Shown in pieces: positions 1 to 64,000 of a stretch of 64,000 bases of DNA. Under the pieces are notes generated by a model, which saw only the letters and a program-made list of their open reading frames with translations, searched no databases and was not told the origin of the DNA. The translations under genes were made by a program, and so were the position numbers. Source of the stretch: Synechococcus sp. BL107 (GTDB lineage: Bacteria > Cyanobacteriota > Cyanobacteriia > PCC-6307 > Cyanobiaceae); assembly GCF_000153805.1 (NCBI RefSeq), contig NZ_DS022298.1:1430827-1494826 (forward strand), read 5' to 3'. The number at the start of each line of letters is the position of its first letter. The first letter of the stretch is position 1.

Positions 1-518
1 CTACCCCGCTTGCTTCCCATCAATTCATGCCATTCATCCAAAATCACGGTGTCGAGGTTTTTGAACAAAAACTCTGCTTTCGGATTGCTGAGCAACAGTG
101 TGAGTGATTCAGGTGTGGTGACTAATATTTCTGGTGGTGTTTTCAGTTGTTTTGTCCGTTCACTACTTTTACTGTCGCCATTCCGGATACCCACCCGTAG
201 CGGCCAGTCCATTGCTTCGATTGGTTCGCGAATTGCTAGAGCGAGATCCCGACTCAATGCACGTAGTGGTGTGAGATACAGCAAACGTATCCCAGTGCAA
301 TCCGTGTTGTCTGCCAACATTTTGGCTATTGGTCCCATGACTGCAGCAAACGTTTTGCCAGACCCTGTTGGTACTTGGATTAGGCCACTTTGCCCCTTTA
401 GATGTGCTTTCCATGTTTCAGTTTGAAATGTTAACGGCGACCATCCCTGATGATTGAACCAATCATGAATAGGTTGTAGTTGATCGGTAAATACCAATTC
501 CATTTCATGTCCAAGCAT
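1..518 (-). CDS. Ligase-associated DEXH-box DNA helicase (Lhr-like), C-terminus cut by the window edge
   Basis: The reading frame is open from an ATG at 518 to the window edge, giving 172 residues with no stop. A Walker A motif (VPTGSGKT, residues 49-56) and a DEWH Walker B box (residues 161-164) mark it as a superfamily 2 helicase. A linker that reads LLYLTPLRALSRDL follows the order seen in Lhr-type enzymes. It begins 14 bp after the ATP-dependent ligase stop, the usual arrangement for the family named 'ligase-associated DEXH box helicase', so a role in DNA repair with that ligase is inferred. The whole C-terminal half lies outside the window, so integrity cannot be judged. Confidence 0.9.
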   Translation of the reverse strand, partial: MLGHEMELVFTDQLQPIHDWFNHQGWSPLTFQTETWKAHLKGQSGLIQVPTGSGKTFAAVMGPIAKMLADNTDCTGIRLLYLTPLRALSRDLALAIREPIEAMDWPLRVGIRNGDSKSSERTKQLKTPPEILVTTPESLTLLLSNPKAEFLFKNLDTVILDEWHELMGSKRG

Positions 519-532
519 ACTTAAGATCTCCG

Positions 533-2185
533 CTATTTTTTCATTAATTCTTTTGCATCGCTTAAGTAATTTCCTTCTTGGGCAGGCTTATCCTTCCGCC
601 AGCGAAGAATTCTTGGGAAACGCACGGCTATTCCAGCTTTGTGCCGTTTTGATGGATGAATTCCTTCAAACCCCAGTTCAAAGACTTGTTCGGGACGAAC
701 AGATCGCGTTGGACCAAAACGTTGCAGCGTGTTCTTTCTGATCCATCGATCGAGTTCAAGGATTTCTTCGTTATCAAGTCCGGAGTAAGCCTTTGCGAAG
801 GTTATTAGTTCTGGTTTTTCTGCATCGTTCCAAAGACCAAATGTGTAATCGGTAAATAAATTTGCGCGCCGACCATGACCTGCCTGTGCGTACAGAAGAA
901 CCGCATCCAGGTGCATGGGATCTAGCTTGTATTTCCACCAGGTACCACGCTTTCGACCAGCTAAATAGGGAGATGTGCAGTGCTTCAGCATTACCCCTTC
1001 AGCATGCTTTGTTTTTGCTTCCTGTCGCTGCTGATCGAGCTCTTCCCATGTTTTTAGCTGCCAGTGCTGGCTTTGTTGTAATCGCCACTGCTCCGGATGT
1101 GTCAGCGTCCTGATCAGTTCAGATAGCTTTTGCTGTCGTTCTGTAATGGGTTCTTGTCGAATGTCTTGTCCGTTGTGTTCCAACAGGTCGTAGGCGACAA
1201 AACGCATCGGACATTCTCGTTTCAACAGGTTTCCCACGTGTTTCCGTCCCAGACGTCGTTGCAATTGGTCGAAGCCGAGTGGCGTTGAATCTCCTTTCTT
1301 CCAACAGATCACTTCTCCATCGAGAACAGTTCCATCCGGTAGAGCCTCTCCGATCGAGATCAGTTCCGGAAAACTGTCATTCACGAGTTCCTCTCCTCGA
1401 CTCCACAGGAATGTTCCGTTTCCTCGGTGAATCAATTGGCCCCGAATGCCATCCCATTTCCATTCGACGAGCCAGTTCTTCGGGTCGCTCCCTTGAAGTC
1501 GACGAAGGTCGATGGGGCTGGCTAGAAAAAAAGGATAAGGAGTGCCCCTTGATTGTTGTTCTTCTGCGTTGGCGGGAAGGGTGAGCTGCTGGAAATTCTC
1601 TGCCGTTGGATCAAAGCCGCCCATTAACCGTTGGACAACTAGCTCGATGTCGAGCGCATACGCCTCTGCAATTGCGCGACTGATCAACCCCGTTGAGACA
1701 CCCACTCGGAATCCCCCCGTGAGCAGTTTATTGATCACAAAGTGTTGATTATTTGGAACTGTCTGCCATAGCTCAAGAACAGCGTTGGCTTCGTTGTCGT
1801 CCTTAAGCCTGCTGATCGATGGCAGAAGGATATCCATCCACCATTGCAGTGGTTGATTCTCTGGAATGTTTGGAAGGTCTGAGGTCACCGGATCGACCTT
1901 GTCACGAACAGCTGGCCATAACAGGGTGATCGTCTCGGCTGAATCTCCGACCTGTCCGTGGCATTCGTCAACTAACCATTCAGGGATTCCACCCCGTTGC
2001 TCGAGGATTGTGCGAAGCCTTCGACCCGTGATCAATCGACGTCTCCGTTTCCCTAAGAGAAGGGCTAGCGACCAAGCTGCATCGGCAGCAGGGACAGATC
2101 GAAAATGTTCGACAAGCAATGACACCTTGGCCCGTGTGCCTGTGACCTGATCGAGCTGATGGAATAGGGCCTGAAAGGCCTGCAT
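533..2185 (-). CDS. ATP-dependent DNA ligase (ligase-associated repair cluster)
   Basis: The 550-residue protein seals DNA nicks using ATP. The nucleotidyltransferase motif I is EWKWDGIR with the adenylated lysine at about residue 243. Further ligase motifs follow: LDGEVICW, VAYDLLEHNG, AEGVMLKH and WWKYK. Residues 1-200 form the helical DNA-binding region of this family, and the end is the OB-fold domain. It is transcribed with the DEXH helicase downstream (14-bp gap); the MBL exonuclease of the same family set lies upstream on the same strand, separated by an oppositely oriented small gene. This is an accessory repair ligase distinct from the essential NAD-dependent LigA, which is not in the window. 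Confidence 0.95.
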   Translation of the reverse strand: MQAFQALFHQLDQVTGTRAKVSLLVEHFRSVPAADAAWSLALLLGKRRRRLITGRRLRTILEQRGGIPEWLVDECHGQVGDSAETITLLWPAVRDKVDPVTSDLPNIPENQPLQWWMDILLPSISRLKDDNEANAVLELWQTVPNNQHFVINKLLTGGFRVGVSTGLISRAIAEAYALDIELVVQRLMGGFDPTAENFQQLTLPANAEEQQSRGTPYPFFLASPIDLRRLQGSDPKNWLVEWKWDGIRGQLIHRGNGTFLWSRGEELVNDSFPELISIGEALPDGTVLDGEVICWKKGDSTPLGFDQLQRRLGRKHVGNLLKRECPMRFVAYDLLEHNGQDIRQEPITERQQKLSELIRTLTHPEQWRLQQSQHWQLKTWEELDQQRQEAKTKHAEGVMLKHCTSPYLAGRKRGTWWKYKLDPMHLDAVLLYAQAGHGRRANLFTDYTFGLWNDAEKPELITFAKAYSGLDNEEILELDRWIRKNTLQRFGPTRSVRPEQVFELGFEGIHPSKRHKAGIAVRFPRILRWRKDKPAQEGNYLSDAKELMKK

Positions 2186-2321
2186 GGTCGGTACAGCGCT
2201 CTCAACATCTTGTCGAGCGATGCCGACGTCTGTGGAACTTCTGATCGAGACGTTTTGTGATCAACCGGCCTCGATTGCCAAGGTCTGTGTTCATCTAGTG
2301 ATCACACATCTTGGTGGATAA

Positions 2322-2588
2322 ATGGCACTTCTTTGGGAGAACCTGGCGCAGCAACTCTCAAGCGTGCGTGCGTCAATACCCACAGCTTCTCCAGAAGCAG
2401 CACCTGCCCCTCAAGGTTCTGGTGATGATCCAAGCAACCGTCGTCGGCGTCTAGAGGCAGCACTTAAGGCCATTCAGGACAGTGGCAACACCATGATGAT
2501 TGAATCGCTAAAGGCTGCGATTGAAGGCCGCGAAGCCAATTTGAATTTTCCTCCTCTTCCAACAGGAATCGGTCAGGGCAGTAATTGA
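2322..2588 (+). CDS. Small conserved-looking hypothetical protein
   Basis: This 88-residue protein is of unknown function. It has an N-terminal helix (ALLWENLAQQLSSVRAS), a Pro/Ala-rich linker, a basic patch (SNRRRRLEAALK) and a second amphipathic helix ending before a Pro-rich tail. No signal peptide, transmembrane segment or catalytic motif is visible. It sits on the opposite strand between the repair ligase and the MBL exonuclease genes, so it divides the repair cluster. The ATG directly follows the TAA of a 33-codon open frame starting at 2220 that is probably chance. I judge it real because it fills the gap exactly and its composition is protein-like. Confidence 0.7.
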   Translation: MALLWENLAQQLSSVRASIPTASPEAAPAPQGSGDDPSNRRRRLEAALKAIQDSGNTMMIESLKAAIEGREANLNFPPLPTGIGQGSN

Positions 2589-2599
2589 ACTGACGACGT

Positions 2600-3586
2600 T
2601 TAGTCCTGTTCACCTTCAAACAGGGTATCGAGCGGTTCGGCGGCAATCCCTTCGCATTCTCGAAGATATCGAGCGAGCACGTCACTTTGTCCATGGGTGA
2701 CGTACACCTTTTTTGCGCCAGACTCCCGCACAGTTTGAATCAGGCCTGGCCAGTCTGCGTGATCGCTAAGCACAAAGCCTCGTTCATACCCACGTCGTTG
2801 ACGCGCGCCACGTACGGCCATCCATCCGGAAGCAAAACCAGTTTGCGGTGCCTTAAAACGACGCATCCAAGTCGAGCGATGTGCGGAAGGGGGGGCAAGA
2901 ATTAAACGGCCGTTGAGAGGATCTTTGCGTGGATAGTCACTGACCGGCCGGCTCGGCGTCATCGGAACTTGAGCCTCGCGATAGTGCCGCGTAATAGTCT
3001 CCACCGCGCCATGCAAAAGCACCTCTTCTTCGACGCCGATGGCTTTTAATTCAGCCAAAAGACGTTGCGCTTTTCCAAAGGCATAACAGAACAACAATGT
3101 GGGGCGGCTTCGATCACCCTGCCACCATTCTCTTATTAATTCGGCGACTTCAGCACCCCTGTTCCATCGATAAATTGGCATCCCAAATGTTGCCTCCGTA
3201 ATCAACACATCACAGCCGACGGTCTCAAATGGAGCGCAGCTGGGATCGTGGTCGCGCTTGTAATCGCCACTCACAACCCAGACGTTTCCATCGGACTCCA
3301 GCCGGATCTGGGCTGATCCGAGTACGTGCCCTGCACTGTGGAACGACACTTTGCATTGACCGAGCCAAAACTCTTTTCCGTAGCGAACCGGGTGCAGATT
3401 GATGCTCTGCCCCAGTCGCTGCCTCAAGACCCCCTCGCTGGAGTTAACAGCCCAATATTCGCCACATCCTGGTCTGGCATGGTCGGCGTGGGCATGGGTA
3501 ATTAAGGCTCTGGGAACCGGTTTCCATGGATCCACCCAGGCATCAGCGGCACGGCAGTACAGGCCTGATTCAGTGCGTTCTATCAA
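2600..3586 (-). CDS. Ligase-associated MBL-fold DNA exonuclease
   Basis: The 328-residue metallo-beta-lactamase-fold protein is of the type annotated 'ligase-associated DNA exonuclease' (SNM1/CPSF73 relatives, formerly 'mRNA 3-end processing factor'). The metal-binding signature HAHADH is at residues 31-36, with further ligands in SAGHVLGSAQI and SGDYKRDHDPS, and a late YVTHGQSD box. It reads toward the ligase and helicase genes on the same strand. A nuclease, ligase and helicase together suggest an end-processing and joining pathway, but the biochemical role of the cyanobacterial set is inference. Confidence 0.9.
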   Translation of the reverse strand: MIERTESGLYCRAADAWVDPWKPVPRALITHAHADHARPGCGEYWAVNSSEGVLRQRLGQSINLHPVRYGKEFWLGQCKVSFHSAGHVLGSAQIRLESDGNVWVVSGDYKRDHDPSCAPFETVGCDVLITEATFGMPIYRWNRGAEVAELIREWWQGDRSRPTLLFCYAFGKAQRLLAELKAIGVEEEVLLHGAVETITRHYREAQVPMTPSRPVSDYPRKDPLNGRLILAPPSAHRSTWMRRFKAPQTGFASGWMAVRGARQRRGYERGFVLSDHADWPGLIQTVRESGAKKVYVTHGQSDVLARYLRECEGIAAEPLDTLFEGEQD

Positions 3587-3654
3587 GCCCAGCCCTCATA
3601 GCTGCATGAATTCTGCAAGTCACTAACCTGAAACTGCGCATTTGATGTACGCCC

Positions 3655-3888
3655 ATGAAGCTTTTACTTGCTGCCCTGTCTGTTTGCGCTTTGAGCGTTC
3701 CGACGTCTGTTCTGGCCCAAAAAAAAATTCCTAAGGCAGCCGGCCATAATCAGTGCCCCCTTGGTTATGTCAATACTTTAGGAACAACCTGTGTCTCCCC
3801 TATTAACTATGAGATGCAGCCCACCGATGGTGAAGCATGCCCATCTGGATGGATGAATGTTGGTGCCGGTTATTGCCGTAAAAAATGA
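3655..3888 (+). CDS. Small secreted protein with two Cys-rich tandem repeats
   Basis: The 77-residue protein starts with a clear Sec signal peptide (MKLLLAALSVCALSVPTSVLA, cleavage after about residue 21). The mature part holds two similar units, CPLGYVNTLGTTC and CPSGWMNVGAGYC, of the form CPxG(Y/W)xNxGxxxC, separated by about 18 residues. One disulphide per repeat in the periplasm is plausible. Function is unknown. It is convergent with nadA with only 10 bp between them. The start ATG is unambiguous. Confidence 0.8.
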   Translation: MKLLLAALSVCALSVPTSVLAQKKIPKAAGHNQCPLGYVNTLGTTCVSPINYEMQPTDGEACPSGWMNVGAGYCRKK

Positions 3889-3898
3889 TTGGATCGCC

Positions 3899-4831
3899 TT
3901 AGCGACTCATTTCCAACATTTTTTTCATTGGGAGGAGAGCCTTGATTCTTAGGTTCTCTTCCATTTCAATCGCGGGTTCTAATGTGTTCAGGCAGTCGTG
4001 GAGTTTTTGAAGCGTATTCAATCGCATGTAGGGGCAGGCATTGCAACTGCATCCATCCAAACCGGGAACTTCTAAGAGTGTCTTGTGTGGGACCCGTTGC
4101 TGCATTTGGTGAATGATGCCGGGCTCGGTCAAAACAATGAATGTGTCAGAAGCACTGGTTTCGGTGTAATTAAGCAATTTACTTGTTGAACCGATGAAGT
4201 TGGCAAGATCGAGAAGATTTTCCTGACATTCAGGGTGGGCAATTACTTCAGCATTGGGATGCTCGAGTTTGAGCTGAAGTACAGCTTCTTCGCTAAATGT
4301 TTCATGAACAATGCAACGTCCAGGCCAGAGTGTGAGATCACGGCCACTTTGACGTTGTACCCAACGCCCTAAGTTTTGGTCTGGTGCAAACAGGATGGGT
4401 TGATCCTTTGGCAATTGATTGACCAGGTCTACGGCATTACTGCTCGTGCAAATGAGATCGCTTTGCGCTTTCACTGCAGCAGTGCAGTTGATGTAGCTCA
4501 CGACAAAATGATCCGGATGTTGCTGACGAAATGCAGCGAAAGCGTCTGCTGGACAGTCATCAGCCAATGAGCAACCTGCATCGAGATCAGGAATAACAAC
4601 TGTCTTCTCTGGGCTGAGAATTTTTGCCGTCTCTGCCATGAAGTGCACACCACAGAACACGATCACATCTGCAGAGGTGTTGGCGGCTTTTCTTGATAAC
4701 TCCAGGGAGTCGCCGATGAAATCGGCAATATCTTGGATATCTGGGGACTGGTAATAGTGCGCAAGCACTACAGCATTCCGCTGTTGTTTGAGCAGCTCGA
4801 TCGCCGCGACCAGGGCGTTGTCAGCGCTCAT
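3899..4831 (-). CDS. nadA: Quinolinate synthase A
   Basis: NadA condenses iminoaspartate with dihydroxyacetone phosphate to make quinolinate, the first pyridine ring of de novo NAD synthesis, in the cytoplasm. The 310 residues are full length for the family. The three cysteines expected to hold the 4Fe-4S cluster are visible in [10 protein letters not shown], in AHPECQEN and in [11 protein letters not shown]. Substrate-binding boxes VLAHYYQ and [11 protein letters not shown] are intact. It is divergent from the phosphoesterase gene that follows, and no nadB or nadC is adjacent. Confidence 0.97.
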
Positions 4832-4876
4832 TTGGACCCGGACGCGTCAGGATGGACACCAGCCTAGGCAAGAGCT

Positions 4877-5734
4877 CTGAAAGATCTGCGCATTGCGATT
4901 GCCGGAGATCTTCACGGCGCTTGGAGCGACGCTGATGAACAGCTGTTGGAGCGGCTTCAACCCGACGCTGTTTTGTTCGTTGGTGACCTCAGCGATGGTG
5001 ATCTGCGTTTGACCCGTCGCATTGCCTCACTTCCTTATCGAGTGGCAGTCATCTTTGGGAATCACGACAGGGGATCTGACAAAACCGGTGGACTTTTGCG
5101 TCAGCAACTTGTTCTTCTGGGGGACTGTCACTGTGCCTGGGGTGTCCGTCGCTGGGAGGACCTTCCCTTAACAGTTGTCGGTGCAAGGCCGTTCAGTGCC
5201 GGAGGTGGATTTCATCTGTCTAAGGCCGTGGAGGCTGTGTACGGCCCTGTCACGTTGCATCAGTCGGTGGATCGAATCTTGGCGGCTGCCTCTTCTGTTC
5301 CTTCAGAGGAACCGCTCTTGGTTTTGGCTCACTGCGGTCCCACTGGTTTGGGGTCGGATTCCGATAGTCCTTGCGGACGGGATTGGAAGAGTCCTGCCAT
5401 CGATTGGGGAGATCAGGATTTATCGATTGCCCTGGATCGGATTGCTGTGACGCGGCCCCCCGATCTTGTGGTGTTTGGTCATATGCACCATGCACTCAAG
5501 CGGGGTTCGGGCTACCGACAAAGCCTTCTGCAAGATCGTCGTGGTACGGCTTACCTGAATGCGGCCTGTGTACCGCGCAGCGGTTTGGATGCCAAAGGAC
5601 GTTCATTGCTTCACTGGTCTTGGGCTGAATTCAGTGGGTCGTCTCTGACCCATCTGAGCCATCGTTGGTATACGCCTGAAGGTGAGCTCACTCATCAAGA
5701 GTCGCTACCTCTCGACACACCTGTGCAGTGCTGA
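4877..5734 (+). CDS. Calcineurin-like metallophosphoesterase (TIGR04168-type), probable CTG start
   Basis: The protein is a binuclear-metal phosphoesterase: motif I is GDLHGAW, then VGDLSDGD, FGNHDRG, VLAHCGPTG and VFGHMHH in the standard order. The first ordinary start codon in frame is a TTG at 4946, but that would remove motif I (GDLH), which is encoded from 4904. An in-frame TAG lies at 4865, and between them there is no ATG, GTG or TTG. I therefore place the start at the CTG at 4877, which has AGG 8 bases upstream; ATT codons at 4892 and 4898 are alternatives. The predicted length is about 285 residues. The substrate is unknown. The stop overlaps the next gene by 7 bp, suggesting co-translation. 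Confidence 0.85.
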   Translation: MKDLRIAIAGDLHGAWSDADEQLLERLQPDAVLFVGDLSDGDLRLTRRIASLPYRVAVIFGNHDRGSDKTGGLLRQQLVLLGDCHCAWGVRRWEDLPLTVVGARPFSAGGGFHLSKAVEAVYGPVTLHQSVDRILAAASSVPSEEPLLVLAHCGPTGLGSDSDSPCGRDWKSPAIDWGDQDLSIALDRIAVTRPPDLVVFGHMHHALKRGSGYRQSLLQDRRGTAYLNAACVPRSGLDAKGRSLLHWSWAEFSGSSLTHLSHRWYTPEGELTHQESLPLDTPVQC

Positions 5735-6810
5735 TTTACGTCTGTAGCAGCAGTCATGGGTTCGGACATGCGGCAAGAGACGCCGCTGTTTTGCAACAGT
5801 TGCGTTTGCGACGGCCGGACTGGACGTTGGTGATGAGCTCCGTGGTGGAGCCTCGCTTTTTGCGTCTTTTATTAGGAGACAACACCATCACCATTCGTCC
5901 CTGCCGTTGGGATGTCGGCATGGTTCAAGCCGATGCGCTCGGTGTTGATCGCAGCCAAACATTGGCGGCACTTAGTGATCTGGAGACCGCTCTTCCAGAT
6001 CAGCTCATGGGGGAGGTGGAGTGGCTTCGTGCTCAAACCGACTCGGTTTTGATTCTTGGTGATATCCCACCAGCTGCTGCCGAATTGGCAGATCGTCTTG
6101 ATGCACCACTTGTGTGGATGAGCAATTTCGGCTGGGATGAGATTTATCGCCCCCTGGGGGGGGCGTTTGAGCCATGGGCCGATGCAGCCCTGGCTCAATA
6201 CAAACGGGGGCAGCTGCTCTTGCGATGTCCCTTTGATTTGTCCATGAATTGGGATTTACAGGAACTGGCCCTTGGTTTGGTCTGCACCAGTCCTCGGTCG
6301 CTTCCGTCGGATTGGGAACGCGCCATGATTTCCCTCAATCGAACGCTGGTTATGGTGGGTTTCGGTGGCTTGGGTCTTCCGCTCGACCCCAAGTTGTTCC
6401 TCCTTTGGCCACGCCATCACTTTTTAATGGCCCCTCCAGCGCAAGCCGCTCATGCTTTGGAGGGGCACCAAGTTCCAAATCTCAGCTTTCTTCCAGGCTC
6501 CGTTCGGCCGATCGATGCCTTTCCGTTGTGTTCTCGACAATTGGGTAAGCCTGGCTTCAGCACGTTTTGTGAGGCGTTGGATCAGGGTGTTGGCCTCCAT
6601 GTGGTGGAGCGTCGCGATTTTGCGGAGGTGGCGGCTTTGATGGATGGTCTGCGACGCCATGGCCACCATCGAGTACTGACTAGAGATCAGTTGGAGCGGG
6701 GAGATTGGCAATTGGATCTCCCGCTCAATGCGCCGGAAGCACGGCCTTTGCCGCAGCACGGTGCGCAGCGCGCTGCAGACGCTTTAATCGCCGTAGCGGA
6801 AGCTCAATAA
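5728..6810 (+). CDS. Glycosyltransferase-like conserved protein
   Basis: The 360-residue protein begins at a GTG within the end of the phosphoesterase gene. Its N-terminus, IYVCSSSHGFGHAARD, is the loop of GT-B glycosyltransferases such as MurG-like enzymes and the N-terminal half of L-arabinokinases. A second half with GFGG and SRQLGKPGFSTFCEAL resembles the nucleotide-sugar site of the same fold. No membrane segment or signal is seen. The donor and acceptor are unknown. Coupling with the phosphoesterase suggests the two may work on the same metabolite, which is inference only. Confidence 0.75.
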   Translation: MLIYVCSSSHGFGHAARDAAVLQQLRLRRPDWTLVMSSVVEPRFLRLLLGDNTITIRPCRWDVGMVQADALGVDRSQTLAALSDLETALPDQLMGEVEWLRAQTDSVLILGDIPPAAAELADRLDAPLVWMSNFGWDEIYRPLGGAFEPWADAALAQYKRGQLLLRCPFDLSMNWDLQELALGLVCTSPRSLPSDWERAMISLNRTLVMVGFGGLGLPLDPKLFLLWPRHHFLMAPPAQAAHALEGHQVPNLSFLPGSVRPIDAFPLCSRQLGKPGFSTFCEALDQGVGLHVVERRDFAEVAALMDGLRRHGHHRVLTRDQLERGDWQLDLPLNAPEARPLPQHGAQRAADALIAVAEAQ

Positions 6811-6830
6811 TATTTTCTACCCAGAAAATA
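6811..6830 (+). terminator. Weak AT-rich hairpin after the glycosyltransferase-like gene
   Basis: TATTTTCT and AGAAAATA form an 8-bp stem around an ACCC loop directly after the stop codon. The stem is nearly all A:T and the downstream run is AATGTTTTCA, so termination would be weak. The rest of the gap up to 7056 is AT-rich, with an inverted repeat at 7011-7027 and no credible gene. Confidence 0.3.
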
Positions 6831-7010
6831 ATGTTTTCATGACTGCATTTTAGATGGAGCATTTTTGTTTCAGGCACTTATTTTGTGTTCTTGTATACAT
6901 GGGTTCGATTAATTGACTGGCATATCTACTCATTGCATCCGTTGATTCTTTCGACAAAGTCAGCCAGAAAGTTACCCAGCATCGGGTTCCTTGAGATCTA
7001 GTCAATGATT

Positions 7011-7027
7011 GATGCTTTCTAAGCATC
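7011..7027. repeat. Short perfect inverted repeat upstream of the muramidase gene
   Basis: GATGCTT at 7011-7017 and AAGCATC at 7021-7027 form a perfect 7-bp dyad with a TCT loop, about 30 bp before the GTG start at 7057. It could be an operator or a 5' leader hairpin. No protein-binding family is recognised. Confidence 0.4.
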
Positions 7028-7056
7028 GTTTGACCTTTATCCTTTGACACTTTTTT

Positions 7057-7779
7057 GTGGCTCTCTCAGGTCTGATTTGTCGCCATGGACTCGCACTCGC
7101 TGCGATGTCTGGAGCTTTGGCCTCATCTCTCCCGAGTGCCCCAGCGAGTGCGAGTTTTTTGCCCCCTGAGACGAGATCGCAGTTGGTGCATTTGCCCGAT
7201 GTTCAGCCAACCCGAGCGATTCCCTACGTCATAACCCCCGAGCGTCGAGCGATGCTCAATACCATCCGTTTTGCTGAGGGCACCTGGAAGGGCGGTTTTG
7301 ATGTGGGCTATCGAGTGATGTTTGGTGGTGGCTTGATGAGCTCCCTCAATCGCCATCCCAATCGGGTGATCTACAGCTCCCGCTATGCCAGTGCTGCTGC
7401 AGGGGCTTACCAATTCATGCCATTTACTTGGGATTTAGTTCGGAGGAGCTTGGGTGTAACCGGCTTCGGACCGGAGGTGCAGGATCAAGGGGCGCTGTTC
7501 TTGATTCAGCGTCGAAAGGCTCTTGGTCTCACCGACTCGGGCCATCTTTCCCCCCATCTGGCTGCCAAATTGGCGCCGGAGTGGGCCTCATTCCCCACCC
7601 TTGCGGGTCGGAGTTTTTACGGGCAACCCGTCAAAAAATATGATCGCCTTCGTTCGTTTTACAACGTCAATCTTGTTGAGTTAAGGCGGATCCGAGACGA
7701 GCGTCGCCTTGCACTTGCTCAAGCGGCAAAACCAGCCGTTTGCACAGGCTCTCGAATTGCCTGTGCAACGCAGCTCTGA
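7057..7779 (+). CDS. Secreted lysozyme-like muramidase (GH104 type)
   Basis: The 240-residue protein has a short hydrophobic, Ala/Ser-rich N-terminus (about residues 8-32) that looks like a signal peptide. The core reads LNTIRFAEGT, YRVMFGG and AAGAYQFMPFTWD, which matches the GH104 endolysin fold; the Glu in FAEGT is the expected catalytic residue. It would cleave or remodel peptidoglycan in the periplasm. The start is a GTG at 7057; later in-frame starts would shorten the signal. No holin or other phage gene is nearby, so a housekeeping wall role is more likely than phage lysis. Confidence 0.8.
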   Translation: MALSGLICRHGLALAAMSGALASSLPSAPASASFLPPETRSQLVHLPDVQPTRAIPYVITPERRAMLNTIRFAEGTWKGGFDVGYRVMFGGGLMSSLNRHPNRVIYSSRYASAAAGAYQFMPFTWDLVRRSLGVTGFGPEVQDQGALFLIQRRKALGLTDSGHLSPHLAAKLAPEWASFPTLAGRSFYGQPVKKYDRLRSFYNVNLVELRRIRDERRLALAQAAKPAVCTGSRIACATQL

Positions 7780-7786
7780 GCATCGG

Positions 7787-8596
7787 TTACTCGTCAGTTT
7801 CATTTTGAAGGCGTCGCCCCATCGTGACTTGGGCAATGAAGTAAGCGGCGACTCCCCCAGCCAGAAATCCAAACGTGTTTCGAATGAGTGGCAACCATTC
7901 CGAGGTGCGTGTGATCACGGGTGCGATGCCGAAGATGCCAAACAACATTCCCCATAGCGGTGAGAGCAGGAGCAGCCAGGCCCAAGCGACGGTTTCTCCT
8001 TCCTTGCGCGGATAGGCCGCAAAACCTGCAATGAGCCCGCCTAACACCGATGTGGTGAGCGTCCATAGCCACTGTTCCAGAGGCAAGCCAGGAACCACCT
8101 GACACCCGCCGCGATCTAAACAGATTTCGACGGCGCCCAATGCATCAAGTACGGCGCCATCTTCACCGTGATCTTTGACGTAGTACTGATTGCCAAATCG
8201 AGTTTGTAGTTCGACCCAATACGTTCTTGGCATCATGGCGAAGTACGCATCGCCAACGTTGAAGTTGAGCAGATTGCCCCCCCGGGGATCTGCCACGAGC
8301 AACAGGCTTCGTTCGTCGAGTCCCCAGAATTCTCGGATCGCTAATCCTGGTGTTCGCTCGTATTGCGTGAGAACCCGTAACTTCCATCCTGTTCGTTCTT
8401 CCACTTCCCCAAGTGATTCCTCCAACCGTTCACGTTGGGTTTCGCTGAAAACCCTGGCGAGATCGATCACTGGGGTGGGATGGTCTGGGAGAAGTTCAGG
8501 GTTGTCATACGCCTGCACAGGCGCTGCAGCCCCCCACAAGCCGATGACCATGGCCAAGAGGGCGCCCCACAGGATTCGAATGCGATGTGTTCCCAT
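7787..8596 (-). CDS. TPM-domain thylakoid protein, Psb32-like
   Basis: The protein has an N-terminal signal/anchor (IRILWGALLAMVIGLWGAAA), then a TPM domain (VIDLARVFSETQRERLEESL through EICLDRGG) and two or three C-terminal membrane helices starting near residue 170. This order matches cyanobacterial Psb32 and plant TLP18.3, which protect and help repair photosystem II. I chose the ATG at 8596 (269 residues) because the longer frame back to 8737 lacks a signal at its start and would overlap the divergent methyltransferase. The stop is 7 bp from the muramidase stop (convergent). Confidence 0.8.
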   Translation of the reverse strand: MGTHRIRILWGALLAMVIGLWGAAAPVQAYDNPELLPDHPTPVIDLARVFSETQRERLEESLGEVEERTGWKLRVLTQYERTPGLAIREFWGLDERSLLLVADPRGGNLLNFNVGDAYFAMMPRTYWVELQTRFGNQYYVKDHGEDGAVLDALGAVEICLDRGGCQVVPGLPLEQWLWTLTTSVLGGLIAGFAAYPRKEGETVAWAWLLLLSPLWGMLFGIFGIAPVITRTSEWLPLIRNTFGFLAGGVAAYFIAQVTMGRRLQNETDE

Positions 8597-8627
8597 GGAC
8601 CTGCTGCATTGACGGGCATTCTCTCCA

Positions 8628-9806
8628 ATGGAACCGATGTCTGCGGCTTGCCCGTCATGGCTAGCAATGCATCTGAAACAGCTCGGCGGTGTGACCTCGT
8701 TCCGTCGGTACATGGATCTTGCACTCAATGATCCCAACGACGGCTTTTATGGCTCTGGTCGCGCCCGAGTATCCCGCGATGGCGATTTCGTAACGTCGCC
8801 CGCCCTGGGATCCGATTTTGCCGGGCTCCTTGCCAGCCAAGTCGTGCGATGGCTTGCTGAATTACCCGCGGATCTCCCAACACTTTCCCTCATTGAGATC
8901 GGTCCTGGAGAAGGCGATCTATTGGCCGATTTGGTGGATGCGATCGCGGATCAATCACCCCAAATGTTGCATCGCCTCGAATTGGTGCTTGTGGAGGCCA
9001 ATCCAGGCATGAAGCAACGGCAACAAGAACGCTTGCAACACCAAACCAAGTTTCCGATGCGTTGGTGTGGCCTGGATGAGCTCGTGGCAGCACCGCTGCG
9101 GGGCGTGGTGTTGGCCCATGAATTGTTGGATGCACTTCCCGTTGAGCGATTGACGTACGACGAAGGAGTGATGTGGCAACAACTGGTTGAGCTTGATGAC
9201 GATGGTGCACTGGTGTTTTCAAAGGGCCCCTTGCCAACCCAGCTCGCAGATGAAATTGAGCGGGTCTGCAAACGCTGTGGACTGGACTTGCCACCGCCGG
9301 ATGCTGATCCGGGCTGGACGACGGAATGGCATAGCGACTCGTTGGGTTGGTTCACTCAGCTGGGTCAGGTCCTGGATCAAGGTGTGCTTCTAGTGGTGGA
9401 TTACGCCTTAGAAATGCACCGTTACTACTCCGCTCGTCGTTCCGATGGAACGTTGATGGCGGTTCAGGCCCAACGCGCTGGTCTTTCTCCACTCCACAAG
9501 CCTGGTTCCCAGGATTTGACCGCACACATTTGTATCGAAACCGTCGAAGATGCCGCCGTTCAGGCGGGATGGAGCTGCTTGGGGCAACTCAGGCAAGGCG
9601 AAGCTCTGCTCGCTCTTGGGCTCGCTGAACGTTTGTATGGTTTGCAATCGCTTCCGCCAGGGGACTTGCCTCAAGCCCTGCAACGACGGGAGGCAATGCT
9701 GCGGTTGGTGGATCCATCCGGACTCGGGGACTTTCGCTGGTTGTTGTTTGGCAAGAGGGTGAATCCAGCCAGCTTCAAGCTGCCAACTGCTCCAGACAGT
9801 GCGTGA
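8628..9806 (+). CDS. SAM-dependent methyltransferase of the MidA/NDUFAF7 family (COG1565)
   Basis: The 392-residue protein matches the MidA/NDUFAF7 family: [22 protein letters not shown] near the N-terminus, [14 protein letters not shown] as the SAM-binding loop, and [15 protein letters not shown]. In mitochondria the homologue methylates an arginine of complex I; a role in NDH-1 assembly here is inference. The gene overlaps the 3' end of convergent aroB by 32 bp. The start is 32 bp from the divergent psb32 start, so both promoters must share that gap or lie within coding sequence. Confidence 0.88.
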
Positions 9807-10887
9807 TCTCGTCGCGGCTGATGTCGTTTTGAATCTCGACCGAACCGATCCCTGTCGGGATAACAAACCGAAGCTGACCGTCCCGGACTTTTTTGTCGCC
9901 TTGGAGTGTTTGCAACACAGCCTCAAGATTGAGTTCGGGCCAAGTGGTGGGTAACCCTGCTTTGGCAATCAGCCGCTTTTGGCGTTCCGCATCGATGCGC
10001 GACCAGTTGCCCCGTTGAACGGCTAGCTCCCCGACAGCAACCATGCCCAGAGCAACAGCTTCGCCATGCAGCCAAGTTCCATAACCACACAGCGCTTCCA
10101 CCACATGGCCAAAGGTATGGCCGTAGTTCAGGACGGCACGGAGGCCTCCCTCCCGTTCGTCGGCCGCCACGATGCGGGCCTTGGCGGACGCAGATCGTCG
10201 CAGGATGGATTCGAGTCTTGTGCGCCCTAATCCACCAGGGCTACTGGGATCGTCGCAAGATTCAAGTTCATTGAACAGGTCGGGATCCCCGAGAATTCCG
10301 TACTTGATCACTTCGGCCATCCCAGCTCGAAATTCTCGAATCGGAAGGGTGTCCAAGGTGGTTGGATCGATCAATACCAGATTCGGCTGATGGAAAGCGC
10401 CGATCAGATTTTTGCCACCAGGGTGATTCACCCCTGTCTTCCCACCGATGGAGGCATCCACCATCGCCAACAACGTTGTTGGAACTTGAACAACGCCGAC
10501 ACCTCGCAACCACGTGGCAGAGGCAAATCCGGTCATGTCTCCCACGACGCCACCGCCGAGGGCCAACATCATCGAACTGCGTTCCAATTTGAACGAAAAC
10601 GCCGCGTCGTGGATTTGCGACACGGTGCGTAGCAGTTTTTGCTCTTCCCCCGCCTCAATCACGAGCATTTCAACGTTGTATCCCTTCTCTCTCAGGCTGT
10701 TAAGGCATGCATCGCCGTAGGGAACGGCAACGTCTGCATTGCTGACGACGAGGATTTTCTTGCCTGGCTTTGCCCCGAGACGACTGAGTTCTTCGCCCAC
10801 TGTTCCCAAGACACCGTCACCAATGACGATGTCGTAGGGGTTGCGCTCGAGGGCGACGTTGATGCGGTGGGCGTTAGTCGTCGTCAT
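9775..10887 (-). CDS. aroB: 3-dehydroquinate synthase
   Basis: AroB converts DAHP to 3-dehydroquinate, the second step of the shikimate pathway, using NAD and a divalent metal. Diagnostic boxes are [42 protein letters not shown] and [12 protein letters not shown] chose the internal ATG at 10887 (370 residues) over 10905 because it leaves the family-like start [18 protein letters not shown]. The 3' end overlaps the methyltransferase gene. Confidence 0.97.
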
Positions 10888-10933
10888 TGAACCAGGGGAG
10901 CCCATCTACTCTCGCAGCAGAGAACCAAGCGTC

Positions 10934-11806
10934 GTGCGCAACAGTCTGACGGCATGGGCGTTTTTGTTGCCGGCACTGGTTTTAATCAGCCTGTCGGTTT
11001 TGATTCCAGCTCTGATGGCTTTGGTGATGAGTTTCACCGCCACGGGACTGGATGTCAGTGAACCGCTTCGTTTTATCGGTTTTGCCAATTTTCAACGGCT
11101 TCTGGCTGATCCGATGGCACGACAAGTGATGCTCACCACTTTTTTGTATCTCGTTGGTGTTGTGCCGCCGATTGTGTTGGGTGCATTGGCTTTGGCGGTG
11201 TTGGTGAATCAAAAGCTGCCTGGGCAGACGTTTTTGCGCGGGGCGTTTTACACCCCAGTTTTGGTTTCGATCGTTGTGGCAGCCATTGCCTTTCGCTGGC
11301 TCTATGCCGAAAACGGTTTGATCAATGGATGGTTTGCCGCTGTTTTTGGTGACACGTTCTCGCCAATTGGGTTTCTAACGGTTCCCCATTTGGCGCTTCC
11401 CGCCGTGATGCTTGTGACCCTGTGGAAGGGCTTGGGGTACTACATGGTGATTTTTTTGGCGGGCCTACAGGGCATCCCAAAAGAGCTCTACGAAGCTGCC
11501 GAGCTCGATGGCAGTGAGGGTTGGCGAAAGCACCTCGACATCACGCTTCCACTGATGCGTCCTTACGTCACCCTCGTCGCTGTGGTGTCGTCGATCGCTG
11601 CAACCAAGGTTTTTGAGGAAGTGTTTCTGATGACGCAAGGGGGGCCGGCTGATGCCACACGAACCATCGTTTATTACGTCTACGACCAGGCTTTTTCAGA
11701 ATTGGAAATCAGTTACGCCTGCACCTTGGGTTTGGCTCTGTTCTTCATGGTGATGCTGTTAACCCTGGTGAGGTTGGTGCTGGCGGGCGACCGATCCCTC
11801 ATCTAA
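10934..11806 (+). CDS. Sugar-type ABC transporter permease, isolated
   Basis: This inner membrane permease is of the MalF/UgpA class, about 290 residues with six hydrophobic segments and the ATPase-contact EAA motif (PKELYEAAELDGSEG). No binding protein, second permease or ATPase is next to it; neighbours are aroB and purK. Start is uncertain: GTG at 10934 fits a short N-terminus (RNSLTAWAFLLPALV), while the ATG at 10862 would overlap the divergent aroB start. It is a different protein from GgtC in this window. The substrate is unknown. Confidence 0.85.
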   Translation: MRNSLTAWAFLLPALVLISLSVLIPALMALVMSFTATGLDVSEPLRFIGFANFQRLLADPMARQVMLTTFLYLVGVVPPIVLGALALAVLVNQKLPGQTFLRGAFYTPVLVSIVVAAIAFRWLYAENGLINGWFAAVFGDTFSPIGFLTVPHLALPAVMLVTLWKGLGYYMVIFLAGLQGIPKELYEAAELDGSEGWRKHLDITLPLMRPYVTLVAVVSSIAATKVFEEVFLMTQGGPADATRTIVYYVYDQAFSELEISYACTLGLALFFMVMLLTLVRLVLAGDRSLI

Positions 11807-11861
11807 GGGTGCATTTGCCCAAGGGAGTGGCAAGCTGCCAATAAGCAGTGCTGAGCCAGGG

Positions 11862-13040
11862 ATGTCCACGTCGGACACGATGATCGGTGTAGTGGGGGGC
11901 GGTCAGCTGGCGAGGATGCTGGTGCAAGCAGCTTCCGCACGGTCGATACCGATCGCAGTTCAAACTTCGTCTGCGAGTGATCCGGCTGCTGATGCTGCGG
12001 CCCGCATTGTGGAAGCTGATCCCCGTGATGTGGCAGGAACCCGCGAGCTGGTGGAGGGTTGTGAAGGAATCACCTTTGAAAATGAGTGGGTCAACATCGA
12101 TGCGTTGATTCCCCTCGAACAACAGGGCGTTCGCTTTCGTCCTGCGTTGGCGGCTCTTGCTCCACTGGTTGACAAGTTGTCTCAGCGAACGTTGTTGGAC
12201 GAATTAGCCATACCCAGTCCACCTTGGTGCCCCCTAAGTCTTATTTCTCCAGCGCAGCCATCTCTGCCGCCGGGCTGGAATTTCCCGGTGATGGCGAAAG
12301 CAGCCCGTGGCGGATACGACGGGAAGGGAACGATTGTTTTGGAAAATATTGATGCTCTGGCTCAGTTACTCCGATCGGTCGACATTTCTGATTGGCTTTT
12401 AGAAACGTGGGTGGATTATGAGCGCGAGCTTGCCCTGGTGGTGAGTCGAGATGCCAAGGGTCGTCTTCGGAGCTTTCCACTCGTGGAAACGCACCAACAT
12501 GATCAAGTTTGCGACTGGGTCTTGGCACCAGCAGGAGTGGATCAGGCTGTCGAAGCTCTCGCCTACAACGTTGCGGCGTCCTTGCTTACAAAATTGAATT
12601 ACGTGGGTGTGTTGGCCCTTGAATTCTTTTATGGACCTGCCGGATTACAGGTGAATGAAATTGCGCCTCGTACCCATAACTCCGGTCATTTCTCAATCGA
12701 AGCTTGTACGAGCAGTCAGTTTGATCAACAGGTGTGCATCGCAGCTGGGCTTCCAGTGCCAACGCCGGAACTGAGAAGTGATGGCGCATTGATGGTGAAT
12801 CTTCTCGGCCTTAATCCAAGCCAGGCTGCCCCGCTTGAGCAGCGGTTGAGCGCGCTCCGTGAAATCCCCAATGCTCACCTTCATTGGTATGGAAAATCAC
12901 CGGAGACCCCAGGCCGCAAACTCGGCCACATCACTGTGTTGTTGAACGCTAGTGATGCAGAACATTGTGAACTCCAAGCGAAGGACGTCTTAAACGTTGT
13001 GCGAGGAATATGGCCCGTGTTCCCCTCAGTTCAGGACTAA
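11862..13040 (+). CDS. purK: 5-(carboxyamino)imidazole ribonucleotide synthase
   Basis: PurK carboxylates AIR with ATP and bicarbonate in purine biosynthesis. The 392 residues contain GVVGGGQLARML at the start, the ATP-grasp core (VMAKAARGGYDGKGT) and the C-terminal EIAPRTHNSGHFSIEAC box, all typical of the family. The gene is alone on its strand here; purE is not adjacent. A 6S RNA-like element follows its stop codon directly. Confidence 0.97.
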   Translation: MSTSDTMIGVVGGGQLARMLVQAASARSIPIAVQTSSASDPAADAAARIVEADPRDVAGTRELVEGCEGITFENEWVNIDALIPLEQQGVRFRPALAALAPLVDKLSQRTLLDELAIPSPPWCPLSLISPAQPSLPPGWNFPVMAKAARGGYDGKGTIVLENIDALAQLLRSVDISDWLLETWVDYERELALVVSRDAKGRLRSFPLVETHQHDQVCDWVLAPAGVDQAVEALAYNVAASLLTKLNYVGVLALEFFYGPAGLQVNEIAPRTHNSGHFSIEACTSSQFDQQVCIAAGLPVPTPELRSDGALMVNLLGLNPSQAAPLEQRLSALREIPNAHLHWYGKSPETPGRKLGHITVLLNASDAEHCELQAKDVLNVVRGIWPVFPSVQD

Positions 13041-13060
13041 ACTGTTTATTGAACTGCTGT

Positions 13061-13232
13061 GTTGGTGAAGGCCTTTTCTAGTGCTCTGATCTGACTCTCT
13101 TTCGACTTGGGGAGGCTGTCGTGACGGTGACGTAAACCGGCCTTGTAGCTGGAAACGAAGCCCCACTTTGACTCCCCTTCTGGTTAACCCCAGGTCGACC
13201 ACAATCGGTCACACGGCATGGTGGTTCACCCT
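13061..13232 (+). ncRNA. ssaA: 6S RNA (ssaA) candidate
   Basis: The non-coding gap after purK folds into one long irregular hairpin. Outer helix GGTGAA (13064-13069) pairs with TTCACC (13225-13230). Next, TGC (13082-13084) pairs with GCA (13216-13218), and TGATC (13087-13091) with GGTCA (13207-13211). An inner helix GACTTGGGG (13104-13112) pairs with CCCCAGGTC (13188-13196). A terminal stem CCGGC/GCTGG closes the tip. A long rod with bulges is the hallmark of 6S RNA, which traps RNA polymerase, and I recall cyanobacterial ssaA being found beside purK. Ends are estimated from the fold, and no promoter was identified with confidence. Confidence 0.7.
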
Positions 13233-13266
13233 TATCACTCAACCGCTTGACGACTCGGCTTTGCAC

Positions 13267-13560
13267 CTAAGGCCGATGACGTTCCAGCGCACTTTGCAGC
13301 TGAGATTCCTCAAGATTGGTCACGATGAACACTTCTTGGACACTGCTCCCTTTCCGCGCGACCAGCTTGTAGCCGCCGCGGATGGTTGTGGATACGCGTA
13401 ATTGCAGGGACTGACTTCGCCCCCTGACGCGATTAATCACAGCAGGGGTGATGGTTTGGATTCCTTTTTCCCCAGCCAGGGATTTCAACCAAGGGATTAA
13501 ACCCTCGACATAGGTGCTGTGGGTAATAACGACCCGTCCCAAACCTGAATCAAAACCCAA
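13267..13560 (-). CDS. DUF2103 family protein
   Basis: This is a 97-residue protein without signal or membrane segment. The pattern VITHSTYVEGLIPWLKSLA ... ITPAVINRVRGRS ... GGYKLVARKGSSVQEVFIVT matches the DUF2103 family, common in cyanobacteria. Its function is unknown; the many basic residues would suit nucleic-acid or phosphate binding, which is speculation. The start is a TTG at 13560 or 13542. The 3' end lies about 35 bp from the 6S RNA-like element on the other strand. Confidence 0.75.
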   Translation of the reverse strand: MGFDSGLGRVVITHSTYVEGLIPWLKSLAGEKGIQTITPAVINRVRGRSQSLQLRVSTTIRGGYKLVARKGSSVQEVFIVTNLEESQLQSALERHRP

Positions 13561-13616
13561 GAACTGGTGAAAGCTAGCGGGAACGGCTATGCCGAAGAGA
13601 GGTGCTCTCGGTCGTG

Positions 13617-13844
13617 ATGTTGAAATCCGTCGATGCTGTGCATATTGCTGTTCACGGACCTCTGACGAAGGCCTGTGGCCCTAAGACGCGAATGCTGACT
13701 GCGGAAGTTCATGGCCCAGAGGTTCGGGGTCTTGCACTGTGTCCAGGTCGTGTCGTTCGGTACGTGTTCGATGCACGGAACGAACACTTCAAAACCATGG
13801 ATCTTCTCAGGCTGGCAACATCGACCCGTCTGCCTGCGGCGTGA
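13617..13844 (+). CDS. Small hypothetical protein
   Basis: This is a protein of about 75 residues (LKSVDAVHIAVHGPLTKACG at the start, ending RLATSTRLPAA). No family is recognised. It fills the gap between DUF2103 and clpS exactly, ending 1 bp from the clpS stop, and its frame is free of stops over its full length, which favours a real gene. GTG codons at 13602 and 13614 are alternative starts; a GAAGAGAGG purine run lies just before them. Confidence 0.5.
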   Translation: MLKSVDAVHIAVHGPLTKACGPKTRMLTAEVHGPEVRGLALCPGRVVRYVFDARNEHFKTMDLLRLATSTRLPAA

Positions 13845-13845
13845 C

Positions 13846-14142
13846 TTAACAGCGATCTAAGGGAGCCATGGTGAGTCCCTCCGTTTGCAGTTGTTGGTGA
13901 TACAGCTCAGCTTGCTCAAGCGGCCCACGCCACACCTCGGCAGATCCCTCACCATCAATGCGATGGGCCAAACCCCAGGCCTTGTCTTCGTCCATGCCGG
14001 GAATAATCTTTCGAAGACAATCCACGACATGTTGGAAGGTGTTGACGTCGTCGTCGAGAACGATGACTTTGGCTTCCGGATAGCGCTGAGTGGTTTTTTG
14101 CCGCTCCAGAAGCGTCGAAGATGAAGGGCTGGAGCTGGTCAT
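13846..14142 (-). CDS. clpS: ATP-dependent Clp protease adaptor ClpS
   Basis: ClpS delivers N-degron substrates to the Clp protease. The conserved core is [20 protein letters not shown] and [20 protein letters not shown] chose the ATG at 14142 (98 residues); the open frame runs on to 14361 but that extension runs antisense to petN and has no ClpS similarity. The leader before the core is Ser-rich (SSSPSSS). clpP lies 2.4 kb away, beyond petN and psb29. Confidence 0.9.
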
Positions 14143-14212
14143 GACAGTAATTTTCAATGGAGCTGGAGCAAACGCAAACCTAGGTAGGATTTTTGAAACA
14201 GACCTGGATTCA

Positions 14213-14314
14213 GTGTTATTCACCGTCGCCTGGGCATCTCTTGCCGCCATGTTCAGTTTCTCAATCGCGATGGTGGTGTGGGGTCGTAACGGTGACGGCA
14301 CACTGAAGTTCTGA
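14213..14314 (+). CDS. petN: Cytochrome b6-f complex subunit 8 (PetN), 33 residues, GTG start
   Basis: This tiny thylakoid membrane protein has a single transmembrane helix followed by [17 protein letters not shown]. The stretch MVVWGRNG is the PetN signature and lies at the usual place, near the C-terminus. The start is the GTG at 14213 ([17 protein letters not shown]). A longer frame back to 14090 exists but runs antisense over clpS and is not PetN-like. It stabilises the cytochrome b6-f dimer between the photosystems. It is divergent from clpS and followed closely by another short membrane protein. Confidence 0.88.
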
Positions 14315-14321
14315 ACGCACC

Positions 14322-14471
14322 GTGCTTTCAGATTCACCGTTGTTGAGCCAAGCCTTAGCAATAGCTGCAGCGTTTTTACTGGTTTTTGTCAGTGTTTCGG
14401 TGATTTATCTCTCCGCTATTGAATGGCGAGATCGTCGTCGTAGAAAAGTTCCTTCTCGCTCTAGCCGTTGA
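14322..14471 (+). CDS. 49-residue single-pass membrane protein
   Basis: A GTG at 14322, 7 bp after petN, opens a 49-residue frame. Residues 8-32 are a hydrophobic helix (SQALAIAAAFLLVFVSVSVI), followed by a strongly basic tail (WRDRRRRKVPSRSSR), so a cytoplasmic C-terminus is expected. Its TGA overlaps a TTG that could begin the next frame. No family is recognised. The position, spacing and helix-plus-basic-tail design favour a real gene in a petN transcript. Confidence 0.6.
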   Translation: MLSDSPLLSQALAIAAAFLLVFVSVSVIYLSAIEWRDRRRRKVPSRSSR

Positions 14472-14476
14472 CGTTG

Positions 14477-15841
14477 ATGGTCCCCCGTTGTTTTCGGGAC
14501 CATCCGATCACAACGGCTTTTATTGTCCTGTTGAGCGCAGCCTCTGGGGCGAGACTCCTTACGTCCGGTCGTGCGCTTGCGCCCAGGTTGTCCGATCAGG
14601 GGAGTCTGCTTTTTTTTCTTCGGGAATCTCGGTTAATCCAGAGCTTCAACGTTGATTCCGCAGAGTTGCCCCCAGATGTTTGGCAAAGGCGTCTTGGCCT
14701 TAAAGCGGCAGCCAAACGATGGCAGTCATCCAAAGGACATCGCTGGTGGATGGTGTGGCTTCAAGATGGATCACCGTTATTGGTGCTTCATCGGACAAAA
14801 GCCAGTGAGCCTTCAAGGGTTTCATCGACGTTCCCAGATGTCGAACTTTTGTTCGCAGACGAACTTCATCGAAAAAGCTTTTTCTCGAAATCTCCTTCCC
14901 GAATTTCAACGCGTTCCATCCTTGAAGAAGACTGCATTGATCGGCTCACCAGATCCCCTGCAGTTGCTTGGAATCCCTCGGGTTTATCGGCCATCGCAGG
15001 ACCCCTTGCCTTTGCGTTGAATAGCGGTTCTCATGGCTGCCTGAGCTTGACGTTGGATGGACGTCAACGATTGCGCCTCGATGGATCGGTCTCGTCAAGA
15101 CCGCTGTCATCAGCGCCAAGGTCCTTAAGACGTCCCCCTGGAATTGAATCCGGGTTTCAGGCGTTCGTTGATGCCACCCCAATGAACAATCGGCTTGCTC
15201 TCCATTGGCAAGGCGCTTCGACGAAGCCGCTCTTCTCCTCACTTCTTCAACGCCGATTGATTTCGGATGCGATTGAAAAAACCTACGGCCTCACTCCAGA
15301 TTTTCAGGCTGCATGGTTAGGAGCCCCTTTGGATTTAAAGGCTCAACTCAGAAACGACGGCCCTTTTAAGGCATCAATTCAGCTCAGCGTTGTATTCCAT
15401 GCTCGGCATGCTGAAACACTTCAGACGGGTTTGACATCCGTGGCCTCAAATCTTGAACTGCGAGGTTTGCGGCCTCAGGTGAGTCCGTCGGCTGCTGGAA
15501 CCAACGGTCAATCCACAGTTCTCATGTGGAAAGGCCAAGGACAATCTGTTCTTGGACGATGGTCTGTGGACTCGACGACGCCAAATCAGATCTCCCTTCA
15601 ACTATCCCTGGGTGGAGCGTCAGTTTCTCGTCTTCCGTCTTCAATCCAGAGGCCAACCTCAGGATTGCGCATCCGTTTTGACGCCAAGCAGCTACGAGAT
15701 TTGGGCTGGTTGAAGGCAACATGGCCCAGGTCGGTGCAGCAAGCAGGCCAAGGGGAGCTTCTGCTTAAGCCGATGCTGGGCCACAGATCTGGACAAGCAG
15801 AGACCTGGTACTGGCTGAAAGGTCAGCTTTCACTGCGTTGA
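14477..15841 (+). CDS. Large hypothetical protein with N-terminal membrane anchor
   Basis: A protein of about 454 residues with a hydrophobic N-terminus (PITTAFIVLLSAASGARLL) that should act as signal or anchor. The rest is soluble, rich in Ser, Leu and Arg, with beta-type alternation and no recognised catalytic motif. It resembles in layout the cyanobacterial DUF3352-type envelope proteins, but I cannot assign it. A TTG at 14468 is an alternative start that overlaps the stop of the preceding small gene. It is convergent with psb29, overlapping its end by 19 bp. Confidence 0.75.
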   Translation: MVPRCFRDHPITTAFIVLLSAASGARLLTSGRALAPRLSDQGSLLFFLRESRLIQSFNVDSAELPPDVWQRRLGLKAAAKRWQSSKGHRWWMVWLQDGSPLLVLHRTKASEPSRVSSTFPDVELLFADELHRKSFFSKSPSRISTRSILEEDCIDRLTRSPAVAWNPSGLSAIAGPLAFALNSGSHGCLSLTLDGRQRLRLDGSVSSRPLSSAPRSLRRPPGIESGFQAFVDATPMNNRLALHWQGASTKPLFSSLLQRRLISDAIEKTYGLTPDFQAAWLGAPLDLKAQLRNDGPFKASIQLSVVFHARHAETLQTGLTSVASNLELRGLRPQVSPSAAGTNGQSTVLMWKGQGQSVLGRWSVDSTTPNQISLQLSLGGASVSRLPSSIQRPTSGLRIRFDAKQLRDLGWLKATWPRSVQQAGQGELLLKPMLGHRSGQAETWYWLKGQLSLR

Positions 15842-16470
15842 GCCTGCTCTGCCTGACGACGTTCTTTCTTCCGCCGCTCAGCTGCAATTGTTTCCTGGAC
15901 GAGCTCAACAGCTGCAGACATGCGTTCACTGTTGGCGGCAAAAAGGCTGAGGTCCTTTTCGACCCTCTCCGCAGGGAAGTTGAGGGTCGTGGAAACCTCT
16001 TTGCAGCGTTTACGCAATTCAGTTTCATCCGGTTGCTCAGCATCTCCCTTGGCTTCCTCAAAGAGACGGAAAACACCAATCGCCATCAGCCGTGAATAGT
16101 GACTACCTTCACCAAGCTTTTGTTTAGCCAGGTGAGACTCCATGCCGTCGATCGATTCAGATTTGGCTGCATCGATGCATTGCTTGGATTCTTTGCGAAA
16201 GGTGGTGGCGTTATACCCGTTGCTGCTGCATAGAGCGTCAAAAAGACCGGTGATGTGGTCTTCAGGGCGATATCCCTGGGAGAACGTCTCGAAAACGGTG
16301 CACAAGCCCACTGAGAAGAGAGGGGTGGTCTTAAAACTGCTCTGATGACTCAGGAGGTGCAGCTCCACAAGCAGTTCATCGGCCAGTCTCCGGTAAAGCG
16401 GTGCGATGACATGGGGGAAGGCCTGGTGAAACGCCCGCTTGCTGTCTGCGATGGTTTGACGTTCGCCCAA
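15823..16470 (-). CDS. psb29: Photosystem II biogenesis and repair protein Psb29/Thf1
   Basis: The protein is of the Thf1/Psb29 family, which is needed for photosystem II repair and, in Synechocystis, for normal FtsH protease levels. Core boxes are [37 protein letters not shown] and the C-terminal basic coiled coil ([16 protein letters not shown]). The TTG at 16470 gives 215 residues and an N-terminus ([15 protein letters not shown]) of family length; the open frame back to 16602 would overlap the divergent clpP start. The ftsH gene follows within 3 kb. Confidence 0.9.
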
Positions 16471-16549
16471 CGGTGGCACCCCGAATGAATGGCGAAACCC
16501 TAGCGTCGAAGCCGTCCCCGTTAGGATTATTAAGTTCGCTAATGGCCAA

Positions 16550-17143
16550 ATGATCCCCATCGTGATCGAGGAGTCCGGCCGGGGGGAAAGGGCCTTTGAC
16601 ATTTACTCGCGACTCCTTCGCGAGCGAATCATCTTCCTCGGGGAAGCCGTAACAAGTGATTCGGCCAACAGAATCGTTGCGCAAATGTTGTTCCTCGAGG
16701 CTGAGGATCCTGAGAAAGACATTTATCTGTACATCAACTCCCCCGGTGGGTCCGTTTACGACGGTTTGGGGATTTTCGACACCATGCAACACATCAAACC
16801 TGATGTTCAAACGGTGTGTGTTGGTCTTGCCGCAAGCATGGGGGCCTTCCTCCTTTGTGCAGGTACAAAAGGAAAGCGGAGCAGCTTGCAACATTCCAGG
16901 ATCATGATTCACCAGCCGCTGGGTGGAGCGAGCGGACAGGCCAGTGATATTCGGATTCAGGCTGATGAAATTCTCTACCTAAAGGATCGTCTGAATACAG
17001 AATTGTCTGACCGCACCGGTCAGCCCCTCGACCGTATTCAAGAAGACACTGACCGTGATTTCTTCATGTCTCCAAGTGAAGCCGTTAGTTACGGACTGAT
17101 TGATTCAGTGATCGACAAGCGCCCTGTGCAAGCGGTCGCTTGA
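16550..17143 (+). CDS. clpP: ATP-dependent Clp protease proteolytic subunit
   Basis: ClpP forms the serine protease barrel of the Clp system. The 197 residues carry the full catalytic triad: Ser96 in GLAASMGAF, His121 in IMIHQPLGG and Asp170 in DTDRDFFMS. It is one of several ClpP paralogues that cyanobacteria usually encode. Its stop overlaps the TTG start of the DUF2256 gene (TTGA), so the two are probably translated together. Confidence 0.97.
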
Positions 17144-17280
17144 GAAAAACCCCACGTCCTTCCAAAATCTGTCCAGTTTGCCAGCGACCCTTCGAATGGA
17201 GAAAAGCATGGAAACAATGTTGGGAGGATGTGGTGTATTGCTCAGAACGATGTAGACGCCGAAAAAATACAATTAAGTGA
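17140..17280 (+). CDS. DUF2256 zinc-ribbon-like protein, 46 residues
   Basis: A TTG at 17140 overlapping the clpP stop opens a 46-residue frame. It carries two CxxC-type pairs, [13 protein letters not shown] and [12 protein letters not shown], the exact layout of DUF2256 proteins, which probably bind zinc. It is basic throughout and lacks membrane segments. Function is unknown. Tight coupling to clpP could mean shared expression rather than shared function. Confidence 0.85.
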
Positions 17281-17410
17281 TTGAGTACTTAGATAGGTTT
17301 AAATTCTGATATAAATTATCCCGCCTTTTTTCTTGCAGGGGTGTGTTCTAATTAGCTTTGTTTGTGTTGGTGTCTAAATATCTGTAATTCATCATGGTCA
17401 TGGTCAATTA

Positions 17411-17445
17411 AAAAGCTCCAGCCATTGATTAATGGCTGGAGCTTT
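17411..17445 (-). terminator. Strong intrinsic terminator after ftsH, usable in both directions
   Basis: AGCTCCAGCCAT and ATGGCTGGAGCT form a perfect 12-bp stem around a TGATTA loop. Read on the minus strand, just after the ftsH stop, it is followed by TTTTTAATT, a good U-run. On the plus strand the flank is only TTTCAATG, so termination for the clpP-DUF2256 side would be weaker. The rest of the gap (17281-17410) is AT-rich with no gene seen. Confidence 0.85.
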
Positions 17446-17472
17446 CAATGAATCACAAGAAATACTTGTGAA

Positions 17473-19401
17473 TCAGTTCAGAATTGGCACAGTTCGGTCC
17501 TTTTCAGGAACTGAAGTGAATTCAGCAACGATTGATTTAAATTCGTCGCCATCCATGGTTTCTTTCTCAATCAGGATTTCGACCAACTGATCCATAGCTT
17601 CCCGATTGGCTGCAACTAAGGCGACTGTTTCTTCATAACAACGCTTCACCATGCTGCGAACCTGGGTATCCACCTGTTGGGAAATCGACTCGGAGATTTC
17701 ACTACGAGACATCAAATCCCTGCCTAGAAACACTTCTTGGCCACCGCCCTCAAGTGCTACAGGTCCAAGGTCACTCATGCCAAGCCGGGTGACCATGTTC
17801 CGAGCCATCGAAGCCACTTGCTGAATGTCACCGCCGGCACCTGTGGTGACCTCCTGATGACCAAACACCACGTCTTCAGCTGCTCGACCACCTAAGGCAC
17901 CCATGATGCGAGCCTTGAGCTGGGCGCGGGTAACCAGTGTCTGCTCCTCGTCAGGGGAGAACCAGGTCAGGCCTTGGGCTTGGCCGCGTGGCACAAGGGT
18001 GACTTTTTGGACAGGGTCGTGGGCTTTGACCAGGGTTCCGACAAGAGCATGACCTACTTCGTGGTAAGCAATCAGCCGCTTGCTACGGCCATCGGTTAGT
18101 GGACGTCCTTCCATGCCGGCAATGATGCGATCGACAGCGTCGTCGATTTCACTCAAGCCAATGGAATCCTTTCGGCGTCGTGCGGTCAGGATTGCCGCTT
18201 CATTCATCAAGTTGGCTAGATCAGCACCGGTGAAACCGGGGGTCCGGCGGGCAATACTTTCCAGAGAGAGTTCACCATCAAGCTTCTTGTTGCGGCAGTG
18301 AACATCAAGAATGGCGAGGCGTCCTTTGATATCTGGTGCATCAACGGTGACCTGGCGATCAAAACGACCGGGACGCAATAAGGCCGAATCAAGAACATCA
18401 GGACGGTTGGTGGCCGCAATGATGATGATTCCGCTGTTTCCTTCGAAACCATCCATCTCCGTGAGGAGTTGGTTGAGAGTTTGTTCTCTCTCGTCGTTGC
18501 CACCACCAACGCCAGCGCCGCGTTGACGACCAACGGCATCAATCTCATCAATAAAGATCAAGCAAGGGCTGTTTTCTTTTGCCTTTTTGAACAGATCGCG
18601 AACACGGCTGGCACCAACACCAACAAACATCTCAACGAATTCAGAGCCTGAAAGGGCAAAGAACGGAACACCGGCTTCACCGGCGATGGCTTTGGCGAGC
18701 AAAGTCTTGCCAGTGCCAGGAGGTCCGACGAGTAAGAGACCCCGAGGAATTTGAGCACCAACAGATGTGAACCGTTCTGGCTGCTTGAGGAAGGTGACGA
18801 CCTCTTCGAGCTCTTGCTTTGCTTCTGTGACGCCTGCGACGTCGTCGAACATCACACCGGTCTCAGCTTCCATCATGAATTTGGCCTTGCTTTTGCCAAA
18901 TTGCATGGCCTGACCTGGACCGCCAGGCATGTTGCTGTTGCGTCGGGCCAAGAAAATCAGGGATCCGATCAAGAGCAATGGGAACAACAAGTTGCCCAAG
19001 AGTCCAAGCGCTGGCGGGGTGCTCTTGGGGGGGTGGACATCAAAGCTGATGCCTTCTTGCTTCAACGTATTGATCAACTCAGGGGCCAAGCCAGGCAGAT
19101 CAACCCGCAAACGTTGTACGCGATTATCTAAGTCTGGATCGACAGCTTCAACAACGGCATTACGACCACCGTCGTAGATATCAACAGCGGTGATGCGACC
19201 GGCTTCCACATAATCCAGGAAACGCCCGTAGCTCATCCTTGCTACGGCGGCGTTACGGGGGGCAACCGTGGGGCTATTGCCGCCACTGTTGTTTTGGCTC
19301 ATGCCATTGATCCCGCCGTTGCTGAGGACCTGCCAGCCAATCAGCAGCACAACGCCAATCGGCAACAGCCATAGGGCAAGGAGGCGCCAGCGCTGATTCA
19401 T
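17473..19401 (-). CDS. ftsH: ATP-dependent zinc metalloprotease FtsH
   Basis: This is a 642-residue membrane-anchored AAA protease. Two N-terminal helices are at about residues 7-24 and 131-152. Walker A is GPPGTGKT (226-233), Walker B is LIFIDEIDA, the SRH region is present, and the zinc site is HEVGH (447-451). In cyanobacteria FtsH hexamers remove damaged D1 during photosystem II repair. Which paralogue this is cannot be told from the sequence alone. It lies close to psb29, whose product influences FtsH abundance. Confidence 0.97.
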
Positions 19402-19458
19402 GAGCCTTTTTAAGAATGACTGAGTGTAAAGGGAATCCTTAGATCACCGAGGGTGTCT

Positions 19459-20676
19459 CTAGAGGCTTCTCAAAGCAACGATTGGATCGAGGCGAGCCGC
19501 CCGTCGTGCAGGAACAACACCAAAGAACAAGCCGATCGATCCCGATAGCCCAACTGTGATCAGAACCATGCCTGTGCCAATGCTCGCGGGGAGCGGGGTT
19601 ACAGCTGCCACTAGACCCACGGCACCAAGTCCCACCGCTGTTCCGATGACTCCCCCAAGACTGGAAAGAACCAACGACTCCACCAAAAATTGTTGGAGTA
19701 CATCGCTGCTCCGAGCCCCTAGCGCTTTGCGTAAGCCGATTTCCTCGGTGCGCTCGCTTACCGACACCAACATGATGTTCATGATGCCGATGCCTCCGAC
19801 GAGCAGGGAGATCCCTCCGATTGAGGCGAGCATCAATGTGAGCCCACCTGTGATTGTTCCGACGATCGTTAGGGCATCTTTTTGAGATCGAACAGCAAAA
19901 TCGTCGTCTCGAAGGATTCGATGGCGTTGACGCAACAGATTCGTAATTTGGAATTTGGCAGCCCCGGTGCTCTTGTCGTTTTTGGCTTCAACGCTGATAA
20001 AACTCAAGCTGATGCCATAGGTGGGATCACGTCCGGTGAGGCGATTCACCATCGTGCTCAACGGGATGTAGGCGTTTTCGTCTTGATTGCTCCCAAACAC
20101 AGCACCTTTTGGTGCCATCACTCCGATGACTTCAAACGCCTGGCTGCCAATCCGGACCTGTTGGCCGATGGCATCGCCGGTAGGAAAGAGTTTCGTTCGT
20201 AGGTCTGGACCAATAGCTACCACGGCTCGCGCGGCTTGTTCGTCTTGGCTGTTAACAAAACGTCCGCTTGCGATTTCGAAGCTACGTACGGGCACAAAAT
20301 CTGCGGTGACTCCTGAGATTGAGCTGGTTGCGCTGCGCGCTCCTGCTTGAACCACTTGACTACTGGTGATCTGTGGAGCCACGCGTTTGACGCTTGGTAC
20401 CTGTTCTGCAATTGCTGTTGCGTCTTCAAGAACCAACGTCTTTGGAAAAGCAACCCCTCGCCGTCGTGTGTCGTTGTTCCCAGGAACGACAAATAAAACG
20501 TTGGCCCCGAGGTTGCTGAGCTGCTCTTCGGCGAGCCCTTGAGCACCTCGACCAACCCCGACCAGCGTGATGACGGATGCGTTGCCAATCACGATGCCCA
20601 CCATCGTGAGAAAACTGCGGAGGCGATTCGTCCGCAGCGTCGTTAACGCCATCCGAACGGTTTCAGTTGACTTCAT
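19459..20676 (-). CDS. MacB-type ABC transporter permease
   Basis: A 405-residue membrane protein with one N-terminal helix (residues about 18-40), a large periplasmic MacB_PCD domain, and three C-terminal helices ending in the FtsX-like box (GLRKALGARSSDVLQQFLVES). No ATPase or membrane-fusion partner is adjacent, so it must pair with a MacB-like ATPase coded elsewhere. Start at ATG 20676 is preferred; ATG-free extension to 20688 is possible. It lies 24 bp after pyk on the same strand. Confidence 0.85.
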   Translation of the reverse strand: MKSTETVRMALTTLRTNRLRSFLTMVGIVIGNASVITLVGVGRGAQGLAEEQLSNLGANVLFVVPGNNDTRRRGVAFPKTLVLEDATAIAEQVPSVKRVAPQITSSQVVQAGARSATSSISGVTADFVPVRSFEIASGRFVNSQDEQAARAVVAIGPDLRTKLFPTGDAIGQQVRIGSQAFEVIGVMAPKGAVFGSNQDENAYIPLSTMVNRLTGRDPTYGISLSFISVEAKNDKSTGAAKFQITNLLRQRHRILRDDDFAVRSQKDALTIVGTITGGLTLMLASIGGISLLVGGIGIMNIMLVSVSERTEEIGLRKALGARSSDVLQQFLVESLVLSSLGGVIGTAVGLGAVGLVAAVTPLPASIGTGMVLITVGLSGSIGLFFGVVPARRAARLDPIVALRSL

Positions 20677-20700
20677 CCGACGGACCATCGCGTTTGAGCC

Positions 20701-22152
20701 CTAGAAAAAGCTGCAGTCGTCGGCCGAGGTCACAACACCAACTTTCACCAGGTCGGTGGAACCCGATACCCCGGAATGGGTACCAGCGGTTTGCACTACG
20801 AGATCTCCTTCTTTGAGCAGGCTGAGATCCTTGGCTTTTCGCATGGCGGTAATAAACGTTGCTGTTGTGTCGTTTTCTTCGGGCACCACGAGTGGGGTCA
20901 CTCCCCAAACAAGTTGTAGACGGCAGGCTACGGATTTATCAGGTGTGACGGCGAGAATCGGCGCTGCCGGCCTGAATTTGCTCACGTTGTGGGCCGTTGC
21001 TCCAGTTTTTGTAAGGGGAATGATGGCGGCGGCGTTTAGCTGGCTTGCAATGGTGCTAACGGCTCCGCTCAAAGCATTGGGAATCGTGCTCGGAAGGTGG
21101 CTGTCAATCGACCGTTCTGGGTAATCCTTTTCAATTCGCCGGGCGATGGTGGCCATGGTCTGTACCGCCTCTACTGGGAAATCGCCAACGGCGGTTTCGT
21201 TGGAGAGCATGACGGCATCGGTGCCATCAAGGATCGCGTTGGCAACGTCGCTCACCTCAGCGCGTGTTGGACGAGGACTCGATGCCATGGAATCGAGCAT
21301 TTGCGTTGCGGTGATGATCGGAATTCCAAGACTGTTGGCCTTGCGAATCAGCTCTTTCTGCAAAAGGGGGACTTCCTCTGCGGGCATCTCAACCCCCAGA
21401 TCACCTCGGGCCACCATCACGCCATCACACAGAGGGAGAATCGCATCGATCTGATCGATGGCTTCAAATTTTTCGATCTTGGCCACGACTGGGGTTTCGT
21501 GGCCATGTTCTCGAATGAGACCACGGATTTCTTCCATGTCGGATGGGTTCCGCACGAAGCTCAGAGCAACCCAATCCACCCCTTGGCTCAACCCGAAGGC
21601 GAGATCTTCTTTGTCCTTGTCGGTGAGTGCACGGACGGACAATTGAACATCGGGGAAATTGACCCCTTTGTTGTTGGAGAGAACTCCTCCCACCGTGACG
21701 CTGCAATGGAGCGTCTGCTGCCCTTGATCGACGCTTTCCACCTTCATCTCCACCCGCCCATCATCCAAAAGGATGCGGCTTCCAGCGGTGACTTCATCCG
21801 CCAACTTCGGGTAAGTGACGGTGGCGATGCTCTGATCGCAACTCACGGGCCTTGATGTGAGCGAAAAAGGGTCGCCGTTGGACAGGGTGATGGGTCCATC
21901 GGCAAAACGACCCAACCGAATCTTTGGACCTTGGAGATCCTGGAGAATTCCAATGGTCTGGCCAAGCTCTTCTGACACCTGGCGGATGGTTTTTATTCGC
22001 TCGGCGTGATCGCTGTGATCGCCGTGGGAAAAGTTCAAACGAAAGGTTGTGGCCCCAGCCCGGACAAGCTCTTTGATCTGGTCGGGGCTTTCTGTGGCCG
22101 GACCGATCGTTGCCACGATTTTGGTCCGGCGGTTCAAATCGAACTGGCCCAT
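20701..22152 (-). CDS. pyk: Pyruvate kinase
   Basis: Pyk makes pyruvate and ATP from phosphoenolpyruvate. Boxes RRTKIVATIGPATES, FRLNFSHGDH, the catalytic MVARGDLGVEMP and ITATQMLDSM are intact, and the C-terminal allosteric domain is present (about 483 residues). I chose ATG 22152 (GQFDLNRRTKIVATIGPA); ATG 22185 is an alternative 11 residues longer. The frame open to 22353 overlaps the divergent MazG-like gene and is not plausible. Confidence 0.96.
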   Translation of the reverse strand: MGQFDLNRRTKIVATIGPATESPDQIKELVRAGATTFRLNFSHGDHSDHAERIKTIRQVSEELGQTIGILQDLQGPKIRLGRFADGPITLSNGDPFSLTSRPVSCDQSIATVTYPKLADEVTAGSRILLDDGRVEMKVESVDQGQQTLHCSVTVGGVLSNNKGVNFPDVQLSVRALTDKDKEDLAFGLSQGVDWVALSFVRNPSDMEEIRGLIREHGHETPVVAKIEKFEAIDQIDAILPLCDGVMVARGDLGVEMPAEEVPLLQKELIRKANSLGIPIITATQMLDSMASSPRPTRAEVSDVANAILDGTDAVMLSNETAVGDFPVEAVQTMATIARRIEKDYPERSIDSHLPSTIPNALSGAVSTIASQLNAAAIIPLTKTGATAHNVSKFRPAAPILAVTPDKSVACRLQLVWGVTPLVVPEENDTTATFITAMRKAKDLSLLKEGDLVVQTAGTHSGVSGSTDLVKVGVVTSADDCSFF

Positions 22153-22209
22153 ATCGAGGCTGGAAATCCTTGCGGAAACTACCATCCGGGGCGATTCGAC
22201 CACACCTTG

Positions 22210-22539
22210 ATGGATCTGAACACTTATCAGTCTGCTGCGCGTCAAACAGCCAGCTATCCCGATGTGGGCCGGAATCCCATCTATCCAACCCTTGGTTTGA
22301 CTGGGGAAGCTGGAGAGGTGGCCGACAAAGTGAAGAAGGTCTTGAGGGATCAAGACGGGGTATTTGACGACTCAGCGCGTGAAGCGATCAAACTTGAGCT
22401 GGGTGACGTGCTTTGGTACATCGCGCAGCTGTCCATGGAACTGGGCTATGACCTTGAGGATGTTGCTGCAGCGAATCTCGCCAAATTGTCCAGTCGTGCG
22501 GCCCGTGGCCGTATCTCTGGCAGTGGCGACAAACGCTGA
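22210..22539 (+). CDS. MazG-like nucleotide pyrophosphohydrolase
   Basis: The 109-residue all-helical protein carries the MazG metal-binding EExxE-type arrangement: LGLTGEAGEVADKVKK, then LELGDVLWYIAQLS. It should hydrolyse nucleoside triphosphates to monophosphates and could clear damaged nucleotides; the exact substrate is unknown. Start is ATG 22210, which leaves 57 bp to the divergent pyk start. The next gene begins 10 bp after its stop. Confidence 0.88.
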   Translation: MDLNTYQSAARQTASYPDVGRNPIYPTLGLTGEAGEVADKVKKVLRDQDGVFDDSAREAIKLELGDVLWYIAQLSMELGYDLEDVAAANLAKLSSRAARGRISGSGDKR

Positions 22540-22549
22540 TCTGAACTTG

Positions 22550-23020
22550 ATGCTGCGCCAATCAATTCGCTTCTTCGTTGTTCTTGCCTGTGTGTTCACG
22601 TTGGCGATGCCAGCAATGGCGGCTGAACTTCAGCTCACCGGAGTTCACCTCGACACGTGTAATGAAGAGGAGGGAGGCCAGCCCGACTTCAAGCGTCCAA
22701 TGGGTGCAAGTTGCTATGTGCTGCGCGGAGAGGTGGAAAACCCAGGGCGTAAGCCAATCATCGATACGGATGTTTACGCCCGAATCCTGGATGCCAGTGG
22801 TGAACCAGTGCTGCAAAACCGAACTCGGGTCGGCTCCATCGGAGATGTGGCGCCTGGGTCTCAGCCCTTTGCCTTAAGGCTCACCGTGCCTGCAGGAACG
22901 CCAGGCCCATTTGTTGTGAAAAATGCCAAGGCTCGGGGTTTTTCAGCTCCTGTAAGAACCCGAGCTGCCGATGACGAAGATGATCTCTTGCCGCTTGAAC
23001 GCCAAGTGGCAGTTAATTGA
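22550..23020 (+). CDS. Secreted hypothetical protein
   Basis: The protein has 156 residues with a standard Sec signal peptide (FFVVLACVFTLAMPAMA, cleavage before AELQL). The mature part reads like an all-beta domain (VLRGEVENPGRKPIIDTDVYARILD), with two cysteines (DTCNEEE and ASCYVLR) that could form a disulphide, and an acidic C-terminus (DDEDDLLP). No family is recognised. It follows the MazG-like gene by 10 bp and is probably cotranscribed with it. It is convergent with the YggT-family gene. Confidence 0.75.
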   Translation: MLRQSIRFFVVLACVFTLAMPAMAAELQLTGVHLDTCNEEEGGQPDFKRPMGASCYVLRGEVENPGRKPIIDTDVYARILDASGEPVLQNRTRVGSIGDVAPGSQPFALRLTVPAGTPGPFVVKNAKARGFSAPVRTRAADDEDDLLPLERQVAVN

Positions 23021-23032
23021 ACCGATCCGCAA

Positions 23033-23329
23033 CTACCAGCTGCTGCCAGACATAAAGAATGCGCTAATCGACTGATTCACCAGGCTTTGCAGCAGATTCA
23101 GAGCGAGAAAAGCCAAAAGTGCCGAGAGATCAATCCCACCCAAAGGAGGGATCAGACCTCGAAATGCATTGAGATAGGGATCTGTAATAGCGCTGACGCT
23201 GCTTAAAACAGGGTTGCTCCAGTCCAAATTTGGGAACCAGCTCAGAAGAACCCTGACGATCAGTACGAGGGAATAAATCTGCAGGGTCTGAGCTAACACC
23301 TGCAGCAACGAGACGGGGAGCATTTCCAT
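23033..23329 (-). CDS. YggT/YlmG family membrane protein
   Basis: The 98-residue protein has two membrane helices and the family signature VRVLLSWFPNLD followed by PYLNAFRGLIPPLGGIDLS. In chloroplasts and cyanobacteria YlmG proteins affect nucleoid distribution and membrane complex assembly; the mechanism is unknown. It follows scpB on the same strand with 24 bp between them, so a link to chromosome organisation is an attractive inference. Confidence 0.88.
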   Translation of the reverse strand: MEMLPVSLLQVLAQTLQIYSLVLIVRVLLSWFPNLDWSNPVLSSVSAITDPYLNAFRGLIPPLGGIDLSALLAFLALNLLQSLVNQSISAFFMSGSSW

Positions 23330-23353
23330 GACGTGACCTGATCTACAACAACT

Positions 23354-23851
23354 TTATGCAGCCTCCGCCAGATCGGTTGCACCTAAGTCAGGAAGTACGG
23401 AGAAGGTGCGGTGAAATTTTTCAGTCAGGGTGATCCAATACGACCGGCCATCATTTTGTCGACGCCGCTCGATGAATTCTTGTGCAAGCAGTTCTTTGAT
23501 GTGGTCGTAGGCCCCTGACCCCCGCAGATCCACCAGATCTGATTGAAGAATGCGCTTTTTTAAAGCAATTGTGGCGAGAGTCCGAAGCGTTGCTGTCGAG
23601 AGATTGACAGGCAAAAGGTCCTTTACCAAATCGCCAAGTCCCGCACGCAACTGAAGACCCCAACGACCGTTCTGATGAACGATTTCTAGGGCCGATTCTC
23701 GTTGGGCGTACAAGGTTGTCAGTGCAATCAGCGCCTCTTCAACCTCTTTTCGATCCACCTCGGAGAGCTCAGCGAGTTCGCCCACGCTCACTGGACGACC
23801 CTTGAGATACAGAATCGCCTCCAAACGAGTGGTGAGGGAGGGGGACGTCAT
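23354..23851 (-). CDS. scpB: Segregation and condensation protein B
   Basis: ScpB is the winged-helix partner of SMC and ScpA in chromosome condensation. The protein is 165 residues and starts LTTRLEAILYLKGRPVSVGELAEL, followed by the second winged helix with LRTLATIALKKRILQSDLVDLRG and RQNDGRSYWITLTEKF. scpA and smc are not in the window. It lies in a run of minus-strand genes after ilvA. Confidence 0.92.
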   Translation of the reverse strand: MTSPSLTTRLEAILYLKGRPVSVGELAELSEVDRKEVEEALIALTTLYAQRESALEIVHQNGRWGLQLRAGLGDLVKDLLPVNLSTATLRTLATIALKKRILQSDLVDLRGSGAYDHIKELLAQEFIERRRQNDGRSYWITLTEKFHRTFSVLPDLGATDLAEAA

Positions 23852-23895
23852 CTCAAGCTCTACCCCTTAATTCGCTCAAGGTACCGCTTCGTTCC

Positions 23896-25425
23896 TCACA
23901 GGAAAAGGCTGTAAGCAGGGTTCTTACTTTCTTCCCAAAAGGCGTAACCCAATTCGCTGAGAAAGCTGGTCCAACCGTCCATTTCAGTTTTGGGAATCAA
24001 AACGCCTACAACGATTCGGCCAACGTCGGCACCGTGATTTCGATAGTGAAAAATGCTGATACTCCAACTGGGATGGAGCGCCGTTACAAAATTCATGAGG
24101 GCGCCGGGCCGTTCGGGAAATTCGAAGCGGTAGAGCAATTCATTGCAGTCCCCCGCACAGGCCTCTCGAGCTGATCTCGGTAGGCGTCCACCCACCATGT
24201 GTCGCAAATGAACTTTCGCAAACTCGTTGTCGCTCAGATCAAGGCAGGGAAAACCGTTGTTCGAGAGATGCTCAACAAGAGCGAAACGGTCTTGCTCATT
24301 GTTGACCTGAACCCCAATAAAGATTTGAGCTCGCACTCCCTCCGTCATGCGATAGCTGAATTCGGTGAGGCTGCGCTCGCTTAAGCAACGACACAACGCA
24401 CGAAGACTTCCGGTCGTTTCCGGGATTTCTACAGCGAACATCGCTTCTCGCTCCTCTCCGAGCTCAGCCCGCTCTGCGATGAAGCGCAATCGTTCGAAAT
24501 TCATGTTGGCCCCGCAGGCCACCCCAACAAGACGCTTCCCTTCCATGTTTCGATCAGCCACATCCTGTTTCAACCCAGCGATCGCAAGCGCTCCAGCTGG
24601 TTCAAGGATTGATCGTGTGTCCTCAAAGACATCTTTGATGGCGGCACAAATGGCATCGGTGTCCACGGTCACCATGCGATCGACATGACGACGGGCGAGA
24701 TTAAAGGTGTGCTCGCCGACCTTTCGAACGGCCACGCCATCGGCGAATAAACCCACCTTCTCCAACTCAACGCGATGCCCGCACCGCAGGGATTGGGTCA
24801 TCGCATCGGCATCGATAGGTTCGACACCGATGACTTCTGTTTCTGGCCAAAGCTGCTTGACGTAGGCCGAAATCCCTGCGATCAGGCCCCCACCACCAAC
24901 GGCGACGTAAATCGCATCCGGTGGCTCCTTGCTTTGCCGCATGATTTCCATGGCAATGGTGCCTTGACCAGCGATGACCTCTGGGTCGTCGAAGGGGTGG
25001 ATGTAGGTCAAGCCTTCTGCTTCGCAACGCTTTTGCGCTTCCGCCGAACATTCGTCGTAGGTCTCGCCGTGCAAAACCACCTCACCGCCCAAGGCACGGA
25101 CGGCGCGGATTTTGACCTCGGGCGTTGTTTTGGGCATCACGATCACCGCTCTGCAACCCAAACGGCGCGCACTTAGGGCCACTCCTTGGGCGTGGTTGCC
25201 AGCACTGGATGCGATCACACCGCGTTGAAGATCCTCAACAGGGAGTTGCACCATTCGGTTGTAGGCGCCTCGAAGCTTGAACGAGAACACCGGCTGTAGG
25301 TCTTCTCGTTTCAGCCAAATCTGGTTCTTCAGCCGTTGGCTGAGGTTGGGAGCTGGATCGAGAGGGGTTTCCCGGGCCACGTCATAAACACGTGCTCGGA
25401 GGATCTTTTGCAGGTAATCGGTCAT
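23896..25425 (-). CDS. ilvA: Threonine ammonia-lyase, biosynthetic
   Basis: IlvA deaminates threonine to 2-oxobutanoate, the first committed step to isoleucine. The PLP-binding lysine is in FSFKLRGAYNRM near residue 50, and the glycine-rich phosphate loop is AVGGGGLIAG. Two C-terminal ACT-like regulatory domains bring the length to 509 residues, so isoleucine feedback control is expected. It is divergent from dxs with a 79-bp gap holding a short dyad (CCTCT...AGAGG). Confidence 0.96.
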   Translation of the reverse strand: MTDYLQKILRARVYDVARETPLDPAPNLSQRLKNQIWLKREDLQPVFSFKLRGAYNRMVQLPVEDLQRGVIASSAGNHAQGVALSARRLGCRAVIVMPKTTPEVKIRAVRALGGEVVLHGETYDECSAEAQKRCEAEGLTYIHPFDDPEVIAGQGTIAMEIMRQSKEPPDAIYVAVGGGGLIAGISAYVKQLWPETEVIGVEPIDADAMTQSLRCGHRVELEKVGLFADGVAVRKVGEHTFNLARRHVDRMVTVDTDAICAAIKDVFEDTRSILEPAGALAIAGLKQDVADRNMEGKRLVGVACGANMNFERLRFIAERAELGEEREAMFAVEIPETTGSLRALCRCLSERSLTEFSYRMTEGVRAQIFIGVQVNNEQDRFALVEHLSNNGFPCLDLSDNEFAKVHLRHMVGGRLPRSAREACAGDCNELLYRFEFPERPGALMNFVTALHPSWSISIFHYRNHGADVGRIVVGVLIPKTEMDGWTSFLSELGYAFWEESKNPAYSLFL

Positions 25426-25504
25426 TTCTCCATTCTTTCAACCTCTGGGTGCCCCTCTTGAAGAGAGGGAACCCGTAGATTGATTGAGAAGGAGCGGGTT
25501 GTGC

Positions 25505-27436
25505 ATGCATCTCGGAGATCTCAAGCATCCGAACGAGTTGCACGGCCTCAGTCTTGCTGAGCTCGAAGACGTTGCTCGCCAAATCAGGGAACGCCATCTC
25601 GGCGTGGTTTCAACGAGTGGTGGTCACCTGGGACCAGGTCTGGGTGTCGTTGAACTCACCATTGCTCTGTATCAAACCCTTGATCTCGATCGGGACAAAG
25701 TTTGTTGGGACGTGGGGCACCAGGCCTATCCCCACAAGCTGATTACCGGACGCTTCAATTCCTTTGACTCTCTCCGGCAGCAAAGCGGTGTTGCTGGTTA
25801 TTTGAAACGTTCTGAGAGCCGATTTGATCACTTCGGCGCCGGCCATGCCAGCACCTCGATTTCCGCAGCCCTCGGAATGGCTTTGGGCCGTGATAACCGC
25901 GGTGAAAATTTCAAATGTGTTGCAGTGATTGGGGATGGTGCCCTAACGGGGGGCATGGCCCTTGAAGCGATTAACCACGCTGGACACCTTCCCAATACGC
26001 CCTTCTTGGTGGTGTTGAACGACAACGACATGTCGATCTCGCCTCCGGTGGGTGCTCTTTCGAGCGTGTTGAACCGAGCACGATTGAGCCCCCCCATGCA
26101 GTTTTTGTCGGGAAGCGTTGAAGAGAGTGTTCGACATTTGCCTTTCATGGGGGGTGAGCTCCCAGCTGAGTTGAACCGTTTGAAAGGCAGCATGCGTCGC
26201 CTCGCGGTCCCCAAAGTTGGTGCTGTTTTCGAGGAGCTCGGCTTTACTTACATGGGGCCGATCGATGGTCATGACATCGGCGAGATGACTCGCACCTTCC
26301 AAGCGGCCCACCGTGATGGCGGCCCTGTTTTGGTCCATGTCGTGACTAAAAAAGGCAAGGGTTATCCCTATGCCGAGGCTGACCAAGTGGGCTACCACGC
26401 CCAGTCGGCCTTCGACTTGAGCACTGGTAAGGCCATCCCCTCAACCAAACCCAAGCCTCCGAGCTACAGCAAGGTGTTTGGCCAAACGTTGGTCAAGCTC
26501 TGTGAGCAAAACAGTCGCGTTGTCGGAATCACGGCTGCGATGGCCACCGGCACCGGACTCGACCTACTCCAAAAAGCTGTTCCCGGTCAGTACATCGATG
26601 TTGGTATTGCTGAGCAGCATGCGGTCACCCTGGCAGCGGGCATGGCCTGTGAAGGTTTACGCCCCGTTGTCGCGATTTACAGCACCTTCCTTCAGCGCGC
26701 TTTCGACCAACTCATTCACGACGTCGGAATCCAGAAGCTTCCAGTCACGTTTGTGCTCGATCGAGCTGGCATCGTCGGCGCTGATGGTCCGACGCACCAA
26801 GGTCAGTACGACATCAGCTATTTGAGGGCTGTCCCCAATTTCACCGTGATGGCTCCGAAGGATGAGGCGGAGTTGCAGCAGATGATGGTGACGTGTCTCC
26901 AGCATGATGGACCCACCGCTCTGAGGATTCCCCGTGGTTCGGGAGAAGGGGTTCCTTTGATGGAAGAGGGTTGGGAGGCCCTTTCGATTGGCCGTGGCGA
27001 ATTACTTCGGGAAGGAAATGATTTGGTGATCGTTGCCTATGGCTCCATGGTGGCCCCTGCCATGGAAACGGCAACGTTGTTAGAGAGCGCCGGTCTATCT
27101 GCTTCAGTTATCAATGCGCGTTTCCTAAGGCCCCTGGATCAGGCATTGATTCATCCTTTGGCGCGTCGCGTTTCCCGTGTCGTCACCATGGAAGAAGGCA
27201 CATTGTCGGGTGGTTTTGGCGCTGCAGTTTTGGAGTCCCTCAACGATCACGACATCAATGTTCCTGTTTTAAGGATCGGCATACCTGATCAACTGGTGGA
27301 CCACGCCACGCCACAGCAAAGCAAGGAGGCATTGGGTCTGACTCCGAAGCAGATGAGTTTGAAAATTCAACAGCGCTTTGGTTTGGGATCTGGTGATGCA
27401 GCGAAATCCTCGCCATTCCAAGCGGTTCAAGCTTGA
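25505..27436 (+). CDS. dxs: 1-deoxy-D-xylulose-5-phosphate synthase
   Basis: DXS condenses pyruvate and glyceraldehyde 3-phosphate, the entry step of the MEP isoprenoid pathway feeding carotenoids, chlorophyll phytol and quinones. The 643 residues include the thiamine diphosphate site ([20 protein letters not shown]), the DNDMSISPP box and the transketolase pyrimidine domain ([16 protein letters not shown]). The ATG at 25505 fits family N-termini ([14 protein letters not shown]); an upstream start at 25484 adds 7 residues. The next gene follows by 18 bp. Confidence 0.97.
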
Positions 27437-27454
27437 ACGCTTTCCCGTCGCGGG

Positions 27455-28663
27455 ATGACCTTCCTGATCGCAGGCGCTGGTCCAGCTGGAGCTCGCCTGG
27501 CAGCCGTCTTATCTGAAGCAGGGCGAGAGGTGGTCCTCGTCGAGCGGCTCACGGACCCTCACCGGAATTCTTTTTCAAGTGCCGCCCTGTCTTGTGGGGA
27601 GGCTTCACGGCTCAATCTTCCCCATTCTGCGTGGTCTGCGACCTGGAGTGGGTGGCAATTGCTGGATCCCAGCGGACAAGAACATCAGTGGTGGAATGAC
27701 GATCCCCTTGGAGTGGTATTGGACTTTGGTCGGTTGCGTTCCGCGATGTGGTCCCGTGCACGAGCTGCCGGGGTGGAGGTTGTAACAGGATGCACTGCTC
27801 GAATTGAGGCGCTCCAGAGCGATAGTGCCCGTGTCCTTCTTCAACACGGAGATGGTCGTCGTCAGCACCGACACGTGCAGTGGGTGATTGATGCCACAGG
27901 TTCATCGCGTTGTCTGTTGCGAGAAGCCTCGGTGCCTCCGCCATCGTTGATCGATCCTTTGCTGGAAGGCATTGGTGTGGAGTGGCTCCTACAAGCCGAT
28001 GATCGGGTTTCGCCTCGTTGGCTCGACCGCATCAGTTTTTTCCTCGGCACGCGCTGGATTCCCCACGGCTATGGATGGATTTTTCCAATGGGAAACAATC
28101 GCCTCAAGGTGGGGGTTTGTTGTTTGGCGCCAGGACAGATCAGGGGCTCTAAAAATGACCTTTTGGCTCGACTTCAGGCGTTGCTGCGCAACTGCAAACT
28201 TGAAGGGTGCTCCGTCTTGGATCGCCATGGCGGCGTGGTTTCCAGTTCGATAGCCAGACGCGAATCGCTTGGTTCTGGCGCGTTATTGGCCGTAGGGGAT
28301 GCTGCAAGTACAGCCAACCTCTTGGGAGGTGAGGGGATTCGTCATGCGATCGACAGTGCGGATCTTCTCGCTGAAACGCTTCTGAATGCCGAGGCTCGGA
28401 ATCAAGTGGGTCCCGATCAAGCCGATGCCGTTCGTCAAACCTATGAGCAGGCGCTTCATTGTTGGTTTGGCTGGCGCTGGCGTGTTGCCGGAAAATTGGC
28501 CCAACGCACCTGGTGGGGGTTGGATTCTGCTTCTGCGGATCGACGGGTCGAACGCATTATTCATGGGTTGTCTAGAACCTCTTCAGCTCAAGACCTATCC
28601 AGTCTTTTATTCCACTACCGATTTGAACGGTATGGACTTCGACTTTTGCGCTATTTGATCTGA
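27455..28663 (+). CDS. FAD-dependent oxidoreductase of the geranylgeranyl reductase/lycopene cyclase superfamily
   Basis: The protein has 402 residues. The N-terminal dinucleotide-binding fold is FLIAGAGPAGARLAAVLSEA, followed by VVLVERL. A second FAD box reads LLAVGDAASTANLLGGEGIRHAIDSADLLAETL, the pattern of geranylgeranyl reductase-like and lycopene cyclase-like enzymes. Being 18 bp after dxs suggests an isoprenoid or carotenoid substrate, but the specific reaction is not settled by sequence. A hairpin follows the stop. Confidence 0.8.
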   Translation: MTFLIAGAGPAGARLAAVLSEAGREVVLVERLTDPHRNSFSSAALSCGEASRLNLPHSAWSATWSGWQLLDPSGQEHQWWNDDPLGVVLDFGRLRSAMWSRARAAGVEVVTGCTARIEALQSDSARVLLQHGDGRRQHRHVQWVIDATGSSRCLLREASVPPPSLIDPLLEGIGVEWLLQADDRVSPRWLDRISFFLGTRWIPHGYGWIFPMGNNRLKVGVCCLAPGQIRGSKNDLLARLQALLRNCKLEGCSVLDRHGGVVSSSIARRESLGSGALLAVGDAASTANLLGGEGIRHAIDSADLLAETLLNAEARNQVGPDQADAVRQTYEQALHCWFGWRWRVAGKLAQRTWWGLDSASADRRVERIIHGLSRTSSAQDLSSLLFHYRFERYGLRLLRYLI

Positions 28664-28696
28664 ATCTGGGGGACGGATGGTGTCTCCCAGATTCAG
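28660..28696. terminator. Hairpin between the convergent oxidoreductase and psaK genes
   Basis: CTGAATCTGGG (28660-28670) and CCCAGATTCAG (28686-28696) form a perfect 11-bp stem around a 15-base loop. It begins at the stop codon of the oxidoreductase and lies just past the psaK stop on the other strand, so it can serve both. No clear U-run follows on either side, so it may act as an RNA end stabiliser as much as a terminator. Confidence 0.65.
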
Positions 28697-28709
28697 TGAG
28701 ACAAAGGCC

Positions 28710-28970
28710 TCAGAGCACGCCGCGGGCGGCTAATCCCTGGATGGCTCCTATGCCAATGATGTGGCCCAGACTAGTGGTGCCAAGAAGAGCTGCATGGCTC
28801 ATGCCACCAAAGAAGGCTGCGTTGGGAAGTTGAGCACCAACGTTGGGGTGCTTAATGGTGGCTTTACCGATGCCAATGGCAATCACGTTGCACACGATCA
28901 TCACCAGAGCAACTTTGGGGGACCAGGTGAGGGTGGCAGGGGTGATCGCGAAGAGGTGGGTCAGTAACAT
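28710..28970 (-). CDS. psaK: Photosystem I reaction center subunit PsaK
   Basis: PsaK is a small two-helix subunit at the edge of photosystem I that helps bind antenna. The protein reads LTHLFAITPATLTWSPKVAL, then a helix with CNVIAIGIGKATI, a loop (KHPNVGAQLPN) and a second helix (AAFFGGMSHAALLGTTSLGH), which is the PsaK pattern. ATG 28970 gives 86 residues; an open frame back to 28997 adds 9 basic residues not typical of the family. It is followed by the hairpin at 28660-28696. Confidence 0.92.
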   Translation of the reverse strand: MLLTHLFAITPATLTWSPKVALVMIVCNVIAIGIGKATIKHPNVGAQLPNAAFFGGMSHAALLGTTSLGHIIGIGAIQGLAARGVL

Positions 28971-29027
28971 TCGGGCCAAATTTCGATGACCCATCATCTG
29001 AGCAGAACGACTCCAGAATCACGAGTC

Positions 29028-29324
29028 TTAAGAGTTGTTCACCCTTTTTTTGTGGTCTAGGACAAGTCCAAGCACCAAAACGGTGTTGGCCAGAGTGAGA
29101 AAAGCCTCAGCTCCGCCGTGCAACACATCAATGTCCACAAGCTCTGCATCACAACAACGCAGCGCCACAATGGCCGCCACGATCGTGACGCCGACGAACA
29201 GCAGGGTGAGTTGAAAACCTCGTTGTGCCAAAACTGGTAGCGCTTCGCTTTTGCGGAGCCAGTACAAGAAGCAGAGATAAGGGATCAGAGATAACGCAAA
29301 CAGAGGAGCTGGATCGAACTCCAT
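29028..29324 (-). CDS. DUF3593 membrane protein
   Basis: This is a 98-residue protein with three hydrophobic segments (about residues 8-21, 35-56 and 73-90). The features FALSLIPYLCFLYWLRKS, RGFQLTLLFVGVTIVAAI and HGGAEAFLTLANTVLVLGL match DUF3593, a family found in cyanobacteria and plastids. Function is unknown. It lies 3 bp after the DUF2499 gene on the same strand, a pairing that recurs in cyanobacteria as far as I recall. Confidence 0.8.
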   Translation of the reverse strand: MEFDPAPLFALSLIPYLCFLYWLRKSEALPVLAQRGFQLTLLFVGVTIVAAIVALRCCDAELVDIDVLHGGAEAFLTLANTVLVLGLVLDHKKRVNNS

Positions 29325-29327
29325 GGT

Positions 29328-29603
29328 TTAAGCCGTTTTTGGGGGTAAAAGTTTCCAGGCTGCAAAGGCCAATGTGCAATTGCCGATCAATGTGAACCAC
29401 GCTTGCAACGTCACCAAACCTCTTAGAGATTCAGCGTTATCGAACAAATGCCACGTACAAGCCGCCATGGCACTGACGAGGGCAGGAAGCATGGCAAGTG
29501 CCATTCCGTTCAGCCCACGACGCTGCATCAAAACAATCGCTAGCGACCATTCGATCACTGATGCGACGTGGATCCACCAAGTTCCGAGAGACAAAGAGTG
29601 CAT
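29328..29603 (-). CDS. DUF2499 (Ycf49-like) membrane protein
   Basis: A 91-residue membrane protein with SLGTWWIHVASVIEWSLAIV, LAMLPALVSAMAACTWHLFDN and LVTLQAWFTLIGNCTLAFAAW. The order and the CTWH/FDN residues match DUF2499, similar to plastid Ycf49. Three membrane helices are likely. Function is unknown. It is transcribed with the DUF3593 gene and is divergent from csaB, with 32 bp between the starts. Confidence 0.8.
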   Translation of the reverse strand: MHSLSLGTWWIHVASVIEWSLAIVLMQRRGLNGMALAMLPALVSAMAACTWHLFDNAESLRGLVTLQAWFTLIGNCTLAFAAWKLLPPKTA

Positions 29604-29635
29604 GTGTCCATTTTAGAAATCCGAAGCGACGGATA

Positions 29636-30736
29636 ATGGGGGCAACGTTCGGGAAGACGCCGATGCCCCGATCTGGACCGGCCTCGTTGCTGCTTTGTGG
29701 GTATTACGGCGAGCACAACTTGGGGGATGACGCTCTTCTTCAGGTTCTTTTGCAGGGTCTGCCAGGTTCTTCCTCATTGATGATCACCGCCCACGATCAA
29801 GCGGAGGTGCAGGGGATGGCGCCTTTGGCTTGCATCGTCAATCGGCGATCGCTACGCGCCAGCTTGATCGCTGTTTTGCAAGCGGATGTTCTGATTCTTG
29901 GTGGCGGCAGTCTTCTACAAGACAGCACTAGCTTTCGAAGCCTGATTTATTACTTGCTCCTCATTGCGCTCGCGCGGTTGCGTCGTCGCCGCGTTGTGCT
30001 TTGGGGTCAAGGCCTAGGCCCATTACGTCGATCCATGAGTCGCTGGCTTGTGCGTTGTGCACTGCCGTTTTGTACTGCTGCGAGTTGGAGGGATCAAGCC
30101 TCGCTTCGGCTGGCTCAAGCCTGGGCGCCGAACCTACCGATGTGTATGGCTGCCGACCCGGTGTGGCAGATGCCAAGTCAACCCTGGGTTGGAGGAGGAG
30201 ACATCGTGCTCAGTTGGCGACCGACTGATCTGTTGGATGGTCCCCGTTGGCAACGTCTTCTCCACGCCCTGGATTCAGTGGCAGCAAGCCTTGATGTGTC
30301 TGTGTGTTGGATGGCTTTTCATCAGCATCAAGATGGCCCGTTGCTTGACGCTCTTGTTGCACAAAAGCTTGTGCCCGCAAAATTGTTGGCTCGAAGCACA
30401 ACCGTGATTCCACGCTCGTTGGATCATGTCTTTGAACTCGTCTCCACAGCGCGGCTCGTGCTGCCAATGCGACTTCACGCTTTGATTTTGGCCAGGCTTG
30501 TTGGTTGTCCGATGGCTGCGTTGAGCTACGACCCAAAGGTGGACGCTGCTGCTGAGATGGCGCAGGTCCCTTGTACACGGCTAAACGACTTGCCATCCAC
30601 TGATCACCTGGCTGCTCAGTGGATGGCTGAAGCTGATCAGGAAGCTGATCGGGCGGTGATTCAACGGATTCAGTCCGACGCTTCAGCGCATGGGGAACTT
30701 CTCAGGCGTTGGATTAATCCAAACGCTGTTGGTTAA
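29636..30736 (+). CDS. csaB: Polysaccharide pyruvyl transferase CsaB
   Basis: The 366-residue protein is of the CsaB family, which adds pyruvate ketals to cell-surface glycans so that S-layer proteins can bind. Boxes LLLCGYYGEHNLGDDALLQ at the start, VLILGGGSLLQDSTS in the middle and VLPMRLHALILARLVGCP near the end are diagnostic. I chose the ATG at 29636; one at 29663 is equally possible. The stop overlaps the convergent ggtA stop by 4 bp. The acceptor glycan is unknown. Confidence 0.88.
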   Translation: MGATFGKTPMPRSGPASLLLCGYYGEHNLGDDALLQVLLQGLPGSSSLMITAHDQAEVQGMAPLACIVNRRSLRASLIAVLQADVLILGGGSLLQDSTSFRSLIYYLLLIALARLRRRRVVLWGQGLGPLRRSMSRWLVRCALPFCTAASWRDQASLRLAQAWAPNLPMCMAADPVWQMPSQPWVGGGDIVLSWRPTDLLDGPRWQRLLHALDSVAASLDVSVCWMAFHQHQDGPLLDALVAQKLVPAKLLARSTTVIPRSLDHVFELVSTARLVLPMRLHALILARLVGCPMAALSYDPKVDAAAEMAQVPCTRLNDLPSTDHLAAQWMAEADQEADRAVIQRIQSDASAHGELLRRWINPNAVG

Positions 30737-31707
30737 TCATCTATCCGTTGGCCAGTTTGATCATCGAAAAGGTGTTCAGACGTTTTGAGCCAACTGATCT
30801 GGGGATTGTCTCCAATCTGTTGGTCGCCAGGGCAAACCAAACGGAGCTGCCCTCGTGCGCAACGAATCAAGAGCAGTTGACTCGCTCCATGCCATTCACG
30901 GCTCTCGACTTCGCAAGGGATTCCATTGGGATCGAGCCGAAGATCCTCTGGACGGATACCCAGCGTTCGACCCTGACCAGCGCTGAGCATGTTCATCTGG
31001 GGACGCCCGATGAATTGAGCCACAAAGCTGGTGGCGGGGTGGTGATACAACTCCCTGGGTGTGCCGATTTGTTCAATTCGTCCGTGGCGCATTACCGCAA
31101 TTCGGTCGGCCAGTGCCATGGCCTCTTGTTGGTCATGGGTGACATACACCACAGGTTGCGACCCGCCAAGCATCAGGCGTTTTAGTTCAGGCCGTAGTTC
31201 TTCGCGCAACTGGGCATCGAGGTTGCTCATGGGCTCATCGAGCAAGTACACCAGGGGATCACGGAGTAGTGCGCGAGCTAAGGCGACGCGTTGCCGCTGA
31301 CCCCCGGATAATTGCGCTGGCCTTTGGTGAGCCTGATGGGTGAGTTGCAGCACTTCCAAAATCGTTTTAATGCGCTGATCACGCCCTGCTCCATGGCTGC
31401 CGCGCATCCGCAGTCCCAGTTCCAAGTTTTCGCGAACACTGAGGTGGGGGAAGAGGGCATAGCTCTGAAACACCATGCCAATCCTGCGGTCTTCCGCGGG
31501 GATGTTGTTCATCTCAGCGCCATTAATGCTGATCGAGCCGCTGTCGGGTTGATCGAGCCCCGCAATCAAGCGGAGAGCCGTGCTTTTGCCACAACCGCTT
31601 GGTCCTAACAATGCGACGCACTCACCATCGCCAACGTTGAGGTCGAGGTTGTGGAGGATGGTTCGACTACCAAAATTTTTGGAAATTCCTTTGAGGCTGA
31701 GTGTCAT
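30733..31707 (-). CDS. ggtA: Glucosylglycerol ABC transporter ATPase (GgtA-like)
   Basis: The 324-residue ATPase powers the transporter encoded by ggtB, ggtC and ggtD. Walker A is GPSGCGKST, the signature is QLSGGQRQRVALARAL, Walker B is LVYLLDEP, and the H-loop is VYVTHDQQEA. A C-terminal TOBE-type domain (about residues 245-310) fits the MalK/UgpC subfamily. Last gene of the ggpS operon, overlapping ggtD by 4 bp. The substrate (glucosylglycerol, possibly sucrose or trehalose) is inferred from the linked ggpS. Confidence 0.88.
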   Translation of the reverse strand: MTLSLKGISKNFGSRTILHNLDLNVGDGECVALLGPSGCGKSTALRLIAGLDQPDSGSISINGAEMNNIPAEDRRIGMVFQSYALFPHLSVRENLELGLRMRGSHGAGRDQRIKTILEVLQLTHQAHQRPAQLSGGQRQRVALARALLRDPLVYLLDEPMSNLDAQLREELRPELKRLMLGGSQPVVYVTHDQQEAMALADRIAVMRHGRIEQIGTPRELYHHPATSFVAQFIGRPQMNMLSAGQGRTLGIRPEDLRLDPNGIPCEVESREWHGASQLLLIRCARGQLRLVCPGDQQIGDNPQISWLKTSEHLFDDQTGQRIDD

Positions 31708-32543
31708 CCCTTAATCGCTCCATTGGTGAGTCCACTCACGATTTGGCGCTGGAACAACAACACAAGCAACAACAGTGGAATCGCTCCGAGCACTGTGGCA
31801 GCGGCATAGGCCCCATACGGAATGGAGTAAATCGATGATCCTGCGATCCGCGCCATCGCGACTGGAAGCGTGAGTAGATCACTGCGGCTCAGCCAAGTGA
31901 GTGCAATGGGATATTCATTCCAAGCAAAGAGAAAAACAAGGATCGCTGTGCTGGCTGAGGCCGGCGCGATCAGCGGCAACATCACCCATCGCAGTCTTTG
32001 CCGCAGGCTGAGGCCCTCGAGCCTGGCTGCATCATCAAGATCCTTGGGTAACCCTTCGAAGGCTGCTGTGAGCAGGAGAAGTGCGAGGGGCATGGCCAGC
32101 GCGCTGTACGGCAGAGAAAGGGCGAACAGGCTGTTGCCGAGATGAAAGTTGCGCGCCAATTCAAGAAGGGCCAAAAACAGCAGTACGTAAGGAAAAAGAG
32201 CAGCCGCCATTACGCCACTTCTGATGCCTCGCCGCCATCGCCGCGGTAGTTGGGCCAAAACGTAGGCAGCAGGCACAGCCAAAACCAGGGTGAGAACTGT
32301 TGAAACGCCAGCGACAACGGTGCTATTTAGTAGATATCGCCAAAACGGAGGATCGCTGGATAGGAGCTCGCGGTAATGAATCAATGTCCAGCGGTTCTGA
32401 AAAGGAATGGCTCCGTTCACGAGGGCTTCCGAGCTTGTGAAGGAACTGATCAATTGCCAAACCATCGGTGCAAGAGACCAGATCAGCAGCAATGTGATCA
32501 ACAAAGCTTGTCGACTGGTCACCCATGAACGTTTGATGCTCAT
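31704..32543 (-). CDS. ggtD: Glucosylglycerol ABC transporter permease GgtD-like (MalG type)
   Basis: A 279-residue inner-membrane permease with six predicted helices and the EAA loop (EGLPKDLDDAARLEGLSLRQ) that contacts the ATPase. The tail (RQIVSGLTNGAIKG) is the usual ending of MalG-class permeases. ATGA overlaps (4 bp) join it to ggtC upstream and ggtA downstream, so expression is translationally coupled. Confidence 0.88.
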   Translation of the reverse strand: MSIKRSWVTSRQALLITLLLIWSLAPMVWQLISSFTSSEALVNGAIPFQNRWTLIHYRELLSSDPPFWRYLLNSTVVAGVSTVLTLVLAVPAAYVLAQLPRRWRRGIRSGVMAAALFPYVLLFLALLELARNFHLGNSLFALSLPYSALAMPLALLLLTAAFEGLPKDLDDAARLEGLSLRQRLRWVMLPLIAPASASTAILVFLFAWNEYPIALTWLSRSDLLTLPVAMARIAGSSIYSIPYGAYAAATVLGAIPLLLLVLLFQRQIVSGLTNGAIKG

Positions 32544-33406
32544 GGCTGCATCGCCCTCAAGGCGCCGGACATGCGGAGCAGCAGAGCGCCGAGCAAAATT
32601 AAAGCGGTGAGCAGTAAGAATCCACCGACCATGACGGTGGCGCTGTACCCGAAATCAAGAAAGCGCATTCCGTTCAGATATGCGTAAAGAGCAAGGCTTT
32701 CCGTACTTCCTGCTGGCCCTCCACCGGTAAGCACTTGGATTAAATCAAAGACACCAAACGCTTGCGCCATTCTGAATAAAAGGCTGAGCAGGATGTATGG
32801 CATCAACAGAGGAATGGTGACGCGCCTCAGGGCCTGGGATGCAGAGCCGCCTTCGAGGCGAAAGGCGGCATAAAGATCCTCTGGAATCGTTTGAAGACCA
32901 GCCAGGAGAATCAGTGTGATGAAAGGGGTTGTCTTCCAAACATCAGCAAGCACCGTCACGATCCAAGTAACGGCGGGAGTGGAAAGGAGATTGAGTGGCC
33001 CGACTCCAACTACTTCCGCTAATTGCTCAATCGGTCCATAAGGAGTGTTGAAAATCCAACGCCAGCCAAGAGCCATCATTGTTGTCGGAAGAGCCCAGGG
33101 CAAAAGCGATAGAGCTCTTATGGCGCTGCGTCCTCGCCAGCGCTGGTCGAGGAGGAGAGCAATGGCGAGGGCCAGGATCAACTCCAGGCCAACGGAGACG
33201 ATGGCAAATCTCGTTGTTTGACCGGCATCAAGCCAAAAGCGAGAGTCCGTGAGAAGACGCAACCAATTGGCACCCCCGTTTGGGATCGGAACTAACCCCG
33301 TAAGGACGGAGTCGGCATGAAAACTCAACCAGGCGTACCGAAGCATTGGCCAGCCAAAAACGACAGCCATTAACAACAACGCCGGGAGGGCAAGCAACAC
33401 CGTCAT
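32540..33406 (-). CDS. ggtC: Glucosylglycerol ABC transporter permease GgtC-like (MalF type)
   Basis: A 288-residue inner-membrane permease, partner of GgtD. Six hydrophobic segments are visible, and the EAA loop is PEDLYAAFRLEGGSASQAL. It overlaps both neighbours by 4 bp (ATGA). Together with GgtB and GgtA it would recover leaked compatible solute from the periplasm. Confidence 0.88.
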   Translation of the reverse strand: MTVLLALPALLLMAVVFGWPMLRYAWLSFHADSVLTGLVPIPNGGANWLRLLTDSRFWLDAGQTTRFAIVSVGLELILALAIALLLDQRWRGRSAIRALSLLPWALPTTMMALGWRWIFNTPYGPIEQLAEVVGVGPLNLLSTPAVTWIVTVLADVWKTTPFITLILLAGLQTIPEDLYAAFRLEGGSASQALRRVTIPLLMPYILLSLLFRMAQAFGVFDLIQVLTGGGPAGSTESLALYAYLNGMRFLDFGYSATVMVGGFLLLTALILLGALLLRMSGALRAMQP

Positions 33407-34704
33407 GCTTCGGCCCCTGTTGCTTTGAGCAGCATGTCGCTTTTGGTTTGAACTCTGTTCATCGCGGCGGCTGAGGCAGCAGTTGCCGTGTCGATAGCGC
33501 GATTGGTCTTCGCTGGTTCGGCGGTTAGCAGGCCATTCAGTTGGCGTTGAAGAAGATCACTGAGCTGTGCATAAAGCGGTGATGGCGGCCTTGCAACGGA
33601 GTAGTCCAAAGCCTTCGCGATTTCAGGAAGGGCTGACGACACTGCGATGAGCTCTGGATCCGTAAACAAGCTTTTGCTGGTGGGGGTATAGCCCTGGTTG
33701 AGGAACCGTTCACGCTGCGCAGCTTCAGAGGTGAGATAGCGAATCGCTTCAACAGCGGCCTCTGGATGGGGTGACTGTTTGAGCAAGCTCAAACCCCAGC
33801 TGCCAACGGTGGCGGCTGGACTTTGATCCGGTTCCGCCACCATCAATGCAATTCCAACATTGCCTTGGACCTTGCTTTCGGGTTTTTGCAGCTCGGCCCA
33901 GGCATAAGGCCAGTTGCGCATGAATGCTGCATCCCCGGCTTTAAATGCTTGCAGCGACTCTGATTCGGAGTAATTGGTCACCGCTCTTGGACTGGCTCCA
34001 GTTGTGATCAGTGATTGCATCCAGGCGGCTGCGCGAGCTGCCGCCGTTGCGTCGAGTTCGAGTTGACCGGTGGCTGGGTTAAGCCACTGGCCTCCGAAGC
34101 CATGGAGCACTTCAACGAAGTTGCAGCTCAACCCTTCGTATTGCCTGCCTTGCCAGACGTAGCCGTTGGCGACGCGCTGGGCTTGGACCAGATTGATGGC
34201 GATCTCGGATAGTTGCTCTGGAGTGGAGGGAGGCGAGTCCATCAAGTCTGTCCGCCAATACAAAACGCCAACATCAGCGCCAAGGGGCCATCGATAGAGC
34301 TGACCTTTGTGGTGATTGCCAAGGCGAGCACCCAAGATCAATTGATCAAGAGCGGCTTGATCGAACCAGGGGTCAAGCGGTTCGAGCCAACCTGCTTCGG
34401 CATATTTCGGCAGCCAGGTGACATCCATCAACAGGGCATCAAAGGGGGTGTCCCCCAGCAACAAACTACTAATGGCGAGATCAGAGATCGACTCGGTTTC
34501 CAGGGGGCCACGGATCACCTCAAGGTGAATCGATCCGCGGTGCTCACGATTGAAAGCTTCGACCATTTGAGTGCTTGCATCCGCATAGGGCGCAGGCATC
34601 AAAATTGAGACTGGTACAGGCTGTTTTTGGCCTGACCATGCCACACAAGCCAGAACAAACAGCAGACCGATCAAGCCGCTGGCAATCCGGATGCTTCGTC
34701 TCAT
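33403..34704 (-). CDS. ggtB: Glucosylglycerol-binding lipoprotein GgtB-like
   Basis: The 433-residue solute-binding protein is of the MalE/family 1 type. The N-terminus is RRSIRIASGLIGLLFVLAC with a lipobox (VLAC), so it is likely a lipid-anchored periplasmic protein. Boxes GQLYRWPLGADVGVLYWRTDL and GDAAFMRNWPYAW are typical of sugar-binding proteins. ATG 34704 makes a 4-bp ATGA overlap with ggpS, consistent with the other joints of the operon; a start at 34731 would add nine residues. Confidence 0.88.
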   Translation of the reverse strand: MRRSIRIASGLIGLLFVLACVAWSGQKQPVPVSILMPAPYADASTQMVEAFNREHRGSIHLEVIRGPLETESISDLAISSLLLGDTPFDALLMDVTWLPKYAEAGWLEPLDPWFDQAALDQLILGARLGNHHKGQLYRWPLGADVGVLYWRTDLMDSPPSTPEQLSEIAINLVQAQRVANGYVWQGRQYEGLSCNFVEVLHGFGGQWLNPATGQLELDATAAARAAAWMQSLITTGASPRAVTNYSESESLQAFKAGDAAFMRNWPYAWAELQKPESKVQGNVGIALMVAEPDQSPAATVGSWGLSLLKQSPHPEAAVEAIRYLTSEAAQRERFLNQGYTPTSKSLFTDPELIAVSSALPEIAKALDYSVARPPSPLYAQLSDLLQRQLNGLLTAEPAKTNRAIDTATAASAAAMNRVQTKSDMLLKATGAEA

Positions 34705-36197
34705 TCGGGCGTCGTCGACGGCGGCTCGCAACCAGCTAGTTGTTCTTCAGCCCAGTCCTTCACGGTGTAATTCTCGACCGCCGTACACATGCGCGTCATG
34801 CGATCGCGTTGTGCCTCTGAATCCATAAACAAAGCCTTTTCAATGGATTCATCCATCCGTTTGTTGGAATATGGGTTGGTGAGAACAGCTCCGTCGAGCA
34901 CCACAGACGCTCCTGTGAATTCGGAAAGAACAAGAACTCCGCCACGGTTGCGGCGTGCTGCGGCGTATTCCTTAGCAACAAGATTGAGACCATCTCTTAA
35001 CGGGGTAATCCAGCAAACATCGGCTTGACAGAACCAAGCCACCATTTCGTCGTAGGGAATTCTTCGCGTTGAAAAACGAATTGGAACCCAATCAATCTTG
35101 CTAAAGCGCCCATTAATTCGTCCTGCTATTTCTTCAATTGTGCGTTGAGTATCTTCGTAGATTTTCATACCACTCGCAGCCGCGACGCAAGCCAACATCA
35201 GAACCACTTCGCCATGAAGATCTTCACGACGTTCCAACAGTCTTTCGAAGGTGAGAAGAAGGGCTTCGTTGCCTTTGGTGTAGTCAACGCGACTGGCAGA
35301 AAGAATTAACTTGCGCCCTTTTTTTGTGTCTTGAACAATTAATTCACCATGACTTTCAACAGAAGCACTCCAGCTGAGTTCCTGAATCACATCGGGCGAC
35401 GTGCCCACGGGAGAACTCAACAGTTGAATGCGGCGGCCATTGTGCTCGAGATAACTGGTGACTGTCCCTTCAGAGAGAGCCGTTCCTACGGGGATGAACT
35501 TCGAATCAACAGGAACCTTTGGACCACGTTTAGCTCCGACGAGGGTGCTCGCTGCGCGGGCAAAATTTTCCGTGTAACGGGGAATATGGAAGCCAACAAC
35601 ATCGCAACAGAGCAAACTTTCTAAGATCTGTTCACGCCAGGGGAGAATTGCAAAAACATCATTGCTTGGAAAAGGCGTGTGGTGGAAAAACGCTACTTTT
35701 AGATCAGGCCGACGACTTCTGATATACCCAGGTACGAGCCAGAGGTTGTAATCATGAACCCAAACAGTTGCTCCCTCGGCAGCCTCTTTGCAGGCAGCTT
35801 CAGCAAAACGACGATTGACCTCCTCAAAGATCCCCCAATCCGCATTATTAACATTAAAATGTGTTGGAAAAGTATGCAATATGGGCCAGAAACATTCCTT
35901 GGATGTGATGTGGTAAAAGCTTGATATTTGATCATCTTCCAAGGGAATCCTGCACAATGTGAATGGTGCAGGATTCGTCATTTCAATGCTCTCGTCTTCG
36001 GCATTCTCAACAGAATCAACACGTCTCCATGCGATCCATGTTCCGTCATCCTTGCTTCTAAATAAATTTCTAAGGGTGGGAATAATCCCATTAGGACTTT
36101 TCTGATCGACCCATGTTCTATTGCCTTCACTATCGATTGATTCGTCGAAAGGGGTCCGGTGATAAAGGATTACAAAAGAACTACTGCCAATGCTCAT
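34701..36197 (-). CDS. ggpS: Glucosylglycerol-phosphate synthase
   Basis: GgpS transfers glucose from ADP-glucose to glycerol 3-phosphate, making the precursor of the salt-protection solute glucosylglycerol. The 498-residue GT20-family protein resembles trehalose-6-phosphate synthase (OtsA), with VWVHDYNLWLVPGYIR, FFHHTPFPSNDVFAILPW, SASRVDYTKGNEALL and DGLNLVAKEYAAARRN. It leads an operon with its transporter genes. The phosphatase GgpP is not adjacent. Salt control is expected from the family, but no operator was identified in the 51-bp gap upstream. Confidence 0.9.
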   Translation of the reverse strand: MSIGSSSFVILYHRTPFDESIDSEGNRTWVDQKSPNGIIPTLRNLFRSKDDGTWIAWRRVDSVENAEDESIEMTNPAPFTLCRIPLEDDQISSFYHITSKECFWPILHTFPTHFNVNNADWGIFEEVNRRFAEAACKEAAEGATVWVHDYNLWLVPGYIRSRRPDLKVAFFHHTPFPSNDVFAILPWREQILESLLCCDVVGFHIPRYTENFARAASTLVGAKRGPKVPVDSKFIPVGTALSEGTVTSYLEHNGRRIQLLSSPVGTSPDVIQELSWSASVESHGELIVQDTKKGRKLILSASRVDYTKGNEALLLTFERLLERREDLHGEVVLMLACVAAASGMKIYEDTQRTIEEIAGRINGRFSKIDWVPIRFSTRRIPYDEMVAWFCQADVCWITPLRDGLNLVAKEYAAARRNRGGVLVLSEFTGASVVLDGAVLTNPYSNKRMDESIEKALFMDSEAQRDRMTRMCTAVENYTVKDWAEEQLAGCEPPSTTPE

Positions 36198-36248
36198 TGA
36201 TTATTTCTTGAATTAGTTTCACTACCCTTCATGATGGCCCTGGATTTG

Positions 36249-36809
36249 TCAAACAGAAGTCTTGTTTTGCAGATTCGTTAGAAAATCAAGCACTTCCTGG
36301 GCGTGGCCGCTGGGACGCACGGCCACCCACCGTTGCTGCAAAACCCCATCAGGATCAATCAAAAACGTGTGGCGCAACGAATAGGGAGCCATCCATGAGC
36401 CGTAGGCCTTGCTGACTGTTCCGTCCGGATCCGACAAGAGGGGGAAACTCAGTCCTTCGCTTTCGCAGAATGACTCGTGATCATCGACGCTGTCGGCGCT
36501 GATCCCAACCACCTCTGCATTTACGGCCAGATAGTCGGAGTGAAGCGTCTCGAATCCACGTGCTTCGATTGTGCAGCCGCCAGTAAAGTCCCTGGGGTAA
36601 AAATAAACAGCAACCCAACGGCCCTTGAAATCCTGCAAGGACCAGTTGCTCTGGTCGGGTTGTGAACGGCTGGAACCGGGCAAGCTGAAAGCTGGAGCTG
36701 CGTTGCCAGTTTCCAAAACAACACCCCCAAGAGCGGATGCTCTTGAGGGTTTAAGAGACAAAGCTGTGAGCAGTAGGCCGGTTCGAATTAGAAGTTCTCG
36801 CCGGCGCAC
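36249..36809 (-). CDS. Exported PrxQ/BCP-type peroxiredoxin
   Basis: A 186-residue thiol peroxidase. The N-terminus RRRELLIRTGLLLTALSL looks like a twin-arginine or lipid-exposed export signal, so a lumenal or periplasmic location is likely. The peroxidatic site is FYPRDFTGGCTIEARGF. Most PrxQ proteins have a second Cys five residues on; here that position is Arg, so the resolving Cys may be the one in SFCESEGLSF or another protein's thiol. It lies between rpmB and ggpS on the same strand. Confidence 0.88.
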   Translation of the reverse strand: MRRRELLIRTGLLLTALSLKPSRASALGGVVLETGNAAPAFSLPGSSRSQPDQSNWSLQDFKGRWVAVYFYPRDFTGGCTIEARGFETLHSDYLAVNAEVVGISADSVDDHESFCESEGLSFPLLSDPDGTVSKAYGSWMAPYSLRHTFLIDPDGVLQQRWVAVRPSGHAQEVLDFLTNLQNKTSV

Positions 36810-36820
36810 GTTCTACTAGA

Positions 36821-37057
36821 TCAGAGTTTGGCCAGGTTAATGCCCAAGGACTTGGCATAGGGACCTAATCCCTTTTTTTGGATCGTCTTCAACGCACGGG
36901 TGGTGACGCGCAATTTGATCCAACGATTCCCTTCAGCCCACCAGAGGCGACGTTGCTGCAGATTGGCCTGCTGCAACTTCTTGGTGCGGATGTGGGAATG
37001 GCTCACGGCCATGCCGTTATTGGCGCGAGTACCTGTGAGCTGACACACCCGAGACAT
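36821..37057 (-). CDS. rpmB: 50S ribosomal protein L28
   Basis: A 78-residue basic ribosomal protein. [20 protein letters not shown] and [19 protein letters not shown] are the L28 hallmarks. Only one Cys of the four-Cys zinc form is left, so this is the non-zinc type. It follows htpG on the same strand but has its own candidate promoter and a hairpin leader (37081-37117). Confidence 0.96.
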
Positions 37058-37080
37058 GTATTTGTCCTACTGATTGAGTT

Positions 37081-37117
37081 GGTTGGATCTGTACAAACAG
37101 GTCCAACCCCAATCTTA
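37081..37117 (-). promoter_or_regulatory. Candidate rpmB promoter and hairpin 5' leader
   Basis: On the minus strand an extended -10 (TGGTAAGAT, hexamer TAAGAT at 37117-37112) lies 5' of a strong dyad: GGTTGGACCTG (37108-37098) pairs with CAGATCCAACC (37091-37081), 11 bp with one wobble and a 6-base loop. Transcription would begin close to the 5' arm, so the mRNA would carry a hairpin about 25 bases before the rpmB ATG. No U-run follows, which argues against a terminator for htpG. Confidence 0.4.
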
Positions 37118-37132
37118 CCAAAAGGACCTTGA

Positions 37133-39037
37133 CTAAAGGCCTCGTTGCATCAGGGTTCCCATCAGTTCAGCGCTACGGGTTTGAAAGCCAGCAAGTTCGT
37201 TGGGCTCGAGACCGCCCACGCCAAGACGTGCCATGTCATAGAGATGGCGGGCGAGGTTTTCCGACAGGTTGAGGGTAGGAGAGCTCTCGCTGTTGCCCAC
37301 CAAAACACTTCCCGATTGAAGTTTGAGCAACCCTTCCACCAAAGGGTGTCGCCGATTCACCAGCAACACGTGATGATCGGGCAATCCTGGAAGCCGTTGC
37401 TCCATCAATGCGCCCATATCGTTGAGGCGGCGCATTTGCTCGGGAAGCAAAATCATCGCCGGTGGTGCTCCTTCCGCTTTAAGCGCTTGCACCTGCACGG
37501 TCACCTTCTCGTTGTTGAGCGCGTCTTTGATCAAGCTACGCAGCCGTTCTGAGTCGGTGGTGCCGTCTTGATCAGCCAATTCAGGGTCTTCTTCTTTGAG
37601 GCTTTCATCCAGCTCCGCATCCACACGTTGAAACTTGAGTTCCTCATGGCGGTATTCCAGCCATGGGATGAACTGTGTATCAATCACCGTTTCGAGCTTC
37701 AACACCTCTGCCCCCTGCGCTGTCCAAAGATTGAGTGCCCCCGCTTGGGAAACATCATCCGTGCTGTAAAGGATTCGTTTGCTGTTTTCCTCGCTCAATC
37801 GGCTTCGATATCCCTCCAGTGTGGTGAACGACTTGCCATTAGCCGCGATGGGGTCATCCCCTTCTGGCTCGTTGGGATTCGTTGTTGTTCCGAACAAAAT
37901 CAATTCAGACACTTGATCGGCAAACTTCTCATCTTCCATCGCACCAATTTTTACAAATGGCGCCAATGAATCCCAGGCTTCGGCATAAGCTTTCGGATCA
38001 TCTTTTTTGAGTGAACGTAAACGGTCGGAAACTTTTTTAGCCACAAAATTTCCAATCGAGCGCACACGACGATCTGTTTGTAAGGCACTTCTGCTTACAT
38101 TTAGTGGAATATCTGGAGAATCAATCACTCCCCTTAACGGAAGTAGATAGCGAGGCACGACCTCTTTGATGGAATCGCTAACAAAAACTTGGTTGCAATA
38201 CAACTTAATTTCTCCCTTCTCCCAATCGGCCCGTCCCGTTTGTTTCGGAAAGAATAAAATGCCTTGTAAATTATATGGATAGTCGGTATTGAGGTGCACC
38301 CAAAGGAGAGGGTCACCTTGAAATGGATAAAGATAGTTGTAAAGATCAATGTAATCTTGATCGCTTAAATCTCTGGAGCTCTTCCGCCATGGAGCCTCCA
38401 TTTTGTTGATTGTTTCACCTTCCAGTTGTACCGGTACTGACATAAAGTCGCAGTAGGTGTTAATGAGGGTGCGAATTCTCGCGGGCTCCAGATATTCCAT
38501 CTCTTCTTCCATGAGATGGAGAACAACATCGGTTCCAGGCTCACTGCGCTCTGCTCCCGACAAGTTGAAATTGGGCGACCCATCACAGCTCCAACAAACA
38601 GACTCCTGATCAGGTTTGGCGGACTGGGTGATTAGCTCGACGCGGTCGGCCACCATGAAGCTTGAGTAGAAGCCAAGACCAAAGTGGCCGATGATCGCGT
38701 CGTCCTCTTGTTTGTATTTCTCTAAAAAATCCTCAGCGCTGGAGAAGGCCACCTGATTGATATAGCGCTTCACTTCATCGGAGGTCATGCCGATGCCATT
38801 GTCAGAAATGGTGAGGGTTTTGGCTTCACGATCCACGTGGATCGTGATGGCGCCATCGTCTCCCTCGGAGCAATCGCCAGCCATGGCAGCCATCCTTCGC
38901 TTGCTGATGGCATCCACTCCGTTGCTGACAAGTTCCCTGAGAAAGACTTCATGGCCTGAATAGACGGCCTTTTTAATGATCGGGAAGATGTTTTCGGTGT
39001 GGATCTGAATTTGACCCTGTTCGTCCAACACCGCCAT
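37133..39037 (-). CDS. htpG: Chaperone HtpG (Hsp90)
   Basis: The 634-residue cytoplasmic Hsp90. ATP-site boxes are LRELVSNGVDAISKRR, ISDNGIGMTSDEV and IGHFGLGFYSSFMV. Note that the usual 'SNASDA' box reads SNGVDAI here. Middle and C-terminal domains follow and end normally. The ATG at 39037 is chosen because it starts AVLDEQGQIQIHTENIFPI; the open frame to 39274 runs through the start of the divergent membrane protein. In cyanobacteria HtpG supports heat and light stress tolerance. Confidence 0.95.
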   Translation of the reverse strand: MAVLDEQGQIQIHTENIFPIIKKAVYSGHEVFLRELVSNGVDAISKRRMAAMAGDCSEGDDGAITIHVDREAKTLTISDNGIGMTSDEVKRYINQVAFSSAEDFLEKYKQEDDAIIGHFGLGFYSSFMVADRVELITQSAKPDQESVCWSCDGSPNFNLSGAERSEPGTDVVLHLMEEEMEYLEPARIRTLINTYCDFMSVPVQLEGETINKMEAPWRKSSRDLSDQDYIDLYNYLYPFQGDPLLWVHLNTDYPYNLQGILFFPKQTGRADWEKGEIKLYCNQVFVSDSIKEVVPRYLLPLRGVIDSPDIPLNVSRSALQTDRRVRSIGNFVAKKVSDRLRSLKKDDPKAYAEAWDSLAPFVKIGAMEDEKFADQVSELILFGTTTNPNEPEGDDPIAANGKSFTTLEGYRSRLSEENSKRILYSTDDVSQAGALNLWTAQGAEVLKLETVIDTQFIPWLEYRHEELKFQRVDAELDESLKEEDPELADQDGTTDSERLRSLIKDALNNEKVTVQVQALKAEGAPPAMILLPEQMRRLNDMGALMEQRLPGLPDHHVLLVNRRHPLVEGLLKLQSGSVLVGNSESSPTLNLSENLARHLYDMARLGVGGLEPNELAGFQTRSAELMGTLMQRGL

Positions 39038-39169
39038 GACAACAACGTGAAAACTCGACCTTAGAGAGAGAGGTAGGCCTAACTCAACGACGGTTGAAGG
39101 AGGGGTCTCCGAACCATCCCGGTTTGGCTGCTCACCCCTCTGGCAAAGTTGTTTTTTGACTGGCTGGTC

Positions 39170-39778
39170 ATGAATTTGCAGGGGTGGCGACTCACGACCT
39201 TGGTGACCTGTCTCATCGTTGTTGGCCTGCTGTTCAACTTTGGGTTGGCGGGATGGAATGCACCAGCCATTCATCAGGCGATCGATGCGACGGGGCGTAG
39301 TTCCCTCATCCTTTTTGCGATTGCCTTTACGTCTTCCAGCCTTGAAAGTCTTTGGCCGTCTTCTCTCTCGCGTTGGACGCTGCGAAATCGGCGTTGGATC
39401 GGTCTCAGTTTTGCTTCATCCCATTTCATCCATCTCGGTCTGATCGTCTCGATGACCGTTTTGTTTCCGGATCCATTCGTTAGTCAACAATCCATGGCTC
39501 AGTGGGTGTTTGGTGGACTTGCCTATGGGTTTGTGTTTTTGATGGCACTCACCTCAACCGATCAGGCCCAGCACTGGATGGGAATGAAGAACTGGAAGCG
39601 TCTTCACTTTGTTGGAAGTCATTGGATCTGGGTGCTTTTCTTGCTGACTTACGTGAAACACGTCAAGGAAGGACCACTCGGGTTTTATCTCCCCTTCTTG
39701 GTGTTCACGTTGGCGCTGATTCCAATTCGTTATGCAAAACACATCCCTCCGAAAGCTCCCCTCGGCGCATCGATGTGA
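39170..39778 (+). CDS. MsrQ-like ferric reductase-domain membrane protein
   Basis: A 202-residue protein with about six hydrophobic helices. Histidines in SSHFIHLGLI and in RLHFVGSHWIWVLFL are placed as haem ligands in MsrQ/YedZ and ferric-reductase-like domains. In bacteria MsrQ passes electrons from the membrane to the periplasmic methionine sulphoxide reductase MsrP; no msrP is seen here. The start is ATG 39170; a TTG at 39149 adds seven residues. It is convergent with a ferredoxin gene. Confidence 0.72.
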   Translation: MNLQGWRLTTLVTCLIVVGLLFNFGLAGWNAPAIHQAIDATGRSSLILFAIAFTSSSLESLWPSSLSRWTLRNRRWIGLSFASSHFIHLGLIVSMTVLFPDPFVSQQSMAQWVFGGLAYGFVFLMALTSTDQAQHWMGMKNWKRLHFVGSHWIWVLFLLTYVKHVKEGPLGFYLPFLVFTLALIPIRYAKHIPPKAPLGASM

Positions 39779-39787
39779 GCGGCTCCC

Positions 39788-40012
39788 TCAGCTGACTTTC
39801 TGAAGATCTGGCCGCTCTTCGGCCAGAATCGCCCCTTCAACGGGACAGACCTGCAGGCAGATCCCGCAATCGATGCAGGTGTCGAAATTGATCACGTAGA
39901 AATCTGTGCCTTTGGTGTTTTTGCCGTTGCCTTGGTCGATACAGGCCACTGGGCAGGCATCAACGCAATCGGCGATGCCTTCGCACACCTCAGAAACGAT
40001 GGTGTGAGCCAT
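39788..40012 (-). CDS. Ferredoxin with predicted 3Fe-4S and 4Fe-4S clusters
   Basis: A 74-residue bacterial-type ferredoxin. The second motif is a normal CIDCGICLQVCP. In the first motif (VCEGIADCVDACP) the classical spacing CxxCxxCxxxCP is kept but the second Cys is Ile13, leaving C10, C16 and C20. Loss of that ligand is what is seen in [3Fe-4S] sites, so a 7Fe ferredoxin is predicted. It is not PsaC, which has two intact motifs. Its redox partner is unknown; hisZ is the neighbour. Confidence 0.85.
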   Translation of the reverse strand: MAHTIVSEVCEGIADCVDACPVACIDQGNGKNTKGTDFYVINFDTCIDCGICLQVCPVEGAILAEERPDLQKVS

Positions 40013-40039
40013 GGCAAATCAATCTCCGTTAGTTGAATA

Positions 40040-41218
40040 TTAAAGATCGATCCAATCGAGCTGAAGGTTCCCTCGCGCTTGCGAAAGAGCCTGGGCTTCA
40101 TCGATGGATCGAATCGGCTGAAGCTCAAGAACAGCACGATGTCCTTTCGCGTGCCACTGCCGCTGGTGATCTAGGGCCGTTTCCAAGTTTGCATTCGAGG
40201 AATATGCCACCAGCACATTTTTCGCCTCTGCTTGAACCGAGTTGTCTTCCACCATCAGCTCTCGAATCGAATCGATCGCCAAACTGAAGCCTGCGCCAAA
40301 CGCTTGGTTTGGTGGGGCTCCACACCGTTGAACCAGCTCGTCGTAACGACCGCCACGGGCAAGCACCTCAGGTGCTGATCGTCCGTTGCAGACCAGCTGA
40401 AAGACCAACCCGGTGTACAGCTCAAATTGGGGCTGAAAGGTTGGGTCGAGTTGCAGAACGACCTCCTGCTCTAGTGCAGTTTTGCTGAGGAGCGAGCAGA
40501 GGCGATCGAGATCATCGAAGACGGGTTGTTGGCCAAACAATTGTTGTAGTTGCTGGAGCACATCCGTTGGCGTTCCACGACACTCCATTAGTGCCAGCAG
40601 GGTTTGCCGTTGGTTGGGCAACAACTCCATTGTTTCAACGGCTAGACGGTCGAAATGGATCAGAGCTGAACGCACCGCATCCCGTTTCGGACCCGCATAT
40701 GGAGAGAGGATCAATTCCATGAGTTGGGTATGTCCCAACAGCAGTCGAGGCTGCGTCAATCGGCCCAGCTTTAAAGCAGCGATGGATGCCATCAGCAGGC
40801 TGAGCAATTCCATCTCCGCTTCGATGGCAGCGACCCCAAACAGCTCCACTCCGCTTTGGAGGTTTTCTTCAATGCACTGACCACCCTCGTCAGCAGCCCT
40901 GGATCGAAACACGGTGCCCGACGCCCACAAACGCATGGGGCGTGGTCGTGTTGCCAGTCGCGTGCAGGCTGCTCGAGCAATCGAAGCCGTCATCTCTGGC
41001 CGTAGGCCCAATGGATCGTCAGCCACAAGACGCACGATGTCGCGACTGGCGATGGCGCCCCCCGCCATCAAGGTTTTCATCCGTTCTACGCGGGGAGGAG
41101 AAACCTCGTCATAACCCCAGAGTCGAAACACTCGAGCAAGTCGCTCAGTGAGGTTCCGATTGGTTTCTACCTGGCGCGGGTTCAGATCCCTTGCGCCAGC
41201 GGCAGGTTGCAGCGCCAT
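40040..41218 (-). CDS. hisZ: ATP phosphoribosyltransferase regulatory subunit HisZ
   Basis: HisZ is a catalytically dead histidyl-tRNA synthetase relative that forms the active ATP phosphoribosyltransferase with the short HisG. The 392 residues include [34 protein letters not shown] and [17 protein letters not shown], the motif 1/2 regions without a tRNA-binding domain. ATG 41218 ([16 protein letters not shown]) is chosen over the longer frame to 41272. hisG is not adjacent. The IMPase-family gene lies 22 bp upstream on the same strand. Confidence 0.92.
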
Positions 41219-41240
41219 TGTCGGATTACTCGCCTTGTGA

Positions 41241-42128
41241 TCAGGATCCCATGGCCGTGACCTCGGGCGCACCGAAGTCTGATCCTTTTAAGGGCGTCAC
41301 CTGGGCAAGACCATTCACAATTGCTGGATGGAGCTGCGCTCCAGCGGCGACGACTCGGCCACTGTTGAGTTGAAATGCATCGCCTTGATATCCACTGATA
41401 CGGCCTCCAGCGATCTCCACCAAGGCGACACCTGCCGCAAGGTCCCACGGAGACAAACCACGTTCCCAGTAGCCGTCTTGACGTCCTGCGGCGACGAAGG
41501 CCAAGTCGACGGCTGCGGCACCTCCGCGCCGAACTCCCCGGGTGCGATGGGTGAACCAACAAAACTCTGCGTAGTTGTTGTCTAAGCGTGTGTGTCGGTC
41601 GTAGGCGAATCCAGTGACGAGCAATGAATCCTCGAGTTGTTGACAGCTGCTCACGTTGATCGCTTGTTCGTTGCAGAACGCCCCAAGTCCGGGTGCTCCC
41701 CAATACAGCTCACCAAGAAAAGGAACCGCTATTGCTCCAAGCACTGGTGTTTGACGAAACGTCAGTCCAATGGATGTGGCGAAAAACGGATATCCATGCG
41801 CAAAGTTCGTTGTGCCATCAAGAGGATCAACGCACCAACGCAGGCCGTCCTGTTCACCTGCGGAGCCACTCTCTTCAGCCAAGACGGCGATGTCTGGCGT
41901 TGCAGCTGCCAAAACATCCAAAACAACTTTTTCTGCGGCGAGATCGGCGTTGGTGACAAGGTCTCCGACGCGACCTTTGCTTTCAATGGAGGCCAGGCGT
42001 CCGTAGTGGCGCATCAACTCAGCTCCACCTTGTTCAGCGGCCTCGCGAGCGATGCCAACGAGTCGCGTGAGTTCGGTTGTGGTTAAGCCGGCCTCTGTTG
42101 CGGCCGTGGCTGTGAGTTGTTGTGCCAT
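41241..42128 (-). CDS. Inositol monophosphatase-family phosphatase
   Basis: A 295-residue Mg-dependent, lithium-sensitive type phosphatase. Metal-site motifs are [35 protein letters not shown], and [18 protein letters not shown]. Substrates of the family include inositol phosphate, histidinol phosphate (HisN) and fructose bisphosphate. Position next to hisZ hints at histidinol phosphate, but this is inference. ATG 42128 starts the recognisable domain, 4 bp after the ferredoxin stop. Confidence 0.9.
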
Positions 42129-42132
42129 GGAT

Positions 42133-42501
42133 TCACTCTTCTTCAATGGGGAGACCAGGACTGACTTTGCCGCGGCCAAAGTGTTGACCAAATTGCAGTT
42201 CGTAGACCTCGTCTTCGTCTTGGGTCTCTGCTTCGAGAGGACCAATGGCTCTGGCGACGCAGAGCAATCCGTAACCCTGACGGCGCAACTCATGGGACAA
42301 GCCCATGGCTTCTTGTTGATCAAGCTGGCCGCTTTGGACGCGGACGGCACAGCTCGTACAGCATCCATTGCGACAGGAGAAAGGAAGCGGATCTCCTTGC
42401 TGCTCAAAGCTGTGAAGGATGTAGTCGCCTTCTGGAACCTCGTGGGTGATGGTGCGGTTCTCCTGCCGCCAGTGAATGGTGATCTGGTGGCTGGGGCTCA
42501 T
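42133..42501 (-). CDS. Plant-type 2Fe-2S ferredoxin
   Basis: A 122-residue ferredoxin with cluster ligands in SCRNGCCTSCAVRV and a fourth Cys in GLLCVARAIG. The C-terminus is acidic. It is longer than the ~97-residue photosynthetic PetF and its sequence around the cluster (NGCCTSC) differs from PetF (GACSTC), so it is probably one of the minor divergent ferredoxins, with an unknown partner. ATG 42501 or 42510 is the start. The tRNA-Ser gene is divergent, about 50 bp away. Confidence 0.9.
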   Translation of the reverse strand: MSPSHQITIHWRQENRTITHEVPEGDYILHSFEQQGDPLPFSCRNGCCTSCAVRVQSGQLDQQEAMGLSHELRRQGYGLLCVARAIGPLEAETQDEDEVYELQFGQHFGRGKVSPGLPIEEE

Positions 42502-42555
42502 GCCATCCATCTGGAAACGCCCTGCTACATTGGCATCTGCCCCATAAAAGCCGGT

Positions 42556-42642
42556 GGAGAGCTGGCCGAGTGGTCGAAGGCGCAGCACTGGAAATGCTGT
42601 ATAGGGGCAACTCTATCGAGGGTTCGAATCCCTCGCTCTCCG
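42556..42642 (+). tRNA. tRNA-Ser (anticodon GGA)
   Basis: The 87-base gene has acceptor arms GGAGAGC (42556-42562) and GCTCTCC (42635-42641) with discriminator G. The anticodon stem CAGCA/TGCTG encloses the loop CTGGAAA, giving anticodon GGA at 42590-42592. A long variable arm follows, as expected for a class II serine tRNA, and the T arm holds GGTTCGAATCC. The CCA end is not encoded. It reads UCC and UCU codons. Confidence 0.97.
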
Positions 42643-42647
42643 CTATT

Positions 42648-42674
42648 CCGGTCCTCACGGGCCGGATTTTTTTT
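42648..42674 (+). terminator. Intrinsic terminator after tRNA-Ser
   Basis: CCGGTCC and GGGCCGG form a 7-bp stem (one wobble) around a TCAC loop, then ATTTTTTTT. This is a canonical Rho-independent terminator for the tRNA transcript. The remaining gap to 42782 is AT-rich with nothing else seen. Confidence 0.92.
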
Positions 42675-42782
42675 GGAAAATCTCTCAGATAAGTCTGAAA
42701 GAAGACGCAACCTTCAAGTAAAAACGACACAATATTTAGATCTACAAGCCAGGCAGTATTTGTTTATATCTTATTTTGAAGT

Positions 42783-43601
42783 CTAGCCAAATCGCCCAGA
42801 CACATAGTCTTGCGTGGCTTGCTGTTGGGGAGAATTAAAAATCGATTGCGTATCATTGAACTCCACTAAATAGCCAACTTTTCCAGATCGGTTTTCCACT
42901 GTCTCTGCGTTGAAAAAGGCTGTTTCGTCGCTGACTCGTACGGCTTGCTGCATGTTGTGAGTCACAATCACAATCGTGAAACTCTTTTTGAGCTCATGCA
43001 TGGTTTCTTCAATTTTTAATGTCGATATCGGGTCTAGGGCAGAACAAGGTTCGTCCATCAAGATGACTTCCGGTTGGATGGCGATCGTGCGGGCGATACA
43101 CAGGCGTTGTTGTTGCCCACCAGAAAGGGAGTAGCCGCTCTCTTTTAGCTTGTCTTTGCATTCATCCCAAACAGCTGCCTGACGCAGAGAGCGCTCCACC
43201 AATTCATCCATATTTCCCTTGTAGCCATTGATGCGGGCCCCGAAAGCCACGTTTTCGTAAATACTTTTGGGAAATGGATTGGGCTGTTGAAACACCATTC
43301 CAATGCGCCGTCTTACTTCCACTGGGTCGACCGCTGCAGCATATAAATCCACACCATCAAACAAAACGCGACCTTTCAACGTACAACCTTCGATAAGGTC
43401 ATTCATACGATTAATCGATCGCAAGATCGTCGACTTACCGCATCCCGAAGGCCCAATTAAAGCTGTTACTTTCCCACTTGGTATATCACAATAAACATCT
43501 CGTACTGCAGCAGAATTGCCATAGCTGATGGTCACATTCTGCATTGAAACAGCAACTTCTTCTTGGGTGCTTGGCTGAATGTCTGCGGATTCGGAGGTCA
43601 T
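42783..43601 (-). CDS. pstB: Phosphate ABC transporter ATPase PstB
   Basis: The 272-residue ATPase of the high-affinity phosphate transporter. Walker A is GPSGCGKST, the signature is [18 protein letters not shown], and Walker B is [12 protein letters not shown]. Start ATG 43601 ([10 protein letters not shown]) is chosen over the longer frame back to 43706, which overlaps pstA. It is the last gene of pstC-pstA-pstB. The substrate-binding pstS and the phoU regulator are not in the window. Confidence 0.96.
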
Positions 43602-43671
43602 GGTGCCCTGTGATTGGTTAAGTAGTGGAAGACGTCGGGGAAACCTTTGGATGAAAGCTTGCTTCGATGAT

Positions 43672-44586
43672 TCATCTGGATGCGACCCGTCCAAGCCAGC
43701 GCGCAAATAAATTGAGGGCCAAAATTAATGCTACGAGGACAAAAGAAGCAGCCCAAGCCAATTCATTTTGCACTTCAAGGGGCATGATCGAAAAATTATA
43801 AATTAAGACTGATAATGTGGCAATCGACGAAAACCACCCGTCCACTGACAATAGATCTGCCCAGTAGGGAGAAAATAATGCCGTGAAGATAAGAGGTGCT
43901 GTTTCGCCTGCTGCCCTTGCAATGGCAAGCACCACCCCAGTCGCAATCGGTGTAAATGCCGCTGGCAATGTGATCCGAGTGATCGTGATGAATCGAGAGG
44001 CCCCAACGCCCAAGGCCCCACGACGAAGATCGTCTGGCACCAGCTTTAATCCTTCATCCGTTGTTTTAATGACGGTTGGAATCATTAGGATTGAAAGTGC
44101 TAATCCGCCTGCAACGGCGCTGTAGGCATTTCCAAATATCAGTCTGGTCGTTACGAGTGTTCCGTATATAAATACGCCAGCAATGATGGATGGCACTCCA
44201 GAAAGAACGTTGGTTCCGAAGCGGATAAATTGTGCAAACCAATCAGATCTTGAATATTCTGCCAAATAAATTCCTCCGCCAACGCCTATCGGAATTGCAA
44301 ATAATGCTGCAACAAATGTAACCACAAATGTTCCAATGATTGCATTTCCGATTCCACCTCCTTCTAGCCCAGGGGGTGGTGGCAGTTCGGTAAAGAGGCT
44401 GATGCTGATTTTCGAGGCACCCTTGAGTAATACGTAACCCAAGACAAGAATTAATGGCAGAACAGCAACGATTGAAAACAGTGCTGCCAGTCCTGTCATA
44501 AATCGGTTGCCAAGATTACGCTTGATATTTGGTTTGTAGTTAAGTTGTTTTTGTCTTGTGATAAGACCAGCATTATTGATGTTCAT
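43672..44586 (-). CDS. pstA: Phosphate ABC transporter permease PstA
   Basis: A 304-residue inner-membrane permease with six helices. The PstA-like cytoplasmic loop [21 protein letters not shown] and the channel region with [15 protein letters not shown] type residues are present. The start ATG lies 1 bp after the pstC stop; its own stop is 70 bp before pstB. Confidence 0.95.
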
Positions 44587-44587
44587 G

Positions 44588-45538
44588 TCAGTATTTGAGG
44601 CTGAGCCGTTTCACAAGCAGCTGCGCCAAAATGTTGACGGCCAATGTCATGATCATAAGTACGAAGGCGGCATACATCAATGATGAAACCTGCGATCCAT
44701 CAGCCTCACCAAATTGGTTGGCAAGCATTGCAGAAATTGTATTGCCAGGTGCCAATAAGGAGAAACTAAAATTATTTGAGTTTCCAATAATCATTGTTAC
44801 TGCCATCGTTTCGCCCATCGCTCGGCCTAGGGCAAGCATCACGCCTCCGACGATGCCAGAGATTGCTGCAGGTAAGGTTACGTTGGTAATCGCGCCCCAG
44901 CGAGTGGTTCCGATTCCATAGGCTGCCTGAGTTAATCGTTCAGGAACTTGTTGAAGCGAATCACGGGTGATTGCGGTGATGATTGGTAGAATCATCACCA
45001 CTAAAATCAACACGGCTGGCAAGGTTCCTGGCCCCATTGGTGGAGAGCTAAATAGGGGGATCCAGCCAAAATAGGTGTACAGCATTTCGAGGCCTGGCCG
45101 AATGAATGGCTCCATCACAAAGATGGCCCATAAGCCGAGAACTACTGATGGAACTGCTGCTAATAACTCCACCATCAATCCGATAAAGTTTCTTATTTTT
45201 TGCGGAATAATGTTTTCTGTAATGAATATTGCCGTTCCAACCCCCAATGGAATGGCAATGAAGAGTGACAAGATCGAGGTCACTAATGTGCCGTAAATTG
45301 CGGCCCCAGCCCCGTATTCATCATCGACGGGGTTCCAATCAGACGTGATTAAAAACTCCCAGCCATACCGAAGCATGGATGGCAGGCCCCCCTGAAACAC
45401 CACGAACAAAATGGCGAACAGGACAAGGGCCACGACCGACGCCAGGATCACCGCCAAGTTTTTGAAACCCGAGTCCACCAGCTTTTCGGACTGCGGTCGT
45501 TTGCGGAGTCGGTACTGATCGTCCAAGTTGCTGGACAT
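44588..45538 (-). CDS. pstC: Phosphate ABC transporter permease PstC
   Basis: A 316-residue inner-membrane permease. N-terminal cytoplasmic stretch (DDQYRLRKRPQSEKLVDS) precedes the first helix, and the conserved PVDDEYGAGAAIYGTLVTS and GAITNVTLPAAISGIVGG segments are visible. ATG 45538 is preferred; a longer frame to 45607 exists. It is the first gene of the pst operon and is divergent from dnaK with about 139 bp between starts. I could not confirm a Pho box there. Confidence 0.95.
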   Translation of the reverse strand: MSSNLDDQYRLRKRPQSEKLVDSGFKNLAVILASVVALVLFAILFVVFQGGLPSMLRYGWEFLITSDWNPVDDEYGAGAAIYGTLVTSILSLFIAIPLGVGTAIFITENIIPQKIRNFIGLMVELLAAVPSVVLGLWAIFVMEPFIRPGLEMLYTYFGWIPLFSSPPMGPGTLPAVLILVVMILPIITAITRDSLQQVPERLTQAAYGIGTTRWGAITNVTLPAAISGIVGGVMLALGRAMGETMAVTMIIGNSNNFSFSLLAPGNTISAMLANQFGEADGSQVSSLMYAAFVLMIMTLAVNILAQLLVKRLSLKY

Positions 45539-45677
45539 TGATCGGAGGATCACACCTCCCCTAAGTATGGGAGAGATCGGTCCTGGGTTCCTTGTGATCC
45601 CGAACACAAATACATGTCGGTTTGCTGGAGGCTTATTCGTTACCGGCCGTTAGCCTGGAGTTCCACTGATCGCGGGT

Positions 45678-47669
45678 ATGGGTCGGATCGTCGGAATCGA
45701 TCTAGGGACCACCAATTCGGTTGTTGCCGTTTTGGAGGCCGGTCGCCCCCATGTCATTGCCAATGCTGAAGGTGGGCGCACCACGCCATCCGTTGTTGGT
45801 TACAGCAAAGATCAAGAACTTTTAGTTGGTCAACTTGCCAGACGACAGCTGGTCTTGAGCCCACGCAATACCTTTTCCAATCTCAAGCGTTTTGTGGGCC
45901 GCGATTGGGATGAGTTGGACGACAGCAGTCTTTCCGTTCCCTACACCGTTCGGGCCAATGACCGTGGTCAGGTGCGCGTGCCCTGCCCTGTGACCGAGAG
46001 GGAATATGCACCGGAGGAGTTGGTCGCAAGCATCATTCGAAAGTTGGTCGACGATGCCTCGACTTACTTAGGTGAAACCGTTGAAGCCGCAGTGGTGACG
46101 GTTCCGGCTTACTTCAACGATGCGCAACGGCAGGCAACCCGTGATGCCGGTCGGTTGGCTGGTATTTCCGTTGAGCGAATTTTGAATGAACCCACAGCCG
46201 CAGCATTGGCCTACGGCTTTGATCGCAGTGCAGTCCGTCGTGTTCTCGTCTTCGATCTTGGTGGTGGCACCTTCGATGTGTCGTTGCTTCGAATTGCCAA
46301 TGGTGTTTTTGATGTCAAATCAACAAATGGTGATACCCAACTCGGTGGCAACGATTTCGACCAGCGCATCGTTGATTGGCTCGCTGATGCCTTTCAGAAG
46401 GAACACTCCATTGACTTGCGACGCGATCGACAGGCCTTGCAACGGCTCACCGAGGCCGCGGAAAAGGCAAAACAAGAACTCTCTGGCGTCCTAACGACTC
46501 CCATCTCTTTGCCGTTTATCGCGACGGGAACTGAGGGCCCACTCCATATCGAAACCAACCTGGACCGACCCACCTTTGAAGGACTTTGTCCGGACCTCCT
46601 CGACCGTTTGCTGAATCCGGTTCAGGCTGCATTGCGCGATTCCGGTTGGGCACCGGATGACATTGACGATGTGGTGTTGGTGGGGGGTGGCACCCGGATG
46701 CCGATGGTTCAACAACTGGTGCGGACCCTTGTTCCGATTGACCCTTGCCAGTCGGTCAACCCCGATGAAGTGGTGGCCATTGGTGCCGCGGTCCAGGCCG
46801 GGATCCTCACTGGGGAACTGCGAGATCTGCTGCTGAACGATGTGACACCGCTCTCCCTTGGTCTGGAAACAGTGGGAGGTTTGATGAAGGTTTTGATTCC
46901 CCGTAATACCCCCATCCCCGTGCGCCAATCCGATGTGTTCAGCACCTCGGAAGCGAACCAATCGTCCGTTGAAATTCATATCTGGCAAGGTGAACGCCAG
47001 ATGGCATCCGATAACAAGTCGTTAGGACGCTTCCGCCTCTCAGGAATCCCCCCAGCCCCCCGTGGCGTTCCCCAGGTGCAAGTGGCCTTTGATATCGATG
47101 CCAATGGTTTGCTTCAGGTCAGTGCCACGGACCGAACGACGGGCCGAAAACAATCGGTGTCGATTCAGGGTGGTTCGAATCTCAATGAAGAGGAGGTGAC
47201 GGCTCTCCTTGCTGAGGCTGAGGCAAGAGCTGATGAAGATCGCCGCAAACGCAATCAGATTGAGCGGCGCAATCGAGCTCAAACCCTTCTATCCCAAGCT
47301 GAGCGGCGGTTGCGTGATGCGGCGCTTGAACTGGGTCCCTATGGGGCAGAACGTCAGCAGAGATCCGTGGAAATGGCCATCCGTGATGTGCAGGACTGTT
47401 TGGCCGCGGACGACCTTCAAGAGATTGACCTCAGCGTGAGTGGTTTGGAGGAAGCATTATTTGGTTTGAACCGACGCCTCTCGGCTGAGCGTCAATCCGA
47501 TGGAAGTCCTCTTCAGGGCATCCGTAGCACCCTCGGTTCCCTGAAGGATGAATTGTTCTCCGATGATTGGGATGACGACCCTTGGGGTGCCCCCAGTCGT
47601 CCGCCCGACCGGAGCCGCGGGTTGAATCGGCGTGATGCATCCGCTTGGGACGATGACATCTACCGCTAA
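45678..47669 (+). CDS. dnaK: Hsp70 chaperone DnaK with an unusual Asp/Trp-rich tail
   Basis: A 663-residue Hsp70. ATPase signatures are [32 protein letters not shown] and [16 protein letters not shown]; the substrate-binding domain and helical lid follow. The C-terminal end lacks the usual EEVK/EEVD-type tail and instead has two WDDD motifs ([10 protein letters not shown] and SAWDDDIYR) separated by a Pro/Arg linker. Cyanobacteria have several DnaK paralogues; the paralogue number cannot be assigned here. The 3' end overlaps dnaJ by 17 bp. Confidence 0.94.
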
Positions 47670-48582
47670 CCCTGATTATTGGTCCCTGCTTGGGATCCGT
47701 CCCGATAGCGATGCGGCGCAGCTCAAACGAGCTTTCCGTCGGGAAGCGCGACGTTGGCATCCGGATCTCAATGGAAATGATCCAGTAGCCGAAGAGCGGT
47801 TCAAGCTCGTGAATGAGGCGTATGCGGTTCTCAATGACCCACGACGGCGGGATGCGTGGCAGCGGGGCGGAGCTGTTGTAGAAGCCGACGACAATCCATT
47901 CACGACAGGTTTTCCTGATTTTGAGGATTACCTCGATGTGATTTTTGGGAGGCGAGAACGTCGTGAAGACCCTGCTGCTGAATCTGAGCCCGAACCAGAC
48001 GTCATGCCCTGGCAGGCGAGTGATGGTGAAGCGGCTACAGAACGGCCCGTGGCAGCACCCGCACCACCACCGCCCGTCTTGGCCGTGGAAGATCTGGAAT
48101 CTGTTGTGGAGCTCACCCCTGACCAAGCCCTTCTGGGTACCCAGGTGGAACTCACGCTTGGCGATGGAACGCTGATTCAGCTCGATACCCCACCCTTTGC
48201 CGGTGATGGCTGGCGCTTGCGTCTCGAGGGGGTGGCTCCGGGTGGGCGAGATCATTTTTTGCAGCTGCGTGTGATCACCGAAGAGGGGCTGCGAGTGGAT
48301 GGCCTTCGGGTGCACTACAAGTTGGAACTTTTCCCCCCTGATGCGGCCCTCGGCTGTGCCGTTGATGTGCCCACCCTGGATGGCCCTGTCACCTTGCAGG
48401 TTCCTCCTGGTTCCTCGAGTGGTCGGCTTTTACGTCTGCGGGGACGGGGCCTATCCATGGATGAGCAACTGGGGGACCAGTTGGTTGAAGTGGTGGTGGT
48501 GATCCCGTCGGACTTGGGAGAAGATGAACGGGCGCTCTATCGGCGCTTGCAGGAGCTAGCGGTCGAATCTGAGATCCAGTGA
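47653..48582 (+). CDS. dnaJ: DnaJ-type co-chaperone lacking the zinc finger
   Basis: A 309-residue protein with an N-terminal J domain (DYWSLLGIRPDSDAAQLKRA, with the HPD box in RRWHPDLNGND), an acidic/Pro linker, and a DnaJ C-terminal peptide-binding domain (VELTPDQALLGTQVEL onward). The Cys-rich zinc finger is absent, as in type II (CbpA-like) DnaJ. Overlap with dnaK by 17 bp suggests coupled translation and a dedicated DnaK-DnaJ pair. Confidence 0.92.
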   Translation: MTSTANPDYWSLLGIRPDSDAAQLKRAFRREARRWHPDLNGNDPVAEERFKLVNEAYAVLNDPRRRDAWQRGGAVVEADDNPFTTGFPDFEDYLDVIFGRRERREDPAAESEPEPDVMPWQASDGEAATERPVAAPAPPPPVLAVEDLESVVELTPDQALLGTQVELTLGDGTLIQLDTPPFAGDGWRLRLEGVAPGGRDHFLQLRVITEEGLRVDGLRVHYKLELFPPDAALGCAVDVPTLDGPVTLQVPPGSSSGRLLRLRGRGLSMDEQLGDQLVEVVVVIPSDLGEDERALYRRLQELAVESEIQ

Positions 48583-48661
48583 TGTAATCCCCACCTCCGC
48601 GGCTGCGTAGTTGAGTTGTTCGGTGAGAGACTCCGCTCAAGTTCGGATTGACGGTTCCGGG

Positions 48662-49084
48662 ATGCGCGTTCACGTGATGTTGTTTGACGCTGGCACGGAC
48701 AGCGAGGGCATTCATTCGCTTGAGATCGCTGGACGCACCGTGGTTCTGTTGTTTGAGAATCCGGAAGATGCCGAACGCTATGCAGGCTTGCTGGAAGCCC
48801 AAGACTTTCCTGTTCCAACCGTCGAGGCCTTGGATCGTGAGGACGTTGAATTGTTTTGCAGAGATGCCGGTTATGAGGCACGTCTGATTGAGGCGGGTTT
48901 TGTGCCTGGCACGGATGAGGAGCGTTTGTTCATGGCCCCGCCTGAATCCAACCGTGATGTCAGCCAATGGAAGGATGATGAATCTGTGGTGGCTGAGACG
49001 TCGTCTGATTCCGATGCCTCGCTCGACGCGGCACCAAACCCAGAATTGGATGCACTGAGACAACGTCTCGAAGGACTTCTCTAA
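48662..49084 (+). CDS. DUF3110 family protein
   Basis: A 140-residue protein. The N-terminal domain (RVHVMLFDAGTDSEGIHSLE, VVLLFENPEDAERYAGLLEA, EDVELFCRDAGYEARLIEAG) is the DUF3110 pattern known from cyanobacteria and plants. The C-terminus is acidic and low in complexity (ETSSDSDASLDAAPNPE), ending in an amphipathic helix. No catalytic residue is recognised. ATG 48662 begins the domain. murQ starts 4 bp after its stop. Confidence 0.82.
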   Translation: MRVHVMLFDAGTDSEGIHSLEIAGRTVVLLFENPEDAERYAGLLEAQDFPVPTVEALDREDVELFCRDAGYEARLIEAGFVPGTDEERLFMAPPESNRDVSQWKDDESVVAETSSDSDASLDAAPNPELDALRQRLEGLL

Positions 49085-49088
49085 CGCG

Positions 49089-50039
49089 ATGGCTGGCTTT
49101 GATCCCTCACTTCAGCCCTCTGATGACCGCGGTCATCTCCTGACGGAGCAAAGCAATCCCCGTAGTCGCCGATTGGATCAATTGGCGACTACGGATCTTG
49201 TGAATTTGTTCGTGGATGAAGATCGTCGTCCCCAAGAAGCGGTGGCAGGGGCTTCAGAGGCATTAGCCGCCGCCGTGGATGCCATTGCAGCGCGCCTTTT
49301 TGATGGTGGTCGGTTGTTTTATCTGGGGGCTGGAACCTCTGGCCGGCTTGGTGTCTTGGATGCCGCTGAATGCCCTCCAACCTTTTGTAGTGATCCCAAG
49401 CTTGTTCAAGGGGTGTTGGCTGGAGGAACCCCGGCCCTATTGCGTAGTTCAGAAGGTCTTGAGGATCTTGAGCAGGCCGGTCGTGAAGATCTGGAGCGGC
49501 ATGGATTCCAGCAGGGGGATTGTTTGGTGGGCATCGCAGCTGGTGGTACGACCCCCTATGTGCGGGGTGGTTTGTCCTACGCCCGTTCAATCGGTGCCCT
49601 CGCGATTGGGATGGCCTGTGTTCCCAAGGATCAAGCCCCGTTGCCCTGCGATATCGATATCCGTCTGCTGACGGGTCCGGAATTGTTAACGGGTTCGACG
49701 CGACTCAAAGCCGGCACCGCCACAAAAATGGCCCTCAATATTTTGTCGACCACGGTGATGGTCCGTCTTGGCAAGGTTTATGGCAATCGCATGGTGGATG
49801 TGGCAGCCAGCAACAGCAAGTTGGTCGATCGTTCCCTGCGCATCCTCCGTGATCTCATCGGCGTCGAGCGTGAGGAGGGTTTGGCCCTGTTGGGATTGTC
49901 GGATGGTTCCGTCAAACTTGCACTTCTGATGAAGGCTGGAAAACTTTCAAAAGACCAGGCAGAAGGTGTTTTAGAGCGGAACGACCAACAATTGCGGCAG
50001 GCGCTGGAGAGTTGCGGTGCAACATTGACTCAACTTTGA
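49089..50039 (+). CDS. murQ: N-acetylmuramic acid 6-phosphate etherase
   Basis: MurQ cleaves the lactyl ether of MurNAc 6-phosphate during peptidoglycan recycling. The 316-residue SIS-domain protein has LFYLGAGTSGRLGVLDAAEC, GIAAGGTTPYVRGGLSYA and TGPELLTGSTRLKAGTATK, all typical. Its 3' end overlaps that of the convergent mtnP gene by 10 bp. No anhMurNAc kinase gene is nearby. Confidence 0.95.
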   Translation: MAGFDPSLQPSDDRGHLLTEQSNPRSRRLDQLATTDLVNLFVDEDRRPQEAVAGASEALAAAVDAIAARLFDGGRLFYLGAGTSGRLGVLDAAECPPTFCSDPKLVQGVLAGGTPALLRSSEGLEDLEQAGREDLERHGFQQGDCLVGIAAGGTTPYVRGGLSYARSIGALAIGMACVPKDQAPLPCDIDIRLLTGPELLTGSTRLKAGTATKMALNILSTTVMVRLGKVYGNRMVDVAASNSKLVDRSLRILRDLIGVEREEGLALLGLSDGSVKLALLMKAGKLSKDQAEGVLERNDQQLRQALESCGATLTQL

Positions 50040-50941
50040 GACCATTCTCCCCAATAGGGGGCAGTGAAGAGATCGAGCTTTTGACGCGTCTGAGGGGGCA
50101 CAACCTCCTTAGGAGTTACGACTGCATTCGCTAAGGCCGTATGGGCGGATGATGCTGGTCGTGCAGCGCCGATCCGATGTATGAGCGTTCGAAGGATCGG
50201 TTCGGTGGCCATGGCATTGGCCCTCAGATTCCCCATCACCATCTCAACAGTCACGGCGTCGTGGTCCTGATGCCAGCAATCAAAGTCGGTCACCATGCTC
50301 AGTGAGGTGTATGCCAATTCGGCTTCTCGAGCCAACCTCGCTTCGGTGTGATTGGTCATGCCGATCACGGAACACCCCCAACTCCGGTAAAGCTCGCTCT
50401 CTGCTCGGGTGGAAAACGCTGGCCCTTCCATGCACAAATACGTTCCACCTCGATGCAATGTTTGCCCATTGGGCAAGGACGACTCGGCCGCATCCGATAA
50501 CAGCTGGCTGAGTTGCGAACAAAAAGGATCGGCCAGGCTCACGTGGGCCACACATCCTTCCCCGAAAAACGTCGCTGGACGCTGCTGAGTGCGGTCAATG
50601 AACTGATCGGGCACCACCATGTCCCTCGGTCGTATTGAGGCTTGTAAGGAGCCAACAGCGGAGACGGACACCAACCAACGCACACCCAGGGAACGCATCG
50701 CCCAAAGATTGGCTCTGTAGGGAACCTCGCGGGGCAGGAATTGATGATGGCGTCCGTGACGTGCCAGAAAAACGGTTTCGACGCCCTCCAAACGACCAAC
50801 GCGCAGTTGATCGGATGGAAGGCCAAACGGCGTTTGTACCTCTATCTCCTGTTCATCCTCAAGACCGGCGATCGCATACAAACCACTGCCCCCGATCACT
50901 CCTACGCGTGCATTGGACAGATCTGGACTCTGGTGTTCCAT
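50030..50941 (-). CDS. mtnP: S-methyl-5'-thioadenosine phosphorylase
   Basis: Cleaves methylthioadenosine to adenine and methylthioribose 1-phosphate, clearing a by-product of polyamine and methionine metabolism. The 303-residue trimer-type purine phosphorylase has [58 protein letters not shown] and the [10 protein letters not shown] box. ATG 50941 is the natural start; longer frames run into the divergent cyclophilin gene. Confidence 0.94.
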
Positions 50942-51003
50942 CGCAATCCTTTCGACGCCGTCATCTTGCCGTGTTTCTAAACTGCAGCTTTGCTCGCGCC
51001 ACC

Positions 51004-51447
51004 ATGACCAAGGCCCTGATGGATACCGAAGCAGGCCCAATCGAGCTCGAGCTGTTCGACACTGATGCGCCTAATACCGTCGCTAACTTCGTCAAATTGG
51101 TGAAGGATGGGTTCTACGACGGTCTCGCTTTCCACCGTGTGATCCCTGGTTTTATGGCCCAGGGTGGCTGCCCCAATAGCCGTGAAGGGGCCAAGGGAAT
51201 GGCGGGCACCGGCGGCCCTGGGTACCAGATCGACTGTGAGATCAATTCCAAGAAGCACCAGGCTGGGACTCTTGCCATGGCCCACGCCGGTCGCAACACC
51301 GGGGGCTCACAGTTCTACATTTGTTACGAGGGACAGCCACACCTTGATGGAGTCCACACGGTGTTCGGTCTCACCGGAAATATGGACGTCGTGCTGAAGC
51401 TGAACAACGGTTCACGCATCAACAAAGTCACCATTCAAGAGAGCTAA
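51004..51447 (+). CDS. Cyclophilin-type peptidyl-prolyl isomerase
   Basis: A 147-residue cytoplasmic cyclophilin, no signal peptide. [19 protein letters not shown] and [19 protein letters not shown] carry the active site Arg and Phe. It catalyses proline isomerisation in folding proteins. It is divergent from mtnP (62 bp between starts) and convergent with ribBA (17 bp between stops). Confidence 0.95.
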
Positions 51448-51464
51448 TCGCCTGCGCGCTGGCG

Positions 51465-53102
51465 TCATTGTGCTGAATGGCGCCAAAACAACAGAACCGG
51501 GCTGGTCTTGATTAGGCCAGCCCCCTGATCCGAACCCAAGTCTGTGAACTCTCGATCGAGACGTTCCAATGTTTGAGGTGGATGGAGTGCCATCCGTTCG
51601 CTTGGAACGCGCATCAGGCCTAAGGCTTCTGTGCCTGAAATCTTGGCCAACGCTTGGATTAACCGGTACGGATCACGATCACCAGGATTGATCTTCCAAA
51701 CGAATTGCGGTCTGTCCCAAAGGGCGAGCAGCCTTGGTTCATGGAGTGCGTCCATTTGAAAGCCATGCTCATGCGCCACTGATTCCACCTGTCGACGCAC
51801 ATGTGGCCAAGTGTCTGGTTGCCCGCGAACCGCCATGGCCAACACAGTGCACGGCGTGTCCGCCTCAAATAAGTGGCCAAGTTTGTCTCGCTTCACAGCG
51901 AGATAATCGGCATTGTGGTCTCCTGCGTCCATCACGAGGGGAACGCGTTCTTCCACCTGAAGGCCGTATCCACCCAATCCGGCAATTTTGCGTGGATTGT
52001 TGGTGAGTAGCCGCAGCCTGTGGATCCCAAGGTCGGACAAGATTTGTGCTCCAACCCCGTAATTGCGTAGGTCGGCTGGAAAGCCCAATCGTTCATTCGC
52101 TTCAACGGTGTCAAGTCCACCGTCCTGAAGGCTGTAGGCCCTCAATTTGTTGATCAAGCCAATGCCACGACCTTCCTGTCGCAGGTACACCACGACCCCC
52201 TGTCCTTCGGCTTCGATTTGGCGAAGCGCCGCCTCCAGTTGGGGGCGGCAGTCGCAGCGCAGTGATCCGAAGGCATCTCCGGTGAGGCATTCCGAGTGCA
52301 TCCGCACCAAAACCGGTTCCCGCAAAGACGCTGGGTCTCCTTTCACCAGGGCAACGTGCTCTGATCCATCGAGATCATTTTTGTAGCCGATCGCTTGAAA
52401 TGCGCCGAACTGACTTGGCAGTTCGGCGTGCGCCATCCGCTTGACGAAACGCTCGTTCTCAAGCCTGTAGCGAATCAGATCGGCAATGCTGATGAGTTTT
52501 AAGCCCCATTGGTCGGCGTAGGCCCTGAGCTCTGGCAAGCGAGCCATGGAGCCGTCGGTGTTCTGAATCTCACAAATGACACCAGCTGGGCTAAGGCCAG
52601 CCAACAGGGATAAATCAACAGCCGACTCCGTATGGCCAGCGCGCTTTAAGACGCCCCCAGAGCGTGCACGGAGGGGGAAGATATGGCCTGGACGGCGGAG
52701 ATCCGCAGGCCTTGTTGAAGGGTTGAGGGCAACTTGAATGGTCCGAGCCCGGTCATCCGCTGAAATGCCTGTGGTGACGCCATGTTCAATGCCAGCGTCA
52801 ATGCTGACGGTGAAGGCTGTCTGATTGGCATCTGTGTTGCGATCCACCATGAGCGGGAGATCCAGTTCATCAAGGCGGTCTCCCTCCATGGCGAGACAGA
52901 TCAACCCTCTGGCTTCCGTTGCCATGAAATTGATCGCCTCTGGGGTGGCGAACTGCGCCGCACAAATGAGGTCCCCTTCATTTTCACGTTGTTCGTCGTC
53001 CACGACGACCACGCAGGCTCCATTGCGAATGGCCACGAGTGCATCCGCAATGCTGTCGAATTGAATCGGGTCGTTGGAAGAAGCAGGGGAGCTGGGGTTC
53101 AG
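51465..53102 (-). CDS. ribBA: Bifunctional DHBP synthase and GTP cyclohydrolase II, unusual start
   Basis: RibBA supplies both precursors of riboflavin. The DHBP synthase half has [16 protein letters not shown]; the GTP cyclohydrolase II half has zinc ligands in [20 protein letters not shown]. The first GTG in frame is 53036, but codons before it spell [17 protein letters not shown], the N-terminal helix of RibB. No ATG, GTG or TTG lies between it and the in-frame stop at 53157-53159. The best start is CTG 53102 (545 residues), or ATT. A C-terminal extension after the RibA domain is present. It is divergent from argC. Confidence 0.88.
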
Positions 53103-53159
53103 GAGCCTGGAAGATCGGAATAAGCCCCCATTATCGATCTCTGTACGATCGATCGTTCA

Positions 53160-54278
53160 GTGAGCTCCCCGATGCCAAGCAGCACACCGTCAACGATGGT
53201 TGAAATGGCGGCGACGTCTGGGGGGCGTGTGGCCGTCATCGGCGCCTCTGGGTATGGCGGCCTTCAGACCATCCGCCTACTGCAAGGACACCCGTCTCTT
53301 TCCGTGACGTTCCTGGGAGGAGAACGAAGTGCAGGCCGGCGTTGGAGTTCGATCTGCCCCTTTTTGCCACTGCCGGATGATCCCCTCGTTGAATCCGTCG
53401 ATCCAGCTCGAATCGCGGAGGTGGCGGATTATGCCGTTCTGAGCCTTCCTAACTGCCTTGCCTGTCAGCTGGCACCGCAATTACTTGATCGCGGCGTTCG
53501 GGTTGTCGACCTATCCGCAGATTTTCGATATCGCTCCTTAGATCAGTGGCTCGAGGTGTACGCCCAAGAAGCCAGCAACATCAATCGGACCGATGCCGAA
53601 CTTTGTCGTGAAGCTGTTTACGGGCTCCCGGAATGGAACGGACCCGCCATCGCTGAGGCAAAACTTGTGGCCGCACCTGGCTGCTTCCCAACTGCGAGTC
53701 TGTTGCCGCTTCTTCCTTTCCTCAAACAAGGATTAATCGATACCGATCGAATCATCATTGATGCCAAAACCGGAACCTCTGGTGGTGGCAGGGTTCCCAA
53801 AGAAGCCATGTTGTTGGCGGAGGCCTCCGAGTCGATTGCTCCCTACGGCGTGATTGGTCATCGCCACACGTCCGAGATCGAGCAAATGGCCCAAGACGTG
53901 GCCGGCCAAACCATCCAGCTTCAATTCACCCCGCATCTGGTGCCGATGGTTCGTGGTCTTCTTTCAACGGTGTATGCCCGCTTAAGGGATCCAGGCTTAA
54001 CAGCGGAAGACTGCACAACGGTGATCAACGCGGTGTATCGCCACCATCCCTGTGTCACCGTCCTGCCTGTTGGTACCTACCCCGCAACAAAATGGGCGCG
54101 ACACACGAACCGAGCGCTCCTTTCCGTCCAAGTGGACAATCGGACGGGGCAATTGGTGTTGATGAGCGCGATCGATAATTTGATTAAAGGACAGGCGGGC
54201 CAAGGCGTGCAGTGTCTCAATCTGATGGCGGGTTTGGCGCCGGAGACCGGTTTGCCCTTGCAACCCATCTACCCCTGA
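53160..54278 (+). CDS. argC: N-acetyl-gamma-glutamyl-phosphate reductase
   Basis: ArgC reduces N-acetylglutamyl phosphate to the semialdehyde in arginine synthesis, with NADPH. Cofactor loop is VAVIGASGYGGLQTIRLL, the catalytic Cys is in AAPGCFPTASLLPLLPF, and HRHTSEIEQ follows. 372 residues from the GTG at 53160; the ATG at 53172 or 53196 could be used instead. Its 3' end overlaps purN by 10 bp (convergent). Confidence 0.95.
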   Translation: MSSPMPSSTPSTMVEMAATSGGRVAVIGASGYGGLQTIRLLQGHPSLSVTFLGGERSAGRRWSSICPFLPLPDDPLVESVDPARIAEVADYAVLSLPNCLACQLAPQLLDRGVRVVDLSADFRYRSLDQWLEVYAQEASNINRTDAELCREAVYGLPEWNGPAIAEAKLVAAPGCFPTASLLPLLPFLKQGLIDTDRIIIDAKTGTSGGGRVPKEAMLLAEASESIAPYGVIGHRHTSEIEQMAQDVAGQTIQLQFTPHLVPMVRGLLSTVYARLRDPGLTAEDCTTVINAVYRHHPCVTVLPVGTYPATKWARHTNRALLSVQVDNRTGQLVLMSAIDNLIKGQAGQGVQCLNLMAGLAPETGLPLQPIYP

Positions 54279-54853
54279 CGCCAGCGGTGAGCGTTTTGCT
54301 GCAGCGTTGCTGGCAGCAAAACGTGTTCTTGCTTTTGCACGCGTCCTGAAAGCGAGGCGTGGGTATCGGCTGCGAGCACTGGAACCGCGGCTTGAGCAAG
54401 GATCGGTCCGGCATCAAGGTCGGCGGTGACGATGTGCACCGTGCAGCCACTGATCGACACCCCTGCTTGAAGGGCTTGTCCCACAGCATCGAGTCCACGG
54501 AAACTAGGCAGGAGTGACGGATGGATGTTCACCAGTCGTTCCGGAAAGGCATCCACCAATACATCGGTCACGATCCGCATCCATCCGGCCATCACCACAA
54601 CGTCCACTTGCTGAGCTTGAAAGAGGGAAACCAGCTCACGATCGAGGGCTTCTCGATCCGTGTAGCCACGATGGTCAACCACTTCGACAGGAATGCCAAA
54701 GCGATCAGCCCGCTGGTGGGCGCCGCAGTTTTTGTTGTTAACCACCAAAAGTGGAATGTCTGCCCCAAGGCGTCCGGCCTGAATGGCCTGGACGATCGCT
54801 TCAAAATTGCTTCCATTACCGGAGGCCATCACTCCGATCCTTAACGGGGTCAT
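54269..54853 (-). CDS. purN: Phosphoribosylglycinamide formyltransferase
   Basis: PurN formylates GAR using 10-formyltetrahydrofolate in purine synthesis. IGVMASGNGSNFEAIVQA, VVVMAGWMRIVTDVLVDAF and the catalytic VNIHPSLLPSFRG are intact, as is the Asp in TADLDAGPILAQ. I chose ATG 54853 (194 residues) because the longer frame to 54979 is out of family and covers the divergent DUF1257-like gene. Confidence 0.94.
   Translation of the reverse strand: MTPLRIGVMASGNGSNFEAIVQAIQAGRLGADIPLLVVNNKNCGAHQRADRFGIPVEVVDHRGYTDREALDRELVSLFQAQQVDVVVMAGWMRIVTDVLVDAFPERLVNIHPSLLPSFRGLDAVGQALQAGVSISGCTVHIVTADLDAGPILAQAAVPVLAADTHASLSGRVQKQEHVLLPATLQQNAHRWRQG
54292..54323 (+). terminator. Inverted repeat inside purN, candidate argC terminator
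   Basis: CGTTTTGCTGC (54292-54302) and GCAGCAAAACG (54313-54323) form a perfect 11-bp stem with a 10-base loop, 14 bp past the argC stop. On the plus strand the flank TGTTCTTGCTTTTGC is T-rich but broken. The element sits within the last codons of purN, so it must also fit coding constraint. Confidence 0.5.
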
Positions 54854-54944
54854 CAGGGAAGGAACACCGTCTGAATACGGATGTAAAAGGGCCTGGTCAG
54901 CCGGATTTTGCTGGCTAGGGTCGGTCAAAGCAGGTGATTGGTCA

Positions 54945-55301
54945 ATGTCCCATCTCTCCATCCTGCCCACCGTGTACACGCGGCTCGATTATTTGGCTCG
55001 TGCCTTGACCCAAGAGGGCTTCAAGGTTCAGTTCGGTGGGTACCTTGATGATGTCGGTTCAGTCCCAGTGCCCGCAGACCTTGTGGCCTCTTGCGGTGAC
55101 TGTCGTCCGCTGGGCTGGTCTCGTCAGGCTGATGGATGTATCTGTCTCTGTGGCGACCTTCAACGCATCAGTTCTCACCCTGGACTGGAAGCTCGACTTC
55201 AGCGGGTGGCGCGTCGCTATGCGCTGCTGTTTGCCATCGATCAGATCAATATCGAGAGTGATCGCTTAACAACAGCCTCCATGTCTCTTCTGCAGGACTG
55301 A
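54945..55301 (+). CDS. DUF1257 (Ycf35-like) protein, tentative
   Basis: A 118-residue soluble protein beginning SHLSILPTVYTRLDYLARAL, which resembles the start of DUF1257/Ycf35 (MSHFS...). Two Cys pairs (ASCGDCRPLG and GCICLCGD) are visible and could bind metal. The family is found in cyanobacteria and red plastids, function unknown. Assignment rests on the N-terminus. The start is an ATG at 54945; the M61 peptidase gene starts 1 bp after its stop. Confidence 0.6.
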   Translation: MSHLSILPTVYTRLDYLARALTQEGFKVQFGGYLDDVGSVPVPADLVASCGDCRPLGWSRQADGCICLCGDLQRISSHPGLEARLQRVARRYALLFAIDQINIESDRLTTASMSLLQD

Positions 55302-55302
55302 T

Positions 55303-57000
55303 GTGAGCGATTCGGTTCAGATTCGACTCGACCTAACCCAACCAGCCAGCCAAACGGTTTGGGTCCACATGGAGTGGACGCCCCAGTGGAATCGCCAAAT
55401 TCTTCAGTTACCCGTCTGGACCCCAGGGTCCTACACCGTTCGAGATCACGCTCAACACCTTCACAGTCTTCGGCTGAGCAATGGTTCAACGGTTCAAAAG
55501 GTTCGTCGTTTGTCCCCGAGTCGTTGGCTGTGCGAGCTGACAACGCTCGAGCCGGTCACGCTCAGCTACGCGATTGAATCTCGGGACCTCACGGTGCGGA
55601 CTGGCTTGCTGGACCCGGATTTTGCGTCCCTCAGTCTGGCTTCGGTGGCGATGGAGATCGAGGGCTTCCGTTGGATGCCCCATCACTTGGAGGTGTCAGC
55701 TCCTTCCCACTGGCAAGTGCATCTCCCCCTCGAATCGTCAGTCAAGGGTTGGCTTGCCCCGGATTTCGATGCGCTGATCGACACCCCGTTGCATGCCGGT
55801 TCATTTGCGGTGGAGCCGTTCACCGTTCATGGACATCGGCATGAACTTCTCCTGATTGGCGCTCCCCCTTTTGGTTGGCCGGAGAGCATCATCTCGGACA
55901 TCGAGCGCGTTTGCCAGGCCACCTGCGATCTGATGGGGACGCCTCCCCCCGCAGGAGACCGATACCAACTGGTTCTACAACTTCTTGAAAAGGGGTATGG
56001 CGGCCTGGAGCATGACCACAGTGCTGTTTTGCAATTCAATTGGTCTGCCCTGGCCAGCAAGAAGGGATACAGGCAGCTGCTTCAGCTGGTCGGCCATGAG
56101 TATCTGCACCAGTGGAATGTGCGTCGGCTTCGTCCCGTCGAATTGCGCCCCTACAACTATTCCCAACCGGTGATCTGTGAGGGGTTGTGGTTTGCTGAGG
56201 GCATCACGAGCTACTACGACCTCTTTCTTCCGCTGTGGGCTGGATGTACAGACCAGACCATGCTTTTAGAGGACTTTGGTGAGGAGCTGTCCAGTGTCTT
56301 GATGTCGCCTGGACGGTCGATTCAATCTCTGTCGATGAGTGCAGAAGAGGCCTGGGTGAAGCTGTACAAGGCCACACCTGCCTCACGCGATACCCAGATC
56401 AGCTACTACCGGCTGGGAGCTGCAGTGGCTTTTTGCCTGGACGTCCGCCTCCGCAGTTTTGGGTCCTCCCTTCCAGTGTTGCTTCGCCATCTATGGAGTT
56501 TCTTTGGCGAACAACGTCGTGGTTTTTGCAGAGACGATCTACATCTATGGCTCTCATCTGTGGACAGCGGCCTTCCTGCAGAACTGGACCACTGGCTTGA
56601 CGACACAAATGCGATTCCGCTTGAGCACTCCGCTGGGCTCATTGGTCTGCGCCTGGAGTCTGTCCAACAACAGACCCCCCACCATGGGCTGAGCTTGAAA
56701 CTTTCAGCAGGTGATCTGGTGGTTCAACGGGTGATGAAGAACAGCCCAGGCATGAGGGCCAACTTGGTTGTTGGGGACGAAATCCTGGCGATCAATGGCT
56801 TCCGTGTCCGATGCATCGAAGCCGTTGCTGATCTCATGCGTAACTGTTCTGAAGTTCAGGTGTCTTTTGTGCGGCGGGGGTTGATGAAAGAAACGCTCCT
56901 ACAGCCCGAAACGGCCATTGAGTCTTGGCGCTTGGACTTCGATCCTCAGGCGTCATCCAATCAATTGGCCTTACGAGAGCAATGGTTCAAAACTTTCTGA
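55303..57000 (+). CDS. M61-family metallopeptidase with C-terminal PDZ domain
   Basis: A 565-residue predicted glycyl aminopeptidase-type enzyme. Zinc motif HEYLHQWNVRRLRP is at residues 265-278, with the downstream Glu in AEGITSYYD; GYGGLEHDHS precedes it. A PDZ domain occupies about residues 455-530 (GLSLKLSAGDLVVQRV, VGDEILAINGFRV). No signal peptide is seen, so it is probably cytoplasmic. The GTG at 55303 is the start. The amidase gene overlaps its end by 19 bp. Confidence 0.9.
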   Translation: MSDSVQIRLDLTQPASQTVWVHMEWTPQWNRQILQLPVWTPGSYTVRDHAQHLHSLRLSNGSTVQKVRRLSPSRWLCELTTLEPVTLSYAIESRDLTVRTGLLDPDFASLSLASVAMEIEGFRWMPHHLEVSAPSHWQVHLPLESSVKGWLAPDFDALIDTPLHAGSFAVEPFTVHGHRHELLLIGAPPFGWPESIISDIERVCQATCDLMGTPPPAGDRYQLVLQLLEKGYGGLEHDHSAVLQFNWSALASKKGYRQLLQLVGHEYLHQWNVRRLRPVELRPYNYSQPVICEGLWFAEGITSYYDLFLPLWAGCTDQTMLLEDFGEELSSVLMSPGRSIQSLSMSAEEAWVKLYKATPASRDTQISYYRLGAAVAFCLDVRLRSFGSSLPVLLRHLWSFFGEQRRGFCRDDLHLWLSSVDSGLPAELDHWLDDTNAIPLEHSAGLIGLRLESVQQQTPHHGLSLKLSAGDLVVQRVMKNSPGMRANLVVGDEILAINGFRVRCIEAVADLMRNCSEVQVSFVRRGLMKETLLQPETAIESWRLDFDPQASSNQLALREQWFKTF

Positions 57001-57908
57001 ACCGTTGCCGAGAGCAACCTTTTTCGCTTTTACGACGTCATCAAAAAACTGCTCTGTCAGCACTTGCCATTGGCTCAATCGGTTTTGTCGTGCTGGGTTG
57101 GTCGCTGATTGATGGCCGGATGCTCTCGCTTGTTTTTGATCGTCCTTCGTTGTTGGAATTACTCGACCAGGTGAGTGAGGACAAGGGCACTAAGCGCAAG
57201 CCGTCTCCGCTTGGATCTGTGCCAGTCGCACCCCTTTCCCGTTCGTGGCGTTCGCCGTTGGCTCGCCAATGCTCGAGCATCGATAAAGGCATTCGATCCC
57301 GGTTGCTAACCCTCCAGAAGCGTTCAGGTTCGTGGCGCACATTTGTGCCCATTGATTCAACCAATTTTGGCAAGCGCTTCAGCGAAGACGCTTTTGGTCG
57401 TCGCCTCGATCCCTCTCCTCGGGTGATTGTTTTGCATGAAACGGTGTATTCAGTGAGTTCTGCTGTGAACACCTTTCAAACGCCGCACCCCAGAGATGAA
57501 GACCAAGTGAGTTACCACACCCTCATTAGTCGGGATGGTCGTGTCCTCGACCTGGTAGACCCACTCATGCGGGCCTATGGAGCCGGCTATTCAGCCTTCC
57601 TTGGGGAATGGGCCATTACGAATAAAAGGCTTAAGGGATCGGTCAATAATTTCGCTCTTCACCTGAGTCTTGAAACGCCATCCAGTGGTGCGCACGGTGG
57701 TTCTGGCCACAGTGGCTATTCGTCTCAGCAATACGACGCCTTGGCCCTGGTGTTATCCGGATGGATGAAAGCATTCAATCTCTCCCCAACCTCAGTCACC
57801 ACTCATCGTCATGTGGATATTGGCGGTGAACGAGCCGATCCGCGTAGTTTCGATTGGTCAGCCTTGCAGGGGCGACTTGCTGCTTTGGGAGATCTTTGTG
57901 TCCCTTGA
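56982..57908 (+). CDS. N-acetylmuramoyl-L-alanine amidase (Amidase_2 type) with membrane anchor
   Basis: A 308-residue protein with an N-terminal membrane helix (about residues 20-46), a linker, and an Amidase_2 fold. The zinc ligands are His in VIVLHETVYS and in VTTHRHVDIGGERADPR; the family's other conserved region is VSYHTLISRDGRVLDLV. It would cleave the bond between MurNAc and the peptide stem outside the cytoplasmic membrane. ATG 56982 lies within the end of the M61 gene. Confidence 0.88.
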   Translation: MVQNFLNRCREQPFSLLRRHQKTALSALAIGSIGFVVLGWSLIDGRMLSLVFDRPSLLELLDQVSEDKGTKRKPSPLGSVPVAPLSRSWRSPLARQCSSIDKGIRSRLLTLQKRSGSWRTFVPIDSTNFGKRFSEDAFGRRLDPSPRVIVLHETVYSVSSAVNTFQTPHPRDEDQVSYHTLISRDGRVLDLVDPLMRAYGAGYSAFLGEWAITNKRLKGSVNNFALHLSLETPSSGAHGGSGHSGYSSQQYDALALVLSGWMKAFNLSPTSVTTHRHVDIGGERADPRSFDWSALQGRLAALGDLCVP

Positions 57909-57931
57909 GAGAGATTGTCAGTTCGACACCC

Positions 57932-58705
57932 CTAAATGAAATGGGCTCGAGCTGGAGCTCGAGCCGAGTAGATCAGGCCATGCAGTTCCGGGTCTTGCAT
58001 GTAACGCAGCACTCTTGCCGGGTAGTCGAGTTTGCCGTTGTGTAAGTAGCTGAGGGTTGCAATTGCTTTTGCGTCCAGATAAGAGCGGCTGGCTTGGAGC
58101 ACCTCATGGGGTGAGAGGCCTAACTCACGCTTCAGTCGTTGCAGTTTTCCAGCTAAGAGCCGCACGTTTTGTTCTGGATTCAACAATTGATCCCGTGCCC
58201 AAGCAATTTCATCCGCCGTGGGCTGTGGGGAGAGTTTCTTTTGATGAATTAATTCGCTGATGCCGAGTTGGGCAGGTCCATGGGTTTTAACCAAGCCCGA
58301 ATGGGCAATAAACGGCAACCCTTCCCCTGGTTTGGAATGTTGTATTTCATCGAACAAAATTGCCGTCACCAACATCGGATTCACGCGATGCCTTGCCGAT
58401 TCACGAAGGATGGCTGGCTTGAGTGCTTGGAGACGGTCAAGGGTTCGCAACCGCAGGGGTTGCAGTTGATCCATCCCATCGGTGAAGAGCTGGGCCAGAG
58501 GTGTCTGGGGGCCATGCACGCCGAAACGTCGTTGGAGGATTTGCAATTCCTCAACGCTGAAATCGGCCGGATTGAGATTCCCTTCCAGCGTGGATTGCCT
58601 CTGGCCTGGTTGCACGTCGATGCCTGGCGTAGTGCGGAAGAAGCCCAGTCCGATAACTACGGCAGCACAGGCTCCTGCAGCGATAAAGCGCAGACGATCA
58701 GGCAT
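57932..58705 (-). CDS. Lysozyme-like (transglycosylase-like) membrane-anchored protein
   Basis: A 257-residue protein with an N-terminal hydrophobic anchor (LRFIAAGACAAVVIGLGFF). The later part, SARHRVNPMLVTAILFDEIQHS followed by THGPAQLGISELI, resembles the fold of lytic transglycosylases, where the Glu in LFDEIQH would be catalytic. The family match is loose. ATG 58705 is chosen; the longer frame to 58813 lacks signal character. It is convergent with the amidase gene (23 bp between stops), another peptidoglycan enzyme. Confidence 0.7.
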   Translation of the reverse strand: MPDRLRFIAAGACAAVVIGLGFFRTTPGIDVQPGQRQSTLEGNLNPADFSVEELQILQRRFGVHGPQTPLAQLFTDGMDQLQPLRLRTLDRLQALKPAILRESARHRVNPMLVTAILFDEIQHSKPGEGLPFIAHSGLVKTHGPAQLGISELIHQKKLSPQPTADEIAWARDQLLNPEQNVRLLAGKLQRLKRELGLSPHEVLQASRSYLDAKAIATLSYLHNGKLDYPARVLRYMQDPELHGLIYSARAPARAHFI

Positions 58706-58820
58706 TGAGGAGGAAGGCCAAATGCGAAGGAACTCGGATGAAACTACCCGGGGTGTCCAAGAAAGTGCGCATTTCGTCAGATCCTGGATAGCTTCAGCAG
58801 ATATCAGCAGCAACTCCCCC

Positions 58821-60419
58821 GTGAGCTTTCCGGATTTCAGCGCTAGCGACGCTCAGATTCAATGGCAGCGGTTTTGTGATCTCCTTTGGTATCACGACGA
58901 TCTTGGTTTGTGGCTGGATGTCAGCCGAATGCACCTCAATGCTTCTGAGCTTGAGGCGTTGCAACCAGCGATGGATCGCGCCTTCACCGCCATGCATGAG
59001 CTTGAGGCGGGTGCCATTGCGAATCCCGATGAAGAACGGCAAGTCGGCCACTACTGGCTGCGGAATCCCCAACTGGCTCCGTCCGATGACCTTCGAAGCC
59101 ACATCGCCCGTGAAGTCGATGACATCGAGGCTTTTGGCCATGCTGTTGTTCAGGGTGAGATCAAGGCCCCTAGCGGAGTTCCGTTTACGGATGTGTTGTG
59201 GATTGGGATCGGAGGCAGTGGCCTTGGCCCGGCTTTGATGATTCGCGCGCTCCAGAACAACAACCAGGGGCTCCCCTTTCATTTCCTCGACAATGTTGAT
59301 CCCAACGGGATGAGCAACGTTCTTGGCGGTCTGGCCGGTCGCTTTAAAACCACCTTGGTGGTGACGGTGAGCAAGTCCGGTGGAACACCCGAGCCTCATA
59401 TCGGCATGGAGCAAGCTCGCTTAAAGCTGGAGGCTGACGGAGGTCAGTGGGCTGGCCAAGCGGTAGCGATCACGATGTTGAACAGCCGGCTTGATCAACA
59501 GGCCCAGCAGGAAGCCTGGCTCAAACGCTTCGACATGTTCGATTGGGTGGGTGGTCGCACAAGCATCACAAGTGCCGTGGGATTGCTACCTGGTGCACTC
59601 ATTGGTTCCGATATCAGAGAATTCTTGGCCGGTGCGGCTCAGATGGATGAAGCCACGCGAGTGGCCGATAGCCGCAGGAATCCTGCCGCTCTGATGGCAG
59701 CGTCTTGGTATGTGGCTGGAGATGGGAAAGGTCGTCGCGACATGGTGGTTCTCCCCTATCGCGATCGACTCGAAGTTTTTAGCCGCTATCTCCAACAACT
59801 GGTGATGGAGTCTCTTGGTAAGCGCCTTGATCGGGATGGCAATGTTGTGCACCAAGGTATTGCTGTTTATGGCAATAAAGGATCCACTGATCAACATGCT
59901 TACGTCCAACAGTTGCGTGATGGAGTTGATAACTTTTTCGCCACATTCATTGAAGAGATTGAAGATAGTCAAGACATTCCCGCCATTAAAGATGAGCGTC
60001 CCGGCGACTTCCTTGATGGCTTTTTACAGGGAACACGATCGGCCCTTACAGAAGGTGGACGTCAAAACATGACGATCACCATGCGGTGCTTCGATGAACG
60101 TCGCCTAGGGGCTCTTGTGGCTTTATTTGAGCGAGCTGTCGGGCTGTATGGCGAGTTGGTGAATGTCAATGCCTATCACCAGCCTGGCGTCGAGGCTGGA
60201 AAGAAGGCAGCAGCCGCCATTCTCGATCTGCAACAACGTGTGGAAAATGTTTTGCAGGATGGTGTGCCTCGCACCGTGTCTGAGATTCGGCAAGTTCTTG
60301 ACGATGGCAGTGATGAGTCCATCTTTTGGATCATGCGACATCTCGCTGGTAATAAGCGCCAATACAATGCCCAAGGTGACTGGTCGAATCCTGCCGGCAT
60401 GCGTTTCAGCAAAGACTAG
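58821..60419 (+). CDS. pgi: Glucose-6-phosphate isomerase
   Basis: Pgi interconverts glucose 6-phosphate and fructose 6-phosphate in glycolysis, gluconeogenesis and the Calvin cycle's carbon output. The 532-residue protein has WIGIGGSGLGPALMIRAL, VSKSGGTPEP and YGNKGSTDQHAYVQQLRDG, with the C-terminal GVEAGKKAAAA region. The start is the GTG at 58821 (SFPDFSASDAQIQW), which gives a family-length N-terminus; an in-frame extension exists but is atypical. The 99-bp gap before leuS is AT-rich with nothing else visible. Confidence 0.95.
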   Translation: MSFPDFSASDAQIQWQRFCDLLWYHDDLGLWLDVSRMHLNASELEALQPAMDRAFTAMHELEAGAIANPDEERQVGHYWLRNPQLAPSDDLRSHIAREVDDIEAFGHAVVQGEIKAPSGVPFTDVLWIGIGGSGLGPALMIRALQNNNQGLPFHFLDNVDPNGMSNVLGGLAGRFKTTLVVTVSKSGGTPEPHIGMEQARLKLEADGGQWAGQAVAITMLNSRLDQQAQQEAWLKRFDMFDWVGGRTSITSAVGLLPGALIGSDIREFLAGAAQMDEATRVADSRRNPAALMAASWYVAGDGKGRRDMVVLPYRDRLEVFSRYLQQLVMESLGKRLDRDGNVVHQGIAVYGNKGSTDQHAYVQQLRDGVDNFFATFIEEIEDSQDIPAIKDERPGDFLDGFLQGTRSALTEGGRQNMTITMRCFDERRLGALVALFERAVGLYGELVNVNAYHQPGVEAGKKAAAAILDLQQRVENVLQDGVPRTVSEIRQVLDDGSDESIFWIMRHLAGNKRQYNAQGDWSNPAGMRFSKD

Positions 60420-60518
60420 AGATTCACTTTAGATCAGTAAACATTCGTAGTCTTTAGATTTATATTTTTTTGATTTTTTTAATCGTAGTTGTTTATAGAT
60501 TGCGTCCTAGCTTAAAAT

Positions 60519-63173
60519 TTATGGTACAAGATTAACGAGTTTTCCAGGAACAACAATGACTCGTTTTGGTGGTGCTCCCTCAAGCCACTTACTGGCTACA
60601 TCGCTGGATAGCGCCATGGATTCAAGTGTTGCCTTGTCTGCATCAGCTGGCGCTTGGATACTCCCACGAACTTTGCCCTTCACTTGGATCACGATGGAAA
60701 TGGTGTCTTGGATTAATGCGCTGGGATCCACCGAGGGCCAGCTCTGTTGATGCACGCTGCCCTCACCACCGAGACGACTCCAGAACTCCTCGGCAATGTG
60801 CGGTGCAAAGGGAGCTAGCAATCGAATCAGGCCAGATAGTGCCTCCTGGAGGATGGGAGAACGAAGACGATCAGGTCCCGATGATGTGATCGTGTTCGAC
60901 AACTTCATTAATTCAGAAATGGCTGTATTCAGCTGAATTTCATCGTTGAGATCATCACTAACCGCATCAATCGCTAAGTGAAGGGCTCGACGAACATCGG
61001 CTTCCTGAACCGTCAAATTTTCTGGACAGTCCGTTGTATTCAGATTGGTCAGCGTTGTTGACGCACTCTCAACCAAACGCCAGAGTCGCTGCAGAAATCT
61101 GAATTGCCCCTCAACATCAGCGTCATCCCACTCGAGATCCTTCTCGGGAGGTGCTTTGAACAAGATGAACATGCGTGCGGTATCGGCGCCATAGCGATCG
61201 ATAACTGCTGCCGGATCAACGCCGTTGTACTTCGACTTCGACATTTTCTCGAACAACACCTCGAGTTTGTCGCCAGTAGTTGGATCGTGCGGATCATTGG
61301 GATCGCTCACATCTGCTGTTGCGATGTACTTACCAGTGGTCGGATTTCGATAGGTAATGGCCTGCACCATCCCCTGGGTGAGTAGACGTTCGAAGGGCTC
61401 ATCGATATCAATGAGTCCACGATCTCGGAGTGCCTTGGTAAAAAATCTCGAATAAAGGAGATGGAGGATGGCATGTTCAATCCCTCCCACGTATTGCTTC
61501 ACCGGTAACCAACGACTGACGGCCTCCTTGCTGAAGGGTTGTTCAGTGTTGTGGGGATCAGCAAAGCGCAGGAAATACCAGGACGAGCACATGAAGGTGT
61601 CCATGGTGTCGGTTTCACGCTTGGCGGCACCACCACAGCAAGGGCAGGTCACGTTGACCCAATCGGTTTGTTGGCTCAAAGGGGATCCCCCTTTCCCAGA
61701 CAGATCGATGCCTCGGGGTAATTCCACCGGCAAATCCTCCCTGGGTACGGGTACAACACCGCAGGTGGGACAATGGATTACTGGGATTGGGCAGCCCCAA
61801 TACCGTTGCCGTGAAATCAACCAGTCACGCAGTCTGTAGGTCACCTTTCTGGTGGCCCATCCGGCCGTCTCTCCATGGGCCGTGATCGATGCCTTGCCTT
61901 GGTTTGAGGGCTGGCCATCAAACAAACCGGAGTTGATCAGCGTTCCTGGCTCTGTCCACGCCTTTCCTGCTTCGATCGCTTCTTTGGCACCCTCGGCATC
62001 GATCACCTGACGGACCGCCAATCCATTGGCCTTCGCGAACTGGATGTCCCGTTGGTCGTGAGCCGGTACGCCCATCACCGCACCAGTTCCGTAGTCGGCC
62101 AAGACGTAATCGGCGATCCAGACCGGCAGTTGTTCGCCAGTGAGTGGGTTTGTGACGCAGGCTCCAGTGGCAACCCCTTGCTTGGGCATTTCGTCACTGG
62201 TGCGTTCAATCGTGCTGAGGCGAGCAACTTGCTTTCGAAACTGATCAACGGAAGCCAGGTGCTCTTCCGTTGTGAGCCCGTCCACCAATTGATGTTCTGG
62301 GGCCAACACCACGTAACTAGCCCCCGATAAGGTGTCGGGTCGCGTGGTGAACACCGTGATTGATTGTTGACTCGACCCAGTCACTTGGAATGTGATTTCG
62401 GCCCCTTCTGACCGCCCAATCCAGTTGGCTTGCATGGTTCGGACCCGTTCAGGCCAACCCTTCAGCTTGTCGAGGTCGTTCAGCAAGGCTTCGGCGTAAT
62501 CGGTAATTCGAAGGAACCACTGGTTGAGCTGGCGTTGTTCGACCAGTGCTCCTGAACGCCAGGAACGGCCATCGGCATCCACCTGCTCGTTAGCCAGCAC
62601 CGTCTGATCCACCGGATCCCAGTTCACCGTTGCGTTTTTTCTGTACGCCAGTCCGCCATCGAATAATTCGAGGAAGAGCCACTGGGTCCAGCGGTAGTAA
62701 TCGCTATGACACGTGGCTTGTTCGCGATCCCAATCGATGGATAGTCCGAGTCGATCGAGTTGGTCTCGCATTTGGTCGATATTTCGGTCCGTCCATTCAC
62801 CGGGGTCAATATTGCGTTCGATGGCAGCATTTTCTGCGGGCAATCCGAAGGCGTCCCAGCCCATGGGATGCAATACGGAATCCCCGCGCATCCGCTGGAC
62901 ACGAGCGATGACATCAGTGATCACGTAGTTCCGCACATGGCCCATGTGCAGGCTTCCTGATGGGTACGGAAACATCGAAAGGGCAAAGAAGCCCGGTTTG
63001 TTGGACTCGGCCTCAGTGGTGTCCAGCCCTTGGTCTTTCCATCGGGCTCTCCATCGCTGTTCAAGGGCCGAGGGGTCGTATCGGTTCTCCTGCAGGGGGC
63101 TATTGGCTGAAGCTGAAGAAGAGGCAGCGTTCACGGGACCCGCATGTGGCTTGGCTGCGATCGTGCCACACAC
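60519..63173 (-). CDS. leuS: Leucyl-tRNA synthetase
   Basis: Class I synthetase charging tRNA-Leu. The HIGH box is [15 protein letters not shown] and the KMSKS box is [11 protein letters not shown]. The editing domain (CP1) sits between them with [10 protein letters not shown]. 884 residues from the GTG at 63173; starting at a later in-frame GTG would remove the Ser/Ala-rich lead ([11 protein letters not shown]) that is not typical of the family. It is followed by nothing on its strand; pgi is convergent. Confidence 0.97.
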
Positions 63174-63180
63174 CTGTTGA

Positions 63181-63402
63181 TCAATCGATGGATCGAATCA
63201 AGGTGATGTGCCGGCGAGCGATCAAAACAGGGCGTGTTGAGCCCAGACGTTCGAGGGCCAGAAACTCAGGGTCCTGCCAAATCAGTCGGCCCTCAATGCG
63301 CTCCTGTTCAAGGACAGCAATGCTGACAGCGAGACCTTCACGAATCCAGGTCTGCAGCATCCGTACACCCGGAAGACTCGGATCTAGGGGCGTGGTCTCC
63401 AT
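63181..63402 (-). CDS. hfq: Cyanobacterial Hfq-like RNA-binding protein
   Basis: A 73-residue Sm-like protein. The segment [20 protein letters not shown], then [16 protein letters not shown] and RRHITLIRS, matches the cyanobacterial Hfq pattern, which differs from enterobacterial Hfq (no KH box, little C-terminal tail). Cyanobacterial Hfq is known to affect pilus function more than general sRNA pairing. It is divergent from dapF with 27 bp between starts; this neighbourhood recurs in cyanobacteria. leuS follows 7 bp downstream. Confidence 0.85.
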
Positions 63403-63429
63403 AAAATTCAGAACACACGAAGGGGGAGC

Positions 63430-64000
63430 ATGCTGCAGTTCAGCAAATATCAGGGTCTTGGCAACGACTTCCTGATTCTTGAGGGGCGTCAGGATCAGCT
63501 GGATGTTGCTATTTCAGACCCAGATCCCAACTGGGTTCGGCGAATTTGTGATCGCAGGTTTGGTGTCGGGGGTGACGGTGTGATTTTGGCTCTCCCACCC
63601 CAGGCCGATGGCGATCTACGCATGCGGATCTTCAATGCCGATGGCACGGAAGCTGAGATGTGCGGCAATGGCATTCGCTGCCTTGCCCGTTATCTGGCAG
63701 ACACCGATGGAGAGGCCCCAGGTTGTCGATGGGCGATTGAGACTCCAGCTGGAATGATTCGCCCCGAGTTAATGACGAATGGGCAGTTGCGGGTGGATAT
63801 GGGCGCCCCGTTTTTGGAGGCAACGTCGATCCCCACCACCCTGGAGCCTCTGGGAGGGTTGCCGAGAGGGTCGCTCGAGATCGATGGCGTTCCGCTCAAT
63901 GTTGCATCGGTCGGTATGGGCAACCCCCACGTGGTGGTTCCCGTCGATGACCTAAGCCTGATTCCCTTCGAGCAATGGGGGGCTGCCTTGGAAGTGCATC
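63430..64000 (+). CDS. dapF: Diaminopimelate epimerase, C-terminus cut by the window edge
   Basis: DapF makes meso-diaminopimelate for peptidoglycan and lysine. From the ATG at 63430 about 190 residues are present: FSKYQGLGNDFLILEGR at the start and the first catalytic Cys in EAEMCGNGIRCLARYL. GMGNPHVVVPVDD is the substrate-binding region; the second catalytic Cys is beyond the window. The frame is intact to the edge. Confidence 0.95.
   Translation, partial: MLQFSKYQGLGNDFLILEGRQDQLDVAISDPDPNWVRRICDRRFGVGGDGVILALPPQADGDLRMRIFNADGTEAEMCGNGIRCLARYLADTDGEAPGCRWAIETPAGMIRPELMTNGQLRVDMGAPFLEATSIPTTLEPLGGLPRGSLEIDGVPLNVASVGMGNPHVVVPVDDLSLIPFEQWGAALEVH

Follow-up and report, generated by a model that had tools for sequence, protein, structure and literature searches.

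A 6S RNA gene behind purK in Synechococcus sp. BL107, with a putative promoter box on the purK stop codon and a candidate collapse helix

Introduction

6S RNA acts generally to restrain the housekeeping RNA polymerase. A small RNA named Yfr7 has been reported from four marine strains, where it follows purK, and Northern blots revealed it in marine Synechococcus and Prochlorococcus, with a length of 175-185 nt in four Synechococcus strains (passages of PMC1242208). In later papers it is referred to as a 6S homologue (excerpts of PMC2662882 and PMC2190773). For the 6S RNA of Synechocystis, binding and inhibition of E. coli RNA polymerase as well as synthesis of product RNA (pRNA) have been reported in vitro, sigma-factor recruitment was affected in a deletion strain, and the RNA was tied to the recovery from nitrogen starvation (excerpts of PMC5721685). 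In E. coli 6S RNA the synthesis of pRNA starts at U44 and release goes along with an extended 3'-bubble hairpin of 9 bp, whereas the 6S RNAs Bacillus 6S-1 and Aquifex 6S are described as rearranging via a collapse helix (passages of PMC8876501).

We have analyzed the corresponding locus in a stretch of 64,000 nucleotides from Synechococcus sp. BL107, referred to as the window in the following. An initial annotation made from the letters alone had placed a conserved-looking 6S RNA fold directly after purK, in a non-coding gap of 226 bp.

Results

Identity and conserved position of the 6S RNA gene

The 226-bp gap is real, extending from the purK stop at 13040 to the end of a minus-strand DUF2103 gene at 13267 (Table 1). 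Its assignment to 6S RNA was borne out by a search against all of Rfam with cmscan, in which RF00013 (6S) matched the plus strand at 13048-13231 with 98.0 bits and an E value of 2e-18, covering positions 1-187 of the 187 in the model. This covariance-model comparison had been proposed as a check together with the annotation, and the score is more than twice the gathering score of 46.4 bits. With the Rfam 6S model no second copy was found in the whole genome at E <= 10. We consider it virtually certain that the stretch behind purK is a 6S RNA, orthologous to Yfr7/6Sa.

The RNA resembles Yfr7/6Sa (SsaA) of marine and freshwater cyanobacteria in its location downstream of purK, its strand, its central bubble and its closing stem, and its predicted size falls within the range of 175-185 nt given in passages of PMC1242208; nothing sets it apart from them as a kind. 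As Yfr7 was described downstream of purK and later named a 6S homologue, the kind of RNA, its position after purK and its structure are already known. E. coli 6S RNA (ssrS, RF00013) matches the same model over its full length, and its P2 arm and the region of the pRNA start align with those of the window; it differs in a score of 139.8 bits against the 98.0 of the window and in the start base, U44 in E. coli and a C in the window. While E. coli 6S RNA releases the enzyme via a hairpin in the 3' bubble (passages of PMC8876501), the candidate in the window is a collapse helix.

Table 1. Features at the junction of purK and the 6S RNA gene. Positions are those of the window, except in the last line.
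Feature	Position	Strand	Remarks
purK (ATP-grasp, PurK_C)	11862..13040	+	Pfam PF02222 4.7e-46, PF17769 1.3e-16
purK stop codon TAA	13038-13040	+	directly upstream of 6S
Putative -10 box TAAACT	13038..13043	+	opens with the purK stop TAA; conserved TAnnnT spacing in relatives
6S RNA (ssaA/ssrS, Yfr7 orthologue), predicted	13051..13231	+	RF00013; both ends uncertain by several nt
Closing stem, 5' arm	13050..13066	+	pairs with 13213-13228; Rfam structure; both-sided changes in 10/17 pairs, 59 sequences
Predicted pRNA template	13082..13095	+	templating would begin near C13095, the counterpart of E. coli U44 in the same covariance model
Helix P2, 5' arm, beside central bubble	13087..13092	+	pairs with 13192-13197; Rfam structure
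Alternative (collapse) helix, 5' strand	13102..13112	+	distal 5' central bubble into next helix; pairs with 13188-13198
Apical arm and terminal loop	13109..13177	+	13109-13127/13160-13177, 13132-13133/13155-13156, 13137-13141/13148-13152
Alternative helix, 3' strand	13188..13198	+	common to P2 3' arm
Closing stem, 3' arm	13213..13228	+	Rfam structure, covariation
DUF2103 gene, convergent, outside the RNA	13267..13560	-	Pfam PF09876 6.9e-18
G057 junction L120 (G057:C1:1321800-1327800)	purK stop 2717-2719; DUF2103 match end 2918

The 5' end at about 13051 was set from the spacing to the putative -10 box. The span of 13061-13232 in the initial annotation thus has the right location, but it starts too late, omitting 13049-13060, which make up the greater part of the closing stem's 5' arm.

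Among 118 genomes, a 6S match at E <= 0.01 was obtained in 104 (own genome included), with 103 over the cut-off. In the window's own family purK lies just upstream on the same strand in all 59 matches (window included), and a downstream, convergent DUF2103 gene is seen in 27 of the 59 stretches as fetched. For the 45 matches in other families, purK is found upstream in 16, elsewhere in the stretch in one, and in 28 not within the stretch that was fetched.

Some observations concern the surroundings of the gene. A phage origin was rejected, as the region 11800-14500 had no megablast match in 50,697 phage records. A simple scan of 12700-13700 yielded a single minus-strand site resembling a terminator and no intrinsic terminator on the plus strand, including 13232-13266, although the convergent gene end is only 35 bp beyond the 6S RNA. 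Further downstream, petN (PF03742; plus strand, 14090-14314) lies opposite the 5' part of a ClpS-containing frame on the minus strand (13846-14361), whose listed TTG start is probably too far upstream.

Conservation of the 6S fold

For the analysis of covariation all 59 own-family matches (window included) were aligned with MAFFT, blind to structure, and the Rfam fold of the window was laid on the alignment. Both-sided, compensatory changes are present in 23 of the 51 Rfam pairs, compared with a mean of 13.4 (sd 1.6) after shuffling, and none of 500 shuffles reached as many; their absence from relatives had been named in the initial annotation as something that would refute it. In the same sequences 81.4% of the cells are paired, versus 38-51% with slid partners. 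In the window's own RNA, nine of these 51 pairs are non-standard.

The closing stem, for which 15 unbroken pairs are possible between 13050-13064 and 13214-13228 (six of them G-U), supplies ten of the 23 pairs with both-sided changes. In the helices of the apical arm such changes are found in 8/12, 2/5, 0/2 and 3/5 pairs. Closing stem, large central bubble and terminal stem-loop are thus kept up by compensatory change within the family. The second helix of the Rfam structure also includes 13082-13085 with 13198-13201, and the six inner pairs of P2 are invariant in 59/59 sequences, with no double change in P2 within the family.

Folding energy was rejected as evidence. The span 13061-13232 folds no better than chance (z -0.90, with 36 of 200 shuffles equally stable), 13051-13231 yields a z of -1.61 with 10 of 200 shuffles equally stable, and the reverse strand is likewise no better than chance at a z of +0.61. 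The long bulged hairpin that had been read from the letters therefore stands as a 6S fold, raised above chance by its covariance score and by covarying pairs among relatives, but not by its thermodynamic stability, which is within chance.

A helix competing with P2

The initial annotation had further pointed to a 9-bp helix with one wobble. Such a helix exists, formed by UCGACUUGG with CCAGGUCGA, and in the window it is the core of a longer competing helix between 13102-13112 and 13188-13198 that comprises 11 bp with one wobble. Note that the gap holds three other 9-bp helices with 3-5 wobbles each, so that equating UCGACUUGG/CCAGGUCGA with the annotated helix is an identification of our own. 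Its 3' strand is also that of P2 (13087-13092/13192-13197), and the two are therefore mutually exclusive. The annotated helix probably belongs neither to the 6S consensus fold nor to the ground state, and is instead a competing helix similar to the 'central bubble collapse helix' of Bacillus 6S-1. The likeness, compared by description, lies in the 3' strand of P2, which pairs with the distal part of the 5' bubble, and in a small hairpin in the 3' bubble (passages of PMC8876501). Unlike the Bacillus 6S-1 helix, the one in the window is a computed candidate. Literature joining 'collapse helix' and 6S RNA concerned only Bacillus by title, PMC8876501 makes no mention of cyanobacteria, and in the literature we found no description of a collapse helix in the 6S RNA of the window's family.

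Base-pairing probabilities were calculated for each RNA in the free form and with the 14 template bases 13082-13095 masked to imitate a bound product RNA. The value assigned to the competing helix was the highest probability of any one base in 13096-13108 to pair within 13190-13200, P2 was treated likewise, and the threshold was p >= 0.5. In the free RNAs of the family P2 reached this threshold in 48/59, and the competing helix did so in 5/59 (window included). With the template masked, the competing helix reached it in 52/59, and when in addition the distal bubble was shuffled it did so in 2, 3, 4, 3 and 3 of 59. In these computations the opening of P2 thus leaves its 3' strand able to pair with the distal part of the 5' bubble in most of the family. 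The seven exceptions in the family are G001, G008, G044, G049, G053, G069 and G071. In other families the competing helix reached the threshold in 12/45 RNAs, versus 1-4 with shuffled and 1-3 with swapped bubbles (swaps that changed the length were skipped), and P2 attained p >= 0.5 in the free RNA in only 4/45.

In the window's own free RNA the 11-bp collapse helix is favored, with p 0.98 versus 0.04 for P2. With this helix predominant, the open bubble would be concealed unless P2 is stabilized by the enzyme or the cell. RNAalifold, applied to the 59 sequences, likewise chose the first five pairs of the competing helix over P2, together with a CUGG/CCAG hairpin in the 3' bubble.

These results have to be weighed against the possibility that the RNA is a 6S RNA, but that the UCGACUUGG/CCAGGUCGA helix is a by-product of sequence conserved for polymerase contacts or pRNA initiation and does not serve as a release switch. 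The 9-bp core is paired in 96.2% of the cells, but its strands hardly vary, and among its nine pairs there is no double change in 59 sequences, as would be expected of such a by-product; nor is the helix general in other cyanobacterial families, where the 12 of 45 noted above possess it. This reading is opposed by the contrast between 52/59 in the native RNAs and 2-4/59 with shuffled bubbles, by the smaller excess over shuffled and swapped bubbles outside the family, and by the helix of the same layout that supports release in Bacillus 6S-1 (passages of PMC8876501). We assign the by-product explanation a little less than an even chance, and put release of the polymerase through the collapse helix at even odds.

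A putative -10 box on the purK stop codon

The hexamer TAAACT, whose first half terminates purK, is well placed to serve the 6S RNA as a promoter element. In 59/59 own-family genomes a TAnnnT motif begins 6-17 nt before the base that aligns with 13051, and in 58/59 it is located at -13 to -11 from the predicted 5' end; the boxes of G049 at -15 and -10 belong to the former count and fall outside the latter. Of the offsets between -70 and +4, two alone had TAnnnT in six or more genomes, namely -13 (23 genomes) and -12 (32 genomes). In other families 13/45 matches are without TAnnnT in the same interval, and for several of these a box is visible by eye slightly farther upstream, which was not counted.

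The box starts with the purK stop codon in 38/59 own-family genomes. In the remaining 21 the stop lies elsewhere (upstream of the box in 18, downstream of its start in G032, G037 and G066), and the TAnnnT box is still kept. The third base of the box is A or G in 57/58 own-family genomes, which is what a TAA or TAG stop demands, and boxes of other families carry T and C as well. Note that the figure of 38/59 was obtained by scanning for purK stops from early in the blast match, whereas the synteny count extended from the end of that match, and that the two methods differ in some genomes; in G033 the scan from early in the match meets an earlier in-frame TAG. As a separate observation, the purK frame of G037 (L071, 6S start 1981 in 6S orientation) appears to enter the 6S RNA by 40-50 nt, which is either real or an assembly frameshift.

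A simple scan found no sigma-70 consensus promoter on either strand of 12700-13700, and a good -35 box is not evident across the relatives, where the best match has 4 of 6 bases in 2/58. From the conserved spacing we nevertheless consider TAAACT a quite probable -10 box of the 6S promoter, in which case we infer that the hexamer is under a double constraint, as promoter element and as stop codon. A stop codon that doubles as a 6S -10 box was not found in the literature, as judged from titles and the first parts of abstracts.

According to a different explanation the RNA is a mere 3' part of the purK transcript, a structured tail without 6S function. The 6S RNA begins only 7 nt past the purK stop by the Rfam boundary, the lack of a good -35 box would fit such a tail, and in high-light Prochlorococcus a Yfr7 signal of about 300 nt occurs beside one of about 200 nt (passages of PMC1242208). 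We nevertheless regard this explanation as highly improbable, given the full-length 6S score, the TAnnnT box that persists in the 21 genomes with the purK stop elsewhere, and the single Northern band of 175-185 nt in four marine Synechococcus strains (passages of PMC1242208). Still less credible is a coding gene on the minus strand, where an open frame of 62 aa exists at 13078-13266 and hypothetical genes, PMT0670 in MIT 9313 and SYNW1307 in WH 8102, were once annotated opposite Yfr7, since the frame is not kept across the 59 own-family sequences (in 45 its distance to the 3' end of the 6S RNA does not keep the window's frame, in 14 its stop is lost, and at least 50 open codons remain in only 17), the RNA pairs covary, and passages of PMC1242208 give the expression of genes of the PMT0670/SYNW1307 type as undetected.

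Genomes without a 6S match

A 6S match was missing in 14/118 genomes, 13 of them among the 72 of the window's family. Ten of these 13 also lack a purK match at E 1e-20, so that incomplete assemblies are the probable reason for the missing locus. In G018 purK extends as far as the contig end, in G054 a contig end cuts through the 6S RNA, and in G096, from another family, purK is found in pieces on two contigs and the only 6S match has 12.2 bits.

The situation is different in G057, where purK and the DUF2103 gene are both present, about 200 bp apart, without a 6S RNA between them. This genome is 95% complete and yielded no Rfam 6S match at E <= 10; the best E value in a BLAST search with the 6S RNA of the window was 1.06, and a model trained on the 59 relatives found no 6S RNA among the 150 of 307 candidates that were scored. 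Note that the positive genomes of the latter search, G036 and G042, were part of the training set of the model and hence match by construction. With filters off, the best match in the purK stretch of G057 was a 37-nt hairpin upstream of purK with 17.8 bits, found on both strands and skipping nearly all of the 6S model; it was taken for a chance inverted repeat and rejected as a 6S RNA. From the sequence, G057 seems to be without a 6S RNA, possibly through natural loss.

Discussion

Taken in order, the features of the locus suggest the following course of events. RNA polymerase holoenzyme would start at about 13051, from a promoter that has no clear -35 box and a -10 element, TAAACT, overlapping the purK stop. 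The resulting RNA of about 180 nt would form a rod whose central bubble mimics an open promoter, so that, in analogy to other 6S RNAs, the housekeeping holoenzyme is proposed to bind it instead of DNA. Once nucleotides are plentiful, the enzyme would copy a short pRNA toward the 5' end of the RNA. The start is predicted at about C13095 from the alignment with the E. coli RNA, and this base is invariant in the 59 own-family sequences. Copying would open P2 and free its AGGUCGA strand, which could then join UCGACUU from the distal bubble in the collapse helix, and the RNA would leave the enzyme. Of these elements, our analysis shows what the RNA is, that its fold, its synteny and a -10-like box are conserved, and that the switch is feasible by computation, whereas polymerase binding, product RNA and release are here transferred by analogy to the 6S RNA of the window.

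The most far-reaching interpretation has two parts, that the hexamer serves as the -10 box of the 6S promoter and in most of the sampled species of this picocyanobacterial family at the same time as the purK stop, and that the RNA is a two-state switch of the Bacillus type and not of the E. coli hairpin type, tilted toward the collapsed and more readily released state in the species of the window and in G006, G040, G062 and G064. To both parts holding together we assign a probability of roughly 0.4.

If these details hold, purK and the 6S RNA would be unable to evolve independently at their junction, and the polymerase would be released by the route that has been described for Bacillus and Aquifex (passages of PMC8876501). 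The apparent absence of the 6S RNA from G057 would offer a natural comparison.
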